This document shows, in pieces, positions 1 to 64,000 of a stretch of 64,000 nucleotides of DNA. Made by a program: the position numbers and the translations under genes. The notes beneath the pieces are model-generated. The model did no database searches, was not told where the DNA came from, and saw nothing but the letters and a program-made list of their open reading frames with translations. Source of the stretch: Candidatus Woesearchaeota archaeon. Its GTDB lineage: Archaea; Nanobdellota; Nanobdellia; Woesearchaeales; ARS49. Within the stretch, counting starts at the first letter, position 1. Every line of letters starts with the position of its first letter. The stretch is from NCBI GenBank assembly GCA_016215315.1, contig JACRKG010000019.1, forward strand, positions 1 to 64,000, written 5' to 3'.

Positions 1-135
1 CATAAATTGGGAAAATTTATGCGCAGTTTCGTCCGCAGAACACTCTGCGGCGAAGCCGCTTCAAAAAAATTTCGAAAGAAAACGACCTAAAGGTCGGGGT
101 ATTCAACCCCCAGAAATTTTGCTTCGCAAAATTTC
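1..135. repeat. Cluster of short inverted repeats/hairpins
   Basis: CATAAATT(1-8)/AATTTATG(14-21); CCGCAGA(33-39)/TCTGCGG(44-50); GCGGC-GAA-GCCGC(47-59); CGACCT-AA-AGGTCG(83-96); GAAATTTTGC-TTC-GCAAAATTTC(113-135). Confidence 0.8.
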
Positions 136-183
136 AATAAAGAATTAAACAGTGTATCCACTTCAAGAAAAATTATTACCGAC

Positions 184-1752
184 ATGTTAAGAGACACAAT
201 GCAAATGCAAGAAGAAATAACACAAACAACAAAAAGCACACTAGATAAACAAGGAAGAATTACAAGACAAGTATCAAGAGTTGAATTAAAACCTAAAGAG
301 CCAATATTAATTTCAAAAATAAAGAATTTTTTTGGAAAACTTTTTCCAATATTTACAATACCCGATATTAATGTAAGCCAAAGCGAGGGAAATGAAGCTG
401 AAGGTCCTCACTGTTATAGTCCTGCAGTTACTTCGGGGAGCGAATTTTGTTCAAACCATCAGGCATGCGCACAAGACGTTTGCGGTCCGGTAGCAAACTG
501 TGTTGATAATGATACTTCAATTACAATAACTTTAGAAAATGGAAATACAGAAACATTCAACCATGCTCAATCAGGAGCGCGTTATTTTTGTAGAGAAGAC
601 GCAAACGGACAAAAAAGTATACAATACTCACTACCATGCAGTTCACCATACCACCAATATGACGGAATGATCAATTACCAATGTTCACCACAAATAGGAA
701 GTTATTGCGCAAGAGGTAGCTGCGGAGATATAGCTCGTTGTGAACAGAATGGCAATACCGCAACCATAACTCTTACAAATGGAAACTCTCAGTCTTATCG
801 CAATTATTACTGTGTTGGCAATGAACTTTCTAGAATTTCACAATGTTTGAATCCTTTTGAACAACAAGGATCATATTGTGGCACAAATAAATTTTGCGCC
901 GATAGAGTTTGCGGAAATATTACAACATGTGAACAAGTTGATTCAAATACAGTTCGTTTAACTCTTGAAACAGGGCAGCAAGAAACATATCAGGGCTCAT
1001 ATGCTTGTGTGCGCAGTGATGGTCAGTCTTTAGTTAAAAGACGTTCTGACTGTACAAGCCCATTCGGTCAAGAAGCAGGCCTTTGTGGACAACGGTTTAG
1101 AAATAACTCATACCAAAATCAATTTTGTGCAGGAGCTGTTTGTGATTTCTTGACATCTTGCGTACAAACTGATGCTGATTCAGTTACTATTACAACTGCA
1201 AGCGGCTTTAGTCAATCATATAATGGATACGTTTGTGATGAAGCAAGAGGAATTATATCATTAGCGGATTCACAATTTTCATGCTCTAGTTTAGGAATGG
1301 AACAGGAAAGAAACAGTGATGGTGCTTTTATCGATTCAACACTATGTCCTAGAGGTCAAGCTTGTGTAGGAACTCATTGTGGAGATATTGCAAATTGTGT
1401 TGACAATGATAATTCTATCACGATCACACTCGCAAATGGAAATACACAAACAATCAATCATCCCGAAACTGGAGCAAGATATTTCTGCAGAGAAGACGCA
1501 AACGGACAAAAAAGTATACAATACTCACTGCCATGCAGTTCACCATACCACCAATATGACGGAATGATCAATTACCAATGTTCACCACAAATAGGAAGTT
1601 ATTGCGCAAGAGGTAATTGCGGGACTATTGCAAGCTGTGTTGATGGAAACAATAATGCAACTATAACTTTAACAACCGGAGAAAGTCAAACATATAGAGG
1701 ATACAGATGTAGTTCTGATGAGAATGGTAATCTTGGCGTAGTTAGAAGGTAG
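184..1752 (+). CDS. Cys-rich repeat protein (repeated Cx3CGxIxxC...TITLxxGxxQxYxxYxC units)
   Basis: 522 aa ORF; about six internal repeat units; near-identical 127-nt segments at 592-718 and 1489-1615. Confidence 0.75.
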   Translation: MLRDTMQMQEEITQTTKSTLDKQGRITRQVSRVELKPKEPILISKIKNFFGKLFPIFTIPDINVSQSEGNEAEGPHCYSPAVTSGSEFCSNHQACAQDVCGPVANCVDNDTSITITLENGNTETFNHAQSGARYFCREDANGQKSIQYSLPCSSPYHQYDGMINYQCSPQIGSYCARGSCGDIARCEQNGNTATITLTNGNSQSYRNYYCVGNELSRISQCLNPFEQQGSYCGTNKFCADRVCGNITTCEQVDSNTVRLTLETGQQETYQGSYACVRSDGQSLVKRRSDCTSPFGQEAGLCGQRFRNNSYQNQFCAGAVCDFLTSCVQTDADSVTITTASGFSQSYNGYVCDEARGIISLADSQFSCSSLGMEQERNSDGAFIDSTLCPRGQACVGTHCGDIANCVDNDNSITITLANGNTQTINHPETGARYFCREDANGQKSIQYSLPCSSPYHQYDGMINYQCSPQIGSYCARGNCGTIASCVDGNNNATITLTTGESQTYRGYRCSSDENGNLGVVRR

Positions 1753-1816
1753 CAGAACCAAAATAAATCAAGCAATCACGTAAACATTTAAATAAAACAA
1801 ATACCTCCATATTAAT

Positions 1817-2488
1817 ATGAACAAAATAGCAGTATTTTTTGCATCTATGTTGTTGCTCATAACTCTAGTAAGTGCAGATTTTAAAGTTGAAATAAAACAT
1901 AATGAGTTTGGAAAAAGAATTGATTGCACTCTTGGTGAAACTACTTGTTTTGATTACTTTTTTCAAAAATGCATGAGAGATAGTATTGGCAACATAATGT
2001 TGAACACAATCGATACTTGTCGACCAAATGAAGCTTGCGACAATACAAAGGGATGTTTGGCAGTTAAGCAAGAAGTATTTAGACCACCCGTTGAAGAACA
2101 TAAAGAATTACCTCCTTGGATGGAATGTGAAAAACAAGAAAGCAAGTGTTCTGATGATTTAACTCAAATTTTGTCATGCAGAAATAATAAGTGGGAAGTG
2201 AGACAAGTTTGTTCAAGTGACGCTATTTGCCTTGACAGATACGGTTGCATACTAAAAGAAGAATTCAAAAAAGAGTCTAGTCCTGAAAATTATGCAAAAA
2301 TGATAAGCTCGCAAAACAAACAACAAGAAAAAGAAGAACTGAAAGAAGAAGCAATAAAAGACTTGACTGTTGAGCCAGTACAAAACCAAATAACTGGCGG
2401 AGTTGTAAAAAACACCATCCGGAATGAAGATTCGCTTGAAAATTTACTTAAAGAATTAAAAAAGCTTTTGTTAGCTATTCTTTCTTAA
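1817..2488 (+). CDS. Secreted Cys-rich protein with signal peptide
   Basis: N-terminal hydrophobic signal MNKIAVFFASMLLLITLVSA; two Cys-rich repeats; hydrophobic C-terminus. Confidence 0.7.
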   Translation: MNKIAVFFASMLLLITLVSADFKVEIKHNEFGKRIDCTLGETTCFDYFFQKCMRDSIGNIMLNTIDTCRPNEACDNTKGCLAVKQEVFRPPVEEHKELPPWMECEKQESKCSDDLTQILSCRNNKWEVRQVCSSDAICLDRYGCILKEEFKKESSPENYAKMISSQNKQQEKEELKEEAIKDLTVEPVQNQITGGVVKNTIRNEDSLENLLKELKKLLLAILS

Positions 2489-3440
2489 TCACAACTATTT
2501 TTCTAGTTAAAGAATGGTGCATGTAAATAGAAAATTCTTGACTTATTTTTAGTTTTGCCTTTTTTATTAATTCTCTATAAGGACTATAGTTTGGGAAAAC
2601 AATCACTGCTGTTCCAGTAAGTATTTTTTTTAAGTTTTTCAAGAATGCTAAATACAATTCTGGCCTGTTTATTTTTCCCGTGGCTCTTCCGTAAGGCAAG
2701 TCTGTTGCCAAATATTTTATTTTGTGTTTTATTTTTGTTGCGTCTTTTTGTTCCAAAAAGAAATTTTTAACGCCAAAATGTTTCAGATTAATTTCAGCTT
2801 TTTTAAGTAACCCTTTGTTGATATCATAACCGATGACTTTGAAACCCGTAAGACTGCCTTCCATTAAGAGGCCGCCCTCGATTAAGAAGCCTCCCGCACC
2901 GCACATTACATCATAAAAAGTTCCTTTCTGGATACCAGTGAGGTTAATCAAACACCTTGATAATTTAGGTTTCATTCCGGTGGGATGATGTGCAGGCCAC
3001 AACTTTGGATTTCGCTTATCAAACTCATGCCAAATATTGTACAATAATTTTCCAACAACAATTTTTTTTCCTAGGAAAAAAAATTCAAAACTAGTTACAG
3101 GATTTTTCAAGTCAACTTTTGGATTTTTTATTTTATCATAAATAAAGCCGGCAAGATCTCTTTCGTGATAGTTTAAAGAATGATGCAAAGTTAGCTTGAA
3201 ATTTGTCTTGTATTCTTTTTGCCAATTAAATGATTTAAGTTTTTCAATTAGTTTATTTTGTGTTATTGTGAACAAAAATTTGTAAACACCACTAGTCATT
3301 GCTAATCGATCTAATTTTTTTTCATTGTTTAGAATTAACAAATTATCAACCGATTGGTACTTTTTTGCTTTTGTTAAAGCTAACACTTCTGCTTTTGATA
3401 ATTCCAAGTTTTCTTTGCTTAAGACAAAAAATTGTTGCAT
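2475..3440 (-). CDS. tRNA (guanine(10)-N2)-methyltransferase-like (THUMP + SAM MTase)
   Basis: FYDVMCGAGGFLIEG SAM motif and TDLPYGRATG catalytic D-L/P-P-Y motif of the Trm11/Trm-G10 type. Confidence 0.8.
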   Translation of the reverse strand: MQQFFVLSKENLELSKAEVLALTKAKKYQSVDNLLILNNEKKLDRLAMTSGVYKFLFTITQNKLIEKLKSFNWQKEYKTNFKLTLHHSLNYHERDLAGFIYDKIKNPKVDLKNPVTSFEFFFLGKKIVVGKLLYNIWHEFDKRNPKLWPAHHPTGMKPKLSRCLINLTGIQKGTFYDVMCGAGGFLIEGGLLMEGSLTGFKVIGYDINKGLLKKAEINLKHFGVKNFFLEQKDATKIKHKIKYLATDLPYGRATGKINRPELYLAFLKNLKKILTGTAVIVFPNYSPYRELIKKAKLKISQEFSIYMHHSLTRKIVVIKKE

Positions 3441-3517
3441 GAAAAAAGCAAAGCTTTTTTCTATTTAAAATGTTTGTTTAGAAAAGGTTATAAAAAGGAT
3501 TATTTTACTTCAAGTTC

Positions 3518-4030
3518 ATGAAAATAGCAGTTTTACTCACAGACGACTTTCAAGATGATGAATATGTTAAGCCTGTTGAAGCTTTCAAGAAAGCAGGCCA
3601 TGAAATTATCAACTTAGAACTTAAACGGGGCAGAGTTGTTAAGGGAAAGAAAGGAGTTGTTTCTGTTACAATTGACGAAAGCATTACAAGAGTTTATGTT
3701 GAAGATTTTGATGCATTACTTATTCCAGGAGGGTATTCGCCTGACAAATTGAGAATTAATGATGATGTTGTTAAGTTTGTTAAGGATTTCTTTGAAAGCG
3801 GCAAACCTGTTTTTGTTATTTGCCATGGTCAGCAATTGTTAATAAATGCAGATGTGTTGAAAGGTAAAAAGATCACTGGTTACAGATCAATAATTCAAGA
3901 TTTAAAGAACGCAGGTGCAGAATTTATTGATGCAGAAGTAGTTGTTGATAATAATTTAGTTTCTAGCAGACAGCCTAAAGATTTGCCTGCATTTATTAAG
4001 GCTTGTTTGAATAAGTTAAAGTCTATTTGA
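3518..4030 (+). CDS. DJ-1/PfpI family protein
   Basis: DALLIPGGYSPD and VFVICHGQQLL nucleophile-elbow Cys. Confidence 0.9.
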   Translation: MKIAVLLTDDFQDDEYVKPVEAFKKAGHEIINLELKRGRVVKGKKGVVSVTIDESITRVYVEDFDALLIPGGYSPDKLRINDDVVKFVKDFFESGKPVFVICHGQQLLINADVLKGKKITGYRSIIQDLKNAGAEFIDAEVVVDNNLVSSRQPKDLPAFIKACLNKLKSI

Positions 4031-5222
4031 GAACCAATTCTATAACCGCTTCCGTGTGTGGCGTTTGTGGGAATAAATCGAATAATGCTGCGCTTTTTAT
4101 TTGGTAATCACTAAACTTAACAAGATCTTTACCTAATTGTTCAATGTTGCATGAAATGTAAATCATTACTTTTGGTTTTAATTCTCTCAATCTATCTATT
4201 GTTTTTGGATTCATTCCACTTCTTGGAGGATCAGTTATTACAAATAATGGAGTTGATAAGGTTACTTTTTTTAGTTGTTTGTCATTAAGAACCATTGCTT
4301 TTGTGTTAGTTATTTTGTTATTTGTTATATTTATTTGTGCATACTTTATAGCGTCTTCTTCACCTTCTATTATTGTTACTGTTTTGAATAATTCTGCATT
4401 TATTATTCCAAAAGTACCAACACCACCGTACAAATCAAGTAAATGAGTATAAGTTCTATCGTGAGCTTTTAGTAAATCATTCACGTATTGCTGCATTTTT
4501 TCAATCATATTCGGATTGTTTTGAAAGAATCCTTGTATTGGAAAACAAAACTCTTTTCCAACTATTGTTGTTTTCAAGAAATCATTGCCTTTTACTACAA
4601 AATATTCTTTTGAAACACTATTGTCTGTTTTTGAAGGAACGTACGTTACAACTATATTTTTTGCAGTGCTTATTTCAGCAAATTCTTTAATTTTATCAAT
4701 TGCATCTTTTAACTTAGTTGAGTCTTCATTAAGTACAAAAGAAATTGAAGAATCATTTGGAGGAGTTCTTATTACTGCATACCTGAATGTTCCTGATTTT
4801 TTTCTAATATCAAAATAATCGGTTTCTTTGAAGAAATTTCTGACTTCAGTTAACAAAATATTAAATGTATCGTTTGAAATTACACATTTGTTAATATCAA
4901 CTATTTCTTTCCAATTCCTTCTTTTTCTTAAGCCTAAAGCATTAAAACCAAAAACAAAATCCATACGATTCCTGTAATGGTAAGAATCACCTGAAAAAAC
5001 TTTAATATCTGAATAATTTATTGCTTTCGCTAAATTAGTCTTTTTATTCTCAACTTGCTCTTGATAATCCACGTGCTGAAAAGAACAGCCACCACAATTA
5101 TTGAAATAAGGACATAAAGGCGTTGCCATAGAATAAAGGAATTGGGAGGGAGTATAAAAAGTATGCTTGTTTTTAGTCGTTGCTTTGTGGATTCTTATTG
5201 TTTTAAATTCTTTTATGTCCAT
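4023..5222 (-). CDS. RumA/TrmA-family RNA (uracil-5-)-methyltransferase with Fe-S motif; likely start MATPLCPYF at ~5129
   Basis: CPYFNNCGGCSFQH cluster; LLDLYGGVGTFG; ITDPPRSGM; ISCN. Confidence 0.88.
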   Translation of the reverse strand: MDIKEFKTIRIHKATTKNKHTFYTPSQFLYSMATPLCPYFNNCGGCSFQHVDYQEQVENKKTNLAKAINYSDIKVFSGDSYHYRNRMDFVFGFNALGLRKRRNWKEIVDINKCVISNDTFNILLTEVRNFFKETDYFDIRKKSGTFRYAVIRTPPNDSSISFVLNEDSTKLKDAIDKIKEFAEISTAKNIVVTYVPSKTDNSVSKEYFVVKGNDFLKTTIVGKEFCFPIQGFFQNNPNMIEKMQQYVNDLLKAHDRTYTHLLDLYGGVGTFGIINAELFKTVTIIEGEEDAIKYAQINITNNKITNTKAMVLNDKQLKKVTLSTPLFVITDPPRSGMNPKTIDRLRELKPKVMIYISCNIEQLGKDLVKFSDYQIKSAALFDLFPQTPHTEAVIELVLK

Positions 5223-6381
5223 AAAACAAGTAATAGATACAATAGACAGACATCGTAATTGCCACTAAAAGGAAAGGTAGTTTCAGGGTATAAATATCTG
5301 CCAGGTAACCCGTAATTGGCTCTACAAAAAGAAAAATAAGCGCTATAAAAAAGGAGAACATAGATTCAATTGTGGCTCGTTGATGACTTTTTATATGTTC
5401 GTGCATATAACTGCTTTTAGAAATTCCAAAAAAGCCATGTGGAATTGCAATTAGAATAAAACAAATTGCCCCAATGAGGTAACTTTTTGTTAGCACCATC
5501 ACATAAAATAACAGAGTGATAGTAATTATTTGAAAACCGAACAAACCACGATAAGAAAATCGTCTTCGTAATGAGGGAGTAAAGTTGGCTGCAACAGTTG
5601 CTAGTAATGACTTGAATGTATACGCTATGCCAAATAAAACAATTGGCAGCGCCAGCTGTTTTAGATAAATCTGCCCATAACCATATGAAAGATCCGAACC
5701 AAGGCTGAATAAAATCGTAAAAAGTAAAATTGACTTCAAATAGGGATTTTCAAAAATAAATTGTGCCGATTGCTTAAAATGAGAAAATACGCTGACTTCT
5801 TCTGATGGTTTGTGATATTTTGGTTCTATCAAAGTCAACGTAACCAAGAATGAAAGAACTAAAAAGATTAAGGAAAGCTGAAACGGAAGCAGAGGAGAAA
5901 AGTTGTATAAAAATCCCGAAGAGATAAAAGATATGATTAAAGGTATTTGTTGATATATTTCTTGCCTTGCCCAAAGTTTATCAAATTGTTCTTCTTTTTT
6001 TAGCACTTTTAAAGTATCATAAAAAAATGCAATATCTGTACCTGATAAAAAGGCAAACGACGCAGCAGACCAAATACTTACTAAGATAAAATGCCAGTAC
6101 TCCGTTGCATAAAGAATAGTTGCTAATTGTAAAATCGCAAAGATTGAAGAGATTATCATTACTTTTTTTCTTCCCCACTTATCTGCGAGAATACTTGATG
6201 GAACCTCTAGAAACATTTTTACAATAGTCCACACAATTCCAAGAATGGCAATTTTGAAAATGGTTAAGTCTTGAGCAAGATAAAAAAGCCGTATGATTGG
6301 CGTATAGAAACTGAAATAAGCAAGTGATGTTGCCAAGTAATATTTCCATATGTTTGATTTAATTTGCTGGTTACTGCTCAT
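5203..6381 (-). CDS. Major facilitator superfamily transporter
   Basis: About 12 hydrophobic segments; ADKWGRKKVM MFS loop motif. Confidence 0.85.
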   Translation of the reverse strand: MSSNQQIKSNIWKYYLATSLAYFSFYTPIIRLFYLAQDLTIFKIAILGIVWTIVKMFLEVPSSILADKWGRKKVMIISSIFAILQLATILYATEYWHFILVSIWSAASFAFLSGTDIAFFYDTLKVLKKEEQFDKLWARQEIYQQIPLIISFISSGFLYNFSPLLPFQLSLIFLVLSFLVTLTLIEPKYHKPSEEVSVFSHFKQSAQFIFENPYLKSILLFTILFSLGSDLSYGYGQIYLKQLALPIVLFGIAYTFKSLLATVAANFTPSLRRRFSYRGLFGFQIITITLLFYVMVLTKSYLIGAICFILIAIPHGFFGISKSSYMHEHIKSHQRATIESMFSFFIALIFLFVEPITGYLADIYTLKLPFLLVAITMSVYCIYYLFYGHKRI

Positions 6382-6459
6382 ATAACAATCCAGAATGTGC
6401 GATTTTATTAATATATCGGAGATTCAAAGAAAAATATTATAAATTAAAGAAGTTATTGT

Positions 6460-6972
6460 GTGAGTATGACCAAATTCACGAAAAAAGAGCTCAGTAAAAT
6501 ATGTAAAGATGAAATTTTTCAGAAAAAAATCAAAAATAACAGTTATTGGATAAAACCGCTCTACGAATATAAAACCTACCCGTTAGGAAATCATATTCAT
6601 CATAAAAAATATTATCGAGTTCTCAAAGAAATGTTCAAAAAACACATTCCTCGTTTTACTGCCAAAAATTTTTGCATCAACAACAAAAAGCCACTCCTAA
6701 TAATACAAGAACATATTGACGGGAGAAAACTGAGATTACGTGAAATACAGAAACTCCTTAAGTTATCTATAAATAAACAGTTTAAAGCGGGATTGAAATT
6801 ACTACTAGAGAAGAATTGGGTTCTGGACTTTTATGCATATTACGGAAACTTTATAGAGTCAAAAAATCACAAAATCATGTATGTTGATATTAGAATGCCA
6901 ATATTCGTGGATAAAAAAGAAGAAAGATACAAGATAAGCAAAAGAAGAACATTGAAACTTCTGGATTTGTAA
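6460..6972 (+). CDS. Small protein-kinase-like fold protein (putative)
   Basis: LLIIQEHIDGRKL hinge-like, NWVLDFYAYYGNFI and IMYVDIRMP resembling catalytic-loop/DFG regions. Confidence 0.4.
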   Translation: MSMTKFTKKELSKICKDEIFQKKIKNNSYWIKPLYEYKTYPLGNHIHHKKYYRVLKEMFKKHIPRFTAKNFCINNKKPLLIIQEHIDGRKLRLREIQKLLKLSINKQFKAGLKLLLEKNWVLDFYAYYGNFIESKNHKIMYVDIRMPIFVDKKEERYKISKRRTLKLLDL

Positions 6973-7037
6973 AAAAAAGTTCGATATTAACAGCATTACA
7001 GAAAAGATTTATATAATTTAGTTCATCCTAAAATTCT

Positions 7038-7460
7038 ATGCAAATTCATGTTGATTGTAATCCCTCGCCTAAAGATCATTTTTTCATATCTGCTCATTTG
7101 AGTGATAAAGTAGCGATTTCTTTCGACAACACAATTAAAGGCAATAGATTGATAAAACAAGTTTATGTTGGATATAAACCATTTCCAAAAAAGGCAAAGT
7201 TTAATTCCGAATGGAATACTATTGTGTTGGAAAATGAGAAATTTGTGAGAGAGTATCGGGTTCAATGGATTGACCAAGATAAACTAGATTGGCTTAACGG
7301 AGAGATATGGGAAACAGTTTGGGAAAAGCCAATTTCTCCAGAATTAACAAAAAAATTATTATATTTTTCTCAGTTAATTTCTGATAATTATAAAAATTTG
7401 CACAAGTTTTCTAAAGAAATTAAAGAATTTGAAAAATTAGTGTCCAAAGAAATCTTGTGA
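7038..7460 (+). CDS. Hypothetical protein
   Basis: 140 aa ORF with upstream AT-rich promoter-like region. Confidence 0.55.
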   Translation: MQIHVDCNPSPKDHFFISAHLSDKVAISFDNTIKGNRLIKQVYVGYKPFPKKAKFNSEWNTIVLENEKFVREYRVQWIDQDKLDWLNGEIWETVWEKPISPELTKKLLYFSQLISDNYKNLHKFSKEIKEFEKLVSKEIL

Positions 7461-7507
7461 TTTTTGTTCACGACATATTTATAAGTAAATAAACATCAGT
7501 TAAATGT

Positions 7508-8200
7508 GTGGGAACTAGGAATATTTTAAATGAGATTCGTCAAGAAATAAAAGAATTAGCTCAAAATCCCAGTAATATCAAAGATTATTCTCGTTTTCAC
7601 AAAGATAATGAAAAACACATAAGTTTAGCAACTCCAATCGTAAGGAAACTTTCCGCTAAAAAATTCAAAGAAATTAAACATTCAGACAAAAAGCAAATTT
7701 TTGAACTTTGTAAAAATTTGCTTAAATATAAAGATAATTCCTATCGAGACATTGCATTTGATTGGGCTTTTCGTATTAAAAAACAATACACGAAAGAAGA
7801 TTTTGCAATTTTTGAAAACTGGTTAGATACATATGTGAATACTTGGGGGAGTTGTGATGATCTTTGCACCCATGCCTTTGGATATTTTTTGTTTATTTTT
7901 CCAGAATTCATTCCTAAAATTCATGAATGGATAATATCTAATAACAAATGGAAGCGAAGAGCTTCTGCAGTTATTTTTATTTACTCTGCAAGACAAAATA
8001 AGCATTTAGAGGATATTCTTAAAATTGCAAAATCTCTGCTGTTGGATAAAGAAGATTTAGTTCAAAAAGCATACGGTTGGCTGCTCAAAGAAACAGCCAA
8101 ACATAAGCAGAAAGAAGTTTTTCAATTTGTAATAAAAAATAGAAAATTAATGTCAAGAACTGCACTTCGTTACGCAATTGAAAAATGCCTGAACATTTAA
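7508..8200 (+). CDS. DNA alkylation repair (AlkD-like HEAT repeat) protein
   Basis: TWGSCDDLCTHAFGYFL...KWKRRASAVIFIYSAR characteristic of AlkD-like proteins; GTG start. Confidence 0.85.
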   Translation: MGTRNILNEIRQEIKELAQNPSNIKDYSRFHKDNEKHISLATPIVRKLSAKKFKEIKHSDKKQIFELCKNLLKYKDNSYRDIAFDWAFRIKKQYTKEDFAIFENWLDTYVNTWGSCDDLCTHAFGYFLFIFPEFIPKIHEWIISNNKWKRRASAVIFIYSARQNKHLEDILKIAKSLLLDKEDLVQKAYGWLLKETAKHKQKEVFQFVIKNRKLMSRTALRYAIEKCLNI

Positions 8201-8280
8201 GAAGAACAGCAATACAAAAATAGGCCATTTTCTCTCGCAATCTTAAAATAATTATTTCTTGATGCCAAAAGCAGTATTCT

Positions 8281-9036
8281 TTACCAAGGATCTTTTTTCC
8301 AGAAGTATTGAAAGTATTTCATGAAACTTTCTTTGATTTCTGCTGATTCTAGAACAAAGGCAAATGATTGCTGTCTCCATAATATTTGAGCCACTTTATT
8401 ACCAAAAACAACTGCCACCACAGGCATTCTCAAGTCTTTAGGTAATTGTTGTACTTTCAGGTATGCTTTCTTTTGTTTTTCAAAATCATTCAGGTGAAGA
8501 CCTTCAAGAATAGTTCCGTATTGTATTAAATCATACATCATGTGTTTTTTTTCAGCCCTCTTCTTCATCCATTTTTGGAACCATAATACTAAGCTTTCAG
8601 AGACTTCTTTGCGCTGATTAAAGTTATTTCCTCCAAGCCAATACGACTCTTTATGTTCTACTACCTCATTTAATAATGATTTTATGGCTTCATTACCTCG
8701 GTATACTTCTGCCCTAATTTCTGGCTTTGAAAGATTAAATAAATCTTTTACATGAGGAATTTGATTCTTTAACTCGCTCAAGACTTTTTCTTTATTTTCT
8801 ATTTCATCAAGAATTTTATTAGGATGTGTGCATTGATAAGTATGTTTTCCCTTTTCTATTGTGTAACTTATTAATCCGTGCTCTATTAATTTGTTAAGTA
8901 TATCATATATATTCCTTCTTTCGATACCTGTTTTCTCTTGAATTTTCTTTAAAGTAGCAATGCCTAATTCAAGAACAGCAGTATAAACTCTAACTTGACC
9001 ATCACTTAAGCCTAATTCTTTGAGTTGTTCAAGCAT
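8281..9036 (-). CDS. TrmB-family transcriptional regulator
   Basis: LKELGLSDGQVRVYTAVLELGIATLKKIQEKTGIERRNIYDILNKLIEHGLI N-terminal wHTH. Confidence 0.88.
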   Translation of the reverse strand: MLEQLKELGLSDGQVRVYTAVLELGIATLKKIQEKTGIERRNIYDILNKLIEHGLISYTIEKGKHTYQCTHPNKILDEIENKEKVLSELKNQIPHVKDLFNLSKPEIRAEVYRGNEAIKSLLNEVVEHKESYWLGGNNFNQRKEVSESLVLWFQKWMKKRAEKKHMMYDLIQYGTILEGLHLNDFEKQKKAYLKVQQLPKDLRMPVVAVVFGNKVAQILWRQQSFAFVLESAEIKESFMKYFQYFWKKDPW

Positions 9037-9071
9037 TTATTAATATAGCAAAAACAGGTATTTAAGTTTTA

Positions 9072-9089
9072 TGGTATTCTACAATACCA
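9072..9089. promoter_or_regulatory. Inverted repeat TGGTATT-CTAC-AATACCA in divergent intergenic region
   Basis: Perfect 7-bp arms, 36 bp upstream of the TrmB-family gene. Confidence 0.55.
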
Positions 9090-9149
9090 CAAATATTAAT
9101 ATACTTCAAATGGTTACTACTAATTGAAGACAAAATGGAGGTGTCTAAT

Positions 9150-9404
9150 ATGACAATATACACACGTTATAACCTTGGCGATGAAGAATATGAAAAATTA
9201 AGACAATTCATCCCACAACCTGGTGATGTATTCGCGGCAGGAATGTTATTTGTAGGTGGCATAATGCTTGCAGGTATGTTATTGTACAGTTGTTTGAAAC
9301 CTGAAGAAAAAAGTCAGGCACGACAAGCACCTGCAAACCAAACAATAGAATCGAGAATAACAGATTCAGATAATCAAAACAAAATGGAAACAACAAAAAA
9401 TTAA
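9150..9404 (+). CDS. Small membrane protein
   Basis: One TM segment; GGAGGTG Shine-Dalgarno supports start at 9150 rather than 9135. Confidence 0.6.
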   Translation: MTIYTRYNLGDEEYEKLRQFIPQPGDVFAAGMLFVGGIMLAGMLLYSCLKPEEKSQARQAPANQTIESRITDSDNQNKMETTKN

Positions 9405-9431
9405 ATCAAAATATTTTCGGAGGTGTCTAAA

Positions 9432-9947
9432 ATGATAAAAATCAATCAAATATCCAATTTATGGAATAAACTAATTGGAAAACCTACAACTCTGGATGAA
9501 TATGTAGCGCAACTTAGAAAGAACAATGTTTCTGAAGTAAGAATTGAAACAGATTCTGATTTGTATTCAAGAGAAGTATGCGATGTTCACTTTGGCGTGA
9601 TTTATTCAAGAAGAGTTTTTGCAAAAGCAGAAAGAGTAAAACCGTTCTTAATTTGCCAAGAAGATTATAGGGGAGGCGTGATTTACGATGGTGATTCAAA
9701 TAAAAAGGGCCCAATTCACAGGGGCTTGGCAAGATCAGAATTTGATTCTGAAAGAAAAGCTATAGATTTTGCTTACAAACTATACCAAAGAGGCATAAAA
9801 ACAACATCCATTAACAGTAGAGCTCCCGAAGTAGTAGTTTCAGATCTTGAAGATAATGCTAAGTTTTGTTACGACAGTAATAAACTTTCTTCAGATATGG
9901 TGGCAATATTAGAAAAACATAGTAAGCAAGTAGCAGAAATGTCTTGA
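9432..9947 (+). CDS. Hypothetical protein
   Basis: ORF with GGAGGTGTCTAA leader; ATG at 9432. Confidence 0.6.
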   Translation: MIKINQISNLWNKLIGKPTTLDEYVAQLRKNNVSEVRIETDSDLYSREVCDVHFGVIYSRRVFAKAERVKPFLICQEDYRGGVIYDGDSNKKGPIHRGLARSEFDSERKAIDFAYKLYQRGIKTTSINSRAPEVVVSDLEDNAKFCYDSNKLSSDMVAILEKHSKQVAEMS

Positions 9948-9992
9948 GAAAAAATCAAAATAAAATCTCAGACACAAAAAAGGCGCATTACT

Positions 9993-10265
9993 TCAAAGAC
10001 CAGATAACCCAAAATACTCCTTACCTTTCTCTGTTAGCACATAAGTAAATGCAAAGTATTGTCCCATGCCTTTGCCTAGTATTTTGTCTTCGTCTATATC
10101 TTGGCCGTTCTTGATTAGACCTTTGTCTAATCCGTATTGAATGCTTTCTCTTAAGAATTTGCTTCTTGCTGCGTGTCCATCCATAATTATGCTTTTTGCT
10201 TTCTTGTCAACAAATGCTCTTCTCAAAGAATCTTCAAGTTCCCCTTCGTTATAATCGTTTGCCAT
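9993..10265 (-). CDS. Hypothetical protein
   Basis: 90 aa ORF with coding-like composition. Confidence 0.55.
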   Translation of the reverse strand: MANDYNEGELEDSLRRAFVDKKAKSIIMDGHAARSKFLRESIQYGLDKGLIKNGQDIDEDKILGKGMGQYFAFTYVLTEKGKEYFGLSGL

Positions 10266-10279
10266 GTGAATGAATAATT

Positions 10280-10552
10280 TTAAAGAACATTATCGATTGT
10301 TGAACTCCAATCTTTAAATGATGCTTTTACTGAATCTTTGCATTCCGTGCAGTTTTTGATATGCTTTTTGTATTTTTCTTGTATGGCTTGCAAAATTCTA
10401 TCCTTTTCAATTGGTGTGTAATAATGTGAGTCAGAAACGGCACAATACGTTATGTAATCCTCAGAAGAAATATGCCCTTCTAATACTCTTTGCTTACCTT
10501 CTTCTCTTAGTTTATTTAATAAATCGCTTGCTTCTTTCCATTTGTTTGCCAT
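10280..10552 (-). CDS. Hypothetical protein
   Basis: 90 aa ORF. Confidence 0.5.
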   Translation of the reverse strand: MANKWKEASDLLNKLREEGKQRVLEGHISSEDYITYCAVSDSHYYTPIEKDRILQAIQEKYKKHIKNCTECKDSVKASFKDWSSTIDNVL

Positions 10553-10591
10553 AGAATAATTGAAAAATAAGGAATATAAAACGTTTGTGGA

Positions 10592-10999
10592 TCACAATAA
10601 ATTCAACAACGCTCTTGTACTTATTATTTCAATGCCTTTCATTCCAGTAAAATCCAAATCATTTGTCCAAAGATATTCACATTTAATAGCCAAGTAACAT
10701 GCAACATAAGGTATGTCTTTAATATCTCGTTTCATAATTTCTCTGGCATCTTCAATAAATTCATCATATTTTTCTTTTGACATCAAGGTTATTTTTTCAA
10801 AAAGAATGTCAACAACCATTTCAAAAACGTCTACAGATATGTCTGCTTTCTCGCAAATATGTTTTTTATATTTGTTAATTTCTTCCATAACAAACTCAGG
10901 AGAAAAAAGTTCAAACTTTCCACTAAGAATTACTTCTCGGGCACTACTATTTTTAATTAAAGCGGCAATAACTATATTTGTATCAATCAATATCTTCAT
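10592..10999 (-). CDS. PIN-domain toxin (VapC-type)
   Basis: MKILIDTNIVIAAL, acidic residues, LWTNDLDF. Confidence 0.85.
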   Translation of the reverse strand: MKILIDTNIVIAALIKNSSAREVILSGKFELFSPEFVMEEINKYKKHICEKADISVDVFEMVVDILFEKITLMSKEKYDEFIEDAREIMKRDIKDIPYVACYLAIKCEYLWTNDLDFTGMKGIEIISTRALLNLL

Positions 11000-11223
11000 T
11001 GAACAAGCCCGTGTCTTTTAGCAACAGCAAGTTTTATTTTCCTCCCAATATCCAAAGCATCTTCTTCAGTGAGTTTGCTTTTTGAAAGAAGTCTATCAAT
11101 CAATTCTATTTTTCTTGCATGTTGCCACAAAGCTTGTCTTGCAACCTCGCTCCACTTAACTTCTTTATGTTTCCTCATTATTTTATGTAAATCACCCGAA
11201 ACTGCCAAAGTCATATTCGTCAT
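10996..11223 (-). CDS. VapB-type antitoxin
   Basis: Immediately upstream of and overlapping the PIN gene; VKWSEVARQALWQHARKIE ribbon-helix-helix-like. Confidence 0.75.
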   Translation of the reverse strand: MTNMTLAVSGDLHKIMRKHKEVKWSEVARQALWQHARKIELIDRLLSKSKLTEEDALDIGRKIKLAVAKRHGLVQ

Positions 11224-11311
11224 ATTTTAATCACCTAAGTAGAATAAGTAAGTTTACTTATTTAAACTTTTCTGTTTATGCTCCAAATTAACAAAATTTG
11301 CAAATATACAC

Positions 11312-12064
11312 TCAGAATAACACATTCCTAGTCCTCTCCCAGACTTTAGGAATTACCTTTTCTGCTAATGGTTTTAGGTTTAGAATATCTTCTTCGTTGT
11401 ACTTAACTAATAAATCTAAGTATTTTTTGTCTTTTGTTTTCTTCCAGGCTTGCCATAATAATACTGCGTCTTCTCCTGAAACGTTTTCTACTTCTTCTGC
11501 TCTTTTTATTCCTGTTTCTCTTTCTATGTTTTTCAGTCCTCCAGTTAAATCTATTTTTTTGCAAACCCATCTTAAGTCAACATGTATTTGTGGGAAATCA
11601 AAATTAAAATAACGTCTTAGTACTGGTAAATCAAAACTTGACCCGTTAAATGTTACCAGCATTTTGTATTTGCTTAATTCTTTTTGCACTAAATCTTTAT
11701 CTAAACTAACACCTCTAACAAATGTTTGCGTGTCATAACCATTTGACATTCCTAGAACTGTAACATCGCCATAATAACCACTAGTTTCTATGTCTAAAAA
11801 ACAGCATTCATCTTTGTATTCTTTGTATAAACGCCAATGATCCGATTTTGGAATTGATACTGCTAATGATTTATGGTCATCGTTCAGTAAGTGTTTTCTT
11901 ACTTCATTAATTTTTGCATCGTGTGCTTCTTTGATGTTTTCTTTTATTCCCTGAATTTTTGGCGCAGCCAAAAATTCTTGCCAGTCATTAATTCCTTGAT
12001 TCCAAATTTTTTGTTCCCCCCTTTTGCTAACTCGGTCTAGAAAAATAAAGCTTTGTCGAAGCAT
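11312..12064 (-). CDS. YprB-like RNase H-fold 3'-5' exonuclease
   Basis: CFLDIETSGYYGDVTVLGM...LVTFNGSSFDLPVL...YNEEDILNL. Confidence 0.85.
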   Translation of the reverse strand: MLRQSFIFLDRVSKRGEQKIWNQGINDWQEFLAAPKIQGIKENIKEAHDAKINEVRKHLLNDDHKSLAVSIPKSDHWRLYKEYKDECCFLDIETSGYYGDVTVLGMSNGYDTQTFVRGVSLDKDLVQKELSKYKMLVTFNGSSFDLPVLRRYFNFDFPQIHVDLRWVCKKIDLTGGLKNIERETGIKRAEEVENVSGEDAVLLWQAWKKTKDKKYLDLLVKYNEEDILNLKPLAEKVIPKVWERTRNVLF

Positions 12065-12105
12065 AAGAAAATTAAAAAAAGAGGTGTTTTAAAGATTGTT
12101 GTGAT

Positions 12106-12141
12106 ATAGTTTACAGTTCGCGGTTTGTAGTTTACAGTTAA
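12106..12141. repeat. Heptamer-type tandem repeat (GTTTACAGTTCGCGGTTTGTAGTTTACAGTT)
   Basis: ~7-nt periodic repeat; related sequence at 46034, 50434, 54361, 63457. Confidence 0.6.
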
Positions 12142-12150
12142 CTTGCAAGC

Positions 12151-13278
12151 TCAAGAAGTATTTTGTCTTTTTAAGAATTTTTTTAGTTTTCCCCATCTGT
12201 CGCTTCTTGCGTATTTTTGGTATTCTTCTTGAGTCATTTCTGCCAGTGTTTTGTTTTGGCCTTCAACAATGAATGCTAGTCCTAATTGTGATTTTAAGTT
12301 TGGACTTTTTGGGTTTCCTCTTGCTTCTTCTATTAATTTTCCTTTGACGCTTGATGTGAATAGTACTGGTTTGTCTAGTGTTTGATCCATGTACGCAACA
12401 GTCATTGGCCAATGAGATTCTAAAGGTCCGTGTTGTTTTGCTAAGTTAAGAAAGTATTCTAGTCCTTTTGCTTTTAGTTCTCTGCCAACATGATGTCCCG
12501 GGTAACCGTTCAATTTTGTTATTTCAAAACCTGAATCATCCGTTATTACTGGTCTGCACAATACCGAATATGCAACTCTTGCTTTGTGTGATGCTATTTT
12601 TTCTACCGAGTCTTGTTCTTCTTTAATGTTCATTTCTATTTTTGAAATTCTCGCCACATCTCTTAATGATTCTGTTGCAGAAGTAAATTTTCCGTTATTT
12701 GTTGTTACAAAAGTTATTTCTTCTCCTTTGAATCTACAATCTAAATCCCAGTCTTTGACTTCAAAATATTTGTTTGATTGATACCAACTTTCTATACTTC
12801 CAGGATTCCACCAGCCTTTTATTTCTGGTTGTTGTATTAGTTCTGGTTTGTGGAATGGTATGTTTCCGGGGTTCCATTTTTTTCCTGGCTCGTTCATTCT
12901 TATTTCTAGCAATCCTTTGCCGTTAAACCAAATACCTAGTCTCATCAATACTCTTCTTATTGAAATGTCTTGAAAGTGATTGCTGTTGTTTACTTGGAAG
13001 AAATAGAACAATCCCGCATCTACATTAGATGGATCATTATCATAAACGTTTTCGCAATTATTTCTAATCCAATCTAATTCATCTCTGTGTTGTTTAAAGT
13101 ATTCAAAGTAAGCATCTTCATAAAATTGTAATGCTTCGTGGAGTTCTAAAGATTTGTTATTAACATGATGGACTAGACGCCAATTGTTTTCTCCGTACAG
13201 CTTGTTATAATTAGTGATTATTTCTTCTTTTCTACTGCCAAAATAGCCCGGTCTTCCAACAGAAACAAAATTAGTCAT
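12151..13278 (-). CDS. Fusion: uncharacterised N-terminal domain + Ham1/RdgB-like dNTP pyrophosphatase
   Basis: C-terminal TTNNGKFTSA...ITDDSGFEITKLNGYPGHHVGREL ITPase signatures; ~190 aa unknown N-terminus. Confidence 0.75.
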   Translation of the reverse strand: MTNFVSVGRPGYFGSRKEEIITNYNKLYGENNWRLVHHVNNKSLELHEALQFYEDAYFEYFKQHRDELDWIRNNCENVYDNDPSNVDAGLFYFFQVNNSNHFQDISIRRVLMRLGIWFNGKGLLEIRMNEPGKKWNPGNIPFHKPELIQQPEIKGWWNPGSIESWYQSNKYFEVKDWDLDCRFKGEEITFVTTNNGKFTSATESLRDVARISKIEMNIKEEQDSVEKIASHKARVAYSVLCRPVITDDSGFEITKLNGYPGHHVGRELKAKGLEYFLNLAKQHGPLESHWPMTVAYMDQTLDKPVLFTSSVKGKLIEEARGNPKSPNLKSQLGLAFIVEGQNKTLAEMTQEEYQKYARSDRWGKLKKFLKRQNTS

Positions 13279-13459
13279 GGAAGAAATTGTGGTTGGATGA
13301 TTTAAAATAGTTATTAATCTTTGATTTTTAATTCTTTAAGCATATATTTCTCAAACATTTTATGTGTATAAATACACATAAAATTAAAGGTTTCTTTTTT
13401 ATGCAGAGCTAATCTTCAAAAGAAGCCTTTTTAAACCAATATCAATTTTCTCACTTTGT

Positions 13460-13534
13460 GGGCCTTTAGCTCAGTCCGGTAGTAGCAATCGGCTCTTAAC
13501 CGATTGGTCGAGGGTTCAAATCCCTCAGGGCCCG
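13460..13534 (+). tRNA. tRNA-Lys (anticodon CTT)
   Basis: GGGCCTT/AGGGCCC acceptor; ATCGG-CTCTTAA-CCGAT anticodon arm; GAGGG-TTCAAAT-CCCTC T arm. Confidence 0.95.
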
Positions 13535-13538
13535 TTTT

Positions 13539-13577
13539 AGCGGGTAAGCACAGCAGTGCGCATCCCGCTTGTTTTTT
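13539..13577 (+). terminator. Stem-loop followed by T-run downstream of tRNA
   Basis: AGCGGG(13539-13544)...GCAC-AGCA-GTGC...CCCGCT(13564-13569) then TGTTTTTT. Confidence 0.5.
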
Positions 13578-13616
13578 ACAAAGTTTTTTATATGTGCCAG
13601 TTAATTAAGTACGTTC

Positions 13617-14225
13617 ATGACAAAGATGATTTTAACTTCAACAGGACTTGCAAGCCAAAACATAATAAACCAATTCTTGAAGTTGATAAATAAACCTGCT
13701 TCCAAAATAAAGATTGTTTTTGTGCCAACTGCTTCAAGAACTGAAGAAGAACTAAAGTATGTTGAAGAGTCTAAAAGAGAATTGTTAGATTTTGAAATTG
13801 AAGAAAAAAATATCAAAACATTAAATTTAGACAATCCGATCAAGTACACTGAAATTAAAGATTATGACGTCCTGTATGTTTGTGGCGGAAATACATTTTA
13901 TCTTTTAAAAAAAGTTAGAGAAAGTGGTTTTGACAAAATAATAATTGAGTTTGTTGAAAATAACAAATTATATTTTGGAGTAAGCGCAGGAAGTATTCTT
14001 GTTTGTCAAAATATTGAGATAGCTAGTCCTGGTGATGAAAATGATGTTAATTTAAGGGATTTAAAAGGATTAAATTTGGTTGATGTAATTGTTTCTCCTC
14101 ATTATTGTGAAAAAGAGAGAAAAGATGTTGAGAAATTTAAGAAAAAATCAAAAATTCCTGTAGTCACATTAACAGATAGTCAAGCTTTATTAGTGATTGA
14201 TGGTAAAAAAGAAATAATTGAATAA
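13617..14225 (+). CDS. Peptidase S51 (dipeptidase E-like)
   Basis: YVCGGNTFYLLKKVRESG, FGVSAGSILV catalytic Ser. Confidence 0.88.
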   Translation: MTKMILTSTGLASQNIINQFLKLINKPASKIKIVFVPTASRTEEELKYVEESKRELLDFEIEEKNIKTLNLDNPIKYTEIKDYDVLYVCGGNTFYLLKKVRESGFDKIIIEFVENNKLYFGVSAGSILVCQNIEIASPGDENDVNLRDLKGLNLVDVIVSPHYCEKERKDVEKFKKKSKIPVVTLTDSQALLVIDGKKEIIE

Positions 14226-14248
14226 ATATAGTCTGGAGGAAATAAAAA

Positions 14249-14575
14249 ATGAATTCAGAAAACTTAGAAATTAAAGTTGGAGAAATTTTTGAAGTTCAAG
14301 GAATTGGTCTTCCTTTAGTTGGAGAAACGGAGTTATTAAGGCTCGAACTAGATTATGATTCTGCAGGAATTAAACTACTAAACACTGCACAAAACAAAAA
14401 ACTTGAAGGAAGAATTTACAATAATTTTTACACATTTCAAGCTTTGAAAGAAGGATATCACAACATAAATTTTTATTACGTTAATTTCATCTCGAATAAA
14501 AAGTGGACTCCAAATGAACAGAGTTCTTTCTATGGAAGACATGAGAAAATAATTAAAGTAAAAATATCTGCATAA
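14249..14575 (+). CDS. Hypothetical protein, possibly chagasin/I42-like fold
   Basis: 108 aa beta-rich ORF between S51 peptidase and RlmH-like gene. Confidence 0.45.
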   Translation: MNSENLEIKVGEIFEVQGIGLPLVGETELLRLELDYDSAGIKLLNTAQNKKLEGRIYNNFYTFQALKEGYHNINFYYVNFISNKKWTPNEQSSFYGRHEKIIKVKISA

Positions 14576-15010
14576 ATGAAACTAAGACTCATATCAATCG
14601 GAACGATTAAAGAACCTTTTGCTAAAGAATGGATCAATGAATACTTGAAAAGATTCACCAAGTATTGTAATTTGGAATTTCTAGAAATAAAAGAAAGCAA
14701 TAAAAAACAAGAAGGCGAAGAATTGTTAAAAAGAATTAAAGACAATGATTTCGTTGTTGTTCTTGACATGGCCGGAAAGCAATTAAGCAGTGAAGAACTC
14801 TCCGAAGTCATAAAAAGAGAAATCATGCAAAAAAATATTTCTTTTATTATTGGCGGTCCTGAAGGACTGAGTGAAGAAGTAATTAGTAAAGCGCACTTAA
14901 AATTAAGTTTTTCAAGAATGACTTTTACACACCAAATGATTAGATTATTCTTAATAGAACAAATATACCGCGCATTTACGATAATAAAGGGAGAGAAGTA
15001 TCATAAATAA
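14576..15010 (+). CDS. rlmH: RlmH-like 23S rRNA pseudouridine methyltransferase
   Basis: FIIGGPEGLSEEVISKAHLKLSFSRMTFTHQMIRLFLIEQIYRAFTIIKGEKYHK. Confidence 0.93.
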   Translation: MKLRLISIGTIKEPFAKEWINEYLKRFTKYCNLEFLEIKESNKKQEGEELLKRIKDNDFVVVLDMAGKQLSSEELSEVIKREIMQKNISFIIGGPEGLSEEVISKAHLKLSFSRMTFTHQMIRLFLIEQIYRAFTIIKGEKYHK

Positions 15011-15033
15011 ATTTTTTTGTTAAAAAAATTTAT
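15007..15033 (+). terminator. A/T hairpin ATAAATTTTTTT-GTT-AAAAAAATTTAT
   Basis: Perfect 12-bp inverted repeat at the 3' end of the rlmH-like gene. Confidence 0.5.
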
Positions 15034-15073
15034 GCTTAACAAATTTTAAAAACACTTCTGAAATCAAGAAGTT

Positions 15074-15583
15074 ATGAATATTGACGAATACAAAAAAAAT
15101 TTGAAAACTCCTTTAAAGCAAGGTACTTTGTGTTTTTTGCTTAGGAATGATGAGATTCTTTTGAGTGTTAAAAAGAGAGGTTTCGGTAAAGGAAAAACCG
15201 TTGGTGCTGGAGGCAAAGTTGAGAAGAATGAGATTGTTGATGCAGCAGCAATTAGAGAAGTAAAAGAGGAGTTAGGAGTTGTTGTTCAAGATCTTAAGCG
15301 TGTTGCTACTTTAGATTTTTATTTTCCATTTGTTGAAAAACCTGAAAATTGGAATTTACAAGTTGTTGCTTACTTATCAAAAAAATGGACTGGAGAAATA
15401 AAAGAATCAGATGAATTATTACCGGCATGGGTTAATAAATACAAAATTCCTTATGATAAAATGTGGGCAGACAGCACTCATTGGGTGCCTTATGTTCTAG
15501 ATGGTTATTTATTAAAAGGAGAATTCTTGTATGATAAAGAATTAAAAATTCCAGAATACAATTTGTTTTTTGGGAGTTATTAA
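15074..15583 (+). CDS. NUDIX hydrolase, MTH1-like
   Basis: GGKVEKNEIVDAAAIREVKEELGV Nudix box. Confidence 0.92.
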   Translation: MNIDEYKKNLKTPLKQGTLCFLLRNDEILLSVKKRGFGKGKTVGAGGKVEKNEIVDAAAIREVKEELGVVVQDLKRVATLDFYFPFVEKPENWNLQVVAYLSKKWTGEIKESDELLPAWVNKYKIPYDKMWADSTHWVPYVLDGYLLKGEFLYDKELKIPEYNLFFGSY

Positions 15584-15652
15584 GAATTTTAAAAAATTGG
15601 TAGTTTGTAGTAATAATAAAAGAATAGTTTTAAAACATTTATTGTTTTTACT

Positions 15653-16171
15653 TTGTGTATGTATAAAGTGTTAATTGTAGGATGTGCTTTAACTCTTGAA
15701 GGCACTATTGCGGATCGTGTTAAAGCAGATTTAGAATTGATTTCCCCTGCAGGTTATGATTGCACACTTGTTAATAGTAGTTTGGCTGCTTTATCTTGCT
15801 TGAAAAATTCTGAGGAAAAATTTGATTATATTATTGTTGATAATGTAATGTGGGAGATGGGTGGGGTGCGATTGTTTCGGTACTTGGGCGGTGTTGATTT
15901 TGATGAAGAATATTGCAAAGAAGGAGTGTCTTGGGATTTACACATACCAACAAAGATTGTCAATGAAAAAGTGTTTGGAGGTAGAGAAGATCTTGTGAAG
16001 AAAATGTTAGAAAAATATGAAAAAACTCCAAAAATAATTCTTGATAGGGGAGAAATGTCAGATTCTATAAAAGCGGCCATAGAAAAAGGACAAATAAATC
16101 ATTACGTGAATAAGAGCAAACCTATGAAAGAACAGTTAGAGCCTTTAGTAAAAACTAACAAGCAACAATAA
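15653..16171 (+). CDS. Receiver-like (degenerate CheY-type) domain protein
   Basis: KVLIVGCALTL...DYIIVDNVMWEMGG; lacks the usual acidic pair at beta-1. Confidence 0.55.
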   Translation: MCMYKVLIVGCALTLEGTIADRVKADLELISPAGYDCTLVNSSLAALSCLKNSEEKFDYIIVDNVMWEMGGVRLFRYLGGVDFDEEYCKEGVSWDLHIPTKIVNEKVFGGREDLVKKMLEKYEKTPKIILDRGEMSDSIKAAIEKGQINHYVNKSKPMKEQLEPLVKTNKQQ

Positions 16172-16240
16172 ACCACGATTTATTTACTTTCTATTCATCA
16201 TAAACTAAACTTTTAATAATAAAACAGAATCTCTGTTGTT

Positions 16241-17608
16241 ATGAAAACTGTTTTGCTTGTTTACCTGCCGTTTTGTACTCCTGCAAGTCCCCCTTATTCA
16301 TTAACATATCTTTATTCTTTTTTAAAAAACAATTGTGATGCTAAAATAAAAGTTCTTGATCTTAATTTGGAATTTCACAAACTAAAATTTCCTGAATTTC
16401 AAGAATACTTTAAAGATCCTTCAAAATGGAAAGATTATGATAAGAAAACAAATGAGTACAATCAACTTACTAGAAAAGTTTATTCAGAAAATAATAGAAA
16501 AGTTGTGAATGGAGAAAAACCTGAATTTTTCGATGTTCTTTTAAAAAATATCAGAGAAGAAAAACCGGACATTGTTGGGTTTAGCATTGTTTATTCCAGC
16601 CAAGCATTTTACGCTCATGCATTAATGAAAGAACTTAAGGAAGTAACGAAAATAGTTGGAGGTCCTTCAGTTAATGATAAAATAATTGCTTTAGCAGATA
16701 AATTTTTGAAAAATGAAATAGAGTTCCTTGACTTCATAAAAGAAGAAAAAACAGATCATGAAAAACTTAATTTTGACACTTTCCCAGATTTTAATATTTA
16801 CGACCTAAAAGAATATTTTACTCCAAAACCAGTAATTCCATTAAAAACATCCAGCACTTGTTACTACCAAAAATGCACTTTTTGCGCGCACTATGCTAAA
16901 GTTCCTTACGTAGAATACAAAATACCCTTAATTGAAAAAACAATTATTAATTCAGGACAAAAATATTTTTTCTTAATTGACGACATGACTCACATAACTA
17001 GATTGCTTAAGCTAGCAGAAATGATGAAGCCTTTAAACATTCAATGGGCGTGCCAGTTAAGACCAACAAAAGAATACACGTATGAAATACTTAAAAAATT
17101 AAAAGAATCGGGCTTAACTTTTATAATGTGGGGTGTTGAATCTGGAAGCAATAGAATTCTAAATTTAATGAAAAAAGGAACAAACACGAACTATGTGGAA
17201 AAAGTGCTGGAAGATTCTAAAAAAGCAGGAATCCAAAACATAACGTACATAATGTTTGGTTTTCCTACAGAAACAAAAGAAGAATTCTTAGAAACAATTG
17301 ACTTATTAAAAAGAAATGGAAAAAATATTGATTTAGTATCAATAGCTGTTTTTGGACTGCAAAAAGGAACTCCAGTTTATACTGCTCCTTTAGATTTCGG
17401 AATTAAAAAGATTAATGAAGAAGAAAGAATTATTTTAGAACCAAAAATTAGTTATGAATTGGAAAATGGATTAACTCAGGCGGAAGCTGTTAAACTAAAA
17501 AAGAAATACAACAATACAATTAACAAAATAAACAAACATCCAAGATTAATGAATTTCTTCAGAGAACATACGTTCTTTTCAATAAAAAATAGTGGTCTGA
17601 AACAGTAG
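16241..17608 (+). CDS. B12-binding-like/radical SAM protein
   Basis: CYYQKCTFC (CX4CX2C) motif; PDIVGFSIVYSSQ; IMWGVESGSNRIL. Confidence 0.88.
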   Translation: MKTVLLVYLPFCTPASPPYSLTYLYSFLKNNCDAKIKVLDLNLEFHKLKFPEFQEYFKDPSKWKDYDKKTNEYNQLTRKVYSENNRKVVNGEKPEFFDVLLKNIREEKPDIVGFSIVYSSQAFYAHALMKELKEVTKIVGGPSVNDKIIALADKFLKNEIEFLDFIKEEKTDHEKLNFDTFPDFNIYDLKEYFTPKPVIPLKTSSTCYYQKCTFCAHYAKVPYVEYKIPLIEKTIINSGQKYFFLIDDMTHITRLLKLAEMMKPLNIQWACQLRPTKEYTYEILKKLKESGLTFIMWGVESGSNRILNLMKKGTNTNYVEKVLEDSKKAGIQNITYIMFGFPTETKEEFLETIDLLKRNGKNIDLVSIAVFGLQKGTPVYTAPLDFGIKKINEEERIILEPKISYELENGLTQAEAVKLKKKYNNTINKINKHPRLMNFFREHTFFSIKNSGLKQ

Positions 17609-17641
17609 AGTATTAGTTTAAACTAATTTTTTCACCACAAA

Positions 17642-17971
17642 CTAATTACCCTGAGTATTTACTTGATATGGCTCAAACATTAAAACATAGGATGGTTTAA
17701 TACTTTTTGGACAGTGTTCAACTCCTTTTGGTACAACATGCATCTGTCCTTGTTTTAATCTTACATTATCCCTATCTTTATATTGAATTTCTATTTCTCC
17801 TTTAAAGACAAAGAATAATTCATCTTCATCAGCATGTTTGTGCCAATGAAATTCGCCATCAAATAATGCCATCCTAACTACTTGATCATTTACTCTCGCT
17901 ACATCAACAGGAGAATATGGCTTTCCACCAATCTCTTTAATTTTTTGTTTTAAATTAATTACAGGCATCAT
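17642..17971 (-). CDS. Cupin-domain protein
   Basis: FHWHKHADEDELFFVFKGEIEIQY...GQMHVVPKGVEHCP. Confidence 0.92.
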   Translation of the reverse strand: MMPVINLKQKIKEIGGKPYSPVDVARVNDQVVRMALFDGEFHWHKHADEDELFFVFKGEIEIQYKDRDNVRLKQGQMHVVPKGVEHCPKSIKPSYVLMFEPYQVNTQGN

Positions 17972-18137
17972 AATTTAATGTAAAACTCAGGCATATTTAA
18001 GTTTTTTCTTCCTAGGCACGGAACATTATTGAGTATACCAATTATTTAACAAAATACTCAAAAAACTGGTGCAATTTCTAACTTTTTTATTTTTGACAGA
18101 CAATTTAATAAACCCGAATGTGATTTAGGTCAGTATT

Positions 18138-19013
18138 ATGGATGAAAATCATTCAATTAAGCTGTTTGAGAATAAAAAAGTCAGGGTTCAGTGGGTTGAA
18201 AAAGATCAAAAATGGTATTTTTCAATAATTGATGTTATTTCAGTACTTACTGATAGCCGTGACGCTAATAATTATTGGAAAGTCTTAAAGTTTAGGCTTA
18301 AAAATGAAGGAAATGAGTCGGTTACAAATTGTAACCAACTGAAAATGCAGTCTTCAGATGGAAAGTTTTATCTTACTGATGTTGGCGATACTGAGCAGAT
18401 TTTAAGATTAGTGCAGTCAATTCCTTCAAAAAAAGCAGAACCATTCAAAGCATGGCTCGCAAAAGTAGGATATCAAAGAATTGAAGAAACACAAGATCCT
18501 GAGCTTGCATTTGACAGAGCCATGAAAACTTATCTTCAGAAAGGATATTCAAAAGAGTGGGTTAATCAAAGACTAAAAACTATAGAAGTTAGGAAAGATC
18601 TAACCGACGAATGGAACAGAGTCGGCATAGATAAAGAATCTGATTTTGCCATACTTACCAATGAAATAACTAAAGCTTGGTCTGGAAAAACAGTTTCGGA
18701 ATACAAGAAACTAAAAAATCTTCACAAAGAAAATCTCAGAGACAACATGACAAATCTCGAGCTGGTTTTGAGCATGCTTGCAGAAGCTACAACTACAGAA
18801 CTATCAAAAAAAGAAGATCCTAAAACATTCAAAGAAAGCAAGCAAATTGCAGTAAAAGGCGGAAGAGTTGCAGGAAATACTAGAAAAGATATAGAAAAAC
18901 AATTAGGAGAAAGCATAGTTACCCCAAAAAATGCAAAAGACAATCTAAAAGAATTATCTGTATCTAAGCCTGTTAAAATAGAAAATAAATCTTTAAAGAA
19001 AAAAGAAAATTGA
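18138..19013 (+). CDS. BRO-N/antirepressor-like (DinD-type) protein
   Basis: VQWVEKDQKWYFSIIDVISVLTDS...; paralogous to 56424-57257. Confidence 0.8.
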   Translation: MDENHSIKLFENKKVRVQWVEKDQKWYFSIIDVISVLTDSRDANNYWKVLKFRLKNEGNESVTNCNQLKMQSSDGKFYLTDVGDTEQILRLVQSIPSKKAEPFKAWLAKVGYQRIEETQDPELAFDRAMKTYLQKGYSKEWVNQRLKTIEVRKDLTDEWNRVGIDKESDFAILTNEITKAWSGKTVSEYKKLKNLHKENLRDNMTNLELVLSMLAEATTTELSKKEDPKTFKESKQIAVKGGRVAGNTRKDIEKQLGESIVTPKNAKDNLKELSVSKPVKIENKSLKKKEN

Positions 19014-19096
19014 CCGTTTTTTTTATTTTAGAAATTCCTTTATAAAACTCAAAAGATTTTTAGGCAACTGGCAAAACAATATTAAATCCCAATCAA

Positions 19097-19804
19097 TCAC
19101 TCAAGCCCGAAATAAACTCTTTTTCTATTCTTACCTTTGTTTTCCATTCTTAACAGAACTAGTTTGCCTATTTCTTTTGTTGACTTAACGTGTGTTCCAC
19201 CATCTGCTTGTTCATCAACGTCACCTATTTTTACAAGTCTCAATATTTCTATTCCTTCAGGAAGTCCTTTAGCAAGTCTTGCCAGAGAGGGATTTTTTTC
19301 TACTTCTTTTCTAGGCATGTAACTAATACTTATTTGCAAATCTCTTTGCATTGCTTCATTTGTTTTGTTAACAAATTCTTGCATTTTTTCTCTGTTGAAA
19401 TTTTCTAAATCAAAATCAACTCTGCTCTCATCGACACCCAATTGATTACCAGTTATGAGACCACTAGATTCCCGATGAAAAATGGCGCTTAACGCGTGAG
19501 CTGCTGTGTGCATACGCATCAATTTGTAACGTTTGTCCCAATCAATTACGCAATGCACACTATCTCCTTCACGCAATCCCTCTTTGTCCACTTCGTGTGA
19601 TACTTTACCACCAAATTTTCCCACGAAAACCACATTAAAAATATCATTGCCTCTGATTATTTTACCAGTATCATTAGGCTGGCCTCCACTATTAGGATAA
19701 AAAACAGTTTGGTCAAGAACTACAAATTTTCCATCTTTAACACTTACAACTTTTGCATCGCACTCTTTAAGGTAAGAATCATCAAGATAAAGTGCTTCTG
19801 ACAT
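19097..19804 (-). CDS. Alanyl-tRNA editing protein (AlaX-type)
   Basis: YPNSGGQPNDTG, MRMHTAAHALSAIFH, DGGTHVKSTKEIG. Confidence 0.92.
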   Translation of the reverse strand: MSEALYLDDSYLKECDAKVVSVKDGKFVVLDQTVFYPNSGGQPNDTGKIIRGNDIFNVVFVGKFGGKVSHEVDKEGLREGDSVHCVIDWDKRYKLMRMHTAAHALSAIFHRESSGLITGNQLGVDESRVDFDLENFNREKMQEFVNKTNEAMQRDLQISISYMPRKEVEKNPSLARLAKGLPEGIEILRLVKIGDVDEQADGGTHVKSTKEIGKLVLLRMENKGKNRKRVYFGLE

Positions 19805-19878
19805 GAATTAAAGCAATAATTGAGTGTTTTTATAAGTTTAGGATTATTTTAGTATTGAAAAGAATAAAAATATGCAAA

Positions 19879-20355
19879 TTATTCGTATGAGTTTCTTTTA
19901 AATTTATCAAATGCTGAAAATAATTCTTTTAAAAAATTTTCAGAGAAACTTTTACTGTGAACAAACTGTTCGCCATCCTGCAAATAGGCAGATTCTAGAC
20001 TGTTCTTACTTATTATTTCTTCCACGATTTTGAAAAACCTCCTTAATGAATTTGTCGTTCCTTCATAAAAAACAAAGGTTTCAAACCAAATACTTATTTG
20101 ATCTTTGTGAAAATATAATGTTCCGCTGCAATTTTCTTCTCCACCAAAATTAATTGCCAAAAAATCAGTGTCTTTAATTAGTTCAAAAAGTTTATCTGTG
20201 CTTATACTATTAGGATCTAAATCATTTGTAGGTTCAGATACTGTGATGGAATCAATTTCAAAATCAGCAATTTTTAACTCATCGAAGAACTTCATAAAAA
20301 GCTTGCTTAATTTCTCATTTTTATATTTTATATCAATATGATGAACTACGCCCAT
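19879..20355 (-). CDS. Hypothetical protein
   Basis: 158 aa ORF. Confidence 0.55.
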   Translation of the reverse strand: MGVVHHIDIKYKNEKLSKLFMKFFDELKIADFEIDSITVSEPTNDLDPNSISTDKLFELIKDTDFLAINFGGEENCSGTLYFHKDQISIWFETFVFYEGTTNSLRRFFKIVEEIISKNSLESAYLQDGEQFVHSKSFSENFLKELFSAFDKFKRNSYE

Positions 20356-20432
20356 ATAAAAAAAAGAAATAAGAACGAAAATATAAATATTTCCATCGAA
20401 CTGAGCAAAATTCTAGAGCTGCTAAAAAACAT

Positions 20433-20876
20433 CTATTTTTCATAAAACATTTTTGAAGCAATAAATAATGTTATTACTCCAGTAATGCTCAATTGCACTA
20501 AAGGACTTAAGCCCATTCCAAATATTGTTGGCATGATTTCATTGTATGCCCATTGCTTGAAATAAAGTGCTTTTGCTTCTATAATTACCGCAATAATAAC
20601 TCCCAGAACTGCTGTAAAAAGAACTTTTTTCATTTTGTATTTTTTCATCCAATTAAAATCTTTCCAGAGCAAACAACCAATGACAAAAATCAATAAAATC
20701 AGTAATGCATCCATAAAACTTGCATAAGTGATCATTTTTACAAAGAACAATGACTTGTAAGTTGCATGATCTTCATAAAAGAGCACTGCGTGCCATGATT
20801 CCCAGAAAAAATTAAGCAAGAACGCTAGAATAAAAACAAAGAATGATTGAATTGCGAATAATTTGAGTTTTTTCAT
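20433..20876 (-). CDS. Membrane protein, 4 TM
   Basis: Hydrophobic segments; FLLNFFWESWH motif. Confidence 0.65.
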   Translation of the reverse strand: MKKLKLFAIQSFFVFILAFLLNFFWESWHAVLFYEDHATYKSLFFVKMITYASFMDALLILLIFVIGCLLWKDFNWMKKYKMKKVLFTAVLGVIIAVIIEAKALYFKQWAYNEIMPTIFGMGLSPLVQLSITGVITLFIASKMFYEK

Positions 20877-20906
20877 CGTTACGAGTCTTTATTTTTAACA
20901 ACTTTA

Positions 20907-21080
20907 TTAATTTTTCGATGGACAATTTTTGTCTCCATAATCACAAAATATACAACAGCCACTTTTTCTCAAGATTAGTTTATTGCAACTAGTGCATTTG
21001 TAAGCCTGTACGCAACGGTCTAATGGAATTTTCATTTTTTGTTTACTTTTACAAATTGGACAAGTTAGTATTCCTATCAT
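20907..21080 (-). CDS. 57-aa GDCCVxC-like zinc-ribbon mini-protein (not in ORF track)
   Basis: Own translation: MIGILTCPICKSKQKMKIPLDRCVQAYKCTSCNKLILRKSGCCIFCDYGDKNCPSKN*. Confidence 0.82.
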   Translation of the reverse strand: MIGILTCPICKSKQKMKIPLDRCVQAYKCTSCNKLILRKSGCCIFCDYGDKNCPSKN

Positions 21081-21217
21081 TTTTTTACACAGTACTTACA
21101 ATGTTTCTTTTAATAATCTTTTTGCTTCTGGCAGAATCTCTAACTTCTTTCAGTCGTTTCAGAAATTCAGTAAAAGGCAAATTATTTAAATAACAATCAC
21201 AATTATGAACTAAATTT

Positions 21218-21721
21218 ATGGATAATAAAAAATTGGGAGCAACAATAATTATTCTTACTTTAGTAATTGGAGGTATTTTGTTTTATGTAATGTCACAATT
21301 AAAAACCCAACAAACAGAACTAGGCTGTATGCCTTCCCAGAATTGTATCCAAATAGACCAATCATTATCAATAACCCACGTTGCAGTTGGAGCATTAAGT
21401 TTTGCTCTTGCTTTGGGCGTTTATTTGTTGCTTTTTCACTCAAGCGAAGATGCCATAATGAAAAGATTAGAAGAAGACAAAAACAAAAAATTAGGTGAAG
21501 AAAAATTTAGTATTTTGCTTAAAGGTTTAGATGAGTTTGAAAAGAAAACAGTTAATGCTGTAAGAGATCAGCCCGGGATTACACAAAATACTTTAAGGTT
21601 AAGAACTGATTTATCTAAAGCAAAATTAAGCCAAGTATTGCAAGTTTTAGAAAAAAAAGGATTGATTGCTAGAACCCCTAAGAGCAAAACATACGAAGTT
21701 TACTTAAAAGAACAATTTTGA
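21218..21721 (+). CDS. Membrane-anchored winged-helix regulator 1 (Cys-pair ectodomain loop)
   Basis: Two TM segments flanking GCMPSQNC loop; C-terminal MarR/wHTH-like QPGITQNTLRLRTDLSKAKLSQVLQVLEKKGLI. Confidence 0.8.
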   Translation: MDNKKLGATIIILTLVIGGILFYVMSQLKTQQTELGCMPSQNCIQIDQSLSITHVAVGALSFALALGVYLLLFHSSEDAIMKRLEEDKNKKLGEEKFSILLKGLDEFEKKTVNAVRDQPGITQNTLRLRTDLSKAKLSQVLQVLEKKGLIARTPKSKTYEVYLKEQF

Positions 21722-21832
21722 CTTATGAACGTTCTCTGACCAAAAATTTAGCGTTATGGCCTGTTTACTATTTATCGTTTTGACCCTAGAAATAATATAA
21801 TAGTATTACTTTTTATTGTTAGGTGATAAAAA

Positions 21833-22564
21833 ATGGATGAAAAGAACAATGAAAATATAACAATAAATAAAAATACCTTATGGCAAGGTTTAACTGTTTT
21901 GTTTGCCTTGTTATTTGTTGGTTCTTTTTTTTGGAATTCAGGAGGCAGCGTAACAGGAGCAGTAGTTAATGATTTGCCAATTGTTAAAGAACCAACATTA
22001 CCTAGCCAACCAACAGAACCGTCAAGAGCAAAAGTAAGTTTGGAGGGTGCAGCAGCAGTAAAGGGTGCTGATAATGCTCCCGTAACTGTTGTCGAATATT
22101 CTGATTATCAATGTCCTTTCTGTGAAAGATTTTTTAGTCAGACAGGCCCAAGCTTGATGAAAGATTATGTTGATAGCGGAAAAGTAAAATTTGTTTACAA
22201 AGACTTGCCATTACCGTTCCATCCGAATGCCGAAAAAGCCGCAGTGGCAGCAAGATGTGCAGGGGACCAAGGAAATTATTGGAAAATGCACGACGCTTTA
22301 TTTGAAAAACAAAATGAATGGAGTAGTTTACCTGATGCTTCGGAAACATTTGCAGGATATGCTAAAGAACTAGGACTTGATGATAGCAAACTTAAAGATT
22401 GCATGAAATCTGGAAAGTTCGACAAAGTAATCCAACAAAGCATTAAGGAAGCAAACACTTTAGGCTTAAGTGGAACACCAAGCTTTGTAATTAACGGCTT
22501 AACAGTTGTTGGAGCACAACCATACTCAGTATTCCAACAAGCAATAGAATCAGAACTAAACTGA
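21833..22564 (+). CDS. DsbA-family thiol-disulfide oxidoreductase, membrane-anchored
   Basis: VVEYSDYQCPFCERFF CxxC; GTPSFVINGLTVVGAQPY cis-Pro region; N-terminal TM. Confidence 0.92.
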   Translation: MDEKNNENITINKNTLWQGLTVLFALLFVGSFFWNSGGSVTGAVVNDLPIVKEPTLPSQPTEPSRAKVSLEGAAAVKGADNAPVTVVEYSDYQCPFCERFFSQTGPSLMKDYVDSGKVKFVYKDLPLPFHPNAEKAAVAARCAGDQGNYWKMHDALFEKQNEWSSLPDASETFAGYAKELGLDDSKLKDCMKSGKFDKVIQQSIKEANTLGLSGTPSFVINGLTVVGAQPYSVFQQAIESELN

Positions 22565-22618
22565 TTTTATTTTTTTATTTTGGTAAATCTTAAAAAGAGC
22601 AGTGTGTAAAAATATCAA

Positions 22619-23107
22619 ATGATCAAAATATTACGTATGCTTAATCACGGAAGAGATCTTGCAACTATTCTTTTCTCTGCATCATTAATGTTTTTGGTTT
22701 ATGTTTTATTGCAGGCTTTTGCTGTCGGCGGACTGCAGAATTTAGATATTTGGTTTGAAATACTCCCAAAAAACAATCTTGTTTTGTTATTAATTACTTC
22801 ATTTTTGTTCGGTTTTTTATTAACTTTGCAAATTCACACTTTTAGGCATCATTCGTGTAGTTTAAAGCATCATTCTATTAGTTCAACTAGCGGGGGTTTA
22901 GGAGCTTTAATTGCGTTCATAATTCCTGCATGCCCTGCTTGTATCTCTTTAGTTGCGTTTATTCTTCCCGCTGCAACGGCTTTATCTTTTGTTGCTTTTT
23001 TAGTAAAGTTTAATTCTGAGTTATTGATTTTTAGTATTTTATTAATGCTTTTCGGCATTTATTTGCTAGGAGGCTTTAAAGAGGACTTGGGTGATGAAAT
23101 AGAATGA
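22619..23107 (+). CDS. Membrane protein with CPAC motif
   Basis: TM helices, IIPACPACISLVAFILPAATALSF. Confidence 0.65.
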   Translation: MIKILRMLNHGRDLATILFSASLMFLVYVLLQAFAVGGLQNLDIWFEILPKNNLVLLLITSFLFGFLLTLQIHTFRHHSCSLKHHSISSTSGGLGALIAFIIPACPACISLVAFILPAATALSFVAFLVKFNSELLIFSILLMLFGIYLLGGFKEDLGDEIE

Positions 23108-23532
23108 AAAAAATAATTTTGTTGATGTGTTTACTATTATTTGTATTTGCTTGCACAGGATCACAAGGAAAAACACAATCCCTTCTAACAGGAGCTGTTG
23201 TTCAAGAAATAGTTCCTCCAGTTCAAGATTCAGTAATTGCACAAGAACAAACTGGAGAATTAAAAGAATTTTACGTTGAAGCATTCAATTGGGGTTTTAA
23301 GCCTAAAACAATAGAAGTTAATCAAGGTGATAGGGTGAAGATAACTGCTAAGTCTGATGATGTTGATCATGGACTTGCCATTTCAGCATATGGAATAAAT
23401 ATAAAATTAACGCCAGGAAAAGAAGAAACTGTTGAGTTCATTGCTGACAAGAAAGGAACTTTTCCTTTTTATTGTTCAGTTTTCTGTGGTCAAGGTCATC
23501 GTGAAATGACTGGAACATTGGTGGTCAAATGA
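23104..23532 (+). CDS. CuA-type cupredoxin lipoprotein
   Basis: Lipobox-like LFVFAC; VDHG His and CSVFCGQGHREM (CX3CX3HX2M). Confidence 0.85.
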   Translation: MKKIILLMCLLLFVFACTGSQGKTQSLLTGAVVQEIVPPVQDSVIAQEQTGELKEFYVEAFNWGFKPKTIEVNQGDRVKITAKSDDVDHGLAISAYGINIKLTPGKEETVEFIADKKGTFPFYCSVFCGQGHREMTGTLVVK

Positions 23533-23930
23533 AAGTAAATTTTGGAAAATTAGTTTTAAAAGTTAGTTTAGCATTGCTTTTATTATGGTTTGGCATTAGT
23601 CAAGTTTCTGATGCCAAATCTTGGCTTGGTTGGATTAGTCCTAGTGTTGAACGCTTAATTCCTTTTGATTTAGGAACTTTCGTCTTAATTAATGGAAGTT
23701 TTGAAATAATTCTAGGATTGGTTTTATTGTTGGGTTTTTTTCCCAAACTTGCTTCATTAATTACTTTTCTGCATATTTTTGGCATAGCACTTTCTTTAGG
23801 TTATAATGATATTGCAATAAGAGATTTTGCTTTAGCTTTGAGTGCTCTTGCATTGTTCTTTTTAGAAGGGGAGAAAGGTTTTGAGCAGGAAAAATTCAAA
23901 AAATTAAGCAAATTACTTTATCGCCATTAA
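23529..23930 (+). CDS. DoxX-like membrane protein
   Basis: 4 TM, LLLWFGISQVSDAKSWLGW. Confidence 0.65.
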   Translation: MKVNFGKLVLKVSLALLLLWFGISQVSDAKSWLGWISPSVERLIPFDLGTFVLINGSFEIILGLVLLLGFFPKLASLITFLHIFGIALSLGYNDIAIRDFALALSALALFFLEGEKGFEQEKFKKLSKLLYRH

Positions 23931-24512
23931 AATAAAATTATACCCAAAACAATATTGAGTTACGTCAACTTCATCAAAGTAGTTCACTAATTCTTTGCGT
24001 AAATTTAAGTGATTATCAACATTATGTTTTCTGAAATTCCAATTAAGCAATTGTTTCAGTAAAGGTGTTTTTATTTCACCAAAATCAACAATAACTAATT
24101 TTCCTCCTTTATTTAATGCATCGTAACTATTTCTTAAACTTTTTTGCCATTCTGGAATCATTGTTATTGAGTATGAATACAATACTGCGTCAACATTTTT
24201 TGTTTTATAATATGCTGCATCTGCTTGGATTAATTCCACATTATTCCATTTGTTTTTTTGCACTTTTTGTCTTGCTTTACCAAGCATGTGTTTTGAATAA
24301 TCTATGCCTATTATTTTTCCATTTCTTCCTATTTGCTCAAGAATTTTGTCAAAGCCATAACCTGTACCGCAGCCAACAACTAGTACTGTGTTGCCTTCGT
24401 TTAGTTCTAATTTATTTATTGCCTTATTCCTATTCCAAACAAACAACCATCTAGTTATGTCATAAAATTTAGAATGTAAAGCATACATTTGTTCAACGTC
24501 TTTTAGGCTCAT
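23913..24512 (-). CDS. SAM-dependent methyltransferase (UbiE/Methyltransf_11-like)
   Basis: VLVVGCGTGYGFDKIL; GIDYSKHML. Confidence 0.88.
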   Translation of the reverse strand: MSLKDVEQMYALHSKFYDITRWLFVWNRNKAINKLELNEGNTVLVVGCGTGYGFDKILEQIGRNGKIIGIDYSKHMLGKARQKVQKNKWNNVELIQADAAYYKTKNVDAVLYSYSITMIPEWQKSLRNSYDALNKGGKLVIVDFGEIKTPLLKQLLNWNFRKHNVDNHLNLRKELVNYFDEVDVTQYCFGYNFILMAIK

Positions 24513-24513
24513 G

Positions 24514-25071
24514 TTAGTACACTTTTTTCCAAAAAATTTTGTTTGTTTTTCCTTCTTCTTTTCTAGAAATTAATCCTTTTTCTTCAAAATTCTTGAGCAT
24601 TAAAGAAAGAGTTGATTTTGACATTCCCGTTCTGTATCTTAATGTTGATTGTTGTATTCCGTCTTGGTCTTTTATTGCGTTAAGAACTTTTTGTTCTTCT
24701 TCACTAAAGCCTGCAAGGAATGCTTTGAATTTGTCTTCATGAGAAACTTTCTTTTGAGCTTCTTTTAATGATTCAGCCACGTTTTTTTGGTAGTCTATCA
24801 ATTGTTGTTGAGTTTTGTCAAAGAAGTATAAGTAGACTCCTAAAGTAAACAAAAATGCAGAAACAACCCAGCCGAAAACATACCAAATAATAGAACGACT
24901 TTCATAAATACAAACTCCGTCCACAAAGCAAGATCCTCCGTGACCTTTCATGACTTGTGCTAAATATTTGTCCTCTTGAATTTTAAAGACATAAATTAGT
25001 CCTGCAAGTAGTACTGCAAGGATAATTAACATCATTCCTAAAGTTTTTAGTTGCATTTTGCTTCTCATCAA
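24514..25071 (-). CDS. Membrane-anchored winged-helix regulator 2 (Cys-pair ectodomain loop)
   Basis: TM-SCFVDGVC-TM; C-terminal QDGIQQSTLRYRTGMSKSTLSLMLKNFEEKGLISRKEEGK; ATG at 25068 likely. Confidence 0.8.
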   Translation of the reverse strand: MMRSKMQLKTLGMMLIILAVLLAGLIYVFKIQEDKYLAQVMKGHGGSCFVDGVCIYESRSIIWYVFGWVVSAFLFTLGVYLYFFDKTQQQLIDYQKNVAESLKEAQKKVSHEDKFKAFLAGFSEEEQKVLNAIKDQDGIQQSTLRYRTGMSKSTLSLMLKNFEEKGLISRKEEGKTNKIFWKKVY

Positions 25072-25215
25072 AAACTAGTTTAAATAATTAACTGTTTTAG
25101 GCGTCGGTGCTTCAGGATATATTAAACCATGATGGATGCATTACTAATAGCATTATTACGAAAAATAAAAAAAAGATTGCTAATTGAATATAATTACCAT
25201 ATTTTTCATAAAAGC

Positions 25216-25431
25216 TCAATGACAACCACCTTTCTTGTCTGCTCCCTTATCGCTGTGCAAAGCCATCATTATTATGTGCATTAAGGGACACAACAGCAAT
25301 ACCGACCAATAAACATACTTGTTTGTTATTCCTACAGTAGTTATTAAGATAACAACCAGTAATAAAGGAAGTCCACAGCAAAGGATCATCATTAAGCCGT
25401 GGTTTTTTCCCAAAAATTCTCTGAAACCCAT
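25216..25431 (-). CDS. Small membrane protein, DUF2933-like
   Basis: 2 TM with LLLCPLMHIIMMALHSDKG and terminal GGCH. Confidence 0.6.
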   Translation of the reverse strand: MGFREFLGKNHGLMMILCCGLPLLLVVILITTVGITNKYVYWSVLLLCPLMHIIMMALHSDKGADKKGGCH

Positions 25432-25602
25432 TTAATGCCCTCCGCAACAACTTGGTCTTGCTGAATGGTCTTTCTTTTTCTTTTCTTTGTATTTTTCTAG
25501 ACAAGAATTGGAACAAAACCATTTGTCCTCTTCTTCTATTCCTTTGTTTTCTTCTTTTTTCATTCCGCACACCGGATCCTTTTTCTTAAATAGTCCGAAC
25601 AT
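25432..25602 (-). CDS. 56-aa YHS/TRASH-type metal-binding protein (not in ORF track)
   Basis: Own translation: MFGLFKKKDPVCGMKKEENKGIEEEDKWFCSNSCLEKYKEKKKKDHSARPSCCGGH*. Confidence 0.88.
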   Translation of the reverse strand: MFGLFKKKDPVCGMKKEENKGIEEEDKWFCSNSCLEKYKEKKKKDHSARPSCCGGH

Positions 25603-25603
25603 T

Positions 25604-26005
25604 TTATTTGCCTCCTCTTAACTTTTTTGTTAAGAAAATAAAAGTGCTGTAAACAATCAGCAAGCTACCAATTATCAGAGCTACAAAATAATAGTTTTGC
25701 AAAAATGGGATTCCAATAATTAATAGTCCTCCATTGAATGTTAAAGAATTGTTTGTTATGCAGTCCATGCGTTTAATTCTCAAAATTAGTAGTACTGCAA
25801 ATAAAGTAACTGCAATTAGCCAGAATGGCAGAGCTATTTTGGTTAGGAATAATAAAGGCATTCCAGTGATCGTTATTCCTAGAACTGCTAGAAGCGCTAT
25901 TAAACTCATGCAAACTGTGTGGCAGATTTGGTAGGATCCTAATATGCTTACGCAACTAGCACCATTGCTTGCCACCTTCATGACTTTTTCACTTTCCATT
26001 TTCAA
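25604..26005 (-). CDS. Membrane protein, possibly mercury/heavy-metal-transport related
   Basis: 4 TM; N-terminal ASCVSILGSYQICHTVC Cys/His-containing segment. Confidence 0.55.
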   Translation of the reverse strand: MKMESEKVMKVASNGASCVSILGSYQICHTVCMSLIALLAVLGITITGMPLLFLTKIALPFWLIAVTLFAVLLILRIKRMDCITNNSLTFNGGLLIIGIPFLQNYYFVALIIGSLLIVYSTFIFLTKKLRGGK

Positions 26006-26060
26006 CAGCAGTCCGCCAACTTTTCTTTCAATTTTTTTATTGCTTTTTTTATCTTCTTTT

Positions 26061-26381
26061 TCATTTTAGTATGTAATAAGTGATTAGAGTTCCCAGTAAG
26101 ATTACTAAAACCTTTAATGCCAAAATGTTCTTATTTTTCTCAAACTTTTTGTCGAAGGAATACATAATTCCAACAGTGCTTTGACCCATTAAGATTGCAA
26201 TTATTATTTTATCTTTGAATAATTCAAAAAAGTAAAGCGTTAGCAAACTAATCCAAGTCAGGCTTACTGCCAAACAGATCGCACACACTTTTATTTTCGC
26301 AGTTTTTTCTATTGATTTTTTGAAAATTGCGAAAAATAAGTACAATACTAATATTATCCCCAGAATCAACCAAATTGTCAT
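26061..26381 (-). CDS. Small membrane protein
   Basis: 4 TM; overlaps upstream gene. Confidence 0.6.
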   Translation of the reverse strand: MTIWLILGIILVLYLFFAIFKKSIEKTAKIKVCAICLAVSLTWISLLTLYFFELFKDKIIIAILMGQSTVGIMYSFDKKFEKNKNILALKVLVILLGTLITYYILK

Positions 26382-27547
26382 GCCATCACCACCCCGAACA
26401 AAATGAATAATCCCAATAGAATCATTATTAGTCCGGCGATTAACTTAACTAAATCTTTTTTGGATTGTTCTAGTTCTTCTATTTTTTTGACTACTTTTTT
26501 ATTTGAAGCTAAGAAAAGCATTATTATTAAAGGAACTATAAACATCACATTATACAATACTAAATAAAAGAATCCTTTGCTAACTTCACTTATTAATAAT
26601 CCTAGTATTGAAATGTATATTCCTGCTGTACATCCGAAAGAACATATTCCCACAAATATTCCTAAGAAAAATGCTGCTGGCGCAGAAGCTTTTTCTATTA
26701 GGTTGGTTATTGTTTCTTTGCTCGTGTGAGGAATTCCTAAAGAGATCCATTTTCTAGGTAAGAAATATTCTTTTAAATTAATTAGACCTAATATTATTAC
26801 TAAATACGCAGCTATTTTTGCGGCAAAATGTGGTTCTGCAAAAGTAATTGCCTTGAGAATTCCTAGGCCAATAAATAAGTACGCAACAAATACTCCTAAT
26901 ATGTATAAAGCGCCTATTTTAAAAATTCCAACTCGGCTTTTTCTTATCGTAAATAAGAATGCTATGAAAAATAATAATACTGAAATAGTGCAAGGATGTA
27001 TTCCTGCCAATAAACCTGTAGTTAATACTATTAGGAAAAGAGAGCTTTCCCACCATTTTTTTGGTTTTGGAGTGCTGTTTGAACAATCGGTTATTTTTGT
27101 GTCAACACTGCATTCTTTAACCTCTTTATTTTCTTCAAGAACTTTATAACTGTCTACGTCATCACTCATGGAATCTTGATAAATCACAATCCTAGGAAAG
27201 TTTTTGTCAGGATATTTTTTGAATAAGTCATCTATGATTTTTAATGGAACGTGCCCTTCTAAAATCAAGTCTTTATTTAGAACAATGGCCATATGCCCTT
27301 GCAACTCAAAAGGAATATTATGTTTTTGATTAAGTAAATCAAGTTCTTTCCTTGCAGAGATATCATTAATTATGTTCTTTTCAGTGATTTTAAAAGAATC
27401 GTTAGCTAAGTACTCTTTGAATTTTGCAAGATACTTTGTACAATGTCCGCAAGCTTCGTTTTTGTAAATTAGCACAGTGTTATCTGCATAGACAGAGCTA
27501 GCTAAAAGAATAAATAAAAAAAATAAAAAAAAAGTTTTTTTTACCAT
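26378..27547 (-). CDS. Thioredoxin-like domain fused to CcdA/DsbD-type membrane domain
   Basis: Signal peptide; NEACGHCTKYL CxxC; TM region with HPCTISVLLFF and CSFGCTAGIYIS. Confidence 0.82.
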   Translation of the reverse strand: MVKKTFFLFFLFILLASSVYADNTVLIYKNEACGHCTKYLAKFKEYLANDSFKITEKNIINDISARKELDLLNQKHNIPFELQGHMAIVLNKDLILEGHVPLKIIDDLFKKYPDKNFPRIVIYQDSMSDDVDSYKVLEENKEVKECSVDTKITDCSNSTPKPKKWWESSLFLIVLTTGLLAGIHPCTISVLLFFIAFLFTIRKSRVGIFKIGALYILGVFVAYLFIGLGILKAITFAEPHFAAKIAAYLVIILGLINLKEYFLPRKWISLGIPHTSKETITNLIEKASAPAAFFLGIFVGICSFGCTAGIYISILGLLISEVSKGFFYLVLYNVMFIVPLIIMLFLASNKKVVKKIEELEQSKKDLVKLIAGLIMILLGLFILFGVVMA

Positions 27548-28221
27548 ACTCTACCGTTTTCAGCGAATCTTTTTACCATTTCTCTGGGGAAAAACATTGT
27601 TTTCCATTTCTGTAATTCACCTAAGATTTGGTCGTCAGTATATTCTGATCCGTGATTCTTCACTAAGTATTTTCCTAAGCCTCTCATTGCTCCTGAGTGA
27701 GCGCATCCGCAAGCAGGGTTTCCTTTCCTGTCTATTATTGATTGTGCTCCGCAACAGAATTCACAGCTTATTTTTGAAGCAATAGAAATGTACCTTTTAA
27801 GTTCAGAATCGCTCAAAGGAATTTGGTCTTCCAAAGATCCAAGAACTTGCATACTATTAACAGGATCTTCAAAGCTTACACCCAACTCAGAACCATACTT
27901 GTCAGGAACGCCTTTAGGTATTGCTTTTTCCATGGCTTCTGCAAATTTTGCGTCATTTAATTGTGTTGTTTGTTGTTGCTGTTGTTGCTGCTGTACTGCA
28001 GTACCTAGACATTCTGCATATTGATCTGGGTGATGACCCATGTGTTCAGTCCATTGTTCTTGAGAATACCCTGGTGGCGCAGTACATTTGGAAGATAACT
28101 CTGCCGCGCCTAATAACGGTTGATTAACTGTTTTGTTGCTAAAATAACTGTTCAAAGTAAAGAAAAAACCAACAATAACAATTACTAGCAATCCGTACAA
28201 AATCAATTCATCGCGCTTCAT
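27541..28221 (-). CDS. Membrane-anchored Cys-rich protein (CEFCCG...CGCAHSGAMRGL)
   Basis: N-terminal TM; Gln-rich linker; SCEFCCGAQSIIDRKGNPACGCAHSGAMRGLGKYLVKNHG. Confidence 0.75.
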   Translation of the reverse strand: MKRDELILYGLLVIVIVGFFFTLNSYFSNKTVNQPLLGAAELSSKCTAPPGYSQEQWTEHMGHHPDQYAECLGTAVQQQQQQQQTTQLNDAKFAEAMEKAIPKGVPDKYGSELGVSFEDPVNSMQVLGSLEDQIPLSDSELKRYISIASKISCEFCCGAQSIIDRKGNPACGCAHSGAMRGLGKYLVKNHGSEYTDDQILGELQKWKTMFFPREMVKRFAENGRVW

Positions 28222-28223
28222 AG

Positions 28224-28457
28224 CTAACAGCCTCCAACCATTGATGGTAAGTTCTGAAGACCACTTGGTACGCTAGCTTGCCTTACTGGTACTGACTGAA
28301 CTTGTGCTGCAGGTGCAACAGATGCAGACGAAATTACTGTATCTTTGCCGTATAATTGAACTCCTTGCAATATTGCAACAACAAAAAGCCCCACTATTAC
28401 TGCAACCATTATTGTATTTGTATTTTCCATTTTTTTACCTCCTAATTTTGTTTTCAT
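28224..28457 (-). CDS. Small single-TM protein with C-terminal Cys
   Basis: One TM; Ala/Val/Ser-rich linker; ends MVGGC; in operon with the 226-aa Cys-rich protein. Confidence 0.65.
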   Translation of the reverse strand: MKTKLGGKKMENTNTIMVAVIVGLFVVAILQGVQLYGKDTVISSASVAPAAQVQSVPVRQASVPSGLQNLPSMVGGC

Positions 28458-28492
28458 AACAAGTAGAAAATAGAAACACCTTAACTAATTAC

Positions 28493-28512
28493 TCATGAAA
28501 CTAGTTTCATGA
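28493..28512. promoter_or_regulatory. 20-bp perfect palindrome TCATGAAACTAGTTTCATGA
   Basis: Perfect dyad upstream of the 28457(-) operon start; core AAACTAGTTT recurs at 25072-25081. Confidence 0.6.
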
Positions 28513-28556
28513 AATTTTCTTCGAAAATTTCCTTAGACAAAACATAAAGAAAATAA

Positions 28557-29045
28557 CTATCGTAGAATGATTATGTTAGTCATTCCTCTTCTTTTTCTAT
28601 CTATTATCTTTCTAGCTTCTAATTTATCAAGAATTCGGGTAATTTTTACTTTTGAATGGCCTGTTTCTTTAATCAAATCACTTTGGTACATCGAACCTTC
28701 GCTCTTACTTAATAACTCACAGATTTGTTTTTCTTCTTTATCAAGTTTTGAAAAATCCAATTTTTTAAATTCCTGAATTTCTTTTTTGAACTGTGAAACA
28801 ACTAAAAATATTCCGCTACCAAGAATTAAAAAAGCAAGACCAAAAGAAAAAACTAATATCCAAGAAGTATTACTTGTGTGCGCTGGGCACTGCTCCATTT
28901 TCAATTCAGGAATCTTATGAACATTTTCGCAAAGAAATGAATCTCTTTTATCTATATCATTTTTGATAAGTACCAGCATTGTAATTAACATTAATGAAAC
29001 TCCAATAAGAATGAATCCTATGTTTTTCTGATTGAAAACTACCAT
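28557..29045 (-). CDS. Membrane-anchored winged-helix regulator 3 (Cys-pair ectodomain loop)
   Basis: TM-FLCENVHKIPELKMEQCPAH-TM; C-terminal SEGSMYQSDLIKETGHSKVKITRILDKLEARKIIDRKRRG. Confidence 0.8.
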   Translation of the reverse strand: MVVFNQKNIGFILIGVSLMLITMLVLIKNDIDKRDSFLCENVHKIPELKMEQCPAHTSNTSWILVFSFGLAFLILGSGIFLVVSQFKKEIQEFKKLDFSKLDKEEKQICELLSKSEGSMYQSDLIKETGHSKVKITRILDKLEARKIIDRKRRGMTNIIILR

Positions 29046-29090
29046 ATCAAGAATAGTAATATGTTGTTATTTATAAATCTTTCGTAAAAA

Positions 29091-29108
29091 TACCACTAAA
29101 TAGTGGTA
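29091..29108. promoter_or_regulatory. 18-bp inverted repeat TACCACTA-AA-TAGTGGTA
   Basis: Perfect dyad between 29045(-) regulator and 29195(+) gene. Confidence 0.65.
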
Positions 29109-29194
29109 AAGTGTTCAAAATCAAGAGCCGTTTCAACAGAAAGTATTATAAGTTCTTTAACATAATGACCAGTTAGGCTTAAAGAGGAACGAAA

Positions 29195-29494
29195 ATGAAA
29201 GGAGAATTTTTGTTGTTTGAATTGTTTCTTCTCGCATGCACGGTTTTTCTTAATTGGAAATATAGATTAAATGTTTTTACCAAGTACAAAAAACAGCTTA
29301 TTCTCACCACAATTATTGCCTTTTTTGTTCATGAAACAGTAGCGCTTTTAGGATTTGCCAGAACATGGTTTGCCCTAATTAACGAATCCACCGTAGGAAT
29401 ATCGTTTTTGCCATTAAATTTAGAAGATGTACTTATAGCCATTTTAGCGCCACTCTTCATAATTACTCTATGGGAGGTTTTCAATAAAAAATGA
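29195..29494 (+). CDS. Lycopene cyclase-like subunit (CrtYc-type)
   Basis: 3 TM; LPLNLEDVLIAILAPLFIITLWE; paired with the next ORF. Confidence 0.55.
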   Translation: MKGEFLLFELFLLACTVFLNWKYRLNVFTKYKKQLILTTIIAFFVHETVALLGFARTWFALINESTVGISFLPLNLEDVLIAILAPLFIITLWEVFNKK

Positions 29495-29805
29495 TGGAAT
29501 ACCTCTATTTTATCGTCATTGCCTTAATTATTTTGTTATGGCTGGACCACACATTAAAAACAAAAGTGTATTCAAAATGTTTACATGCATTTTGTTCTAA
29601 AAAAATCTATTTTTGGATCGTGATCTTAATCCTATTTTTTATATTTGAAAACATCGCAATAAATCGTTGGCTACTCGTATATCCCAATAAAATTGCAGGA
29701 ATATATCTGGGTTTTAAAGTTCCAATAGAAGAATTACTATTTGTTATATCTTGGATTTTTCTGGTGCTTGTTCCTTGGGAATATTTTAAAAAATTTTTAA
29801 GATAA
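29491..29805 (+). CDS. Lycopene cyclase-like subunit (CrtYd-type)
   Basis: 3 TM; YLGFKVPIEELLFVISWIFLVLVPWE resembles lycopene cyclase domain PxEE motif. Confidence 0.6.
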   Translation: MMEYLYFIVIALIILLWLDHTLKTKVYSKCLHAFCSKKIYFWIVILILFFIFENIAINRWLLVYPNKIAGIYLGFKVPIEELLFVISWIFLVLVPWEYFKKFLR

Positions 29806-29960
29806 TTTAGCGTTTTCTTTATACAAACCAATCAAGAGTTGTTTTCGGGTTATAAACGATGGTGAACGTAAATTTCGCATTTATGGGCGTTTTTGAACTA
29901 TTGTTTTAGGGCAAAGGTATTTATAAAAGCCTTGATTTCCTTTGTTGAGGTGATTACAAA

Positions 29961-30164
29961 ATGAAAACAAACTTAAAAGTTCACGGAATGCATTGTTCAA
30001 GCTGCGAAGTGTTAGTTAAAGAAGCACTCACAGAACTAAATGGAGTTTCAAATGTCAAAGTTAGCGCAGCAAAAGGAGAAGTGGTTGTTGATTTTGATGA
30101 AAAAAAAACTAGTCTTGACGAAGTTAAGAACGCAATAAAGAAAGAAGGCTACAAGGTGATTTGA
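29961..30164 (+). CDS. HMA-domain copper chaperone (CopZ-like)
   Basis: KVHGMHCSSCEVLV. Confidence 0.93.
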   Translation: MKTNLKVHGMHCSSCEVLVKEALTELNGVSNVKVSAAKGEVVVDFDEKKTSLDEVKNAIKKEGYKVI

Positions 30165-30832
30165 TGGAAGAAAAAGAAAAATTCGAATCAAAAATTATTG
30201 AAGTAATGGCGATTACGATAGTCGTGATAACAATTTTATTTGTTCTTTCTTACCAATTTTTCTTTTCTGGAATTTATAATTTCACAGCAAAATATGGTTG
30301 GTATTCACTTTACACAATAATTTTGGTGGTTGCGAATGCAACAACAATATATCATTTGAAAGCATACAGAAATGCAGTAACTTGTATGGCTGGAATGATG
30401 ATGGGGATGACTATTGGAATGATTGCAGGACTTAGTTTTGGCTACATTGTCGGGGCAACTAATGGAATGTTTACCGGATCAGTTTATGGAATGGTTGTTG
30501 GAATGATTACTGGAGCTTGGTGTGGAAAATGTTGCGGAATAATGGGTTTAATGGAAGGAGTCATGGCAGGATTAATGGGTGGAACAATGGGACCAATGCT
30601 TTCAGTAATGATGCTAAATGACCGAATACTTTTATTTACGCCAATATTTGTTTTATCTTGCATTTTAATACTAGTGGGACTTGGCTACATGGTTTACAAA
30701 GAACACTCATTGAGCGAAGAAAAAGTAATTAAGCCGTATCCATTAAGTGTTTTTGTAATAACTTGCATTTTAGCAGTATTAATTACTTTATTAATAATGA
30801 TTTATGGACCAAAAGCAAGTATATTTATATGA
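30161..30832 (+). CDS. Met/Gly-rich polytopic membrane protein
   Basis: [16 protein letters not shown]...[29 protein letters not shown]; operon between copZ-like and copA-like genes. Confidence 0.75.
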
Positions 30833-33006
30833 AAAAAACAACACTACACGTAACTGGAATGCATTGTGCTAGCTGCGCAACACTAATAAGCAGAGCACTA
30901 CAAAAAGTTGAAGGGGTTAATAATGCAAATGTTAATTATTCTACAGAAAAAGCAGTGATTGATCATGATGAGAAAATAACTGTTGGTCAATTATGTGAAG
31001 CAATAAAAAAAAGAGGCTATAATGCGTCTTTAGATACTGAAAAAAATAGAGATAGAGAAAAGATCAAGCAAGAAAAAGAATTAAAAAAACAAAAAATATT
31101 CTTAACTTTAGGAATTCTATTCAGCATTCCAGCACTAATCTTTGGAATGTTATTTATGGATTATTCTTATAGAAATATTGTCTTAATACTTTTATCCACA
31201 CCAGTGCAATTTTTTGTTGGCTGGCAATTTTACAAAGGAGCTTGGGTTTCGCTAAAAAATTTTAGTGCAAACATGGACACATTGATTGCTTTAGGTACTA
31301 GTGCAGCATACTTTTTCAGCATTTATGCAGTATTTATTGCTTCACTGGAAGAGCAATATTTTGAAGTTTCAGCAACACTAATAACACTAGTTATTTTAGG
31401 AAAATTTTTGGAAACTAGAGCTAAAGGAAAAACTAGCGAAGCAATAAAAAAATTAATGGGACTTTCTCCAAAACAAGCATCAGTTATTAGGAACAAAAAA
31501 GAAATTTTGATTTCATTAGAAGAGGTAGTGCAAGGTGACTTAGTAAGAGTAAGGCCTGGAGAAAAAGTTCCAGTTGATGGAATTATTGTTGAAGGTTATT
31601 CCAGTGTTGATGAAAGCATGATTACCGGAGAAAGCATTCCTGTTGAGAAAAAGATTGATGATAAAATTATTGGAGGAACTCTCAACAAGCATGGAAGTTT
31701 TATTTTCAAAGCAACCAAGATAGGTTCAGAAACAGTACTTTCACAAATAATCAAGTTAGTTGAAGATGCTCAAGGAAGCAAAGCACCAATACAAAGATTT
31801 GCAGATAGTGTTTCGGCATGGTTTGTACCAACAGTAGTGTTAATTGCAGCAATTACTTTCAGCATTTGGTACTTTTTATTAGGACAAAGCGTTTCTTTTT
31901 CATTAATTACTGCTGTGGCAGTATTAGTAATAGCTTGCCCTTGCGCTTTAGGACTAGCAACTCCCACTGCAATAATGGTTGGTACTGGTAAAGGAGCACA
32001 AAATGGAATACTGATTAAAGGCGGAGAAGCTTTAGAAACAACGCACAAAATAAAACACATCATCTTTGATAAAACGGGAACAATAACTTTAGGAAAACCT
32101 AAAGTAACAGATATTGTTGCCCTAGGAAAAAAATCAGAAAATGAATTTTTATTAATTGCAGCAAGTCTTGAAAAATCATCAGAACATCCACTAGCAGAAG
32201 CAATAGTTAAGCATGCTGAAGAAAAAAAATTAAAATTAGTTAAAACAGATTCTTTCAAAGCACTTGTTGGCAGGGGAATCACTGGAGAAATTAACAAGAC
32301 AAAATATTTCTTAGGAAATCCTTTATTATGCAAAGAAAATAAGATCACTATTAGCGATTTCGAGGACGAAATCGCTGATTTAGAAAATGAAGGAAAAACT
32401 GTTATGATTTTAACTAACGAAAAAGAAGCTTTAGGAATTATTGCTGTTGCAGACGTAATAAAAGAAGAAGCAGAAGTTGCAGTTAAGAAACTAAAAAGAT
32501 TAGGAATTACTCCTTACTTAATAACTGGAGACAATGAAAGAACTGCTAAAGCAATTGCTAAAAAAGCAGGGATAATTAATGTTTTTGCAAACGTTCTTCC
32601 AAACCAAAAAGCAGAACACGTTAAAAATTTACAAAAAAAAGGAAAAGTTGCAATGGTTGGCGATGGGATTAATGATGCTCCCGCACTAGCACAAGCAGAT
32701 GTTGGTATTGCAATGAGTTCAGGAACAGACGTAGCAATGGAATCTGGAAGTATTGTATTAATGAAAAACTCAATTCATGATGTTGTTAAAGCAATTATTT
32801 TAAGCAAGCAAACAATGAGCAAAATAAAACAAAATATGTTTTGGGCTTTAATATATAACATTTTAGGAATACCAATTGCAGCAGGACTACTCTATCCTTT
32901 TACTGGATGGATGCTGAGCCCAGTTATTGCTGGCGGAGCTATGGCATTGAGCTCAGTTAGTGTTGTGTCAAATTCGTTATTGCTAAAAGCAAAAAAATTG
33001 AGGTGA
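30829..33006 (+). CDS. copA: P1B-type copper ATPase with one HMA domain
   Basis: [28 protein letters not shown] motif; start overlaps upstream stop (ATGA). Confidence 0.94.
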
Positions 33007-33413
33007 AAAAAATGAGCGATGAAATACCACTAAAAAAAGCATTGTTTTATTTTGTATTAATACTTTTATTTGTTGGAAGTTTGTTTTATTTTAAAGCACA
33101 ACAAAACACAACAACAGGTAATGGAACAAATGATGCTGTGTTTAACGGCGATGTACAAACGATAGATTTATCTTTTAAGAATTATAATTATTACCCTAAC
33201 ACTATCAGAGTAAAGTATAATGTTCCGGTTAGAATTATTGCAGACACGAATACGATTAGAGGATGTATGACTAACATTAACATTCCTGATTTTGGAATTA
33301 GCAAAACAGTAAGAAAAGGAGATAATATCATAGAATTTGTTCCTAATAAGAAAGGAACTTTTGGGTTTGCATGCCCTATGAGAATGGGCACAGGAAAAAT
33401 AATTGTAGAATAG
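33003..33413 (+). CDS. Membrane-anchored cupredoxin-like protein
   Basis: N-terminal [23 protein letters not shown]. Confidence 0.75.
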
Positions 33414-33423
33414 AGGTAACAAA

Positions 33424-33567
33424 ATGGTATGGAATGAAGTGTGTGGACAAATGATGGGCGGATTTGGATTTGGCGGAGTTTTATCAACACTCTTGCTTTT
33501 GGGCCTAGTAATAGTTGTTTACTTATGGGCTTGGAAGTTATGGAATGAAGTTAATAAGAAAAGGTAA
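33424..33567 (+). CDS. 47-aa single-TM peptide (not in ORF track)
   Basis: Own translation: MVWNEVCGQMMGGFGFGGVLSTLLLLGLVIVVYLWAWKLWNEVNKKR*; preceded by GAGGT. Confidence 0.65.
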   Translation: MVWNEVCGQMMGGFGFGGVLSTLLLLGLVIVVYLWAWKLWNEVNKKR

Positions 33568-33571
33568 AAAA

Positions 33572-34192
33572 ATGTGTGATAAACCCAAATATTATGATTT
33601 TTTTCTTGGAGGAGTAATAAGACGTTTAGGAGAAGAAGTTGCAGATGTTAGTAAGTTTGAGAAAGCAAGTTCTTTGTTAGATGTAGCTTGTGGCACTGGT
33701 GAGCAGGCTCTATTTTATGCAAAGAACAAAATTAGTGTTACTGGTTTAGATTTGTGTACTGAAAGACTTGAGTGGGCAATTAAAAAGGCAAAAGACAGTC
33801 AATGTCAGAATGCAAAATTTGTTAGCGGGGATGCTGCAACTATGCCTTTTGCTGATAAAGAGTTTGATTATTCCTCGATTTGTTTAGGACTTCATGCCAT
33901 GTCTCCTTTGCTCAGAGACAGAGTTCTCAAAGAGATGAAAAGAGTCACTAAAAAGAACATTATAATTGTAGATTATGTACTTCCAGGAGAAAATGTTTCT
34001 ATTCCTTGGTACACTAGACTTGTTACTTGGGCAATAGAAAGATTTGCCACAGATAAAGACCATTATACAAATTATGTTGATTTCATGAAAGAAGAAGGAC
34101 TTCCTCCTTTGACAAGAAGACATAATCTTACAGTAGAAAAAGAAAGAGTCATTTATAGTATTTCGATTCTTAAGCTTTCAATTCAGGATTAA
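33572..34192 (+). CDS. SAM-dependent methyltransferase (Methyltransf_11)
   Basis: LLDVACGTGEQAL; VTGLDLCTERLEWA. Confidence 0.87.
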   Translation: MCDKPKYYDFFLGGVIRRLGEEVADVSKFEKASSLLDVACGTGEQALFYAKNKISVTGLDLCTERLEWAIKKAKDSQCQNAKFVSGDAATMPFADKEFDYSSICLGLHAMSPLLRDRVLKEMKRVTKKNIIIVDYVLPGENVSIPWYTRLVTWAIERFATDKDHYTNYVDFMKEEGLPPLTRRHNLTVEKERVIYSISILKLSIQD

Positions 34193-34223
34193 TCCGCACG
34201 AATTATTAAGAAAAGATTTAATA

Positions 34224-34673
34224 ATGTGGGAATTATTTGGTAATTTGATGATGACTTACATTATTCCGTTGCCTGAAGATGTGCAATTTGTTATTTTAAA
34301 TCCTGAAGGAAGATTTACTCACGAAAATTTTATAGAATCAAAGTATGCTATTGATTTTGGTGTTCCCATAGGAACGCCAGTAATTGCATCACGAGGCGGA
34401 AAAGTAGGCATGGTAAAAGATGATTCGCAAGAATGGGGTTTAGATGCAACATTTGAAGACACCAATTTAGTTGTGATAGATCACCCAGATGGTACTTCTG
34501 CCGAATATCTTCACTTAGGTTATAAACAAGTATCTGTTAGAAAAAATCAGAATGTTGAACAAGGAGAAATTTTGGGTCTCACAGGAAATTCTGGAGTTAT
34601 GGACATCCCACATTTGCATTTTAATGTATTTTTAACAAAGAAAACTAAAAGCATTCCGGTAGAATTTGGTTAA
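34224..34673 (+). CDS. M23/LytM-like peptidase domain protein
   Basis: AIDFGVPIGTPVIASRGGKV...HLGYKQ...IPHLHFNVF. Confidence 0.85.
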   Translation: MWELFGNLMMTYIIPLPEDVQFVILNPEGRFTHENFIESKYAIDFGVPIGTPVIASRGGKVGMVKDDSQEWGLDATFEDTNLVVIDHPDGTSAEYLHLGYKQVSVRKNQNVEQGEILGLTGNSGVMDIPHLHFNVFLTKKTKSIPVEFG

Positions 34674-34681
34674 TATTTGTT

Positions 34682-35890
34682 CTAAGCAAAAACAAAAACT
34701 TTATCTTTCGGCATAATTTTATTAATATTGCCTTTAATTAGTAATCCTGCAAGATCTCCTTTGTTTACTTGAGAAACAGATAAACCTTCTTTAATTTGCA
34801 AGCTAGTTATTTTTTGTTCATGAACACCCACTTTGTTTCCTATTATTAGTATATCATCATTTATTTTTAGGTTTCCTGTTTCTATTTTTACATCAACAGA
34901 ATTTGCTTTTTCATAAACTTTAGTAATCTGACCTATGTATTTTTTGTTTTTTGTTGCTCTAGAACCTTCAACTTGAGCCCATTCGTTCATTGGTTTTCCA
35001 GCATAGAATCCCGTGCTTAAATCTCTGTTGTAAACGGTTTTTGCTTTTTCAATCAATTTTTGTTTTGCAGAATCGTCAAGTTTTCCTTCAAAGAACAAAT
35101 CTATTGCTTCTTTGTAGCATTCAACAATTGTTTTAACATATTCTGGACTTTTATTTCTGCCCTCAATTTTTAATACATCAACAGTTCCTATTAGTTTGTC
35201 AATTATCGGTAAAGTGCATAAGTCTTTTGGCGAAAGAACATAATTAGGACCTATCAATAATTCTTTTTCTGGTTCTTCTACATCAACTATTTTGTATTGT
35301 CGTCTGCAAGGCTGCAAGCATTCCCCTCTATTGGCCGAACAATTAAACAAAAATTGGGACATAAAACATCTTCCTGAAACTGATATGCACATTGCTCCAT
35401 GAATAAAACATTCGATTTCTAACTTCGTTTTATTTTTTATTTCTTTAATTTGTTCAAGAGTGCATTCTCTTGCAAGAACAATCCTAGTTACTCCAAATTT
35501 TTTATGATAACATTTTAGTGCTTCACTATTAGATACCGACGCTTGAGTGGATAAATGAATTTCTAAACCTAATTCTTTTGCTTTCTGAATTACTGCTAAA
35601 TCCCAGGCAATAATTGCATCAACACCTGCCTTTTTTGCCTCATTTAATAGCTTATCAAGAATTCCCAGTTCATTTTCGTAAATGATTGTATTGACAGTTA
35701 AGTATGCTCTGACATTATGCGTATGGCAAATCTTAACAACTTCAGGCAATTGGTTTATTTCAAAATTTTTGGCGTTAGCTCTCATGTTAAGAATTTTAGT
35801 ACCAAAATAAACAGAATTACATCCAGCATTAATTGCTGCATTAAGCATTGCAAAATCTCCTACCGGCGCTAAAATTTCAGGACGCTTCAT
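34682..35890 (-). CDS. Peptidase U32 family protein
   Basis: PEILAPVGDFAMLNAAINAGCNSVYFG...ECFIHGAMCISVSGRCFMS. Confidence 0.92.
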   Translation of the reverse strand: MKRPEILAPVGDFAMLNAAINAGCNSVYFGTKILNMRANAKNFEINQLPEVVKICHTHNVRAYLTVNTIIYENELGILDKLLNEAKKAGVDAIIAWDLAVIQKAKELGLEIHLSTQASVSNSEALKCYHKKFGVTRIVLARECTLEQIKEIKNKTKLEIECFIHGAMCISVSGRCFMSQFLFNCSANRGECLQPCRRQYKIVDVEEPEKELLIGPNYVLSPKDLCTLPIIDKLIGTVDVLKIEGRNKSPEYVKTIVECYKEAIDLFFEGKLDDSAKQKLIEKAKTVYNRDLSTGFYAGKPMNEWAQVEGSRATKNKKYIGQITKVYEKANSVDVKIETGNLKINDDILIIGNKVGVHEQKITSLQIKEGLSVSQVNKGDLAGLLIKGNINKIMPKDKVFVFA

Positions 35891-35984
35891 ATTAACCAGA
35901 ATAAAGAATTCATTTATAACTGTTAAGAAAAGCTTATAAAATCACAAATAACTGAGCAAAGTCTCCGAAAGATTTAAATACCAT

Positions 35985-36022
35985 ATATGATTTACAATTC
36001 ATATGATATGCAACTCATATGA
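35985..36022. promoter_or_regulatory. Tandem ArsR-type operator: ATATGA-N8-TCATAT x2 in register, third half-site
   Basis: ATATGA at 35985, 36001, 36017 (16-bp period); TCATAT at 35999 and 36015; overlaps start codon; TATA-like GATTTAAATA at 35971-35980. Confidence 0.8.
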
Positions 36023-36326
36023 TATTTTTTTCAAAACTTTGGCAGATCCTTCTAAATTAGAAATTCTTAATTTATTAACCAAGCAATCTTTAAGTGTTAC
36101 TCAATTATGTAAAAAATTAAACTTTGAGCAAAGTAGAGTAAGTCATAACTTAAGAATTTTAACTGAACGAGGATTTGTAGAGGTAACCAAGAAGGGAAAA
36201 CAAAGAATTTACTCCGTAGAACAAAAAACAGTTCTGCCTTTACTGGGTTTAATTGACGTTCACGTAGAAAAGTATTATAAACACTATTGTAAATGTAAAG
36301 GCATACCTTGGAGGAAAAGAACATGA
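36003..36326 (+). CDS. ArsR/SmtB-family metalloregulator
   Basis: [48 protein letters not shown]-terminal HYCKCKG. Confidence 0.92.
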
Positions 36327-38872
36327 TTAATAAAGATCCCGTCTGTGGAATGCAAGTAGAAAATGAGAATTTCTTTTTAGTTAAAGATAACAAAAAATAT
36401 TATTTCTGCAGTGAAGATTGTTTAGATAAATTTGAAGAAAAAGGCAAAGAAGAAACTTGCACTTTGAGTATTGGTGGAATGCATTGCCAGAGTTGTGCAA
36501 CAAATATAGAAAAACAATTAGGTAAACTTCAAGGAGTCAAAAAAGCTAATGTTAATTATGCCAGTCAAAAAGCAACAATTATTTATGATTCAGAAAATAC
36601 AGATACAAAACTTTTTGAGCCAGTAATTAAAAAATTGGGTTATGAAGTTTTTAGCGAAGGAAAAGATGAAGTTATTCTTGAATTAAAAGGTGTTGAAAGT
36701 CAGCATTGCGCGGGAATAATTGAAAGAACACTTAAGAGTTTGGGTGTTGGCGAAGTAATTGTTAATTTGACAACCAACAAAGCAAAAGTTAAGTACGACT
36801 CTTCCAAATTATCTGTTTCAAAAATCATTGATGCAATAAGAAAAGCAGGCTATGATGCAAAACAAACCGCAAGCACTGATTTGGAAAAAGAAGCTCGAGA
36901 AAAAGAAGTTAAGAGTTGGAGAAATAAGTTTTGGTTAGCTTTACTTTTTGGTCTTCCTTTGCTTTACTTATCGATGGGAATGGCATTTGGGTTGCCCGTG
37001 CCAGAATTATTAGAAGAATATATTATTTACTTGCAACTTGGTTTTTCTTCTTTAATAATGCTCATTAGTTTAAGTTTTTTTGTTGGGGGATTCAAAGCAA
37101 TCAAAAACTTAAGCCCTAACATGGAGAGTTTAATTGCAATCGGTACTGGCGCAGCTTATTTGTACAGTATTTTTGTTACAGTAATGATTTTTCGTGGCAT
37201 AGAAGGTTTTTCTATTGAAAACTTGTATTATGAAGTTGCAGGATTATTATTTGTATTTATTATTCTCGGTAAATATTTAGAGGCAGTAACAAAAGGCAAA
37301 ACAAGCGAAGCATTAAAAAAACTAATTGGATTACAAGCAAAAACAGCTTTAGTAGTTAGAAATGGCAAGGAATCAAAGATTCCTATTGAAGAAGTTGTAG
37401 TTGGAGATGTTATTATTGTTAAACCTGGAGAAAAAATTCCTGTTGACGGAATAGTTGTTGAAGGACATTCTAGTGTTGATGAAAGCATGATTACTGGAGA
37501 AAGCATTCCTGTAGAAAAAAGCGTTAATGATAAAGTTGTTGGCGCAACAATCAATCAGAAAGGAATGTTAAAATTTAAAACAACAAAGATTGGCAAAGAT
37601 ACTGTTTTATCACAAATAATTAAATTAGTGGAAGAAGCGCAAGGAAGTAAAGCGCCAATACAAGAATTGGCTGACAAGATTAGCGCTTATTTTGTTCCAG
37701 TTGTTGTATTAATTGCTCTGATTAGTTTCGGTGTTTGGTATAGTTTAGGTTACGGATTTTTATTTTCATTAACTTCATTTATTGCAGTGCTAATAATTGC
37801 TTGCCCTTGTGCTTTAGGCTTAGCAACACCAACAGCAATAATGATGGGTACTGGTTTAGGAGCACAAAATGGAATTTTAATTAAAAGTGCAGAAGCACTA
37901 CAAAAAACTCAAGAAATCAATACTGTTGTGTTGGATAAGACAGGAACTTTAACTAAAGGAAAACCAGAAGTAACAAATGTTGTATCTCTAGAAATAAAAG
38001 AAGATGATTTATTACGACTTGTTGGAATGGCTGAAAAAAACAGTGAACATCCATTAGCTGAAGCAATAATGAAACACGTGGGTAGCAAAAAAATCAAGTT
38101 GAACAAAGCAGATAAATTTGAATCAATAACAGGTAAAGGAGTTAAAGCAATGTGGGGTTTGAGAAGAATTCTTGTCGGAACAAGAAAATTAATGCAAGAA
38201 TACAAAATAGATTATTCAGAAAATGAAAGAGATATTGCCAGATTAGAAGAGCAAGGAAAAACAGTAATGCTTGTCTCATTTCAAAAAAATTTGGTTGGAC
38301 TAATTGCAGTTGCTGATCAATTAAAAGAAACTTCTAAAGATGCCGTCCTGGAACTTAAAAAGTTAGGAAAAGAAGTAATAATGTTAACAGGAGATAATGA
38401 ACGAGTTGGTAAGGCTATAGGAAAACAAGCAGGCATAGATAATGTAATTGCAGAAGTAATGCCTGAAGATAAAGCAGACAAAATTAAATCATTACAAGAG
38501 CAAGGAAGAAAAGTAGCAATGGTTGGCGATGGAATCAATGACGCTCCAGCGCTTGCTCAAGCAGACATCGGTATTGCAATTGGTTCAGGAACCGATATTG
38601 CAATGGAATCGGGAAGCATAGTTTTAATCAAAAGCGATTTAAGAGATGTAATAACGGCATTAGATTTAAGCAGGTTCACTATGCGAAAAATCAAACAAAA
38701 CTTATTCTGGGCATTTGCTTACAACGTTGTTGGAATTCCTGTAGCGGCAGGAGTACTTTATCCCTTAACAGGATGGTCATTAAGTCCTTTAATTGCTGGC
38801 GCAGCAATGGCATTCAGCAGTGTTAGTGTAGTATCAAATTCATTGCTAATGAAGAATTATAAAAAGAGGTGA
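36323..38872 (+). CDS. P1B-type copper ATPase with N-terminal YHS + two HMA-like domains
   Basis: DPVCGM...[19 protein letters not shown]; degenerate [26 protein letters not shown]. Confidence 0.93.
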
Positions 38873-38876
38873 AAAA

Positions 38877-39140
38877 ATGGGAAAACAAGAATTAAGCGTT
38901 AAAGGTTTAGCGCTAAGTTTCGGTATTTTTTTAGGAGTTTACATGCTATTAGCCGCATTAATGGCCATGTGGAATGTGAACACAATATGGTTCAACACTA
39001 AGCTGTTCGAAATATTAGCATTAGTTTATCCGGGAATCAGTGCAACATGGGGAGGGGCAATACTATCCCTTGTTTACGGAGTAGTCGATGGCGCTATTTG
39101 CGGAGCATTATTAGCTTGGTTGTACAATAAGTTTGCATAA
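38877..39140 (+). CDS. Small membrane protein (holin-like)
   Basis: 2-3 TM, SLVYGVVDGAICGALLAWLYN. Confidence 0.65.
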   Translation: MGKQELSVKGLALSFGIFLGVYMLLAALMAMWNVNTIWFNTKLFEILALVYPGISATWGGAILSLVYGVVDGAICGALLAWLYNKFA

Positions 39141-39152
39141 AGAGGTGGAAAA

Positions 39153-39353
39153 ATGAAAAACAATTTAGGAAAAACAGATAGAGTTTTGAGATTTTTATTT
39201 GGAGTTTGGGTAGTTAGTTGGGTATTACCAACAGTCAGAAACACAGCATTATGGTGGGTTTTGTTAGTTGTTGCAGTAATAGCATTAGTAGAAAGCTTTT
39301 ATTCATTTTGCTGGCTGCATGACTTGTTTGGAATAAATAATAAAAATCAGTAA
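39153..39353 (+). CDS. DUF2892-family membrane protein
   Basis: NLGKTDRVLRFLFGV...FCWLHDLFGI. Confidence 0.75.
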   Translation: MKNNLGKTDRVLRFLFGVWVVSWVLPTVRNTALWWVLLVVAVIALVESFYSFCWLHDLFGINNKNQ

Positions 39354-39399
39354 AAAAATTCCGTTAAGTTTAAATAACTAAACAAATAATTGCATAAAT

Positions 39400-39543
39400 A
39401 TGTCAATTGGCAAAAAGGATTTGGAAAAATTACGCAAAGGATACAGGGAAGAACTTGCTGTTTTAGAAGCAAAATGCAAAACAGGCAGTGCTACTAAAGA
39501 AGAATACAAGCAATTAACTAAATTGCGCGAAAAGATGAAATAA
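39400..39543 (+). CDS. 47-aa SHOCT-like helical peptide (not in ORF track)
   Basis: Own translation: MSIGKKDLEKLRKGYREELAVLEAKCKTGSATKEEYKQLTKLREKMK*. Confidence 0.55.
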   Translation: MSIGKKDLEKLRKGYREELAVLEAKCKTGSATKEEYKQLTKLREKMK

Positions 39544-39645
39544 GCAACTATTTTATTTTGCTTATTTAATTCCGACAAATAATTCCCTACTGCGAATAGA
39601 AGAAAAAGTTCTGCTAGTTTTTATTGGGGGAATGGTCTAATTTAA

Positions 39646-39900
39646 CTAAGGTTGTTCTATTTCTTTTATAGAATCAACAATAAAGCGTTCTAGAATAAGT
39701 TCTCCTTTTACTTGAACATACTTTCCATCGTACGGAACCAATTGTTTATTTTCAAAAGGATTATCATTTCTGTAAAGAAGAGCAACATTTTGGGCTTTAT
39801 CATCTTTAATGTACTGCAGAACTGGGCCTAAATGTTCATTTTTTGATCCTTTATTCCTTAAATCAAAAATGACTTTTCCTTCAAGAGTTTCAGTTTTCAC
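39646..39900 (-). CDS. Small OB-fold-like hypothetical protein
   Basis: 84 aa beta-rich ORF, LVPYDGKYVQVKGELI. Confidence 0.5.
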   Translation of the reverse strand: MKTETLEGKVIFDLRNKGSKNEHLGPVLQYIKDDKAQNVALLYRNDNPFENKQLVPYDGKYVQVKGELILERFIVDSIKEIEQP

Positions 39901-39995
39901 GTAATTATTTTGATGATATCTGTCTTTTTAATGGTTATCACCACAAAATACACAATTTAGAAACATTTTAATAATTCATTCAAAAATCATAAATC

Positions 39996-41591
39996 ATGAA
40001 TCGTATTGTGTTTTTTGGAGAACTGGGAAGTGGAAAAACTACTTTAGCAAAAAAAATAGCAAATAATTTGAATTGTAGAGTGATTGAAGCATCCAAATCA
40101 GTAGTCTTTCCTATTTCTGCTAATTTTAGAACACTTCCAAAGGAAAAATACTTGTTAAAAAAATTATCAAAAATTTCTAAAAAGGATGCATCTGTTAGCA
40201 GAGAAATAGCTAAAAAAACTTTTTTGGCACTAAAGAGAAAGTATTCTCCCGATTTTATTGCGAAAGCATTACATTTACTTTATGTTGATACTGCACCTAA
40301 AGATGTCAAGTATCTTATTTTTTCTGGTTTGAGAGGTTTAGATAATGCCAAATATTGCAGGTTGCACAATGACTTAGTTGTTTATCTTAAGTCAAATAAA
40401 AAAGATTTGGTTGATCGCTTGTGTAAAGATAGAGGATATACAAAAGAACTATCTGTTGCTGAGATAAATGAAGAACAAAGACTATACAAAACCAAAGAAA
40501 TAGAAGAAGTGGCAGATTTAGTAATAAACACTTCTTCTAACAACATAATTAAAGCCTCAAAACAAATTTTATCAAAGCTTAAAAATTGGCGCAAAATGTG
40601 CAAGATATGTGTTAACACAAACAGTAATCCTGCAATAAAGTTTGATAAATTCGAAATCTGTCACGTCTGTAGATCATATAAAAAGAATTTAGATTTAAAG
40701 CACCTAAAAAAAGAGTTAGATTTTCTTAAAACTTTTAAAAAGAAGAATCGAAAATATAATGTACTAGTAGGTATATCGGGAGGAAAAGATAGCACTGCAA
40801 CCTTATACACGATTAAGAAAATGGGATTCAAACCATTAGCATTTACTTTTAACTTAGGATATTTACCCGAGACTACCATACCAAGATCAAAAGAAATTGC
40901 AAAATTTTTAGGAGTGGATCATGAAGTAATAAATATAAGAAAGTACATAAGAAAAATCGATTTAGATTCATACAAAAAAACAGTTAAACTATACGAGGAA
41001 CCTTTTAATTTTGAAACAAAAAAGAAATTCAAAAAATCTTATGAAATAGGAAGAAAACATTACTCAGTAAAATGCAATCATTCCCCAGTTTTCGTAAGAA
41101 CTTGTCAATTATGTAGAAGAATGGTTATTCGTGCATATTATGGAGAAGCAATAAAAAGAAATATTAGTGCGATTATTTTAGGAATTAATGAGTGGACAAA
41201 TCTCAGTGCAGCACAAAAAGGTAAAGAGTATAAAGTGTCTGGAGTAAGAAAACTTCAGCCAGAAAAAAATAAACCGCCAATATACATTTTTCACCTGCCA
41301 TTCTTGTTACAAAGAAACAGCAAAAATACAAAAAGAATTTTAAATAAAATAAAATGGAGACCGCCAAAAGGAGAAGATTTCATAGAATCAAACTCTAACT
41401 CCTGTTTGTATGCAAGATCAACAGAAAGAATGGCCAAACGATTACTTGAATTCCACCCCGATAGCACCAGACTGGCGCGAGAAGTCACCGTTGGATTCAT
41501 AACTAAAAAACAAGCACTTAAAGCACTAGGCAAAATACACCCTTACAAATTCTCGCCAAGACAAGTTCTAAAAAGAGCAAAAATCTTATGA
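39996..41591 (+). CDS. Fusion of P-loop kinase domain and PP-loop ATP-pyrophosphatase domain
   Basis: GELGSGKTTLAKKIA Walker A; CKICVNT...CHVC Zn-like Cys; VLVGISGGKDSTATLYTIKKMG PP-loop. Confidence 0.85.
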   Translation: MNRIVFFGELGSGKTTLAKKIANNLNCRVIEASKSVVFPISANFRTLPKEKYLLKKLSKISKKDASVSREIAKKTFLALKRKYSPDFIAKALHLLYVDTAPKDVKYLIFSGLRGLDNAKYCRLHNDLVVYLKSNKKDLVDRLCKDRGYTKELSVAEINEEQRLYKTKEIEEVADLVINTSSNNIIKASKQILSKLKNWRKMCKICVNTNSNPAIKFDKFEICHVCRSYKKNLDLKHLKKELDFLKTFKKKNRKYNVLVGISGGKDSTATLYTIKKMGFKPLAFTFNLGYLPETTIPRSKEIAKFLGVDHEVINIRKYIRKIDLDSYKKTVKLYEEPFNFETKKKFKKSYEIGRKHYSVKCNHSPVFVRTCQLCRRMVIRAYYGEAIKRNISAIILGINEWTNLSAAQKGKEYKVSGVRKLQPEKNKPPIYIFHLPFLLQRNSKNTKRILNKIKWRPPKGEDFIESNSNSCLYARSTERMAKRLLEFHPDSTRLAREVTVGFITKKQALKALGKIHPYKFSPRQVLKRAKIL

Positions 41592-41595
41592 AAAA

Positions 41596-42207
41596 TCAGC
41601 ACATATTTTTTATTTTCTCAAGCATTTCTTCTCTTTTCTTTCCTCTCTGATATGTTCTTCCGAATCTTACTAGTATTTCGTTCACTATTATCCATTTATT
41701 TTTTGGGAATAATTTTTTTAGGTCTTCTTCTATTAGTTCTGGTCTTTTATTTTTAGTCCAGCCTAATTGTTGTGACAAATGGGAAACATGGGTATCTACC
41801 CCTATTGCATCTTTGCCCACTTCAGATAAGAAAACATTTGCTGTTTTGCGTCCCACACCCGGAAGTTCAATTAGTTTTTCAAGTTCATGAGGAACTTCAC
41901 CGTTGTACTCTCGAACTAGCATTTTGGCACAATTCAAAACATTCTTTGTTTTTGTTTTATAATAATTAACTCGCCTAATTACACTTGCAACATCGTTAAA
42001 TTTTGCTTTAGATAAATCGCGAAGCGATTTATACTTTTCAAACAAAACATTGCACACATCTATTGTTGTTTCATCCTTTGTTCTTGCAGAAAGCATTGTA
42101 GAAATTAATGATTGCCATTCTTCAGACCAAGACTCAGCCGCTAAACGTAAATCGTTGCCATATTTGCTGAGTTCTTTTAATTGTTTTAAAGCTGTTTTTT
42201 GGTTCAT
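41596..42207 (-). CDS. Endonuclease III-like HhH-GPD glycosylase, no C-terminal Fe-S Cys motif
   Basis: LIELPGVGRKTANVFLSEVGKDAIGVDTHVSHLSQQLGW; start MNQKTALKQL at 42207. Confidence 0.9.
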   Translation of the reverse strand: MNQKTALKQLKELSKYGNDLRLAAESWSEEWQSLISTMLSARTKDETTIDVCNVLFEKYKSLRDLSKAKFNDVASVIRRVNYYKTKTKNVLNCAKMLVREYNGEVPHELEKLIELPGVGRKTANVFLSEVGKDAIGVDTHVSHLSQQLGWTKNKRPELIEEDLKKLFPKNKWIIVNEILVRFGRTYQRGKKREEMLEKIKNMC

Positions 42208-42255
42208 TGTTTTTTCTTTTACATAGTTTTTATTTAAGCTTTTCTCAAAATATTT

Positions 42256-42321
42256 TGGGTGACTACAAAAAAGCGAAAATGTAGTCACCCAGAATGGAAA
42301 AGTTCAAATATGTAGTCACCT
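42256..42321. promoter_or_regulatory. Inverted repeat TGGGTGACTACA/TGTAGTCACCCA plus third TGTAGTCACC copy
   Basis: 42256-42267 vs 42280-42291 perfect 12-bp arms; direct copy at 42311-42320. Confidence 0.65.
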
Positions 42322-42331
42322 AAGTTTCGTT

Positions 42332-42892
42332 ATGACCAACGTTTTAATAATTCACGGTTCTTATGGCCATCCAAAAGAAAATTGGTTTCCTTGGCTGAAA
42401 TCAGAATTAGAAAAATTGGGTTGCAAAGTTTTTGTTCCAAAATTTCCAACTCCAAAAAATCAAAAATTAGATGTTTGGCTTGGTGTGCTTAAAGATTACA
42501 CTAAATATTTAGATAAAAATTCTATAATGGTGGGGCATAGCATGGGCTGTGCATTAATTCTAAGACAGTTAGAATTGTTGAACAAACAGGTAAATGGAGT
42601 ATTTTTGGTTAGTGGGTTCACAAAAGATTTGTGGAAAGGGAAATACAGCGAAATAATAGATACGTTTTTTGATAAACCTTTTGATTGGAAAAAAATAAAA
42701 AGAAACGCAAAATATTTCGTAATTTATCAATCCGATAATGATTCTCTAGTTCCAATTTCTATGGGTGAGGAAATAGCAAAGAATCTTGATGGAGAGTTGA
42801 TTGTCATAAAAAATGCGGGGCACTTCAATGAAGAATCAGGATATACTAAATTTAATCTATTGTTGGACAAAATAAAAGGGCAATTAGGATAA
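42332..42892 (+). CDS. RBBP9/YdeN-like serine hydrolase
   Basis: IIHGSYGHPKENWFPWL, MVGHSMGCALILR. Confidence 0.88.
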   Translation: MTNVLIIHGSYGHPKENWFPWLKSELEKLGCKVFVPKFPTPKNQKLDVWLGVLKDYTKYLDKNSIMVGHSMGCALILRQLELLNKQVNGVFLVSGFTKDLWKGKYSEIIDTFFDKPFDWKKIKRNAKYFVIYQSDNDSLVPISMGEEIAKNLDGELIVIKNAGHFNEESGYTKFNLLLDKIKGQLG

Positions 42893-42911
42893 AAAATTAA
42901 ATATTAATTTG

Positions 42912-43697
42912 TCAAAGCAACCTTCTCCATTGGTAAAGATATTGTTGTGAGTAACCTGAATATGGATTGAAGTGTTTTTGTGCGAATTCTTTTATTTCTT
43001 TATAGTTCGATTGTTTTTTTAAGTAGTTTTCTTCTATTACTCTTTTTATCCATACATCTATTGGAAAACTTTGATGGTGTCCTAGAGCGAATAAGCATAC
43101 ACAGTCCGCTATTTTTTCTCCAACACCGGGAAGTTCAATTAGCATTTCTTTAGCTTTTGAATAATCTGCTTTTTTGACTTTTTCAAGCCAATCTTCATTA
43201 ACTATTTTGTTTATTTCGTAAATGTATTTCGCTCTGAAGCCTGTTGCGCAGTCTTTTATTGTTTGTAAATTGTTTATTTTTCCCGGTTTAGGAAACAAAC
43301 AAGTCCCATTCTTTTTTTCTCCAAAATTCTCGCTTAGTAACTTGATATTCTTTTTTATTTTTGGTATGTTCGAGGCACTTGAACATACAAAGCTGATCAG
43401 GCATTCCCATAAGTCTTGGTGTAATAATCTTAAGCCAGGATATTTTTTTAATGCTTTTTTGGTTAGCGGGTCTTTCTTTAAGTGCGCTTGTATTTTACTA
43501 AAATCTTCATTTAAACCAAAAAAGTTAGTTATAAAATCTTTATTTCCTTCATAAAATAAATTGTTGCCTTCTTGTTTTACAAAGAATGCTTTATCTGAAT
43601 GCTTAACTAAGTAGCCTTCATCTTTTTGTTCAAAATTAAATATTTGTCCTGATTCTATTGAGTGTTTTAGGTTGAAGTCTTTGACTTTTATGTGCAT
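42912..43697 (-). CDS. 8-oxoguanine DNA glycosylase (OGG1/HhH-GPD)
   Basis: ELPGVGEKIADCVCLFALGHHQSFPIDVWIKRVI. Confidence 0.9.
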   Translation of the reverse strand: MHIKVKDFNLKHSIESGQIFNFEQKDEGYLVKHSDKAFFVKQEGNNLFYEGNKDFITNFFGLNEDFSKIQAHLKKDPLTKKALKKYPGLRLLHQDLWECLISFVCSSASNIPKIKKNIKLLSENFGEKKNGTCLFPKPGKINNLQTIKDCATGFRAKYIYEINKIVNEDWLEKVKKADYSKAKEMLIELPGVGEKIADCVCLFALGHHQSFPIDVWIKRVIEENYLKKQSNYKEIKEFAQKHFNPYSGYSQQYLYQWRRLL

Positions 43698-43741
43698 TTT
43701 AATGAAGCAAGTGTGAAGAGTTTAAATATTTGACTTGAATT

Positions 43742-43759
43742 TTCCAGACGCGTCTGGAA
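43742..43759. repeat. 18-bp perfect palindrome TTCCAGACGCGTCTGGAA
   Basis: Intergenic, flanked by GAATTTT direct repeats. Confidence 0.7.
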
Positions 43760-43762
43760 TTT

Positions 43763-45118
43763 TCAACATTCCAAATTAACTTCCCAGTGTCCTCCTTTGT
43801 CAGGACCTGCTCTTTTAATTGATCTTTCTTTTTTTAGTTTTGTGATTTGCCATTCTACTCCTTTAGTGCTTATGTTTAGTTTTGTTGATAGTTCTTCTAA
43901 AGTTATCTTTGAATTTTCTTTTATTAAGTTGATAATTTTCTCCCTAGTTTTCTCCCTAGTTTTCTCCCTAATTATCTTTTTGAGTCTTTTGAATTTGATT
44001 CTAAAACTTCCCCCACTTTGCTCAAATTTTGGTAAAGGCAGATTATTTTCTTTCAATGCTTTGATCATGTTCGATATTCCTCTACCCCATTTGTCGATAA
44101 GTCCGGCATAATAAAATGTCATTGCTAACAAAAGATTTTTTGGTCTAGATTCGTGTTCTTTATATAATTTTTCTATATTTAACTCGTCTGGAAGTTTTCC
44201 AGGATTCGCAATAACTAGTTCATTGTCGTATATTTTAACATAGACTTCACCATTATCAAAATAATCTCTGTGTATTAAAGAGTTAATAATCGCTTCTCTC
44301 AGAGCTTCTAAAGGGATCTCTAATTTTTCTTCTCTGTATAAACCTTTTATTTCCGCTCTTAATTCGAGGTGTTCTTTGCAGAATGAAATTGCTTTTTCAA
44401 GTATGATGAACAAATTTCCTTCAAAGTCCTTTAAGTCAATAAATTCAGATTTCACAGCTCCTTTAAAGCGCCCGCATCTGAGGGTTATGTTCTTGAAAAA
44501 CAGATTGGGCGCTTTTCCAAATAATAAGATTCCCGCATTAGTTAAACCAGAATTAGTCAATAATTCAAGTTTTCTTAAAATCATTTCTTCACTATCATTC
44601 TCAACTATTATTCTTCCTGCTTTTCTGACCAGTTCAACAAATCTTTTAATAGTTTCATAATCTATATCGTTTAACGAAGCTCGCTTACAAATTCTATTAT
44701 CCCACCTGAGTTTATCTTTATTTTTACTAAGTATAAAATTCTCTAACTCTTTAGCACTTAATTGTTTATCTTCATCACTAACCCGAATATAAGCGCGGCC
44801 ATAAGCAAAATAAGGCTTTTCCAAACCACCAAATTCAACTTTAACAACATTCCTATCCGCAATCAAAGCTTTACTTATTTTAGGATAAATCTTGGGTTCT
44901 ATGTTATCGCTTGTTGCTTTAGATACTTCTCTCAGAGTTTTTTCAGTAACATCTTGTCCAACAATACTTCCATCATTTTTTACACCAAAATATAATTCTC
45001 CTCTGTTGTGCTTATTGAGGATCGCAACCACAGAAATTATTGCCTCCTTTAATTCAGAAGTTGATTTCTTCAGTTCTACAGTTTCACTCTCTTTTAAGCA
45101 TTCACTGGCCACAATCAC
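43763..45118 (-). CDS. AlbA_2/Schlafen-type putative ATP-binding regulator with C-terminal wHTH
   Basis: ESETVELKKSTSELKEAIISVVAILNKHNRGELYFGVKNDGSIVG; REAIINSLIHRDY; terminal HTH. Confidence 0.88.
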   Translation of the reverse strand: MIVASECLKESETVELKKSTSELKEAIISVVAILNKHNRGELYFGVKNDGSIVGQDVTEKTLREVSKATSDNIEPKIYPKISKALIADRNVVKVEFGGLEKPYFAYGRAYIRVSDEDKQLSAKELENFILSKNKDKLRWDNRICKRASLNDIDYETIKRFVELVRKAGRIIVENDSEEMILRKLELLTNSGLTNAGILLFGKAPNLFFKNITLRCGRFKGAVKSEFIDLKDFEGNLFIILEKAISFCKEHLELRAEIKGLYREEKLEIPLEALREAIINSLIHRDYFDNGEVYVKIYDNELVIANPGKLPDELNIEKLYKEHESRPKNLLLAMTFYYAGLIDKWGRGISNMIKALKENNLPLPKFEQSGGSFRIKFKRLKKIIREKTREKTREKIINLIKENSKITLEELSTKLNISTKGVEWQITKLKKERSIKRAGPDKGGHWEVNLEC

Positions 45119-45213
45119 AATATTTCAAAATTCTTTAAATGTTTTATTACTTCAAAAATATACATCAATATATAAAAAGAAAGTTTTAAATAATGCTCTC
45201 ATTTTTCATAAGT

Positions 45214-45546
45214 ATGACAAACAAAGCAATATTTTTAGATCAAGTCGGGTACAGTCCAAGAATGAAAGTGCTTCAGTTCTTGATTGAAGGCAAAAATTTT
45301 GACTACACTTTAACGGATCTGCTTAATGCGGAAGTTAGTTGGAGGACTTTAAATTTATTAATGCCAAAATTATTAGATCAAGGAATAATAATCAAAACTA
45401 GAAAGATAGGAAGGATCAATTTATACAAAATAAATCAAAATAATTTAGTGTCACAGCAATTAATGGAATTACATCACAAATTAATTTTAAAAGAAGTAGA
45501 TAAAATGAAAAAAAGATTAAACCGAGAAAAGATTCAAAAATCTTAA
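45214..45546 (+). CDS. Winged-helix transcriptional regulator
   Basis: FLDQVGYSPRMKVLQFLIEGKNFDYTLTDLLNAEVSWRTLNLLMPKLLDQGIIIKTRKIGRINLYKIN. Confidence 0.75.
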   Translation: MTNKAIFLDQVGYSPRMKVLQFLIEGKNFDYTLTDLLNAEVSWRTLNLLMPKLLDQGIIIKTRKIGRINLYKINQNNLVSQQLMELHHKLILKEVDKMKKRLNREKIQKS

Positions 45547-45571
45547 ATATTCAATCATCCAAAGTAAAATC

Positions 45572-46033
45572 ATGAACAAAGAAGACTGGGAAAAACATTA
45601 CTTGTTGAAGAAAGAGCTTGAACACAAATTATTAAACAACGTTAGAAACAATCATGTTGTTCTTGAAGAATTACTCAACCAAGTTAATGATCATTGGATT
45701 TATGAAGATAAGGTTTACCGATTTTATCATCATAGTTTCAAAGCGTACCGATTGCAAGAATCAACTAAACAAATTGTTAATACATTGCAATCTTTGCTTC
45801 CTGAGCGTGAAATGAATACTTGGTTCAAGCAAATAGTGAGCGAAGGCACTGGTAAAGTGTTTGATTTATCACATAATCAAGAATGGCTCCAACACACCAG
45901 ACCAATTCTTGAAGCGTTCTTTCATTCTAAATATTTCTTAGAAATGGCTGTTAAGTATTCTTCTTTAGAAGCTCCTCCAGAAGTATTACCTAGTGGTTAT
46001 GCGGGACTTCTTTATTTGTTTGATTTGAGATAA
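45572..46033 (+). CDS. Hypothetical protein
   Basis: 153 aa ORF. Confidence 0.6.
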   Translation: MNKEDWEKHYLLKKELEHKLLNNVRNNHVVLEELLNQVNDHWIYEDKVYRFYHHSFKAYRLQESTKQIVNTLQSLLPEREMNTWFKQIVSEGTGKVFDLSHNQEWLQHTRPILEAFFHSKYFLEMAVKYSSLEAPPEVLPSGYAGLLYLFDLR

Positions 46034-46093
46034 TAGTTTGGAGTTTACAAGTAGATATTGTTAAAACTCGACTTTGTTTTTTTATTTTTTGAT

Positions 46094-46308
46094 TTTCTCA
46101 GTTTCAGCCGCCAGAATCGTGTGCGTATAATATTTTTTGCTGATCAGGCGGCAATAACAAATGACAATAAAAGGTCAAAAAGCTTTTTGAGTGCACTTAC
46201 AAAATTCTTTCATTATCAATTTCCGCAGCAGCGGCGTTAATGTTCCGAACGCAAAGAGAATAATAAAACTTATTGAGCAAATAAATCAAGCGTTCGGCAA
46301 GGGGAAAA
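46094..46308 (+). ncRNA. Candidate structured element copy A
   Basis: TTTCTCAG-N5-GCCGCC(46107-46112)...GTGTGCG...GGCGGC(46147-46152); CCGAACGC(46244-46251)/GCGTTCGG(46289-46296)CAAGGGGAAAA. Confidence 0.6.
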
Positions 46309-46387
46309 TTTTTAAGAAATTAAAAAAAAATTCAATTAAAAAACCACAAAAAACCAATTCGGACTTATTGATTGAGAGTTATTTAAT

Positions 46388-48190
46388 TCAGTCTTTTTTC
46401 TCCACGTATTGTTTTGCTTGGAAATTATATAATTCTCGGTATCTGCCTTTTTTGTTTATTAGTATTTGGTGGTTTCCTTGTTGTATTATTTTCCCGTTTT
46501 CTATTACTAATATTTTGTCTGCTAGTTTTACGTTTGAGAATCTGTGCGAGATGAATAATGCAGTTCTTCCTTTTACATGTGTTTTGAATTGTTTAAAGAC
46601 GTGATATTCTGCTCTTGCGTCTAGTGCTGCTGTTGGTTCGTCTAGAATGTATATTGGTGCTTTTCTTATTAGTGCTCTTGCTATTGCTACTCTTTGCCAT
46701 TCGCCGTGGGATAATTCATGGCCTTCATGATACCACCTGCCTATGAATGTTTGGTATTTTTTAGGTAAACTCATGATTTTTTTGTGTATTTGCGTTTTTT
46801 TAGCGTTAGAAATCAGTTCTTCATTTGAAATCTTTCTATTAACATCGCCCAATTTTATGTTTTCTTCAACTGTAAAGAAGAATTTTGCAAAGTCTTGGAA
46901 TGCTACTCCAAATAATTGTCTGTATTTTTGTACATCATAACTTCCTATTGGTTTGCCATCCAAAAGTATTTGTCCTTTTGTTGGTTCGTAAAGTCTTGTT
47001 AATAATTTTACTATTGTTGTTTTTCCTGCACCGTTTTCTCCAACTAATGCTATGCTGTTCTTAACGGGTAGTTTGAATGAAATATCTTTTAATATCCAAT
47101 TTTCTGTTTTAGGATACTTGAACCAGACGTTTTTGAATTCAAATCCTTGTTGTATTGTTGGACTTTTTTGTTGTGGTAAATGTTCTTCTTCAGGATTGTT
47201 GAGAAATTCTATTAGTTCGTTAACGAATAAGTTGTTTTCGTATATTCCCGCAAGGTCTTTAACGAATGCGTGAAGGGATGCAACGCCTCTCAAGTATAGT
47301 GTGCTGTAGAAAGTAAAATCTCCTATGGTTATCTTTTTCTCGAAAGCTCTCCAAGCTAAATAAAAGTAAAAACCTACAAAAACTAAATCTGAGACTAAGT
47401 AAGACAGGAATTCCCAAAAATATCTTTTTACCGTTAATGATTTTTGTTCACTGAATAGTTTGTCATAGAGTGCTTTGTACTTTGTCAACAAATTGTCTTT
47501 TATATTTAGTAATTTTATGTCCTTCATATCGTTGGTTTTCGACATTAGGTGTTGCAAGTAGGCTAGTTTTCTTGATTCTGCAGTTTCTTGATAAATTAAG
47601 TTCCACCATTGGCTTCCGTATTTTATTTGAACAAATAAACTAGGTATTGCAAAAATGATTAAAGCCAACAATATAAGTGGGTGTAATGCGTAAAGCACTA
47701 CAAATACTGAAATTACTAAAAGAATGTTTTTCATTGCATCAAACAAATAATAAAAAGTGTTTAGTGGTTTCCAAGTTGCTTGATCAACTACTCGATCTAA
47801 TTTATCATGAAATGTTGGGTCTTCAAAAAGCCAAAATGGCAAACTAGTTGTTTTTTCCACAATTTTTTGGTTGATCTGTTTTTGAAAGAAATTACCTAAC
47901 AATACTTGCATTGAGTTATGTTGACTTTCAATTAATCTACTGAAAAGAGTTATTCCAAAGAAAATCAATAAGTAAGTAATTATTGAACTAAAAGCAATAG
48001 TTTGAGATAAAGACATAGTTAAGCTGTCAACAATTTTTTTAATAAAATAAGCTTCAAAGATAGGAATAAAAGCGCTGGCAAGAAGGATTAAAGTTATGTA
48101 AATAGTATAGCCTTTAGAAATACCCCAAATCATTTTAACTACTTCTTTACTAACAAATACAGACTGCTTAAAACTTTCAAAAATCTTCAT
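46388..48190 (-). CDS. ABC transporter, permease-ATPase half-transporter
   Basis: ALVGENGAGKTTIVKLLTRLYEPTKG; LSHGEWQRVAIARAL; ILDEPTAALD. Confidence 0.92.
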   Translation of the reverse strand: MKIFESFKQSVFVSKEVVKMIWGISKGYTIYITLILLASAFIPIFEAYFIKKIVDSLTMSLSQTIAFSSIITYLLIFFGITLFSRLIESQHNSMQVLLGNFFQKQINQKIVEKTTSLPFWLFEDPTFHDKLDRVVDQATWKPLNTFYYLFDAMKNILLVISVFVVLYALHPLILLALIIFAIPSLFVQIKYGSQWWNLIYQETAESRKLAYLQHLMSKTNDMKDIKLLNIKDNLLTKYKALYDKLFSEQKSLTVKRYFWEFLSYLVSDLVFVGFYFYLAWRAFEKKITIGDFTFYSTLYLRGVASLHAFVKDLAGIYENNLFVNELIEFLNNPEEEHLPQQKSPTIQQGFEFKNVWFKYPKTENWILKDISFKLPVKNSIALVGENGAGKTTIVKLLTRLYEPTKGQILLDGKPIGSYDVQKYRQLFGVAFQDFAKFFFTVEENIKLGDVNRKISNEELISNAKKTQIHKKIMSLPKKYQTFIGRWYHEGHELSHGEWQRVAIARALIRKAPIYILDEPTAALDARAEYHVFKQFKTHVKGRTALFISHRFSNVKLADKILVIENGKIIQQGNHQILINKKGRYRELYNFQAKQYVEKKD

Positions 48191-48229
48191 AACGCCCTCT
48201 TTTTTATATTGTTAAACACTTTGTTGTTT

Positions 48230-48429
48230 ATAAGCTTTGCTCGATGGGCGCTTTGTAGAGTACTTTGTGTGATTGTGATCAAATGGAATCAAAACATTAC
48301 TGGTGGTCGGATGGCAGATAAGCTCAGGTGGTGCAAGTAGAAAACTTTTGTTTTTATCATTTGTCTCTGTCGCCAGAGATGCATTAAACTTAACTCGCAC
48401 ACTTAGCGATGGCGACTGGAACTGAGAAA
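48230..48429 (-). ncRNA. Candidate structured element copy D
   Basis: Reverse strand TTTCTCAG-N5-GTCGCCA...GTGTGCG...TGGCGAC...ACAAATGA...AGTAATGTT...ATCGAGCAAAGC. Confidence 0.5.
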
Positions 48430-48483
48430 GACCAAATGCAACGATAAACTAAAAAAAGTCTTTGACAAATACAAGCACGCATT

Positions 48484-48999
48484 CTATTTATTCAGTAATA
48501 AGTCACCGTAAGAACAAGATATTAAGTCTTCTTGAGAAATTTTAAATAAGTTTAAGTAAAAATTACATTGTTCTAATAATTTATCTCTGCCAATAACTCC
48601 TTGTGAGTCTATTGCTTCTATTTCAACAAATGTTCCTAAGTTTTCAACTTTGTCTAAATGAAATTTTACGTTGTCTATGAAATATATTTCTCTTTTTTTG
48701 TCAACAACAGCAAGCACACCTAATGATCTTGTTAATACTTCTTTCAAAGAAGATTTAGGATTTGAGTCATAAAGAAGTACATTTGACTGTTTAGGTCCTT
48801 CTTTGTCTTCTCTAGAATAATAAATCAAGTGATTTTCTATGTTGCCTTCTCTTAATTTTAGTCTTCCTGTGTTGACATTGAAATAAGTATCTATTTGATG
48901 GTCGAGTCCTTTAAAGTCTGCGTGCTTATTGTTTAGAATTGTTCTGATTTGTTCTTGATTTTCTGATTTAGCTTTGATTTCTATGTTTACGTGTTTCAC
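48484..48999 (-). CDS. CYTH-domain protein (class IV adenylate cyclase/ThTPase-like)
   Basis: NIEIKAKSENQEQI; DTYFNVNTGRLKLRE; EIEAID. Confidence 0.88.
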   Translation of the reverse strand: MKHVNIEIKAKSENQEQIRTILNNKHADFKGLDHQIDTYFNVNTGRLKLREGNIENHLIYYSREDKEGPKQSNVLLYDSNPKSSLKEVLTRSLGVLAVVDKKREIYFIDNVKFHLDKVENLGTFVEIEAIDSQGVIGRDKLLEQCNFYLNLFKISQEDLISCSYGDLLLNK

Positions 49000-49095
49000 A
49001 AAACTTAGACTATTGGATTGTTTAAAAAGATTTGTTTGAAAGAAAACATAGTTTTGTCTTTAATAACTTGCAAAGTGTGCTTATTAAAAAATCGT

Positions 49096-49557
49096 TTATT
49101 GAATTGGTGTTTTCATGCCATCGACAAGATGGTTATAATCCCACAACATAGAATCAATGTTTCCCGGACAATTTCGAGTATTTTGTTTAAGAGTTCTTAA
49201 TTCTTCTTCGCTCAAAACCACCCATTCACCATTTCTTGTTTTTTTTCTTTTTAGTGCAGTTTGAACTTTCACAGAATCATATTTGCCGTCCTTATTTTTC
49301 TTTCCCGAAATTCTTATCATAAAATATGTAGGGTTTCCATATTTTTCCCAGTCAAATGAGAATTCGTAATTCCAAGTATAATCTTTAGATAGTGTTTTGA
49401 CAAAATCTTCCCCATCTAAAGGTGCTCTTTCAGGAAGATCTATCCTGTCTTGTAGTCTCAATAAACCGTTCGTATACCCAATTCTACAATCTAAAGTACC
49501 CACGTCAATAGCTTCGGGTAACTCAACATTTGTTTTTTTATCTTGACTGAATACCAT
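49096..49557 (-). CDS. Hypothetical protein
   Basis: 153 aa ORF. Confidence 0.6.
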   Translation of the reverse strand: MVFSQDKKTNVELPEAIDVGTLDCRIGYTNGLLRLQDRIDLPERAPLDGEDFVKTLSKDYTWNYEFSFDWEKYGNPTYFMIRISGKKNKDGKYDSVKVQTALKRKKTRNGEWVVLSEEELRTLKQNTRNCPGNIDSMLWDYNHLVDGMKTPIQ

Positions 49558-49604
49558 TTCAAATTAATAGGGCAAGTACTACTATTTAAATCTTTCTATT
49601 TTTG

Positions 49605-49619
49605 CCACTATTTAGTAGT
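49605..49619. promoter_or_regulatory. Near-palindrome CCACTATTTAGTAGT related to the 29091 operator
   Basis: Shares CCACTATTTAGT with the reverse complement of 29091-29108; in divergent intergenic region. Confidence 0.5.
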
Positions 49620-49721
49620 TACTAAAAGAAAGTTTTTATAAATGGAAGCATTTCTCAGAAATAATTAATCGAGATTTCAAAATCAAAACTTATTTAAAAC
49701 AAAATAAAATAAGAAAAACAT

Positions 49722-50438
49722 ATGAAATATGAAAATTTAAAGAACAAAGTTGTAATGGTTACCGGAGCAAGTAGTGGTTTGGGTGAAGCTTTAGCTAGAG
49801 CATTTATTGAGAATGATTGTACTGTTTACTTAAGTGCTAGAAGTAAAGATAAGCTCGTTGCTCTTTCTGAAGAATTGGGTGATAGAGCGATTCCTTTATC
49901 GCTTGACGTTACCAATACTTATCAAGTTTATACCGCTGCTGAAAGAATTATTAATGAACAAGGAAGAATTGATGTTTGGGTTAATAATGCTGGTGGAGAG
50001 AAAAAATCTTCACTAAGTGAATTAACTCCAAAATTATTAAATGATATCACTGCAGTTAATTATTTTGGTTTAGTTTATGGAACTCAAGCAGCAGCAGAAT
50101 ACATGCGCAAACAAAAGGAAGGAGATATTGTTCAAATACTTTCTACTAGCGCATTTACTTCTAGAGCAAATGAGTCTGCTTATTGCGCAGCAAAAGCAGC
50201 AGCATCTTTGTTTTCAGAAAGTGTACAGTTAGAATTGAGAGATGAAGGAATAAGAGTTTTTCCAATCTATCCCGGTGGAATGAATACTGAATTCTTCATG
50301 AAAGCAGGAGCTTCACTGCCTCCAGACTCAATGGAACCAAAAGACATTGCGGACATAGTTCTTAACGCACTATCGCAACCGAGAAATATTATTGTAGTTC
50401 CAAGAATATTTAGGAATAGCGTTAAAAAAAGTTTATAG
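49722..50438 (+). CDS. Short-chain dehydrogenase/reductase
   Basis: VVMVTGASSGLGEALA; NNAGG; YCAAKAA. Confidence 0.93.
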   Translation: MKYENLKNKVVMVTGASSGLGEALARAFIENDCTVYLSARSKDKLVALSEELGDRAIPLSLDVTNTYQVYTAAERIINEQGRIDVWVNNAGGEKKSSLSELTPKLLNDITAVNYFGLVYGTQAAAEYMRKQKEGDIVQILSTSAFTSRANESAYCAAKAAASLFSESVQLELRDEGIRVFPIYPGGMNTEFFMKAGASLPPDSMEPKDIADIVLNALSQPRNIIVVPRIFRNSVKKSL

Positions 50439-50511
50439 TTTGGAGTTTACAGTTTACAAGCGGATAAATTTTACACTAGTTACTACCTACTATGAACTGC
50501 GAACTTTGAAC

Positions 50512-50775
50512 TTTCTCAGCTCAGGCCCCTCGTTGTGTGTGCTTATTGAGTTATTCAATATTTGTGGGGCATAGACAGTCTATAAAAAAAGCCAATGAGT
50601 TCTTCCAGTGCACTTAGAAAATTCTTTTATTATCAATTCTCTTGACACCCAGTAATGTCTATGATACCACGGATAACTTTGATACCAGCAGTTAATCGCG
50701 GCGTCAATGTTCCGAACGCTAAGAACGGAAAAGAACAAGTCTAGCACAATAAACAAGCGTTCGGCAAGGGGAAAA
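50512..50775 (+). ncRNA. Candidate structured element copy B
   Basis: TTTCTCAG-N5-GCCCC...GTGTGTGC...GGGGC; AGTGCACTTA; CAATGTTCCGAACGC(50712-50719)/GCGTTCGG(50757-50764)CAAGGGGAAAA. Confidence 0.6.
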
Positions 50776-50825
50776 ATCAACATCAGAACTCAGAAAAGTC
50801 TTGGACAAATTAAAAAATTAAAAAA

Positions 50826-50888
50826 TCAGAATGTTTCCACTCCGATTTCTTGATCAACATCGATTACTTCTATTACTTCGTTTGCCAT
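50826..50888 (-). CDS. 20-aa micro-ORF downstream of RNR
   Basis: MANEVIEVIDVDQEIGVETF*, preceded on the - strand by AGGGGTGAAATAA (SD-like). Confidence 0.35.
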   Translation of the reverse strand: MANEVIEVIDVDQEIGVETF

Positions 50889-50924
50889 TTATTTCACCCC
50901 TTTTTTAAAAACTACTCTTTTTTT

Positions 50925-53900
50925 TTAACTGCATCCGCTTGTGCTTCCGCATACTTCGCATAATGTGCAAGTGCCGTTGTTCTTTACTTGCATTGCTCCG
51001 CAGCTTCCGCATTTGCTTCCTGTATAACCCATTTTTACTGCTTTGATTATTTCTTGATCAACTTTGTTAAGATTCACTGCGTGTGATCTTACTTCAGGAT
51101 TTAGTGTTGGTGTTACTATTCCCGAAAATTTGTTTAGTATTAATTCTCTGACTTTGTCAACTGCAGGGTGGCCTTCTATGTTTAGTGTTTCTGCAAGTTT
51201 TACTGGTGCAACACCGTTTTGTAGTGCTACATTCATTGTGTTAGTTAATGCGTTTAGTAATATTTGTTGTGTCGGTGTTGCGTTAGGCATGTCAACACTT
51301 ATTTCTTTAAGTTTGTTATCACGAACAAATGCGCTTACGCTTAGTGTTGTTTTTCCTAATTGGTATTCTGAAACTATTTCTTTAGTATGCACTGGTGCTT
51401 CTTGTTCTTCAACATCAGTTCCAACAAGTTCTAGCATTACTTCATGTTCTTCGCTTACGCTGTTTAGTGGTTGGCTTAGTTTGCTTCCGTCTCTGTAAAG
51501 TGCTACGCATTTAAGCATTAATTCCCAAGAAGTTCTGTAAGCAGTTTTTATTTCTTCAACTGTTGATTCTTTAGGCATATTGATTGTTTTGCTTATTGCG
51601 CCGCTAATGAATGGTTGTGCTGCAGCCATTATTTTTATGTGGCCGTAATGATGTATTGTTCTTTTTCCTTTTCTTCCGCAAGTGTTTGCGCAATCAAATA
51701 TTGCATAATGCTCAATTTTCAAGTGCGGTGCTCCTTCTAAAGTCATTGTTCCGCAAACGTAATCGTTTGTTTCTTCAATTTGTTTTTTTGTGAAATTTAG
51801 TTTTTCAAGCATGTTGAATTCTGGATCGTTCAATTGTTCTTTTGTGAATCCTAATTCGTTTGTGCAGAAATCTTCACCTAGTATGTGTTTGTTGAATACA
51901 AATTTTACGTCAAAAGCAGTTTTTAGTTCTTTTTCTACTGCATCTAGTTTGTTTTGCGTAAAACCATTTTCTTTCAAACTTTTAGAATTAACATGAGGGC
52001 ATCCTTCTAGTGTTGCATGACCTAAACAATATTTTTCTATTTCTTTAATTTGTTCTTCGTTGTATCCTAATCTTTTAAGTGCTTTTGGTACTGCCGCATT
52101 AACTATTTTAAAGTAACCTCCGCCTGCTAATTTTTTGAATTTAACAATTGCAAAGTCAGGTTCTATTCCTGTTGTGTCACAATCCATTGCAAGACCTATA
52201 GTTCCAGTTGGGGCAATATTACTTGCTTGCGCATTTCTAAATCCATATTTTGTTCCATATTCTAATGCTGCATCCCAACATTCTCTTGCCACGTTAAGCA
52301 TGTCTGGAGGACATAATGCTTCATTAATTCCAATTGGTTTAACTGTTAACCCTTCATATTCATCACGTTCAACATTGTATGAAGCTCTTCTATGATTTCT
52401 TATTACTCTGAGCATGTGTTCTTTGTTTTTTGGGTAATTTTTGAATGGTCCTATTATTGCCGCCATTTCTGCACTTGTAGTGTATGAGTGGCCTGTAAGA
52501 ATTGCAGATAATGCCCCGGTAACAGCTCTTCCTTTATCACTGTCATAAGGTATGCCCATCCTCATTAACATAGCTCCAAGATTTGCGTATCCTAATCCTA
52601 AAGTTCTGAATTCATAACTTCTTTTTGCTATTTCTTCGCTAGGAAATTGAGCCATTAATACTGAAATTTCCAATACAATAGTCCATAATCTTATTGTGTG
52701 TAAGTATCCTTGAAGATCAAACTTGCCTGTTTCATCATTATAAAATTTTCCTAAATTTATACTTGCCAAATTGCATGCGGTGTCATCGAGGAAGACAAAT
52801 TCAGAACATGGATTGGTTGCATTAATTCTTCCGTCCTCCGGACATGTATGCCATTCATTCATTGTCGTGTCATACTGCACTCCCGGATCTGCTGATGCCC
52901 ATGCACAATAACCTACATCTTCCCATAATCTTTTTGCAGAAACTTTTTTATGAATTCTTCCATCAGTTCTTCTTATCAAAGGCCAATCATCACTATTATC
53001 TAAAGCGGTAAAGAAATCATTGGGTATTCTTACGCTATTATTACTGTTTTGTCCTGAAACTGTCAAGTATGCTTCTGAATTGTAGTCCGTGTTGAAAACG
53101 TCAACGTCTATTTTTGTAATTCCTTGTTTTACTAATTCTAGAACTCTTACAACATAATTCATTGGGACTTCATTTTTTAGTGCTTCTTTTACTGCCCTTT
53201 TTAGTCCTGGATTCTCTTTTATATCGGTTGTTTTTCCTTCAACTGCTTTTTTCATTATGTGATCTAATTGTTTTTTTAGTATTTTGCTTCCAATTACTAA
53301 ATCTGCTACTTTTTGTTCTTCTTTTACTTTCCACCAAATAAATTCTTCAATATCTGGGTGATCTAGGTCAACACAAACCATTTTTGCAGCTCTTCTCGTT
53401 GTTCCGCCGCTTTTTACTGATGCTGCTGCGCGATCATTTATTTTTAAGAATGACATCATTCCAGAACTTACTCCTCCACCAGATAATTTCTCTCCAGATC
53501 CTCTTAATGACGAGAAATTCGAACCTGTACCCGAACCGTATTTAAAGATCCTTGCTTCTCTAGTTAATAAATCAAATATTCCTCCTTTGCTAACTAAATC
53601 ATCTTTTACTGACTGAATAAAACAAGCATGAACCTGTGCTCTAGAGTATGCGTCTTTTGAGTATTCTAATTCTTCTGTTACAGGGTTCACAAATGAATGT
53701 CCTTGTGCTGGTCCGTTTACTCCATAAGCCCAATGCAAGCCTGTGTTAAACCATTGTGGACTGTTTGGAGAAGCGATTTGTTCTAAAAGCATGTAAACTA
53801 GTTCATCATAAAAGTTTTGAGCATCTTGTTCTGAAGCAAAATAACTGAATTTTTCTCCCCAATAACGCCAGCAACCAGCCATTCTATGAACTACTTGCTT

Positions 53901-54233
53901 AAGACTTGTTTCTGGTCCAAGAACAGGTTCTCCGTTCTCATCAAATAATGGTTTGCCTTCAGAATCTAACTGAGGTATTCCTGCTTTCCTGAAATACTTT
54001 TGAGCTAATATATCTGTTGCTACTTGACTCCAAGTTTTAGGAACTTCAACATGATTCATTTCGAAAACTTTGCTTCCATCAGGATTCTTTATGATTGAAG
54101 AACGTTTAGAATACTCAACCATTGAGTAAGGATCAGAACTGTTTTTAGTGAAGTATTTTAATACCTTAAGACCGCCTACTTTAGCGCTTTCCTCAATCAA
54201 TGAAGTGGTATATTGGCCTTTCAAAAAAATCAC
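50925..54233 (-). CDS. nrdJ: Adenosylcobalamin-dependent (class II) ribonucleotide reductase
   Basis: [37 protein letters not shown]-terminal [28 protein letters not shown]. Confidence 0.95.
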
Positions 54234-54418
54234 CCATTTGGTTTTTTACTCGATGAAATAAAGTAAGAATTGAGGTGTGTTTTTTGATTAATAAATATTA
54301 TCAGAACACAAAATATAGTTTGCATTGAGACATACCTGGAGAGTGGTAAGAAAAAGGTTCATAGTTTACGGTTTGGAGTTTATGGTAAAAAATGGTGTTT
54401 AAAATTAGTGAGTTTTTA

Positions 54419-54730
54419 CTAGAAAATTTTTCTAAGATATGATTTCCAAACAGCCCAATGTAAGATTATGTGAAATAATATTGAGTATACTAAGAATTGT
54501 CCCGTAATTACATGCCAAAATTTGAAGTCAAAACTTTGAATTTTGTAGCCAAAAATCAGAGAAACACCCATTAAAGAGCTAAGTAAGAAAAACAAAAGCA
54601 TTAAAAAATTATTTACCAAAATAATATTAACTCGTATTCCGGGTTTTGTTCTTAAACTGAGCCAAGAAATAATAAATGTCAACACCACAATAATTAGAAC
54701 ATACATAAAATAATATTTTTCAGCAGCCAT
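54419..54730 (-). CDS. DUF4405-like membrane protein with TM histidines
   Basis: WHVITGQFLVYSILFHIILHWAVWK. Confidence 0.6.
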   Translation of the reverse strand: MAAEKYYFMYVLIIVVLTFIISWLSLRTKPGIRVNIILVNNFLMLLFFLLSSLMGVSLIFGYKIQSFDFKFWHVITGQFLVYSILFHIILHWAVWKSYLRKIF

Positions 54731-54795
54731 TTCAACATAGGATCAGTAATGTCTAAATATAAACCTTTTCACTGTTTATTGTGGCAAAGAACCTC

Positions 54796-54930
54796 TCAAT
54801 AATGCAAGTAATAAACCATCACTTTATACCCGTCAACGGTTTCTGGCAGGATTTTGAATCTTATTTTTTCCCACGTGCTTTCCTTAGGCAAGAATTGGTC
54901 TTTTTGTTTTGAAAGACATTTTATGCGCAA
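54796..54930 (-). CDS. Small hypothetical ORF (TTG start, 44 aa)
   Basis: Own translation MRIKCLSKQKDQFLPKESTWEKIRFKILPETVDGYKVMVYYLHY*. Confidence 0.35.
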   Translation of the reverse strand: MRIKCLSKQKDQFLPKESTWEKIRFKILPETVDGYKVMVYYLHY

Positions 54931-55283
54931 TTACCCCAAATCATTGAATTAACAACATACTTGACATAGTTTAATCCTGATTCTTTATTATCTATAACGT
55001 ATTCGTAAGGTGTTTTTCCGTTAAAACCAAATTGCGGTCTAGCTCTAGTATACCACCAAATAGAACTTTTTTCATCCTCATGTAAGTCTGCAAATAACTT
55101 TCTTAATTCCCCATCAATACTTGATTCGTACTTCTTTTTGTCAACAACAAATTGAGGAGTATTAACCCAACTTTGATAATCTTTTTCTAACTCTTCAAAT
55201 AAATTCTTTAAATCATCAGGAAGAATATCTTTAGGAGCACTTCTCCAGCCTTTGCTTGGATCCCAGTTTTGTTTTTTAGGCAT
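54921..55283 (-). CDS. Hypothetical protein
   Basis: 120 aa ORF, IWWYTRARPQFGFNGKTPYEYVI. Confidence 0.6.
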   Translation of the reverse strand: MPKKQNWDPSKGWRSAPKDILPDDLKNLFEELEKDYQSWVNTPQFVVDKKKYESSIDGELRKLFADLHEDEKSSIWWYTRARPQFGFNGKTPYEYVIDNKESGLNYVKYVVNSMIWGNCA

Positions 55284-55356
55284 TTAACTCACAAAATAGA
55301 ATTCTAGCGTGCGGAGTTTATATATTTAGTGAAAAAAAAGGCATTACTTGTGCCCT

Positions 55357-56106
55357 TCAAATACTTCTAACATGAGTTAGCTTTTTTTCTGCTGGTGGGT
55401 CTTTTTGCGGTTGCAAAAAAACTTTGTAATCAACATCAACTATTTTTTTAGAATTATGATCATATTTTTTCGTTATTGTTCCCGTCCAAGTAAATGGTTT
55501 GGGATTATTTAGTACAAAACCTTCTAGTTTAAACAAATAATGTTCTAGTGCTTCTTTGGGTTTTTTAAAAGGAGTTCCATCATTTTTAGTTATGCTTTCC
55601 AAATTAAATTTTTCTTTGAAATCGAAATTATTAGGCCAAAAATAAAATCCAGAAGTTATTTCTCCAAGCATTCCAACAATGTCGTCACGACGGTAAACCG
55701 CTAAATAAAATTCTTTTCCAATTTCCTTTTGATGAGTTGCATACATTAATTTAAGAGCCAAACTATCTTCTTCAGATATAAATCCAAGATCTGATTTATC
55801 TTCTCTAACAAGAACTTTTTTTGTTTCTTTTGGAATGTGAAAATAAATGGGTAGTTGAACTGACAGGTTTAAATTTCCTACAGGAGGATTTTTAATATGA
55901 ATTTCATAAGTTTTTGTTTTTTTTGTATAATAAGAAGCAGCTATATCTTCAGCTCTTGGACCAAGAATGCTTATTATTAATTCGTCGTTTTTAACCTCAT
56001 TAAGTCTTCCATCTAAATACACATCACTTTCACCAAGATACTTCCAATTAAGGTTGTTTTTTGAATCACTTAAATTGTAACTAGTTATTGTTCTTTCAAT
56101 TGACAT
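55357..56106 (-). CDS. Hypothetical protein
   Basis: 249 aa ORF, same-strand cluster with 56121-56342. Confidence 0.6.
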   Translation of the reverse strand: MSIERTITSYNLSDSKNNLNWKYLGESDVYLDGRLNEVKNDELIISILGPRAEDIAASYYTKKTKTYEIHIKNPPVGNLNLSVQLPIYFHIPKETKKVLVREDKSDLGFISEEDSLALKLMYATHQKEIGKEFYLAVYRRDDIVGMLGEITSGFYFWPNNFDFKEKFNLESITKNDGTPFKKPKEALEHYLFKLEGFVLNNPKPFTWTGTITKKYDHNSKKIVDVDYKVFLQPQKDPPAEKKLTHVRSI

Positions 56107-56120
56107 TTTAACCTCAGAGC

Positions 56121-56342
56121 TTATCCTTGTGCGCCAACTTGTTTTAGTTTAAGCTCTAATTTTCCTTCTCCAGATAGTACTGAAAGCTTGTCAAAACCTA
56201 CTTCAGTTAAGTATTTACTAACTGCTTCAGTAAGATTTGTTGCAACAACTGTTTGTTCACCTAAATGGATTACACTTTTTTCGTGACCTGTTTTGGTATA
56301 TTTTGCGTCATACACTTGGTAAATTCCAACTCTTTCCATCAT
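56121..56342 (-). CDS. Hypothetical protein
   Basis: 73 aa ORF. Confidence 0.5.
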   Translation of the reverse strand: MMERVGIYQVYDAKYTKTGHEKSVIHLGEQTVVATNLTEAVSKYLTEVGFDKLSVLSGEGKLELKLKQVGAQG

Positions 56343-56423
56343 TTTTTAATCACCAAAAACAAGAATAGTCATAAATGATTTAAATGTTTTGACCACAAAA
56401 TACACAAATTTCACTCTTTTTAT

Positions 56424-57257
56424 TCATTTTAATAGTTTCCTCCTTATTTTTTCAGGTTGTTCTAAATAATTACCTTCAGTAACAACTTTTCTTCCGGAAG
56501 CTATTTCTAAATTCTTTCTAGCATTTCCTGCAATTTTGCCTCCTTTACTAGCTGCGTCTTTATTTTCTTCAAAACCTTGCGCATCTTTGCTTTTTGCAAT
56601 TTCAGTAGTTGATGCTTCGCCAAGCATAGTAAAAATGAGCTCCAGATCATTCATATGATCTCTTAAGTTTTGTTTATTGAGTTTTTTGTGTTCTTTATAT
56701 TCTTCAACTGTTTTGCCAAATGTTGCCTTGGAGATTTCATTAGTTAGAATGGCAAATTCATTGCCTTCTTTAACATCTCTCTGCCTCCATTCGTCAGTAA
56801 GCTCTTGTCTAACAGCAATTCCTCTAACTCGTTTCTCAATCCATTCATCAGAATAACCTTTTTGTCTGTAAAGGTCTTTCATTCTTGCTTGAGCAAGCTC
56901 AGGATTTTCTATCTCTTGAACACGTTCATAACCTACTTTGGCAAGCCATTGCTTGAAAGGTTCAGCTTTTGGTGAGGGGATTGATTGTATGATTCTGAAC
57001 ATGTTTTTGGTGTTTGCACAGTCTGTTTGACGAAATTTTCCATCTTCTGCCAGCAATTTCAACTGTCCGATTTTTTCGGACACTTCAAAACTTTCATCTG
57101 AAAGTTTAAGTTTTAAATCAGACCAATATTTTCTAGCCCTTTCACTTTCAGCTAAAGCACCAATCACGTCAACTATTGAAAACCACCACTCCTCGTTGTA
57201 CCAAATTCTTCTTATTTTTTTGTCTTGAAAAACCACTAATGCATTTTTTGTTTCCAT
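56424..57257 (-). CDS. BRO-N/antirepressor-like (DinD-type) protein
   Basis: RRIWYNEEWWFSIVDVIGALAESERARKYWSDLK; paralog of 18138-19013. Confidence 0.8.
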   Translation of the reverse strand: METKNALVVFQDKKIRRIWYNEEWWFSIVDVIGALAESERARKYWSDLKLKLSDESFEVSEKIGQLKLLAEDGKFRQTDCANTKNMFRIIQSIPSPKAEPFKQWLAKVGYERVQEIENPELAQARMKDLYRQKGYSDEWIEKRVRGIAVRQELTDEWRQRDVKEGNEFAILTNEISKATFGKTVEEYKEHKKLNKQNLRDHMNDLELIFTMLGEASTTEIAKSKDAQGFEENKDAASKGGKIAGNARKNLEIASGRKVVTEGNYLEQPEKIRRKLLK

Positions 57258-57306
57258 ACAAAAGATTTTTAAACATAACCCACATAATTATCTTTGAGGT
57301 GGATTT

Positions 57307-57492
57307 ATGGCAAATATTCCTAGGGATGTTATTTCTAAAGAACTGAAAGAGCTTTCTAAAAAAATATCAGAACTCGCAGATGGTTTAGAAAAGGCTCCGT
57401 TGGAGAAGGTTATTAATTTAGGAACTCAAGTAGTTAGTCTTGGAAAGAAAGTTAGCGAATTAGGCAGCAAAGTTAAGGACGCTTTTGAGTAA
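57307..57492 (+). CDS. Small helical protein
   Basis: 61 aa with heptad-like LGTQVVSLGKKVSELGSKVK. Confidence 0.55.
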   Translation: MANIPRDVISKELKELSKKISELADGLEKAPLEKVINLGTQVVSLGKKVSELGSKVKDAFE

Positions 57493-57514
57493 ATTTTTTT
57501 ATCAAAAAATTTAC
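57489..57514 (+). terminator. A/T hairpin GTAAATTTTTT-TATC-AAAAAATTTAC
   Basis: Perfect 11-bp arms overlapping the stop codon. Confidence 0.5.
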
Positions 57515-57535
57515 CTTTAAAAATGTATTATCGAT

Positions 57536-59629
57536 CTAATTATTAGAAACTAATTTAATTATTTCATCCCCATACCTTATTAATTTACTTGGTCCGAAGC
57601 CGTATATTTTTTCTAGTTCTGCTTTGTTTGAAGGAAGTTTTTGTGCTAATTCAATCAGTGTTTTATCGTGTAATACCATAAATGCAGGCAATCCTTGTTT
57701 TGTACTTACCTCTCTCCTCCAGTCTTTTAGTCTTGTTAACATGTCGCTTGCTAAGTTGATTTTTGGAGTGTATTGTACTTTTGCTTTTTGTTCTTGAATT
57801 AGTTCAGTCATGCTTTTTGTTATGAAATTCGTTGGACGTTTACCTGTATAAGTCATGTATAGATTATTCTTTGCTCGACTCATTGCTACATAGAATAGTC
57901 TTCTTTCCTCTTCTTCTTTGTCATACTCGTCAACTTTTACCATTTCTATTACTGGGTGTTCGCTTCCTTTGCAAGGAAAGTTTGCAGTGTTACATCCTAT
58001 TATGAAGACTGCTTCTGCTTCTAATCCTTTTATTGAATGAACTGTTGCAACAGTAATTTCATCGTCGCTTGATTCGATATCAATTCTTGTTTCATCACTT
58101 CGCACAATATGTCTTATTTCCCTTAATTTTAATAGTTGCGATAACTCATTTAGTTGTTTGTTGGTTCTTGCTAAAACAAATATTTCTTTTCTAGGAATTT
58201 TTAAAGCAAGAATTCTTTGAATTACAAATTCGAATTCTGCACCTTCATTTTCAAAACTTAACAAATGGATGTTTTTTTCTCCTTGAATTATTGTTTTAAG
58301 ATCTGGAAGGTTCATGTTTTTAATTGAGCGGTTAATTAAGTCAACAATATGATTTGTAGATCTGTAATTGGATACTAATGTTATTGTTTCGCAAGTGGGA
58401 TATTTTTCTTTAAAGTTAAGAATGTATTTTATGTCTGAGCCCCTCCAGCCAAAGATTGATTGTCTGGGATCTCCTACGCAAAAAATGTTTTTTGGATTTA
58501 ACAAATCTACTAGTTTTATTTGTGTTGAATTCACATCTTGGTATTCATCTATTAATATATGATCAAATTCTGGAACTAAATTTTTGTGTTTTTCAAATAT
58601 CTTCATTGCATCAATGAGTTGGTCTGCGTAATCTCTTAATCCATTCTTAAGCATGTATTCTTCAATGTACTTGCACACTTTAAAGACTAAATTAGCACTG
58701 TCTTTGTGAGTGAAATCATTTGATTGGAATGCAGATAATTCTAAGTTCCTATTCTTGAATTTTAAGTAGTCCAGAATGAAAAAACAGTCATTCAAGAATA
58801 TTCTTGCTAATTGTTCAGGTAATTTGCCTATTTTTTGTCCAGTTGAAAAGTAAGAATCTATTGCTTGAGCGACGTTTAAGTTTAAGCTTTGAAGCGCCCT
58901 ATTCATCATGATAAGTTTATCTTTGTAATTTATTACTCTGAATTTTTTGTCATAAACTAAATCATTGTGTTTTTCAAGGATTTTTTCGCAAAAAGAATTA
59001 AACGTTTCAACGGAAACAAATTCAACGTCTTTAAGCCTTCGCATCATTTCTTGCCTTGCTTTCCTAGTAAAAGTTATTGCAAGAATTCTTTTGGGATCGA
59101 CAGATCTGTACTTTACTAAAAATTCTATTCTTTTAACCAATACTGTTGTTTTGCCTGAGCCTGCTCCTGCAAGACAAAGAATGCTTTCATTATTACTTAT
59201 GATCGCTTTCTTTTGTTCATCATTATAGGCAGATAAAAAGTCTCCAAATGCTGCAAAGATCTTTTTGTCTTCTTCCGTTATTTGAGTTACAGTTTCTTTG
59301 AAAGCAAAGGATAATTTCTTCTTGTAAAGTTCAGGGTTTAAAATTTCTTTAACTCCTTTTTCTGTTAATTCTAGAACTTTCCAAAATTTTTTACCACTAA
59401 CTGAACAGATTTTAATCAAATTATTTGCCACTAAATTATCCACTATTTCCCCAATTTCTTCGGAAGAATAAGCCATACTGCCAAAATTGCTTTTAGAATA
59501 CAATTTATTGCGTTCAATTGAATCATTATCCTCATTACCTTGCAAGAAATCAATCAATAATTGTTTTCCAACATTAAAAGGAATTTCTTGTAAAGCTTTT
59601 AAAACAAAAAGATAATCTGAATCGTTCAT
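57536..59629 (-). CDS. UvrD/PcrA-like SF1 helicase with HRDC-like C-terminus
   Basis: LCLAGAGSGKTTVLVKRI; LIDEYQDVNSTQ; GDPRQSIFGWRGSD; TVHSIKGLEAEAVFI. Confidence 0.93.
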   Translation of the reverse strand: MNDSDYLFVLKALQEIPFNVGKQLLIDFLQGNEDNDSIERNKLYSKSNFGSMAYSSEEIGEIVDNLVANNLIKICSVSGKKFWKVLELTEKGVKEILNPELYKKKLSFAFKETVTQITEEDKKIFAAFGDFLSAYNDEQKKAIISNNESILCLAGAGSGKTTVLVKRIEFLVKYRSVDPKRILAITFTRKARQEMMRRLKDVEFVSVETFNSFCEKILEKHNDLVYDKKFRVINYKDKLIMMNRALQSLNLNVAQAIDSYFSTGQKIGKLPEQLARIFLNDCFFILDYLKFKNRNLELSAFQSNDFTHKDSANLVFKVCKYIEEYMLKNGLRDYADQLIDAMKIFEKHKNLVPEFDHILIDEYQDVNSTQIKLVDLLNPKNIFCVGDPRQSIFGWRGSDIKYILNFKEKYPTCETITLVSNYRSTNHIVDLINRSIKNMNLPDLKTIIQGEKNIHLLSFENEGAEFEFVIQRILALKIPRKEIFVLARTNKQLNELSQLLKLREIRHIVRSDETRIDIESSDDEITVATVHSIKGLEAEAVFIIGCNTANFPCKGSEHPVIEMVKVDEYDKEEEERRLFYVAMSRAKNNLYMTYTGKRPTNFITKSMTELIQEQKAKVQYTPKINLASDMLTRLKDWRREVSTKQGLPAFMVLHDKTLIELAQKLPSNKAELEKIYGFGPSKLIRYGDEIIKLVSNN

Positions 59630-59686
59630 CGTAAAAAAGCAAAAACTCGTTGTTATTTAACTGTTGCGGTGTGCTAGACTCAATTG

Positions 59687-59962
59687 GTCAGTCAGTGACT
59701 GACTTTTTGGATGTTTTCAAGTTAGCTAATTTCTCCAACCATTGGTTGGAGTTTTCAGTTTAATTCTCTCGGCAGTGCTGAGAGTTTTGTAACTTAATCA
59801 GAGCAATATCAAAATACAAATTAATTGTGCAAGAAGCTCTTGCACAAATCTGATTAGAGAGCCATTATAAGGCCGAGTTAATTCGTTACGCAGTGCTTCA
59901 CTAATTCAGAAAGTAGCCTTGGCCAGATAATATTTTTTGAAGGTATCGCATTTTGTGATACC
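59687..59962. repeat. Array of near-perfect hairpins
   Basis: GTCAGTCA-g-TGACTGAC; CTCCAACC-ATT-GGTTGGAG; CTCTCGGC-AGT-GCTGAGAG; TAATCAGA...(GTGCAAGA-AGC-TCTTGCAC)...TCTGATTA; GGTATCGCA-TTT-TGTGATACC. Confidence 0.75.
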
Positions 59963-59995
59963 AACTTAAAGATTATTCATTTTTATAATTCTTAA

Positions 59996-60092
59996 CTTTT
60001 TCCCTTGCCGAACGCTTGATTTATTTGCTCAATAAGTTTTATTATTCTCTTAGCGTTCGGAACATTGACTCCGCGCTGCGGAAATTGATAAT
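59996..60092 (-). ncRNA. Candidate structured element copy C (3' part)
   Basis: Reverse strand ATTATCAATTTCCGCAGCGCGGAGTCAATGTTCCGAACGC...GCGTTCGGCAAGGGAAAAA, nearly identical to copy A 3' part. Confidence 0.6.
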
Positions 60093-60341
60093 GGAAGAAG
60101 TTCAGAGAATGCATGAAGAAATTATTGCTTCTTTGAACGCAAATAAAAGAAAAACAGAACAACTAACAAAATAATTAAAGAAATCCAAGCAGAATAAGAA
60201 GAAAAAACAAACTCAGCTTCGGAGTAAATAACAAAATAGGCTGAAACTAGGAATAAAAGAGCAATTAAACTTTTATGTGTTTTTGAAACCATCAAATCAA
60301 AGAGATAGCTTAACAGTTATAAAGATTTATTGATTTATTAT

Positions 60342-60554
60342 TTACTTTTTAACAGGTGATTTAGGCAAATCTCCAACATCTTCTTCAATTTGTAAGGCTA
60401 TTTGAGCAAGTTCGGCAAGATTCTTAAATCCTTCAGTACCTTTCTTTAAACTATTAGTAGCAACTGAGTTAGTTCCTGTTTGTTCTTTAAAATGTTCTTC
60501 GAACGCTTTTGAAATTCCAAAAATTACAATAATCAGAACAACAAAAAAAAACAA
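60342..60554 (-). CDS. Small single-TM protein
   Basis: FFFVVLIIVIFGI TM then helical tail. Confidence 0.5.
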   Translation of the reverse strand: MFFFVVLIIVIFGISKAFEEHFKEQTGTNSVATNSLKKGTEGFKNLAELAQIALQIEEDVGDLPKSPVKK

Positions 60555-60616
60555 AGACTTAATGTTTAATTGTATTCCTTTTAAAAGATCGAAAATTTCT
60601 TCAAAATTCAGGATAA

Positions 60617-60745
60617 TTAATCACCCCAATGCCTTTTTAGAAAAATTTGTAAAATATCATTCCACCAATTCAAAGTAACTGCAGTAACAGAAAAAATGAC
60701 AATCATCACAACGAAAAAAAGCACCCAATTAAAATCTTTTTTCAT
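60617..60745 (-). CDS. 42-aa single-TM peptide (not in ORF track)
   Basis: Own translation MKKDFNWVLFFVVMIVIFSVTAVTLNWWNDILQIFLKRHWGD*. Confidence 0.5.
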   Translation of the reverse strand: MKKDFNWVLFFVVMIVIFSVTAVTLNWWNDILQIFLKRHWGD

Positions 60746-60838
60746 TGATAAATCACTACAAAATTGATTTTTAAGGTTTGTGTATTTGAGTTTTAAATTT
60801 ATTTTACTTCCAATCTTTAAAGAATAATCAGTCCGTGT

Positions 60839-61990
60839 TTACCTTTCTGAAGGTCTATAACCATTATCAACCGCACTTTCTTCTGTAGGAAAACATATAA
60901 GATTTTCTGGTTTAATTCTTGAAACATAACTAGAAGAACAGACATGATAAACATCACTATTGTTACTACCAACAAATTGTGTGCCTGCAATACAACCTAA
61001 TTTTTCACAGTCATCATCACCCTTTTCTTTATCAAAAATATTTTCTTTAATTTCTTCTTGTTTTAATTTTTCTAATTCTCCACTTTTTACAAGATCCAAA
61101 AATTTTAGAAGTTCAGAAGATTTTATTGCAAAATTAAGACCTGCACTTTGATCTCCATATATGGCAACATTAACTCCCACTACTTTTCCTTGAAGATTCA
61201 AAAGAGGACCACCAGAATTACCTGGATTGACCGATGCATCTGTTTGAATTAAAGTGATTCCAGCAAAATCTTGAATATCTCCGGGACGTATTGCACTTAT
61301 TATTCCTTTTGTAGCTGTGTTTGTAAGACCGCGTGGACTCCCTATGGCAATGACTTCTTCTCCCGGTTTAGCTTTATCAATCAAATCTAAGGATCTATAT
61401 GCTTTTTGGCGCTCAATTAATTCTCCAGTAGCCTCGCTCATCAATAGATTTGATTTAAGTATTATTGCTAAATCTAAATTATCATTCCCGGTAGCAAAAA
61501 TAACTCCTATTCTTTTTTCTCCGGAAGAATCTTGCAAAATCACAGATTTACCTATAGGCTTTTGATCTTTGTAGAAAATATAATTAGGTTCTGCCATTTC
61601 TTTCACAACGTGATAGTTTGTTATCACAAAATCATCACCACCCGATCTGCCCAATAGTTCTTCATTTATAAAAAAACCACTACCAGTGCCGAGTTCAGTA
61701 GTAACTGTAACTACAGAAGGTTTTGCTTGTTCAATCACAGAACTGTAGTCCTTATTTGATCCATCTTTAATTTCAGCCAACTTTTTTTCCAATTCTGTGT
61801 TCTTTGTTTGCAATTCTTCCTTTGCTTTCTCTAAATCTTGTTTCACTTTCAATATCTGATCCGTTTGATCTGAAGCTTTCTGTGATTCTTGTGAGACGGG
61901 CATTGCTATGCTGTTTTTATCTGAACAACTTACAACAAATAACAATAAAACTAATAATACCAAGAAAGTAATTTTTTTATTATTAACCAT
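60839..61990 (-). CDS. HtrA/DegP-like trypsin-fold serine protease, lipoprotein-like N-terminus
   Basis: VTTELGTGSGFFIN, NYHVV, NLDLAII, NPGNSGGPLLNLQGKVVGVN; signal LLLFVVSCSD. Confidence 0.9.
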   Translation of the reverse strand: MVNNKKITFLVLLVLLLFVVSCSDKNSIAMPVSQESQKASDQTDQILKVKQDLEKAKEELQTKNTELEKKLAEIKDGSNKDYSSVIEQAKPSVVTVTTELGTGSGFFINEELLGRSGGDDFVITNYHVVKEMAEPNYIFYKDQKPIGKSVILQDSSGEKRIGVIFATGNDNLDLAIILKSNLLMSEATGELIERQKAYRSLDLIDKAKPGEEVIAIGSPRGLTNTATKGIISAIRPGDIQDFAGITLIQTDASVNPGNSGGPLLNLQGKVVGVNVAIYGDQSAGLNFAIKSSELLKFLDLVKSGELEKLKQEEIKENIFDKEKGDDDCEKLGCIAGTQFVGSNNSDVYHVCSSSYVSRIKPENLICFPTEESAVDNGYRPSER

Positions 61991-62052
61991 TATGTATTTT
62001 TCTAATCAAACAAATTTTATAAAACTAACTATTTATCACTATTAACCTCTTG

Positions 62053-63549
62053 CTACTTACCATCAACCAACCCTCTAATCATCCTATTCACCACTTCAGG
62101 ACTCGCCTTTCCTTTAGTTAGTTTCATGACTTGTCCAATTAAGTATTGTAGTGCTTTTTCTTCTCCGTTTTTGTAGTCTTGTAGTGCTTTAGGATTTTCT
62201 TTTATTGCTTGTTTGCAGAAATCTTCGATTTCTGCTTGGTTGCTAAGTTGTGCTAGTTTGTTCTTTTCTACGTATTCTTTTGGCGAGAATGGTTTTTGTA
62301 TTAGTTCTTCCATTATTTTTTGTGCTGTGGATTCTGTGATTGTTTTTTTGTCTACTAAGGTTATTAGTTCTGTTAGTTCTTTTTCTCCGAATTTTATGTT
62401 TTTTATTGTTGTGTTGTTATAATTTAGTACGCGTAATAATTCTCTTCTTAGCCATTTTGCTGTTAGTGCAGGATTTGCTTTTTTGGATACTTTTTCGAAT
62501 AAGTCTGCTAGTTCTATTTCTGAAACCATTACTTCTGCATCGACGGGATCGATTTTGTAAGTTTTAATGAATCGTTCTACTTTTTGGTGTGCTAGTTCGG
62601 GAATTTCTTTTTTTAAGTCTTCAGTTAATTTTTTTGTTACATCAACAATGCATAAGTCTGGATCGATTATGTAGCCGTAGTCTTCTTCTGTTTCTTTAGT
62701 TCTTAATTTTTTAGTTGTCTTGCTTATTGAATCCCAGCTGCGAGTTTCTCTTTCTATTTTTCTTCCTGCTTTAATTAATGCTTTTTGTCGAGTTACTTCG
62801 TAAACTAGTGCTCGTTCTAATTCTTTGAATCCTGTAATGTTTTTTATTTCAACTCTCGAATATCCTGATTCTTTTACTGATACGTTTGCGTCAGCTTTTA
62901 TTATGCATGTGTTTATGTCAAATATTTTTAGGTAAGATAAGATTAGGATTAGTTTGTTTAGGAATTCTCTTGCTTGTTTTGGGCTTTCTATGTCTGGTTC
63001 CGTGACTATTTCTACTAATGGATTTCCTGCTCTGTTGTAGTCTAGTAAGGAATAATTTGAGGAATACATTTCTCCAGGGTAAGTGATTGATGCTGGGTCT
63101 TCTTCTAAGTGGATTCTTTTTAGTTTGATTAATTTTTCAGTAGTCTTAATGTGTCCTCCAACTCCTAGAGGTCTTTCGAATTGTGTTATTTGGTAGTTCT
63201 TGCTCATGTCAGGATAAAAGTAACTTTTACGGGAAAATATTAGTTCGGTATCAAGTTTACAGCATAGTGCCATGCATAATTTTATTGCGTAATCAAATGC
63301 TTTTTTGTTCATTACTGGTTTTGAACCTGGATGGCCTAAACAAATTGGGCAGACTCGGGTGTTGGGGTTTTCATTACCTTTAGTTGAGCAAGAACAAAAC
63401 AATTTTGTTTTAGTGTCTAGTTCTACGTGGCATTCAATGCCGATAACAACTTCACTTGTAAACTGGTTTGGAGTTTGCAGTTTGGAGTTTACAGTGAAGT
63501 TTTCTGATGATTTTTTACTGTGAACCGTAAACTGTGAACCGTAAACCAT
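62053..63549 (-). CDS. gatB: Aspartyl/glutamyl-tRNA amidotransferase subunit B
   Basis: VVIGIECHVELDTKTKLFCSC...NPNTRVCPICLGHPGSKPVMN. Confidence 0.95.
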   Translation of the reverse strand: MVYGSQFTVHSKKSSENFTVNSKLQTPNQFTSEVVIGIECHVELDTKTKLFCSCSTKGNENPNTRVCPICLGHPGSKPVMNKKAFDYAIKLCMALCCKLDTELIFSRKSYFYPDMSKNYQITQFERPLGVGGHIKTTEKLIKLKRIHLEEDPASITYPGEMYSSNYSLLDYNRAGNPLVEIVTEPDIESPKQAREFLNKLILILSYLKIFDINTCIIKADANVSVKESGYSRVEIKNITGFKELERALVYEVTRQKALIKAGRKIERETRSWDSISKTTKKLRTKETEEDYGYIIDPDLCIVDVTKKLTEDLKKEIPELAHQKVERFIKTYKIDPVDAEVMVSEIELADLFEKVSKKANPALTAKWLRRELLRVLNYNNTTIKNIKFGEKELTELITLVDKKTITESTAQKIMEELIQKPFSPKEYVEKNKLAQLSNQAEIEDFCKQAIKENPKALQDYKNGEEKALQYLIGQVMKLTKGKASPEVVNRMIRGLVDGK

Positions 63550-63550
63550 C
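63457..63550. repeat. Heptamer-type repeat array overlapping GatB N-terminus
   Basis: GGTTTGGAGTTTGCAGTTTGGAGTTTACAG and TTACTGTGAACCGTAAACTGTGAACCGTAAAC. Confidence 0.75.
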
Positions 63551-64000
63551 AGAGTTCCTCCACTAATTTCAGGAAGTGGAATAATTTGTTTTCTTCTAAG
63601 TGTTCTGTCATTGCCATTAGTCCTACTGGTAGGCCTGATTTGTGTATTGGTATGCTTGCGTGAGGTATTCCTGCCAGGTTTGGTCCTACTGTTAGTATGT
63701 CCATCATGTAGTTTTGTATTGGTGTTAGTTTTTTTACTTCTTCAAATTTTGGTGCTACTATTGGCATTGTTGGAGAAATTAGTACGTCGTATTTTTGGAA
63801 TAATTTTTTGTATTCTTGAATTATTAATGTTCTTACTTTTGTTGCTTTAATGTAATACGCATCACGGTACCCGCTCATTCTTGCGAATGTTCCTAACATT
63901 ATTCTTCTTTTTGCTTCTTCACCAAAATTTGCGCTTCTTATTTCTGTAAAGTATTCATTGAATGTTTTTTGTTCTACATCGCCTTGAATTCCGTAACGCA
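63549..64000 (-). CDS. gatA: Aspartyl/glutamyl-tRNA amidotransferase subunit A, C-terminal part (runs off window)
   Basis: GTFARMSGYRDAYYIKATKVRTLI...DVLISPTMPIVAP...NLAGIPHASIP; frame open to window edge. Confidence 0.9.
   Translation of the reverse strand, partial: RYGIQGDVEQKTFNEYFTEIRSANFGEEAKRRIMLGTFARMSGYRDAYYIKATKVRTLIIQEYKKLFQKYDVLISPTMPIVAPKFEEVKKLTPIQNYMMDILTVGPNLAGIPHASIPIHKSGLPVGLMAMTEHLEENKLFHFLKLVEEL

Follow-up and report, generated by a model that had tools for sequence, protein, structure and literature searches.

The described systems closest to the repeats reported here are the bacterial REP, BIME and REPIN elements with RAYT (TnpA-REP) (PMC3116915, PMC6006769). In these, REP singlets are less conserved than doublets (PMC3116915).

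The repeats came to notice in a 64-kb stretch of DNA, analysed in whole and called the window below. A sequence-only reading had proposed a dispersed structured element there, with a covarying stem, invariant single-stranded boxes and a non-coding position, in three copies (A, B and D). Copies from the whole genome support each of these properties: with nhmmer, 121 half-units were counted in the assembly (1.79 Mb), and they make up 89 elements, mostly intergenic.

Hairpin elements in the window

Copies A, B and D are built as had been claimed, with TTTCTCAG, 5 nt and a complementary stem, and with loops of 34–36 nt that carry GTGTGC. Re-reading gave the same stems: GCCGCC/GGCGGC (A), GCCCC/GGGGC (B) and GTCGCCA/TGGCGAC (D, minus strand). 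What had been overlooked is that the 3' part of A (46182-46316) is an inverted, diverged hairpin copy, that there is a copy C, and that the family is genome-wide. By itself, the 8-mer TTTCTCAG is about as common in the window as chance predicts (5 occurrences versus 4.3 expected). Two covariance models were built from the copies, R1 for the 5' half and R2 for the 3' half, and the features are as follows.

46090..46316, plus strand: copy A, a complete inverted pair (5' half and 3' half) with convergent genes either side
46090-46175, plus strand: copy A, 5' half (R1, E 1.8e-10)
46107..46152, plus strand: copy A, 5' hairpin, stem GCCGCC 46107-46112 / GGCGGC 46147-46152, GTGTGC in the loop at 46119-46124
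46182-46316, plus strand: copy A, 3' half (R2, E 1.0e-23)
46191..46196, plus strand: copy A, centre GTGCAC, common to all elements (69 aligned 5' units, inner flank included)
46223..46234, plus strand: copy A, internal hairpin of the 3' half, CCGC-AGCA-GCGG; other copies have other sequences, always self-complementary
46245..46297, plus strand: copy A, 3' hairpin, stem CCGAACGC 46245-46252 / GCGTTCGG 46290-46297
46266-46279, plus strand: copy A, inverted box AAACT..GCA in the loop of the 3' hairpin
46298..46311, plus strand: copy A, terminal box CAAGGGGAAAATTT, the inverted counterpart of AAATTTTCTCAG at the 5' end
50508..50783, plus strand: copy B, a complete inverted pair, its 3' half enlarged by an extra insert, convergent genes either side
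50508-50593, plus strand: copy B, 5' half (R1, E 3.9e-12)
50654-50783, plus strand: copy B, 3' half (R2, E 8.2e-17)
48346..48433, minus strand: copy D, a solo 5' hairpin unit flanked by two minus-strand genes (R1, E 3.3e-11)
59989..60123, minus strand: copy C, a 3' half whose partner half is unrecognisable (R2, E 4.3e-21)

Copy C is 90.6% identical to the 3' half of copy A over 127 nt, and copy D has a degraded remainder reaching down to ~48200. Genes around the window copies include those for an ABC transporter, a CYTH protein and a short-chain dehydrogenase. The insert in the 3' half of copy B (CCCAGTAATGTCTATGATAYCA, window 50654-50700) recurs in a copy at C30:20692 of the same genome; AGTAATRTT-like stretches akin to it, perhaps a further module, are present in other degraded copies. 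Elsewhere in the window, a ribonucleotide reductase-like protein is encoded at 50925-54233 on the minus strand, and its relatives on GTDB contigs (58–60% identity) come from bacterial MAGs, a possible case of horizontal transfer.

Anatomy and number of the elements

Each unit is a 6–8 bp stem around a ~35-nt loop with the conserved box TGTGC-N6-AGTT. A full element runs from an outer box, TTTGTTAACAACTTT, through AAATTTTCYC and a hairpin unit to the GTGCAC centre, beyond which a second unit stands inverted. In the 5' half, AAATTTTCTCAG is followed by 5 nt (mostly CTCAG or TTYCA) and a stem of 6–7 bp, whose loop consists of ~8 nt, TGTGC, 6 free nt, AGTT and a T-rich stretch leading to the closing stem; on the inner flank, ATAGACAGTCCATAAAAA or variants of it and a short AGTTNTT stretch reach to the centre. 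The 3' half continues from there with TTATCAAT and a short hairpin of copy-specific sequence (variants include TCCGC..GCGGA, TCAACGC..GCGTTGA and TCGACC..GGTCGA), self-complementary in all 40 copies. Its outer part reads TTCCGAACGC .. AAAACT-N6-GCACA .. GCGTTCGG, then CWAGGRGAAAATTT. The outermost box, TTTGTTAACAACTTT, keeps a nearly fixed distance outside and is found mainly beside 3'-type units; of 21 intergenic occurrences (at most 2 mismatches), 16 lie 28–59 nt outside a unit.

Many 5' halves, that of copy A among them (L093:6085-6205, minus strand, E 1.5e-4), are matched by R2 on their reverse strand as well, indicating that the two halves are homologous. The 3' half is a diverged inverted copy of the 5' half.

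Some copies have the loop swapped for another hairpin, including a 7-nt-period repeat. Repeats of this period (AGTTTAYRGTTTRYAGTT...) are present in the window at 12103-12141, 46028-46051, 50430-50453, 54351-54389 and 63460-63498, and they double as hairpin loops in element copies elsewhere, for example C36:88689 and C49:148493. There is also a longer variant (C36:111081, C36:112634, C23:52380 and C53:11769), in which an extra common outer stretch (TTTACCACTGNTNAGTGGCTACAAAAGCTAAAGC...) with its own small hairpin lies outside the 5' unit.

When the genome, a single draft with contigs broken at IS copies, was searched with the covariance models, 69 5' halves (R1) and 59 3' halves (R2) were matched at E ≤ 1e-3, thus adding dozens of copies with stem-preserving substitutions to those first seen. 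The 3' box GCGTTCGGCAAGGGGAAAA has 30 matches in the genome at up to 3 mismatches, compared to 0 in the reversed control. Inverted pairs account for 32 elements, with 5'-5', 5'-3' and 3'-3' arrangements, and units also occur alone. Solo and paired units are conserved alike, with mean identities of 0.641 versus 0.645 and stems 95.7 versus 97.5% paired. No two copies are near-identical, the best full-length pairs sharing ~80–86% identity. Hence no recent movement is visible, and any movement would lie mostly in the past.

Covariation and the folding strand

Across 69 copies of the 5' stem, 96.6% of cells are paired, compared to 86.4% in shuffles (0 of 500 shuffles), and double-change cells number 41 versus 12 in shuffles; the signal is lost on sliding by 1–3 columns. 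The 3' stem is 100% paired in 23 copies, with double changes at four pairs. On a tree made from the non-stem columns, parsimony assigns ~10 and ~9 type changes to the two variable 5' pairs. These changes are independent, so the covariation does not reflect one inherited change. Between nearest-neighbour copies, free loop positions are 37–43% different and stem plus TGTGC positions 4–6%, a contrast partly due to detection by a model that uses the stem and TGTGC positions.

The wobbles in these stems are one-sided. In the orientation with the AACT..GCACA loop, 5' and 3' units together show 17 G.U versus 2 A.C. On the GTGTGC strand, the non-Watson-Crick pairs of 5' units are C.A or A.C (11:0), and on the GCACA strand the 3' halves have G.U versus A.C at 6:2; for the internal hairpin of the 3' half the count is 3:2. 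This asymmetry points to the strand with the AACT..GCACA loop as the one that folds, probably as ssDNA or RNA, and strand-specific mutation bias is a possible alternative source. For copy A, the minus strand folds better than its shuffles (z –2.9, 0 of 200 better), a difference not seen for the plus strand (z –0.75). Because its halves point opposite ways, copy A has no single GCACA-type strand.

A pseudoknot between GTGC of the centre and GCAC of the loop could form in nearly all copies; its positions are almost invariant, with one convincing compensatory case. Kissing of the two hairpin loops through their N6 stretches was considered and rejected, as these stretches are not complementary when copies are compared by eye.

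The sequence-only reading had left the choice between a structured RNA and an ssDNA-transposon end. A constraint on folding of one strand is borne out by the wobbles, but an RNA nature does not follow, ssDNA having the same signature. Given the inverted hairpin ends, the high, genus-restricted copy number and the species-specific versions, an ssDNA-transposon-like end fits the data at least as well as RNA.

Genomic context

Elements are enriched between convergent genes. Based on gene calls by an ORF heuristic, convergent spacers hold 33 elements versus 14 expected by length (p 8e-7), and divergent spacers 8 versus 25 (p 1.5e-5). In tandem spacers, 13 of 17 solo 5' units are oriented as the upstream gene, the folding strand in these same cases being antisense to that gene. 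Units usually begin tens of nt past a stop codon. No replication-strand bias was seen for solo units relative to the G-rich strand (24:33, p 0.29).

Distribution among relatives

Among hundreds of relatives, the family is otherwise seen only in one genome of the same genus (G001), which was detected only by R2 with filters laxer than those of the large searches. Under the stricter filters, R1, run on 362 genomes of the order, hit none of the 361 others, and R2 matched no other genome in a phylum sample of 382. Virus sequences and GTDB r220 contigs gave no match, though the GTDB scan may omit this genome's own records, and Rfam, proposed earlier as a check, returned no family at either the gathering threshold or relaxed E-values.

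G001, 56% complete, carries a distinct version of the element in at least 12 places; several of these match the models weakly and were accepted on layout. This version has the stem CCGCTTGC/GCAAGCGG and the loop GCACAAGAAG (loop ..AACATTAAGCACAAGAAG). Four of 13 G001 elements lie in spacers orthologous to element-bearing ones here (C49:65235, C30:33260, C27:31490 and C17:11298), compared to ~0.7–1.3 expected by chance on a rough estimate that 5–10% of spacers are occupied. These shared sites are suggestive of some old copies. The remaining G001 sites are not shared with this genome, and none of the few orthologous gene 3' ends sampled had an element.

Search for a mobilising enzyme

The genome is rich in IS elements at contig ends, a Y1 transposase fragment among them. 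No full-length Y1 transposase or RAYT is assembled: a PF01797 search, limited by assembly gaps at IS copies, found one 31-residue IS200-like fragment at a contig end. The IS ends of the genome are unlike the hairpin unit, and IS bodies are collapsed in the assembly. As for longer, autonomous copies, only two pairs of inward-facing units share a contig; the units of a pair are separated by ~0.7–1.0 kb, and no transposase was recognised in that interval.

Recurring IS ends, including hairpin ends of IS200 type (GACCTAAAGGTCGGGG) and the C-terminus of a Y1 transposase, are found at window 1-115 and at most contig ends, and IS copies are inserted into hairpin elements at C2:25028, C7:17222, C8:243 and C31:59722. 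A predicted lipoprotein-like gene at C20:4181-5282 lies between inward-facing 5' and 3' units ~1 kb apart, by chance or possibly as a composite.

Discussion

We favor the view, at a probability of roughly 0.55, that these are miniature non-autonomous hairpin-unit repeats, restricted to the genus, BIME/REPIN/MITE-like and largely old. Their homogenisation by species, mosaic inverted build, placement and genus restriction together create the resemblance to BIME/REPIN populations, and the homogenised version in G001 suggests turnover by amplification. Under such a mechanism, a trans-acting protein, probably an ssDNA-processing enzyme, would recognize the loop boxes and stems on a folded single strand, presumably ssDNA at replication or excision, and would have spread the elements in REPIN/BIME fashion. 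Most copies would now be old, and loss and recombination of halves may have produced the solos and mosaics.

The main rival is a host-functional element at gene 3' ends. Each unit would be a binding site or structured RNA that selection maintains locus by locus, as a terminator, insulator, antisense RNA or chromosome-organising site, with inverted pairs serving convergent genes. It would account for the position of units tens of nt downstream of stop codons, for solo units conserved as well as pairs, and for the 4 of 13 sites common to G001, above chance expectation. It would likewise account for stem and TGTGC positions far more constant than the free loop between nearest-neighbour copies, but that pattern of constraint could also arise in an active lineage before insertion. 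A general role at gene ends is at odds with the occupation of just 89 of ~1800 spacers and the absence of the family from the rest of the order, and most sites differ between the two species. As an mRNA 3'UTR, the element would need to fold on the strand that is antisense in 13 of 17 solo tandem cases, and no promoter was identified. We regard a host function as a serious possibility that is nonetheless improbable.

The elements might instead form a new hairpin class, neither REP nor IS derivative, recognised by its conserved ~35-nt loop while the stem may vary freely; an ssDNA enzyme might mobilise them, or they might act behind ~90 genes as functional elements peculiar to this lineage. We put this forward tentatively.

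Considerably less likely is a family of structured non-coding RNA genes, sRNA-like and multi-copy, with the AACT..GCACA strand transcribed. The wobble bias on one strand and the better-than-shuffled folding of the copy A minus strand are what such genes would produce; however, G.T pairs stabilise ssDNA hairpins too, and the fold z-score comes from copy A alone. The inverted pairs have divergent polarity, no conserved promoter lies upstream of the unit, and the Rfam result counts against a known family.

Integron-like attC sites, folded bottom-strand recombination sites behind genes, share with the unit a structure conserved more than sequence, a bottom strand that folds and a frequent position behind a gene in the same orientation, but this reading was rejected as highly improbable: no R box (GTTRRRY/RYYYAAC) stands at the stem foot, copies lie 10–20 kb apart, in inverted pairs and not in cassette arrays, none of the genome's six tyrosine recombinases is beside an array, and the loop is conserved here whereas attC terminal loops are variable.

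Comparison with known systems

IS200/IS605 elements resemble the family in their subterminal hairpins and ssDNA logic, and the genome does hold a Y1 transposase fragment. Yet the hairpins of IS200/605 do not form terminal inverted repeats with one another, and the IS200-like ends of this genome have other sequences than the unit.

MITEs (PMC10969869) are like the elements in being 200–330 bp long, non-coding, AT-rich, intergenic and genus-specific, with terminal inverted repeats, to which the R2 matches on the reverse strand of 5' halves correspond. The likeness is one of form. Related spacers are too diverged to demonstrate an empty site or a target-site duplication, no parent IS sharing these ends was recognised among the IS ends of this assembly, in which IS bodies are collapsed, and each terminal repeat here is a covarying hairpin.

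The family is not classed as REP, since the GT[AG]G foot, a cognate RAYT and decayed singlets were all looked for without success. In place of GTAG/GGAG, the foot here is CTCAG/TTTCA/TTCCA; no RAYT gene flanked by repeats was found in this assembly, which has gaps at IS copies, and the host lies outside the known REP carriers. Solos are not decayed, and a 6–8 bp stem with a ~35-nt conserved loop stands where REPs have a short closed palindrome. If the reading is correct, recognition follows a different logic here, that of a long conserved loop with an exchangeable stem. The ~90 diverged copies and the sister-species version then offer a natural dataset for asking whether such repeats are parasites, tamed parasites or host sites, and for finding the loop-recognising enzyme. 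In other respects the likeness to REP, BIME and REPIN elements is close: short palindromes outside genes, numbering tens to hundreds and making up ~1% of the genome, inverted doublets and mosaics, compensatory changes in the hairpins and ssDNA-type folding, enrichment in convergent spacers and avoidance of divergent promoters. If the reading is correct, REPIN/BIME-like populations would have arisen in a genus without cultivated members, remote from the hosts known to carry them.
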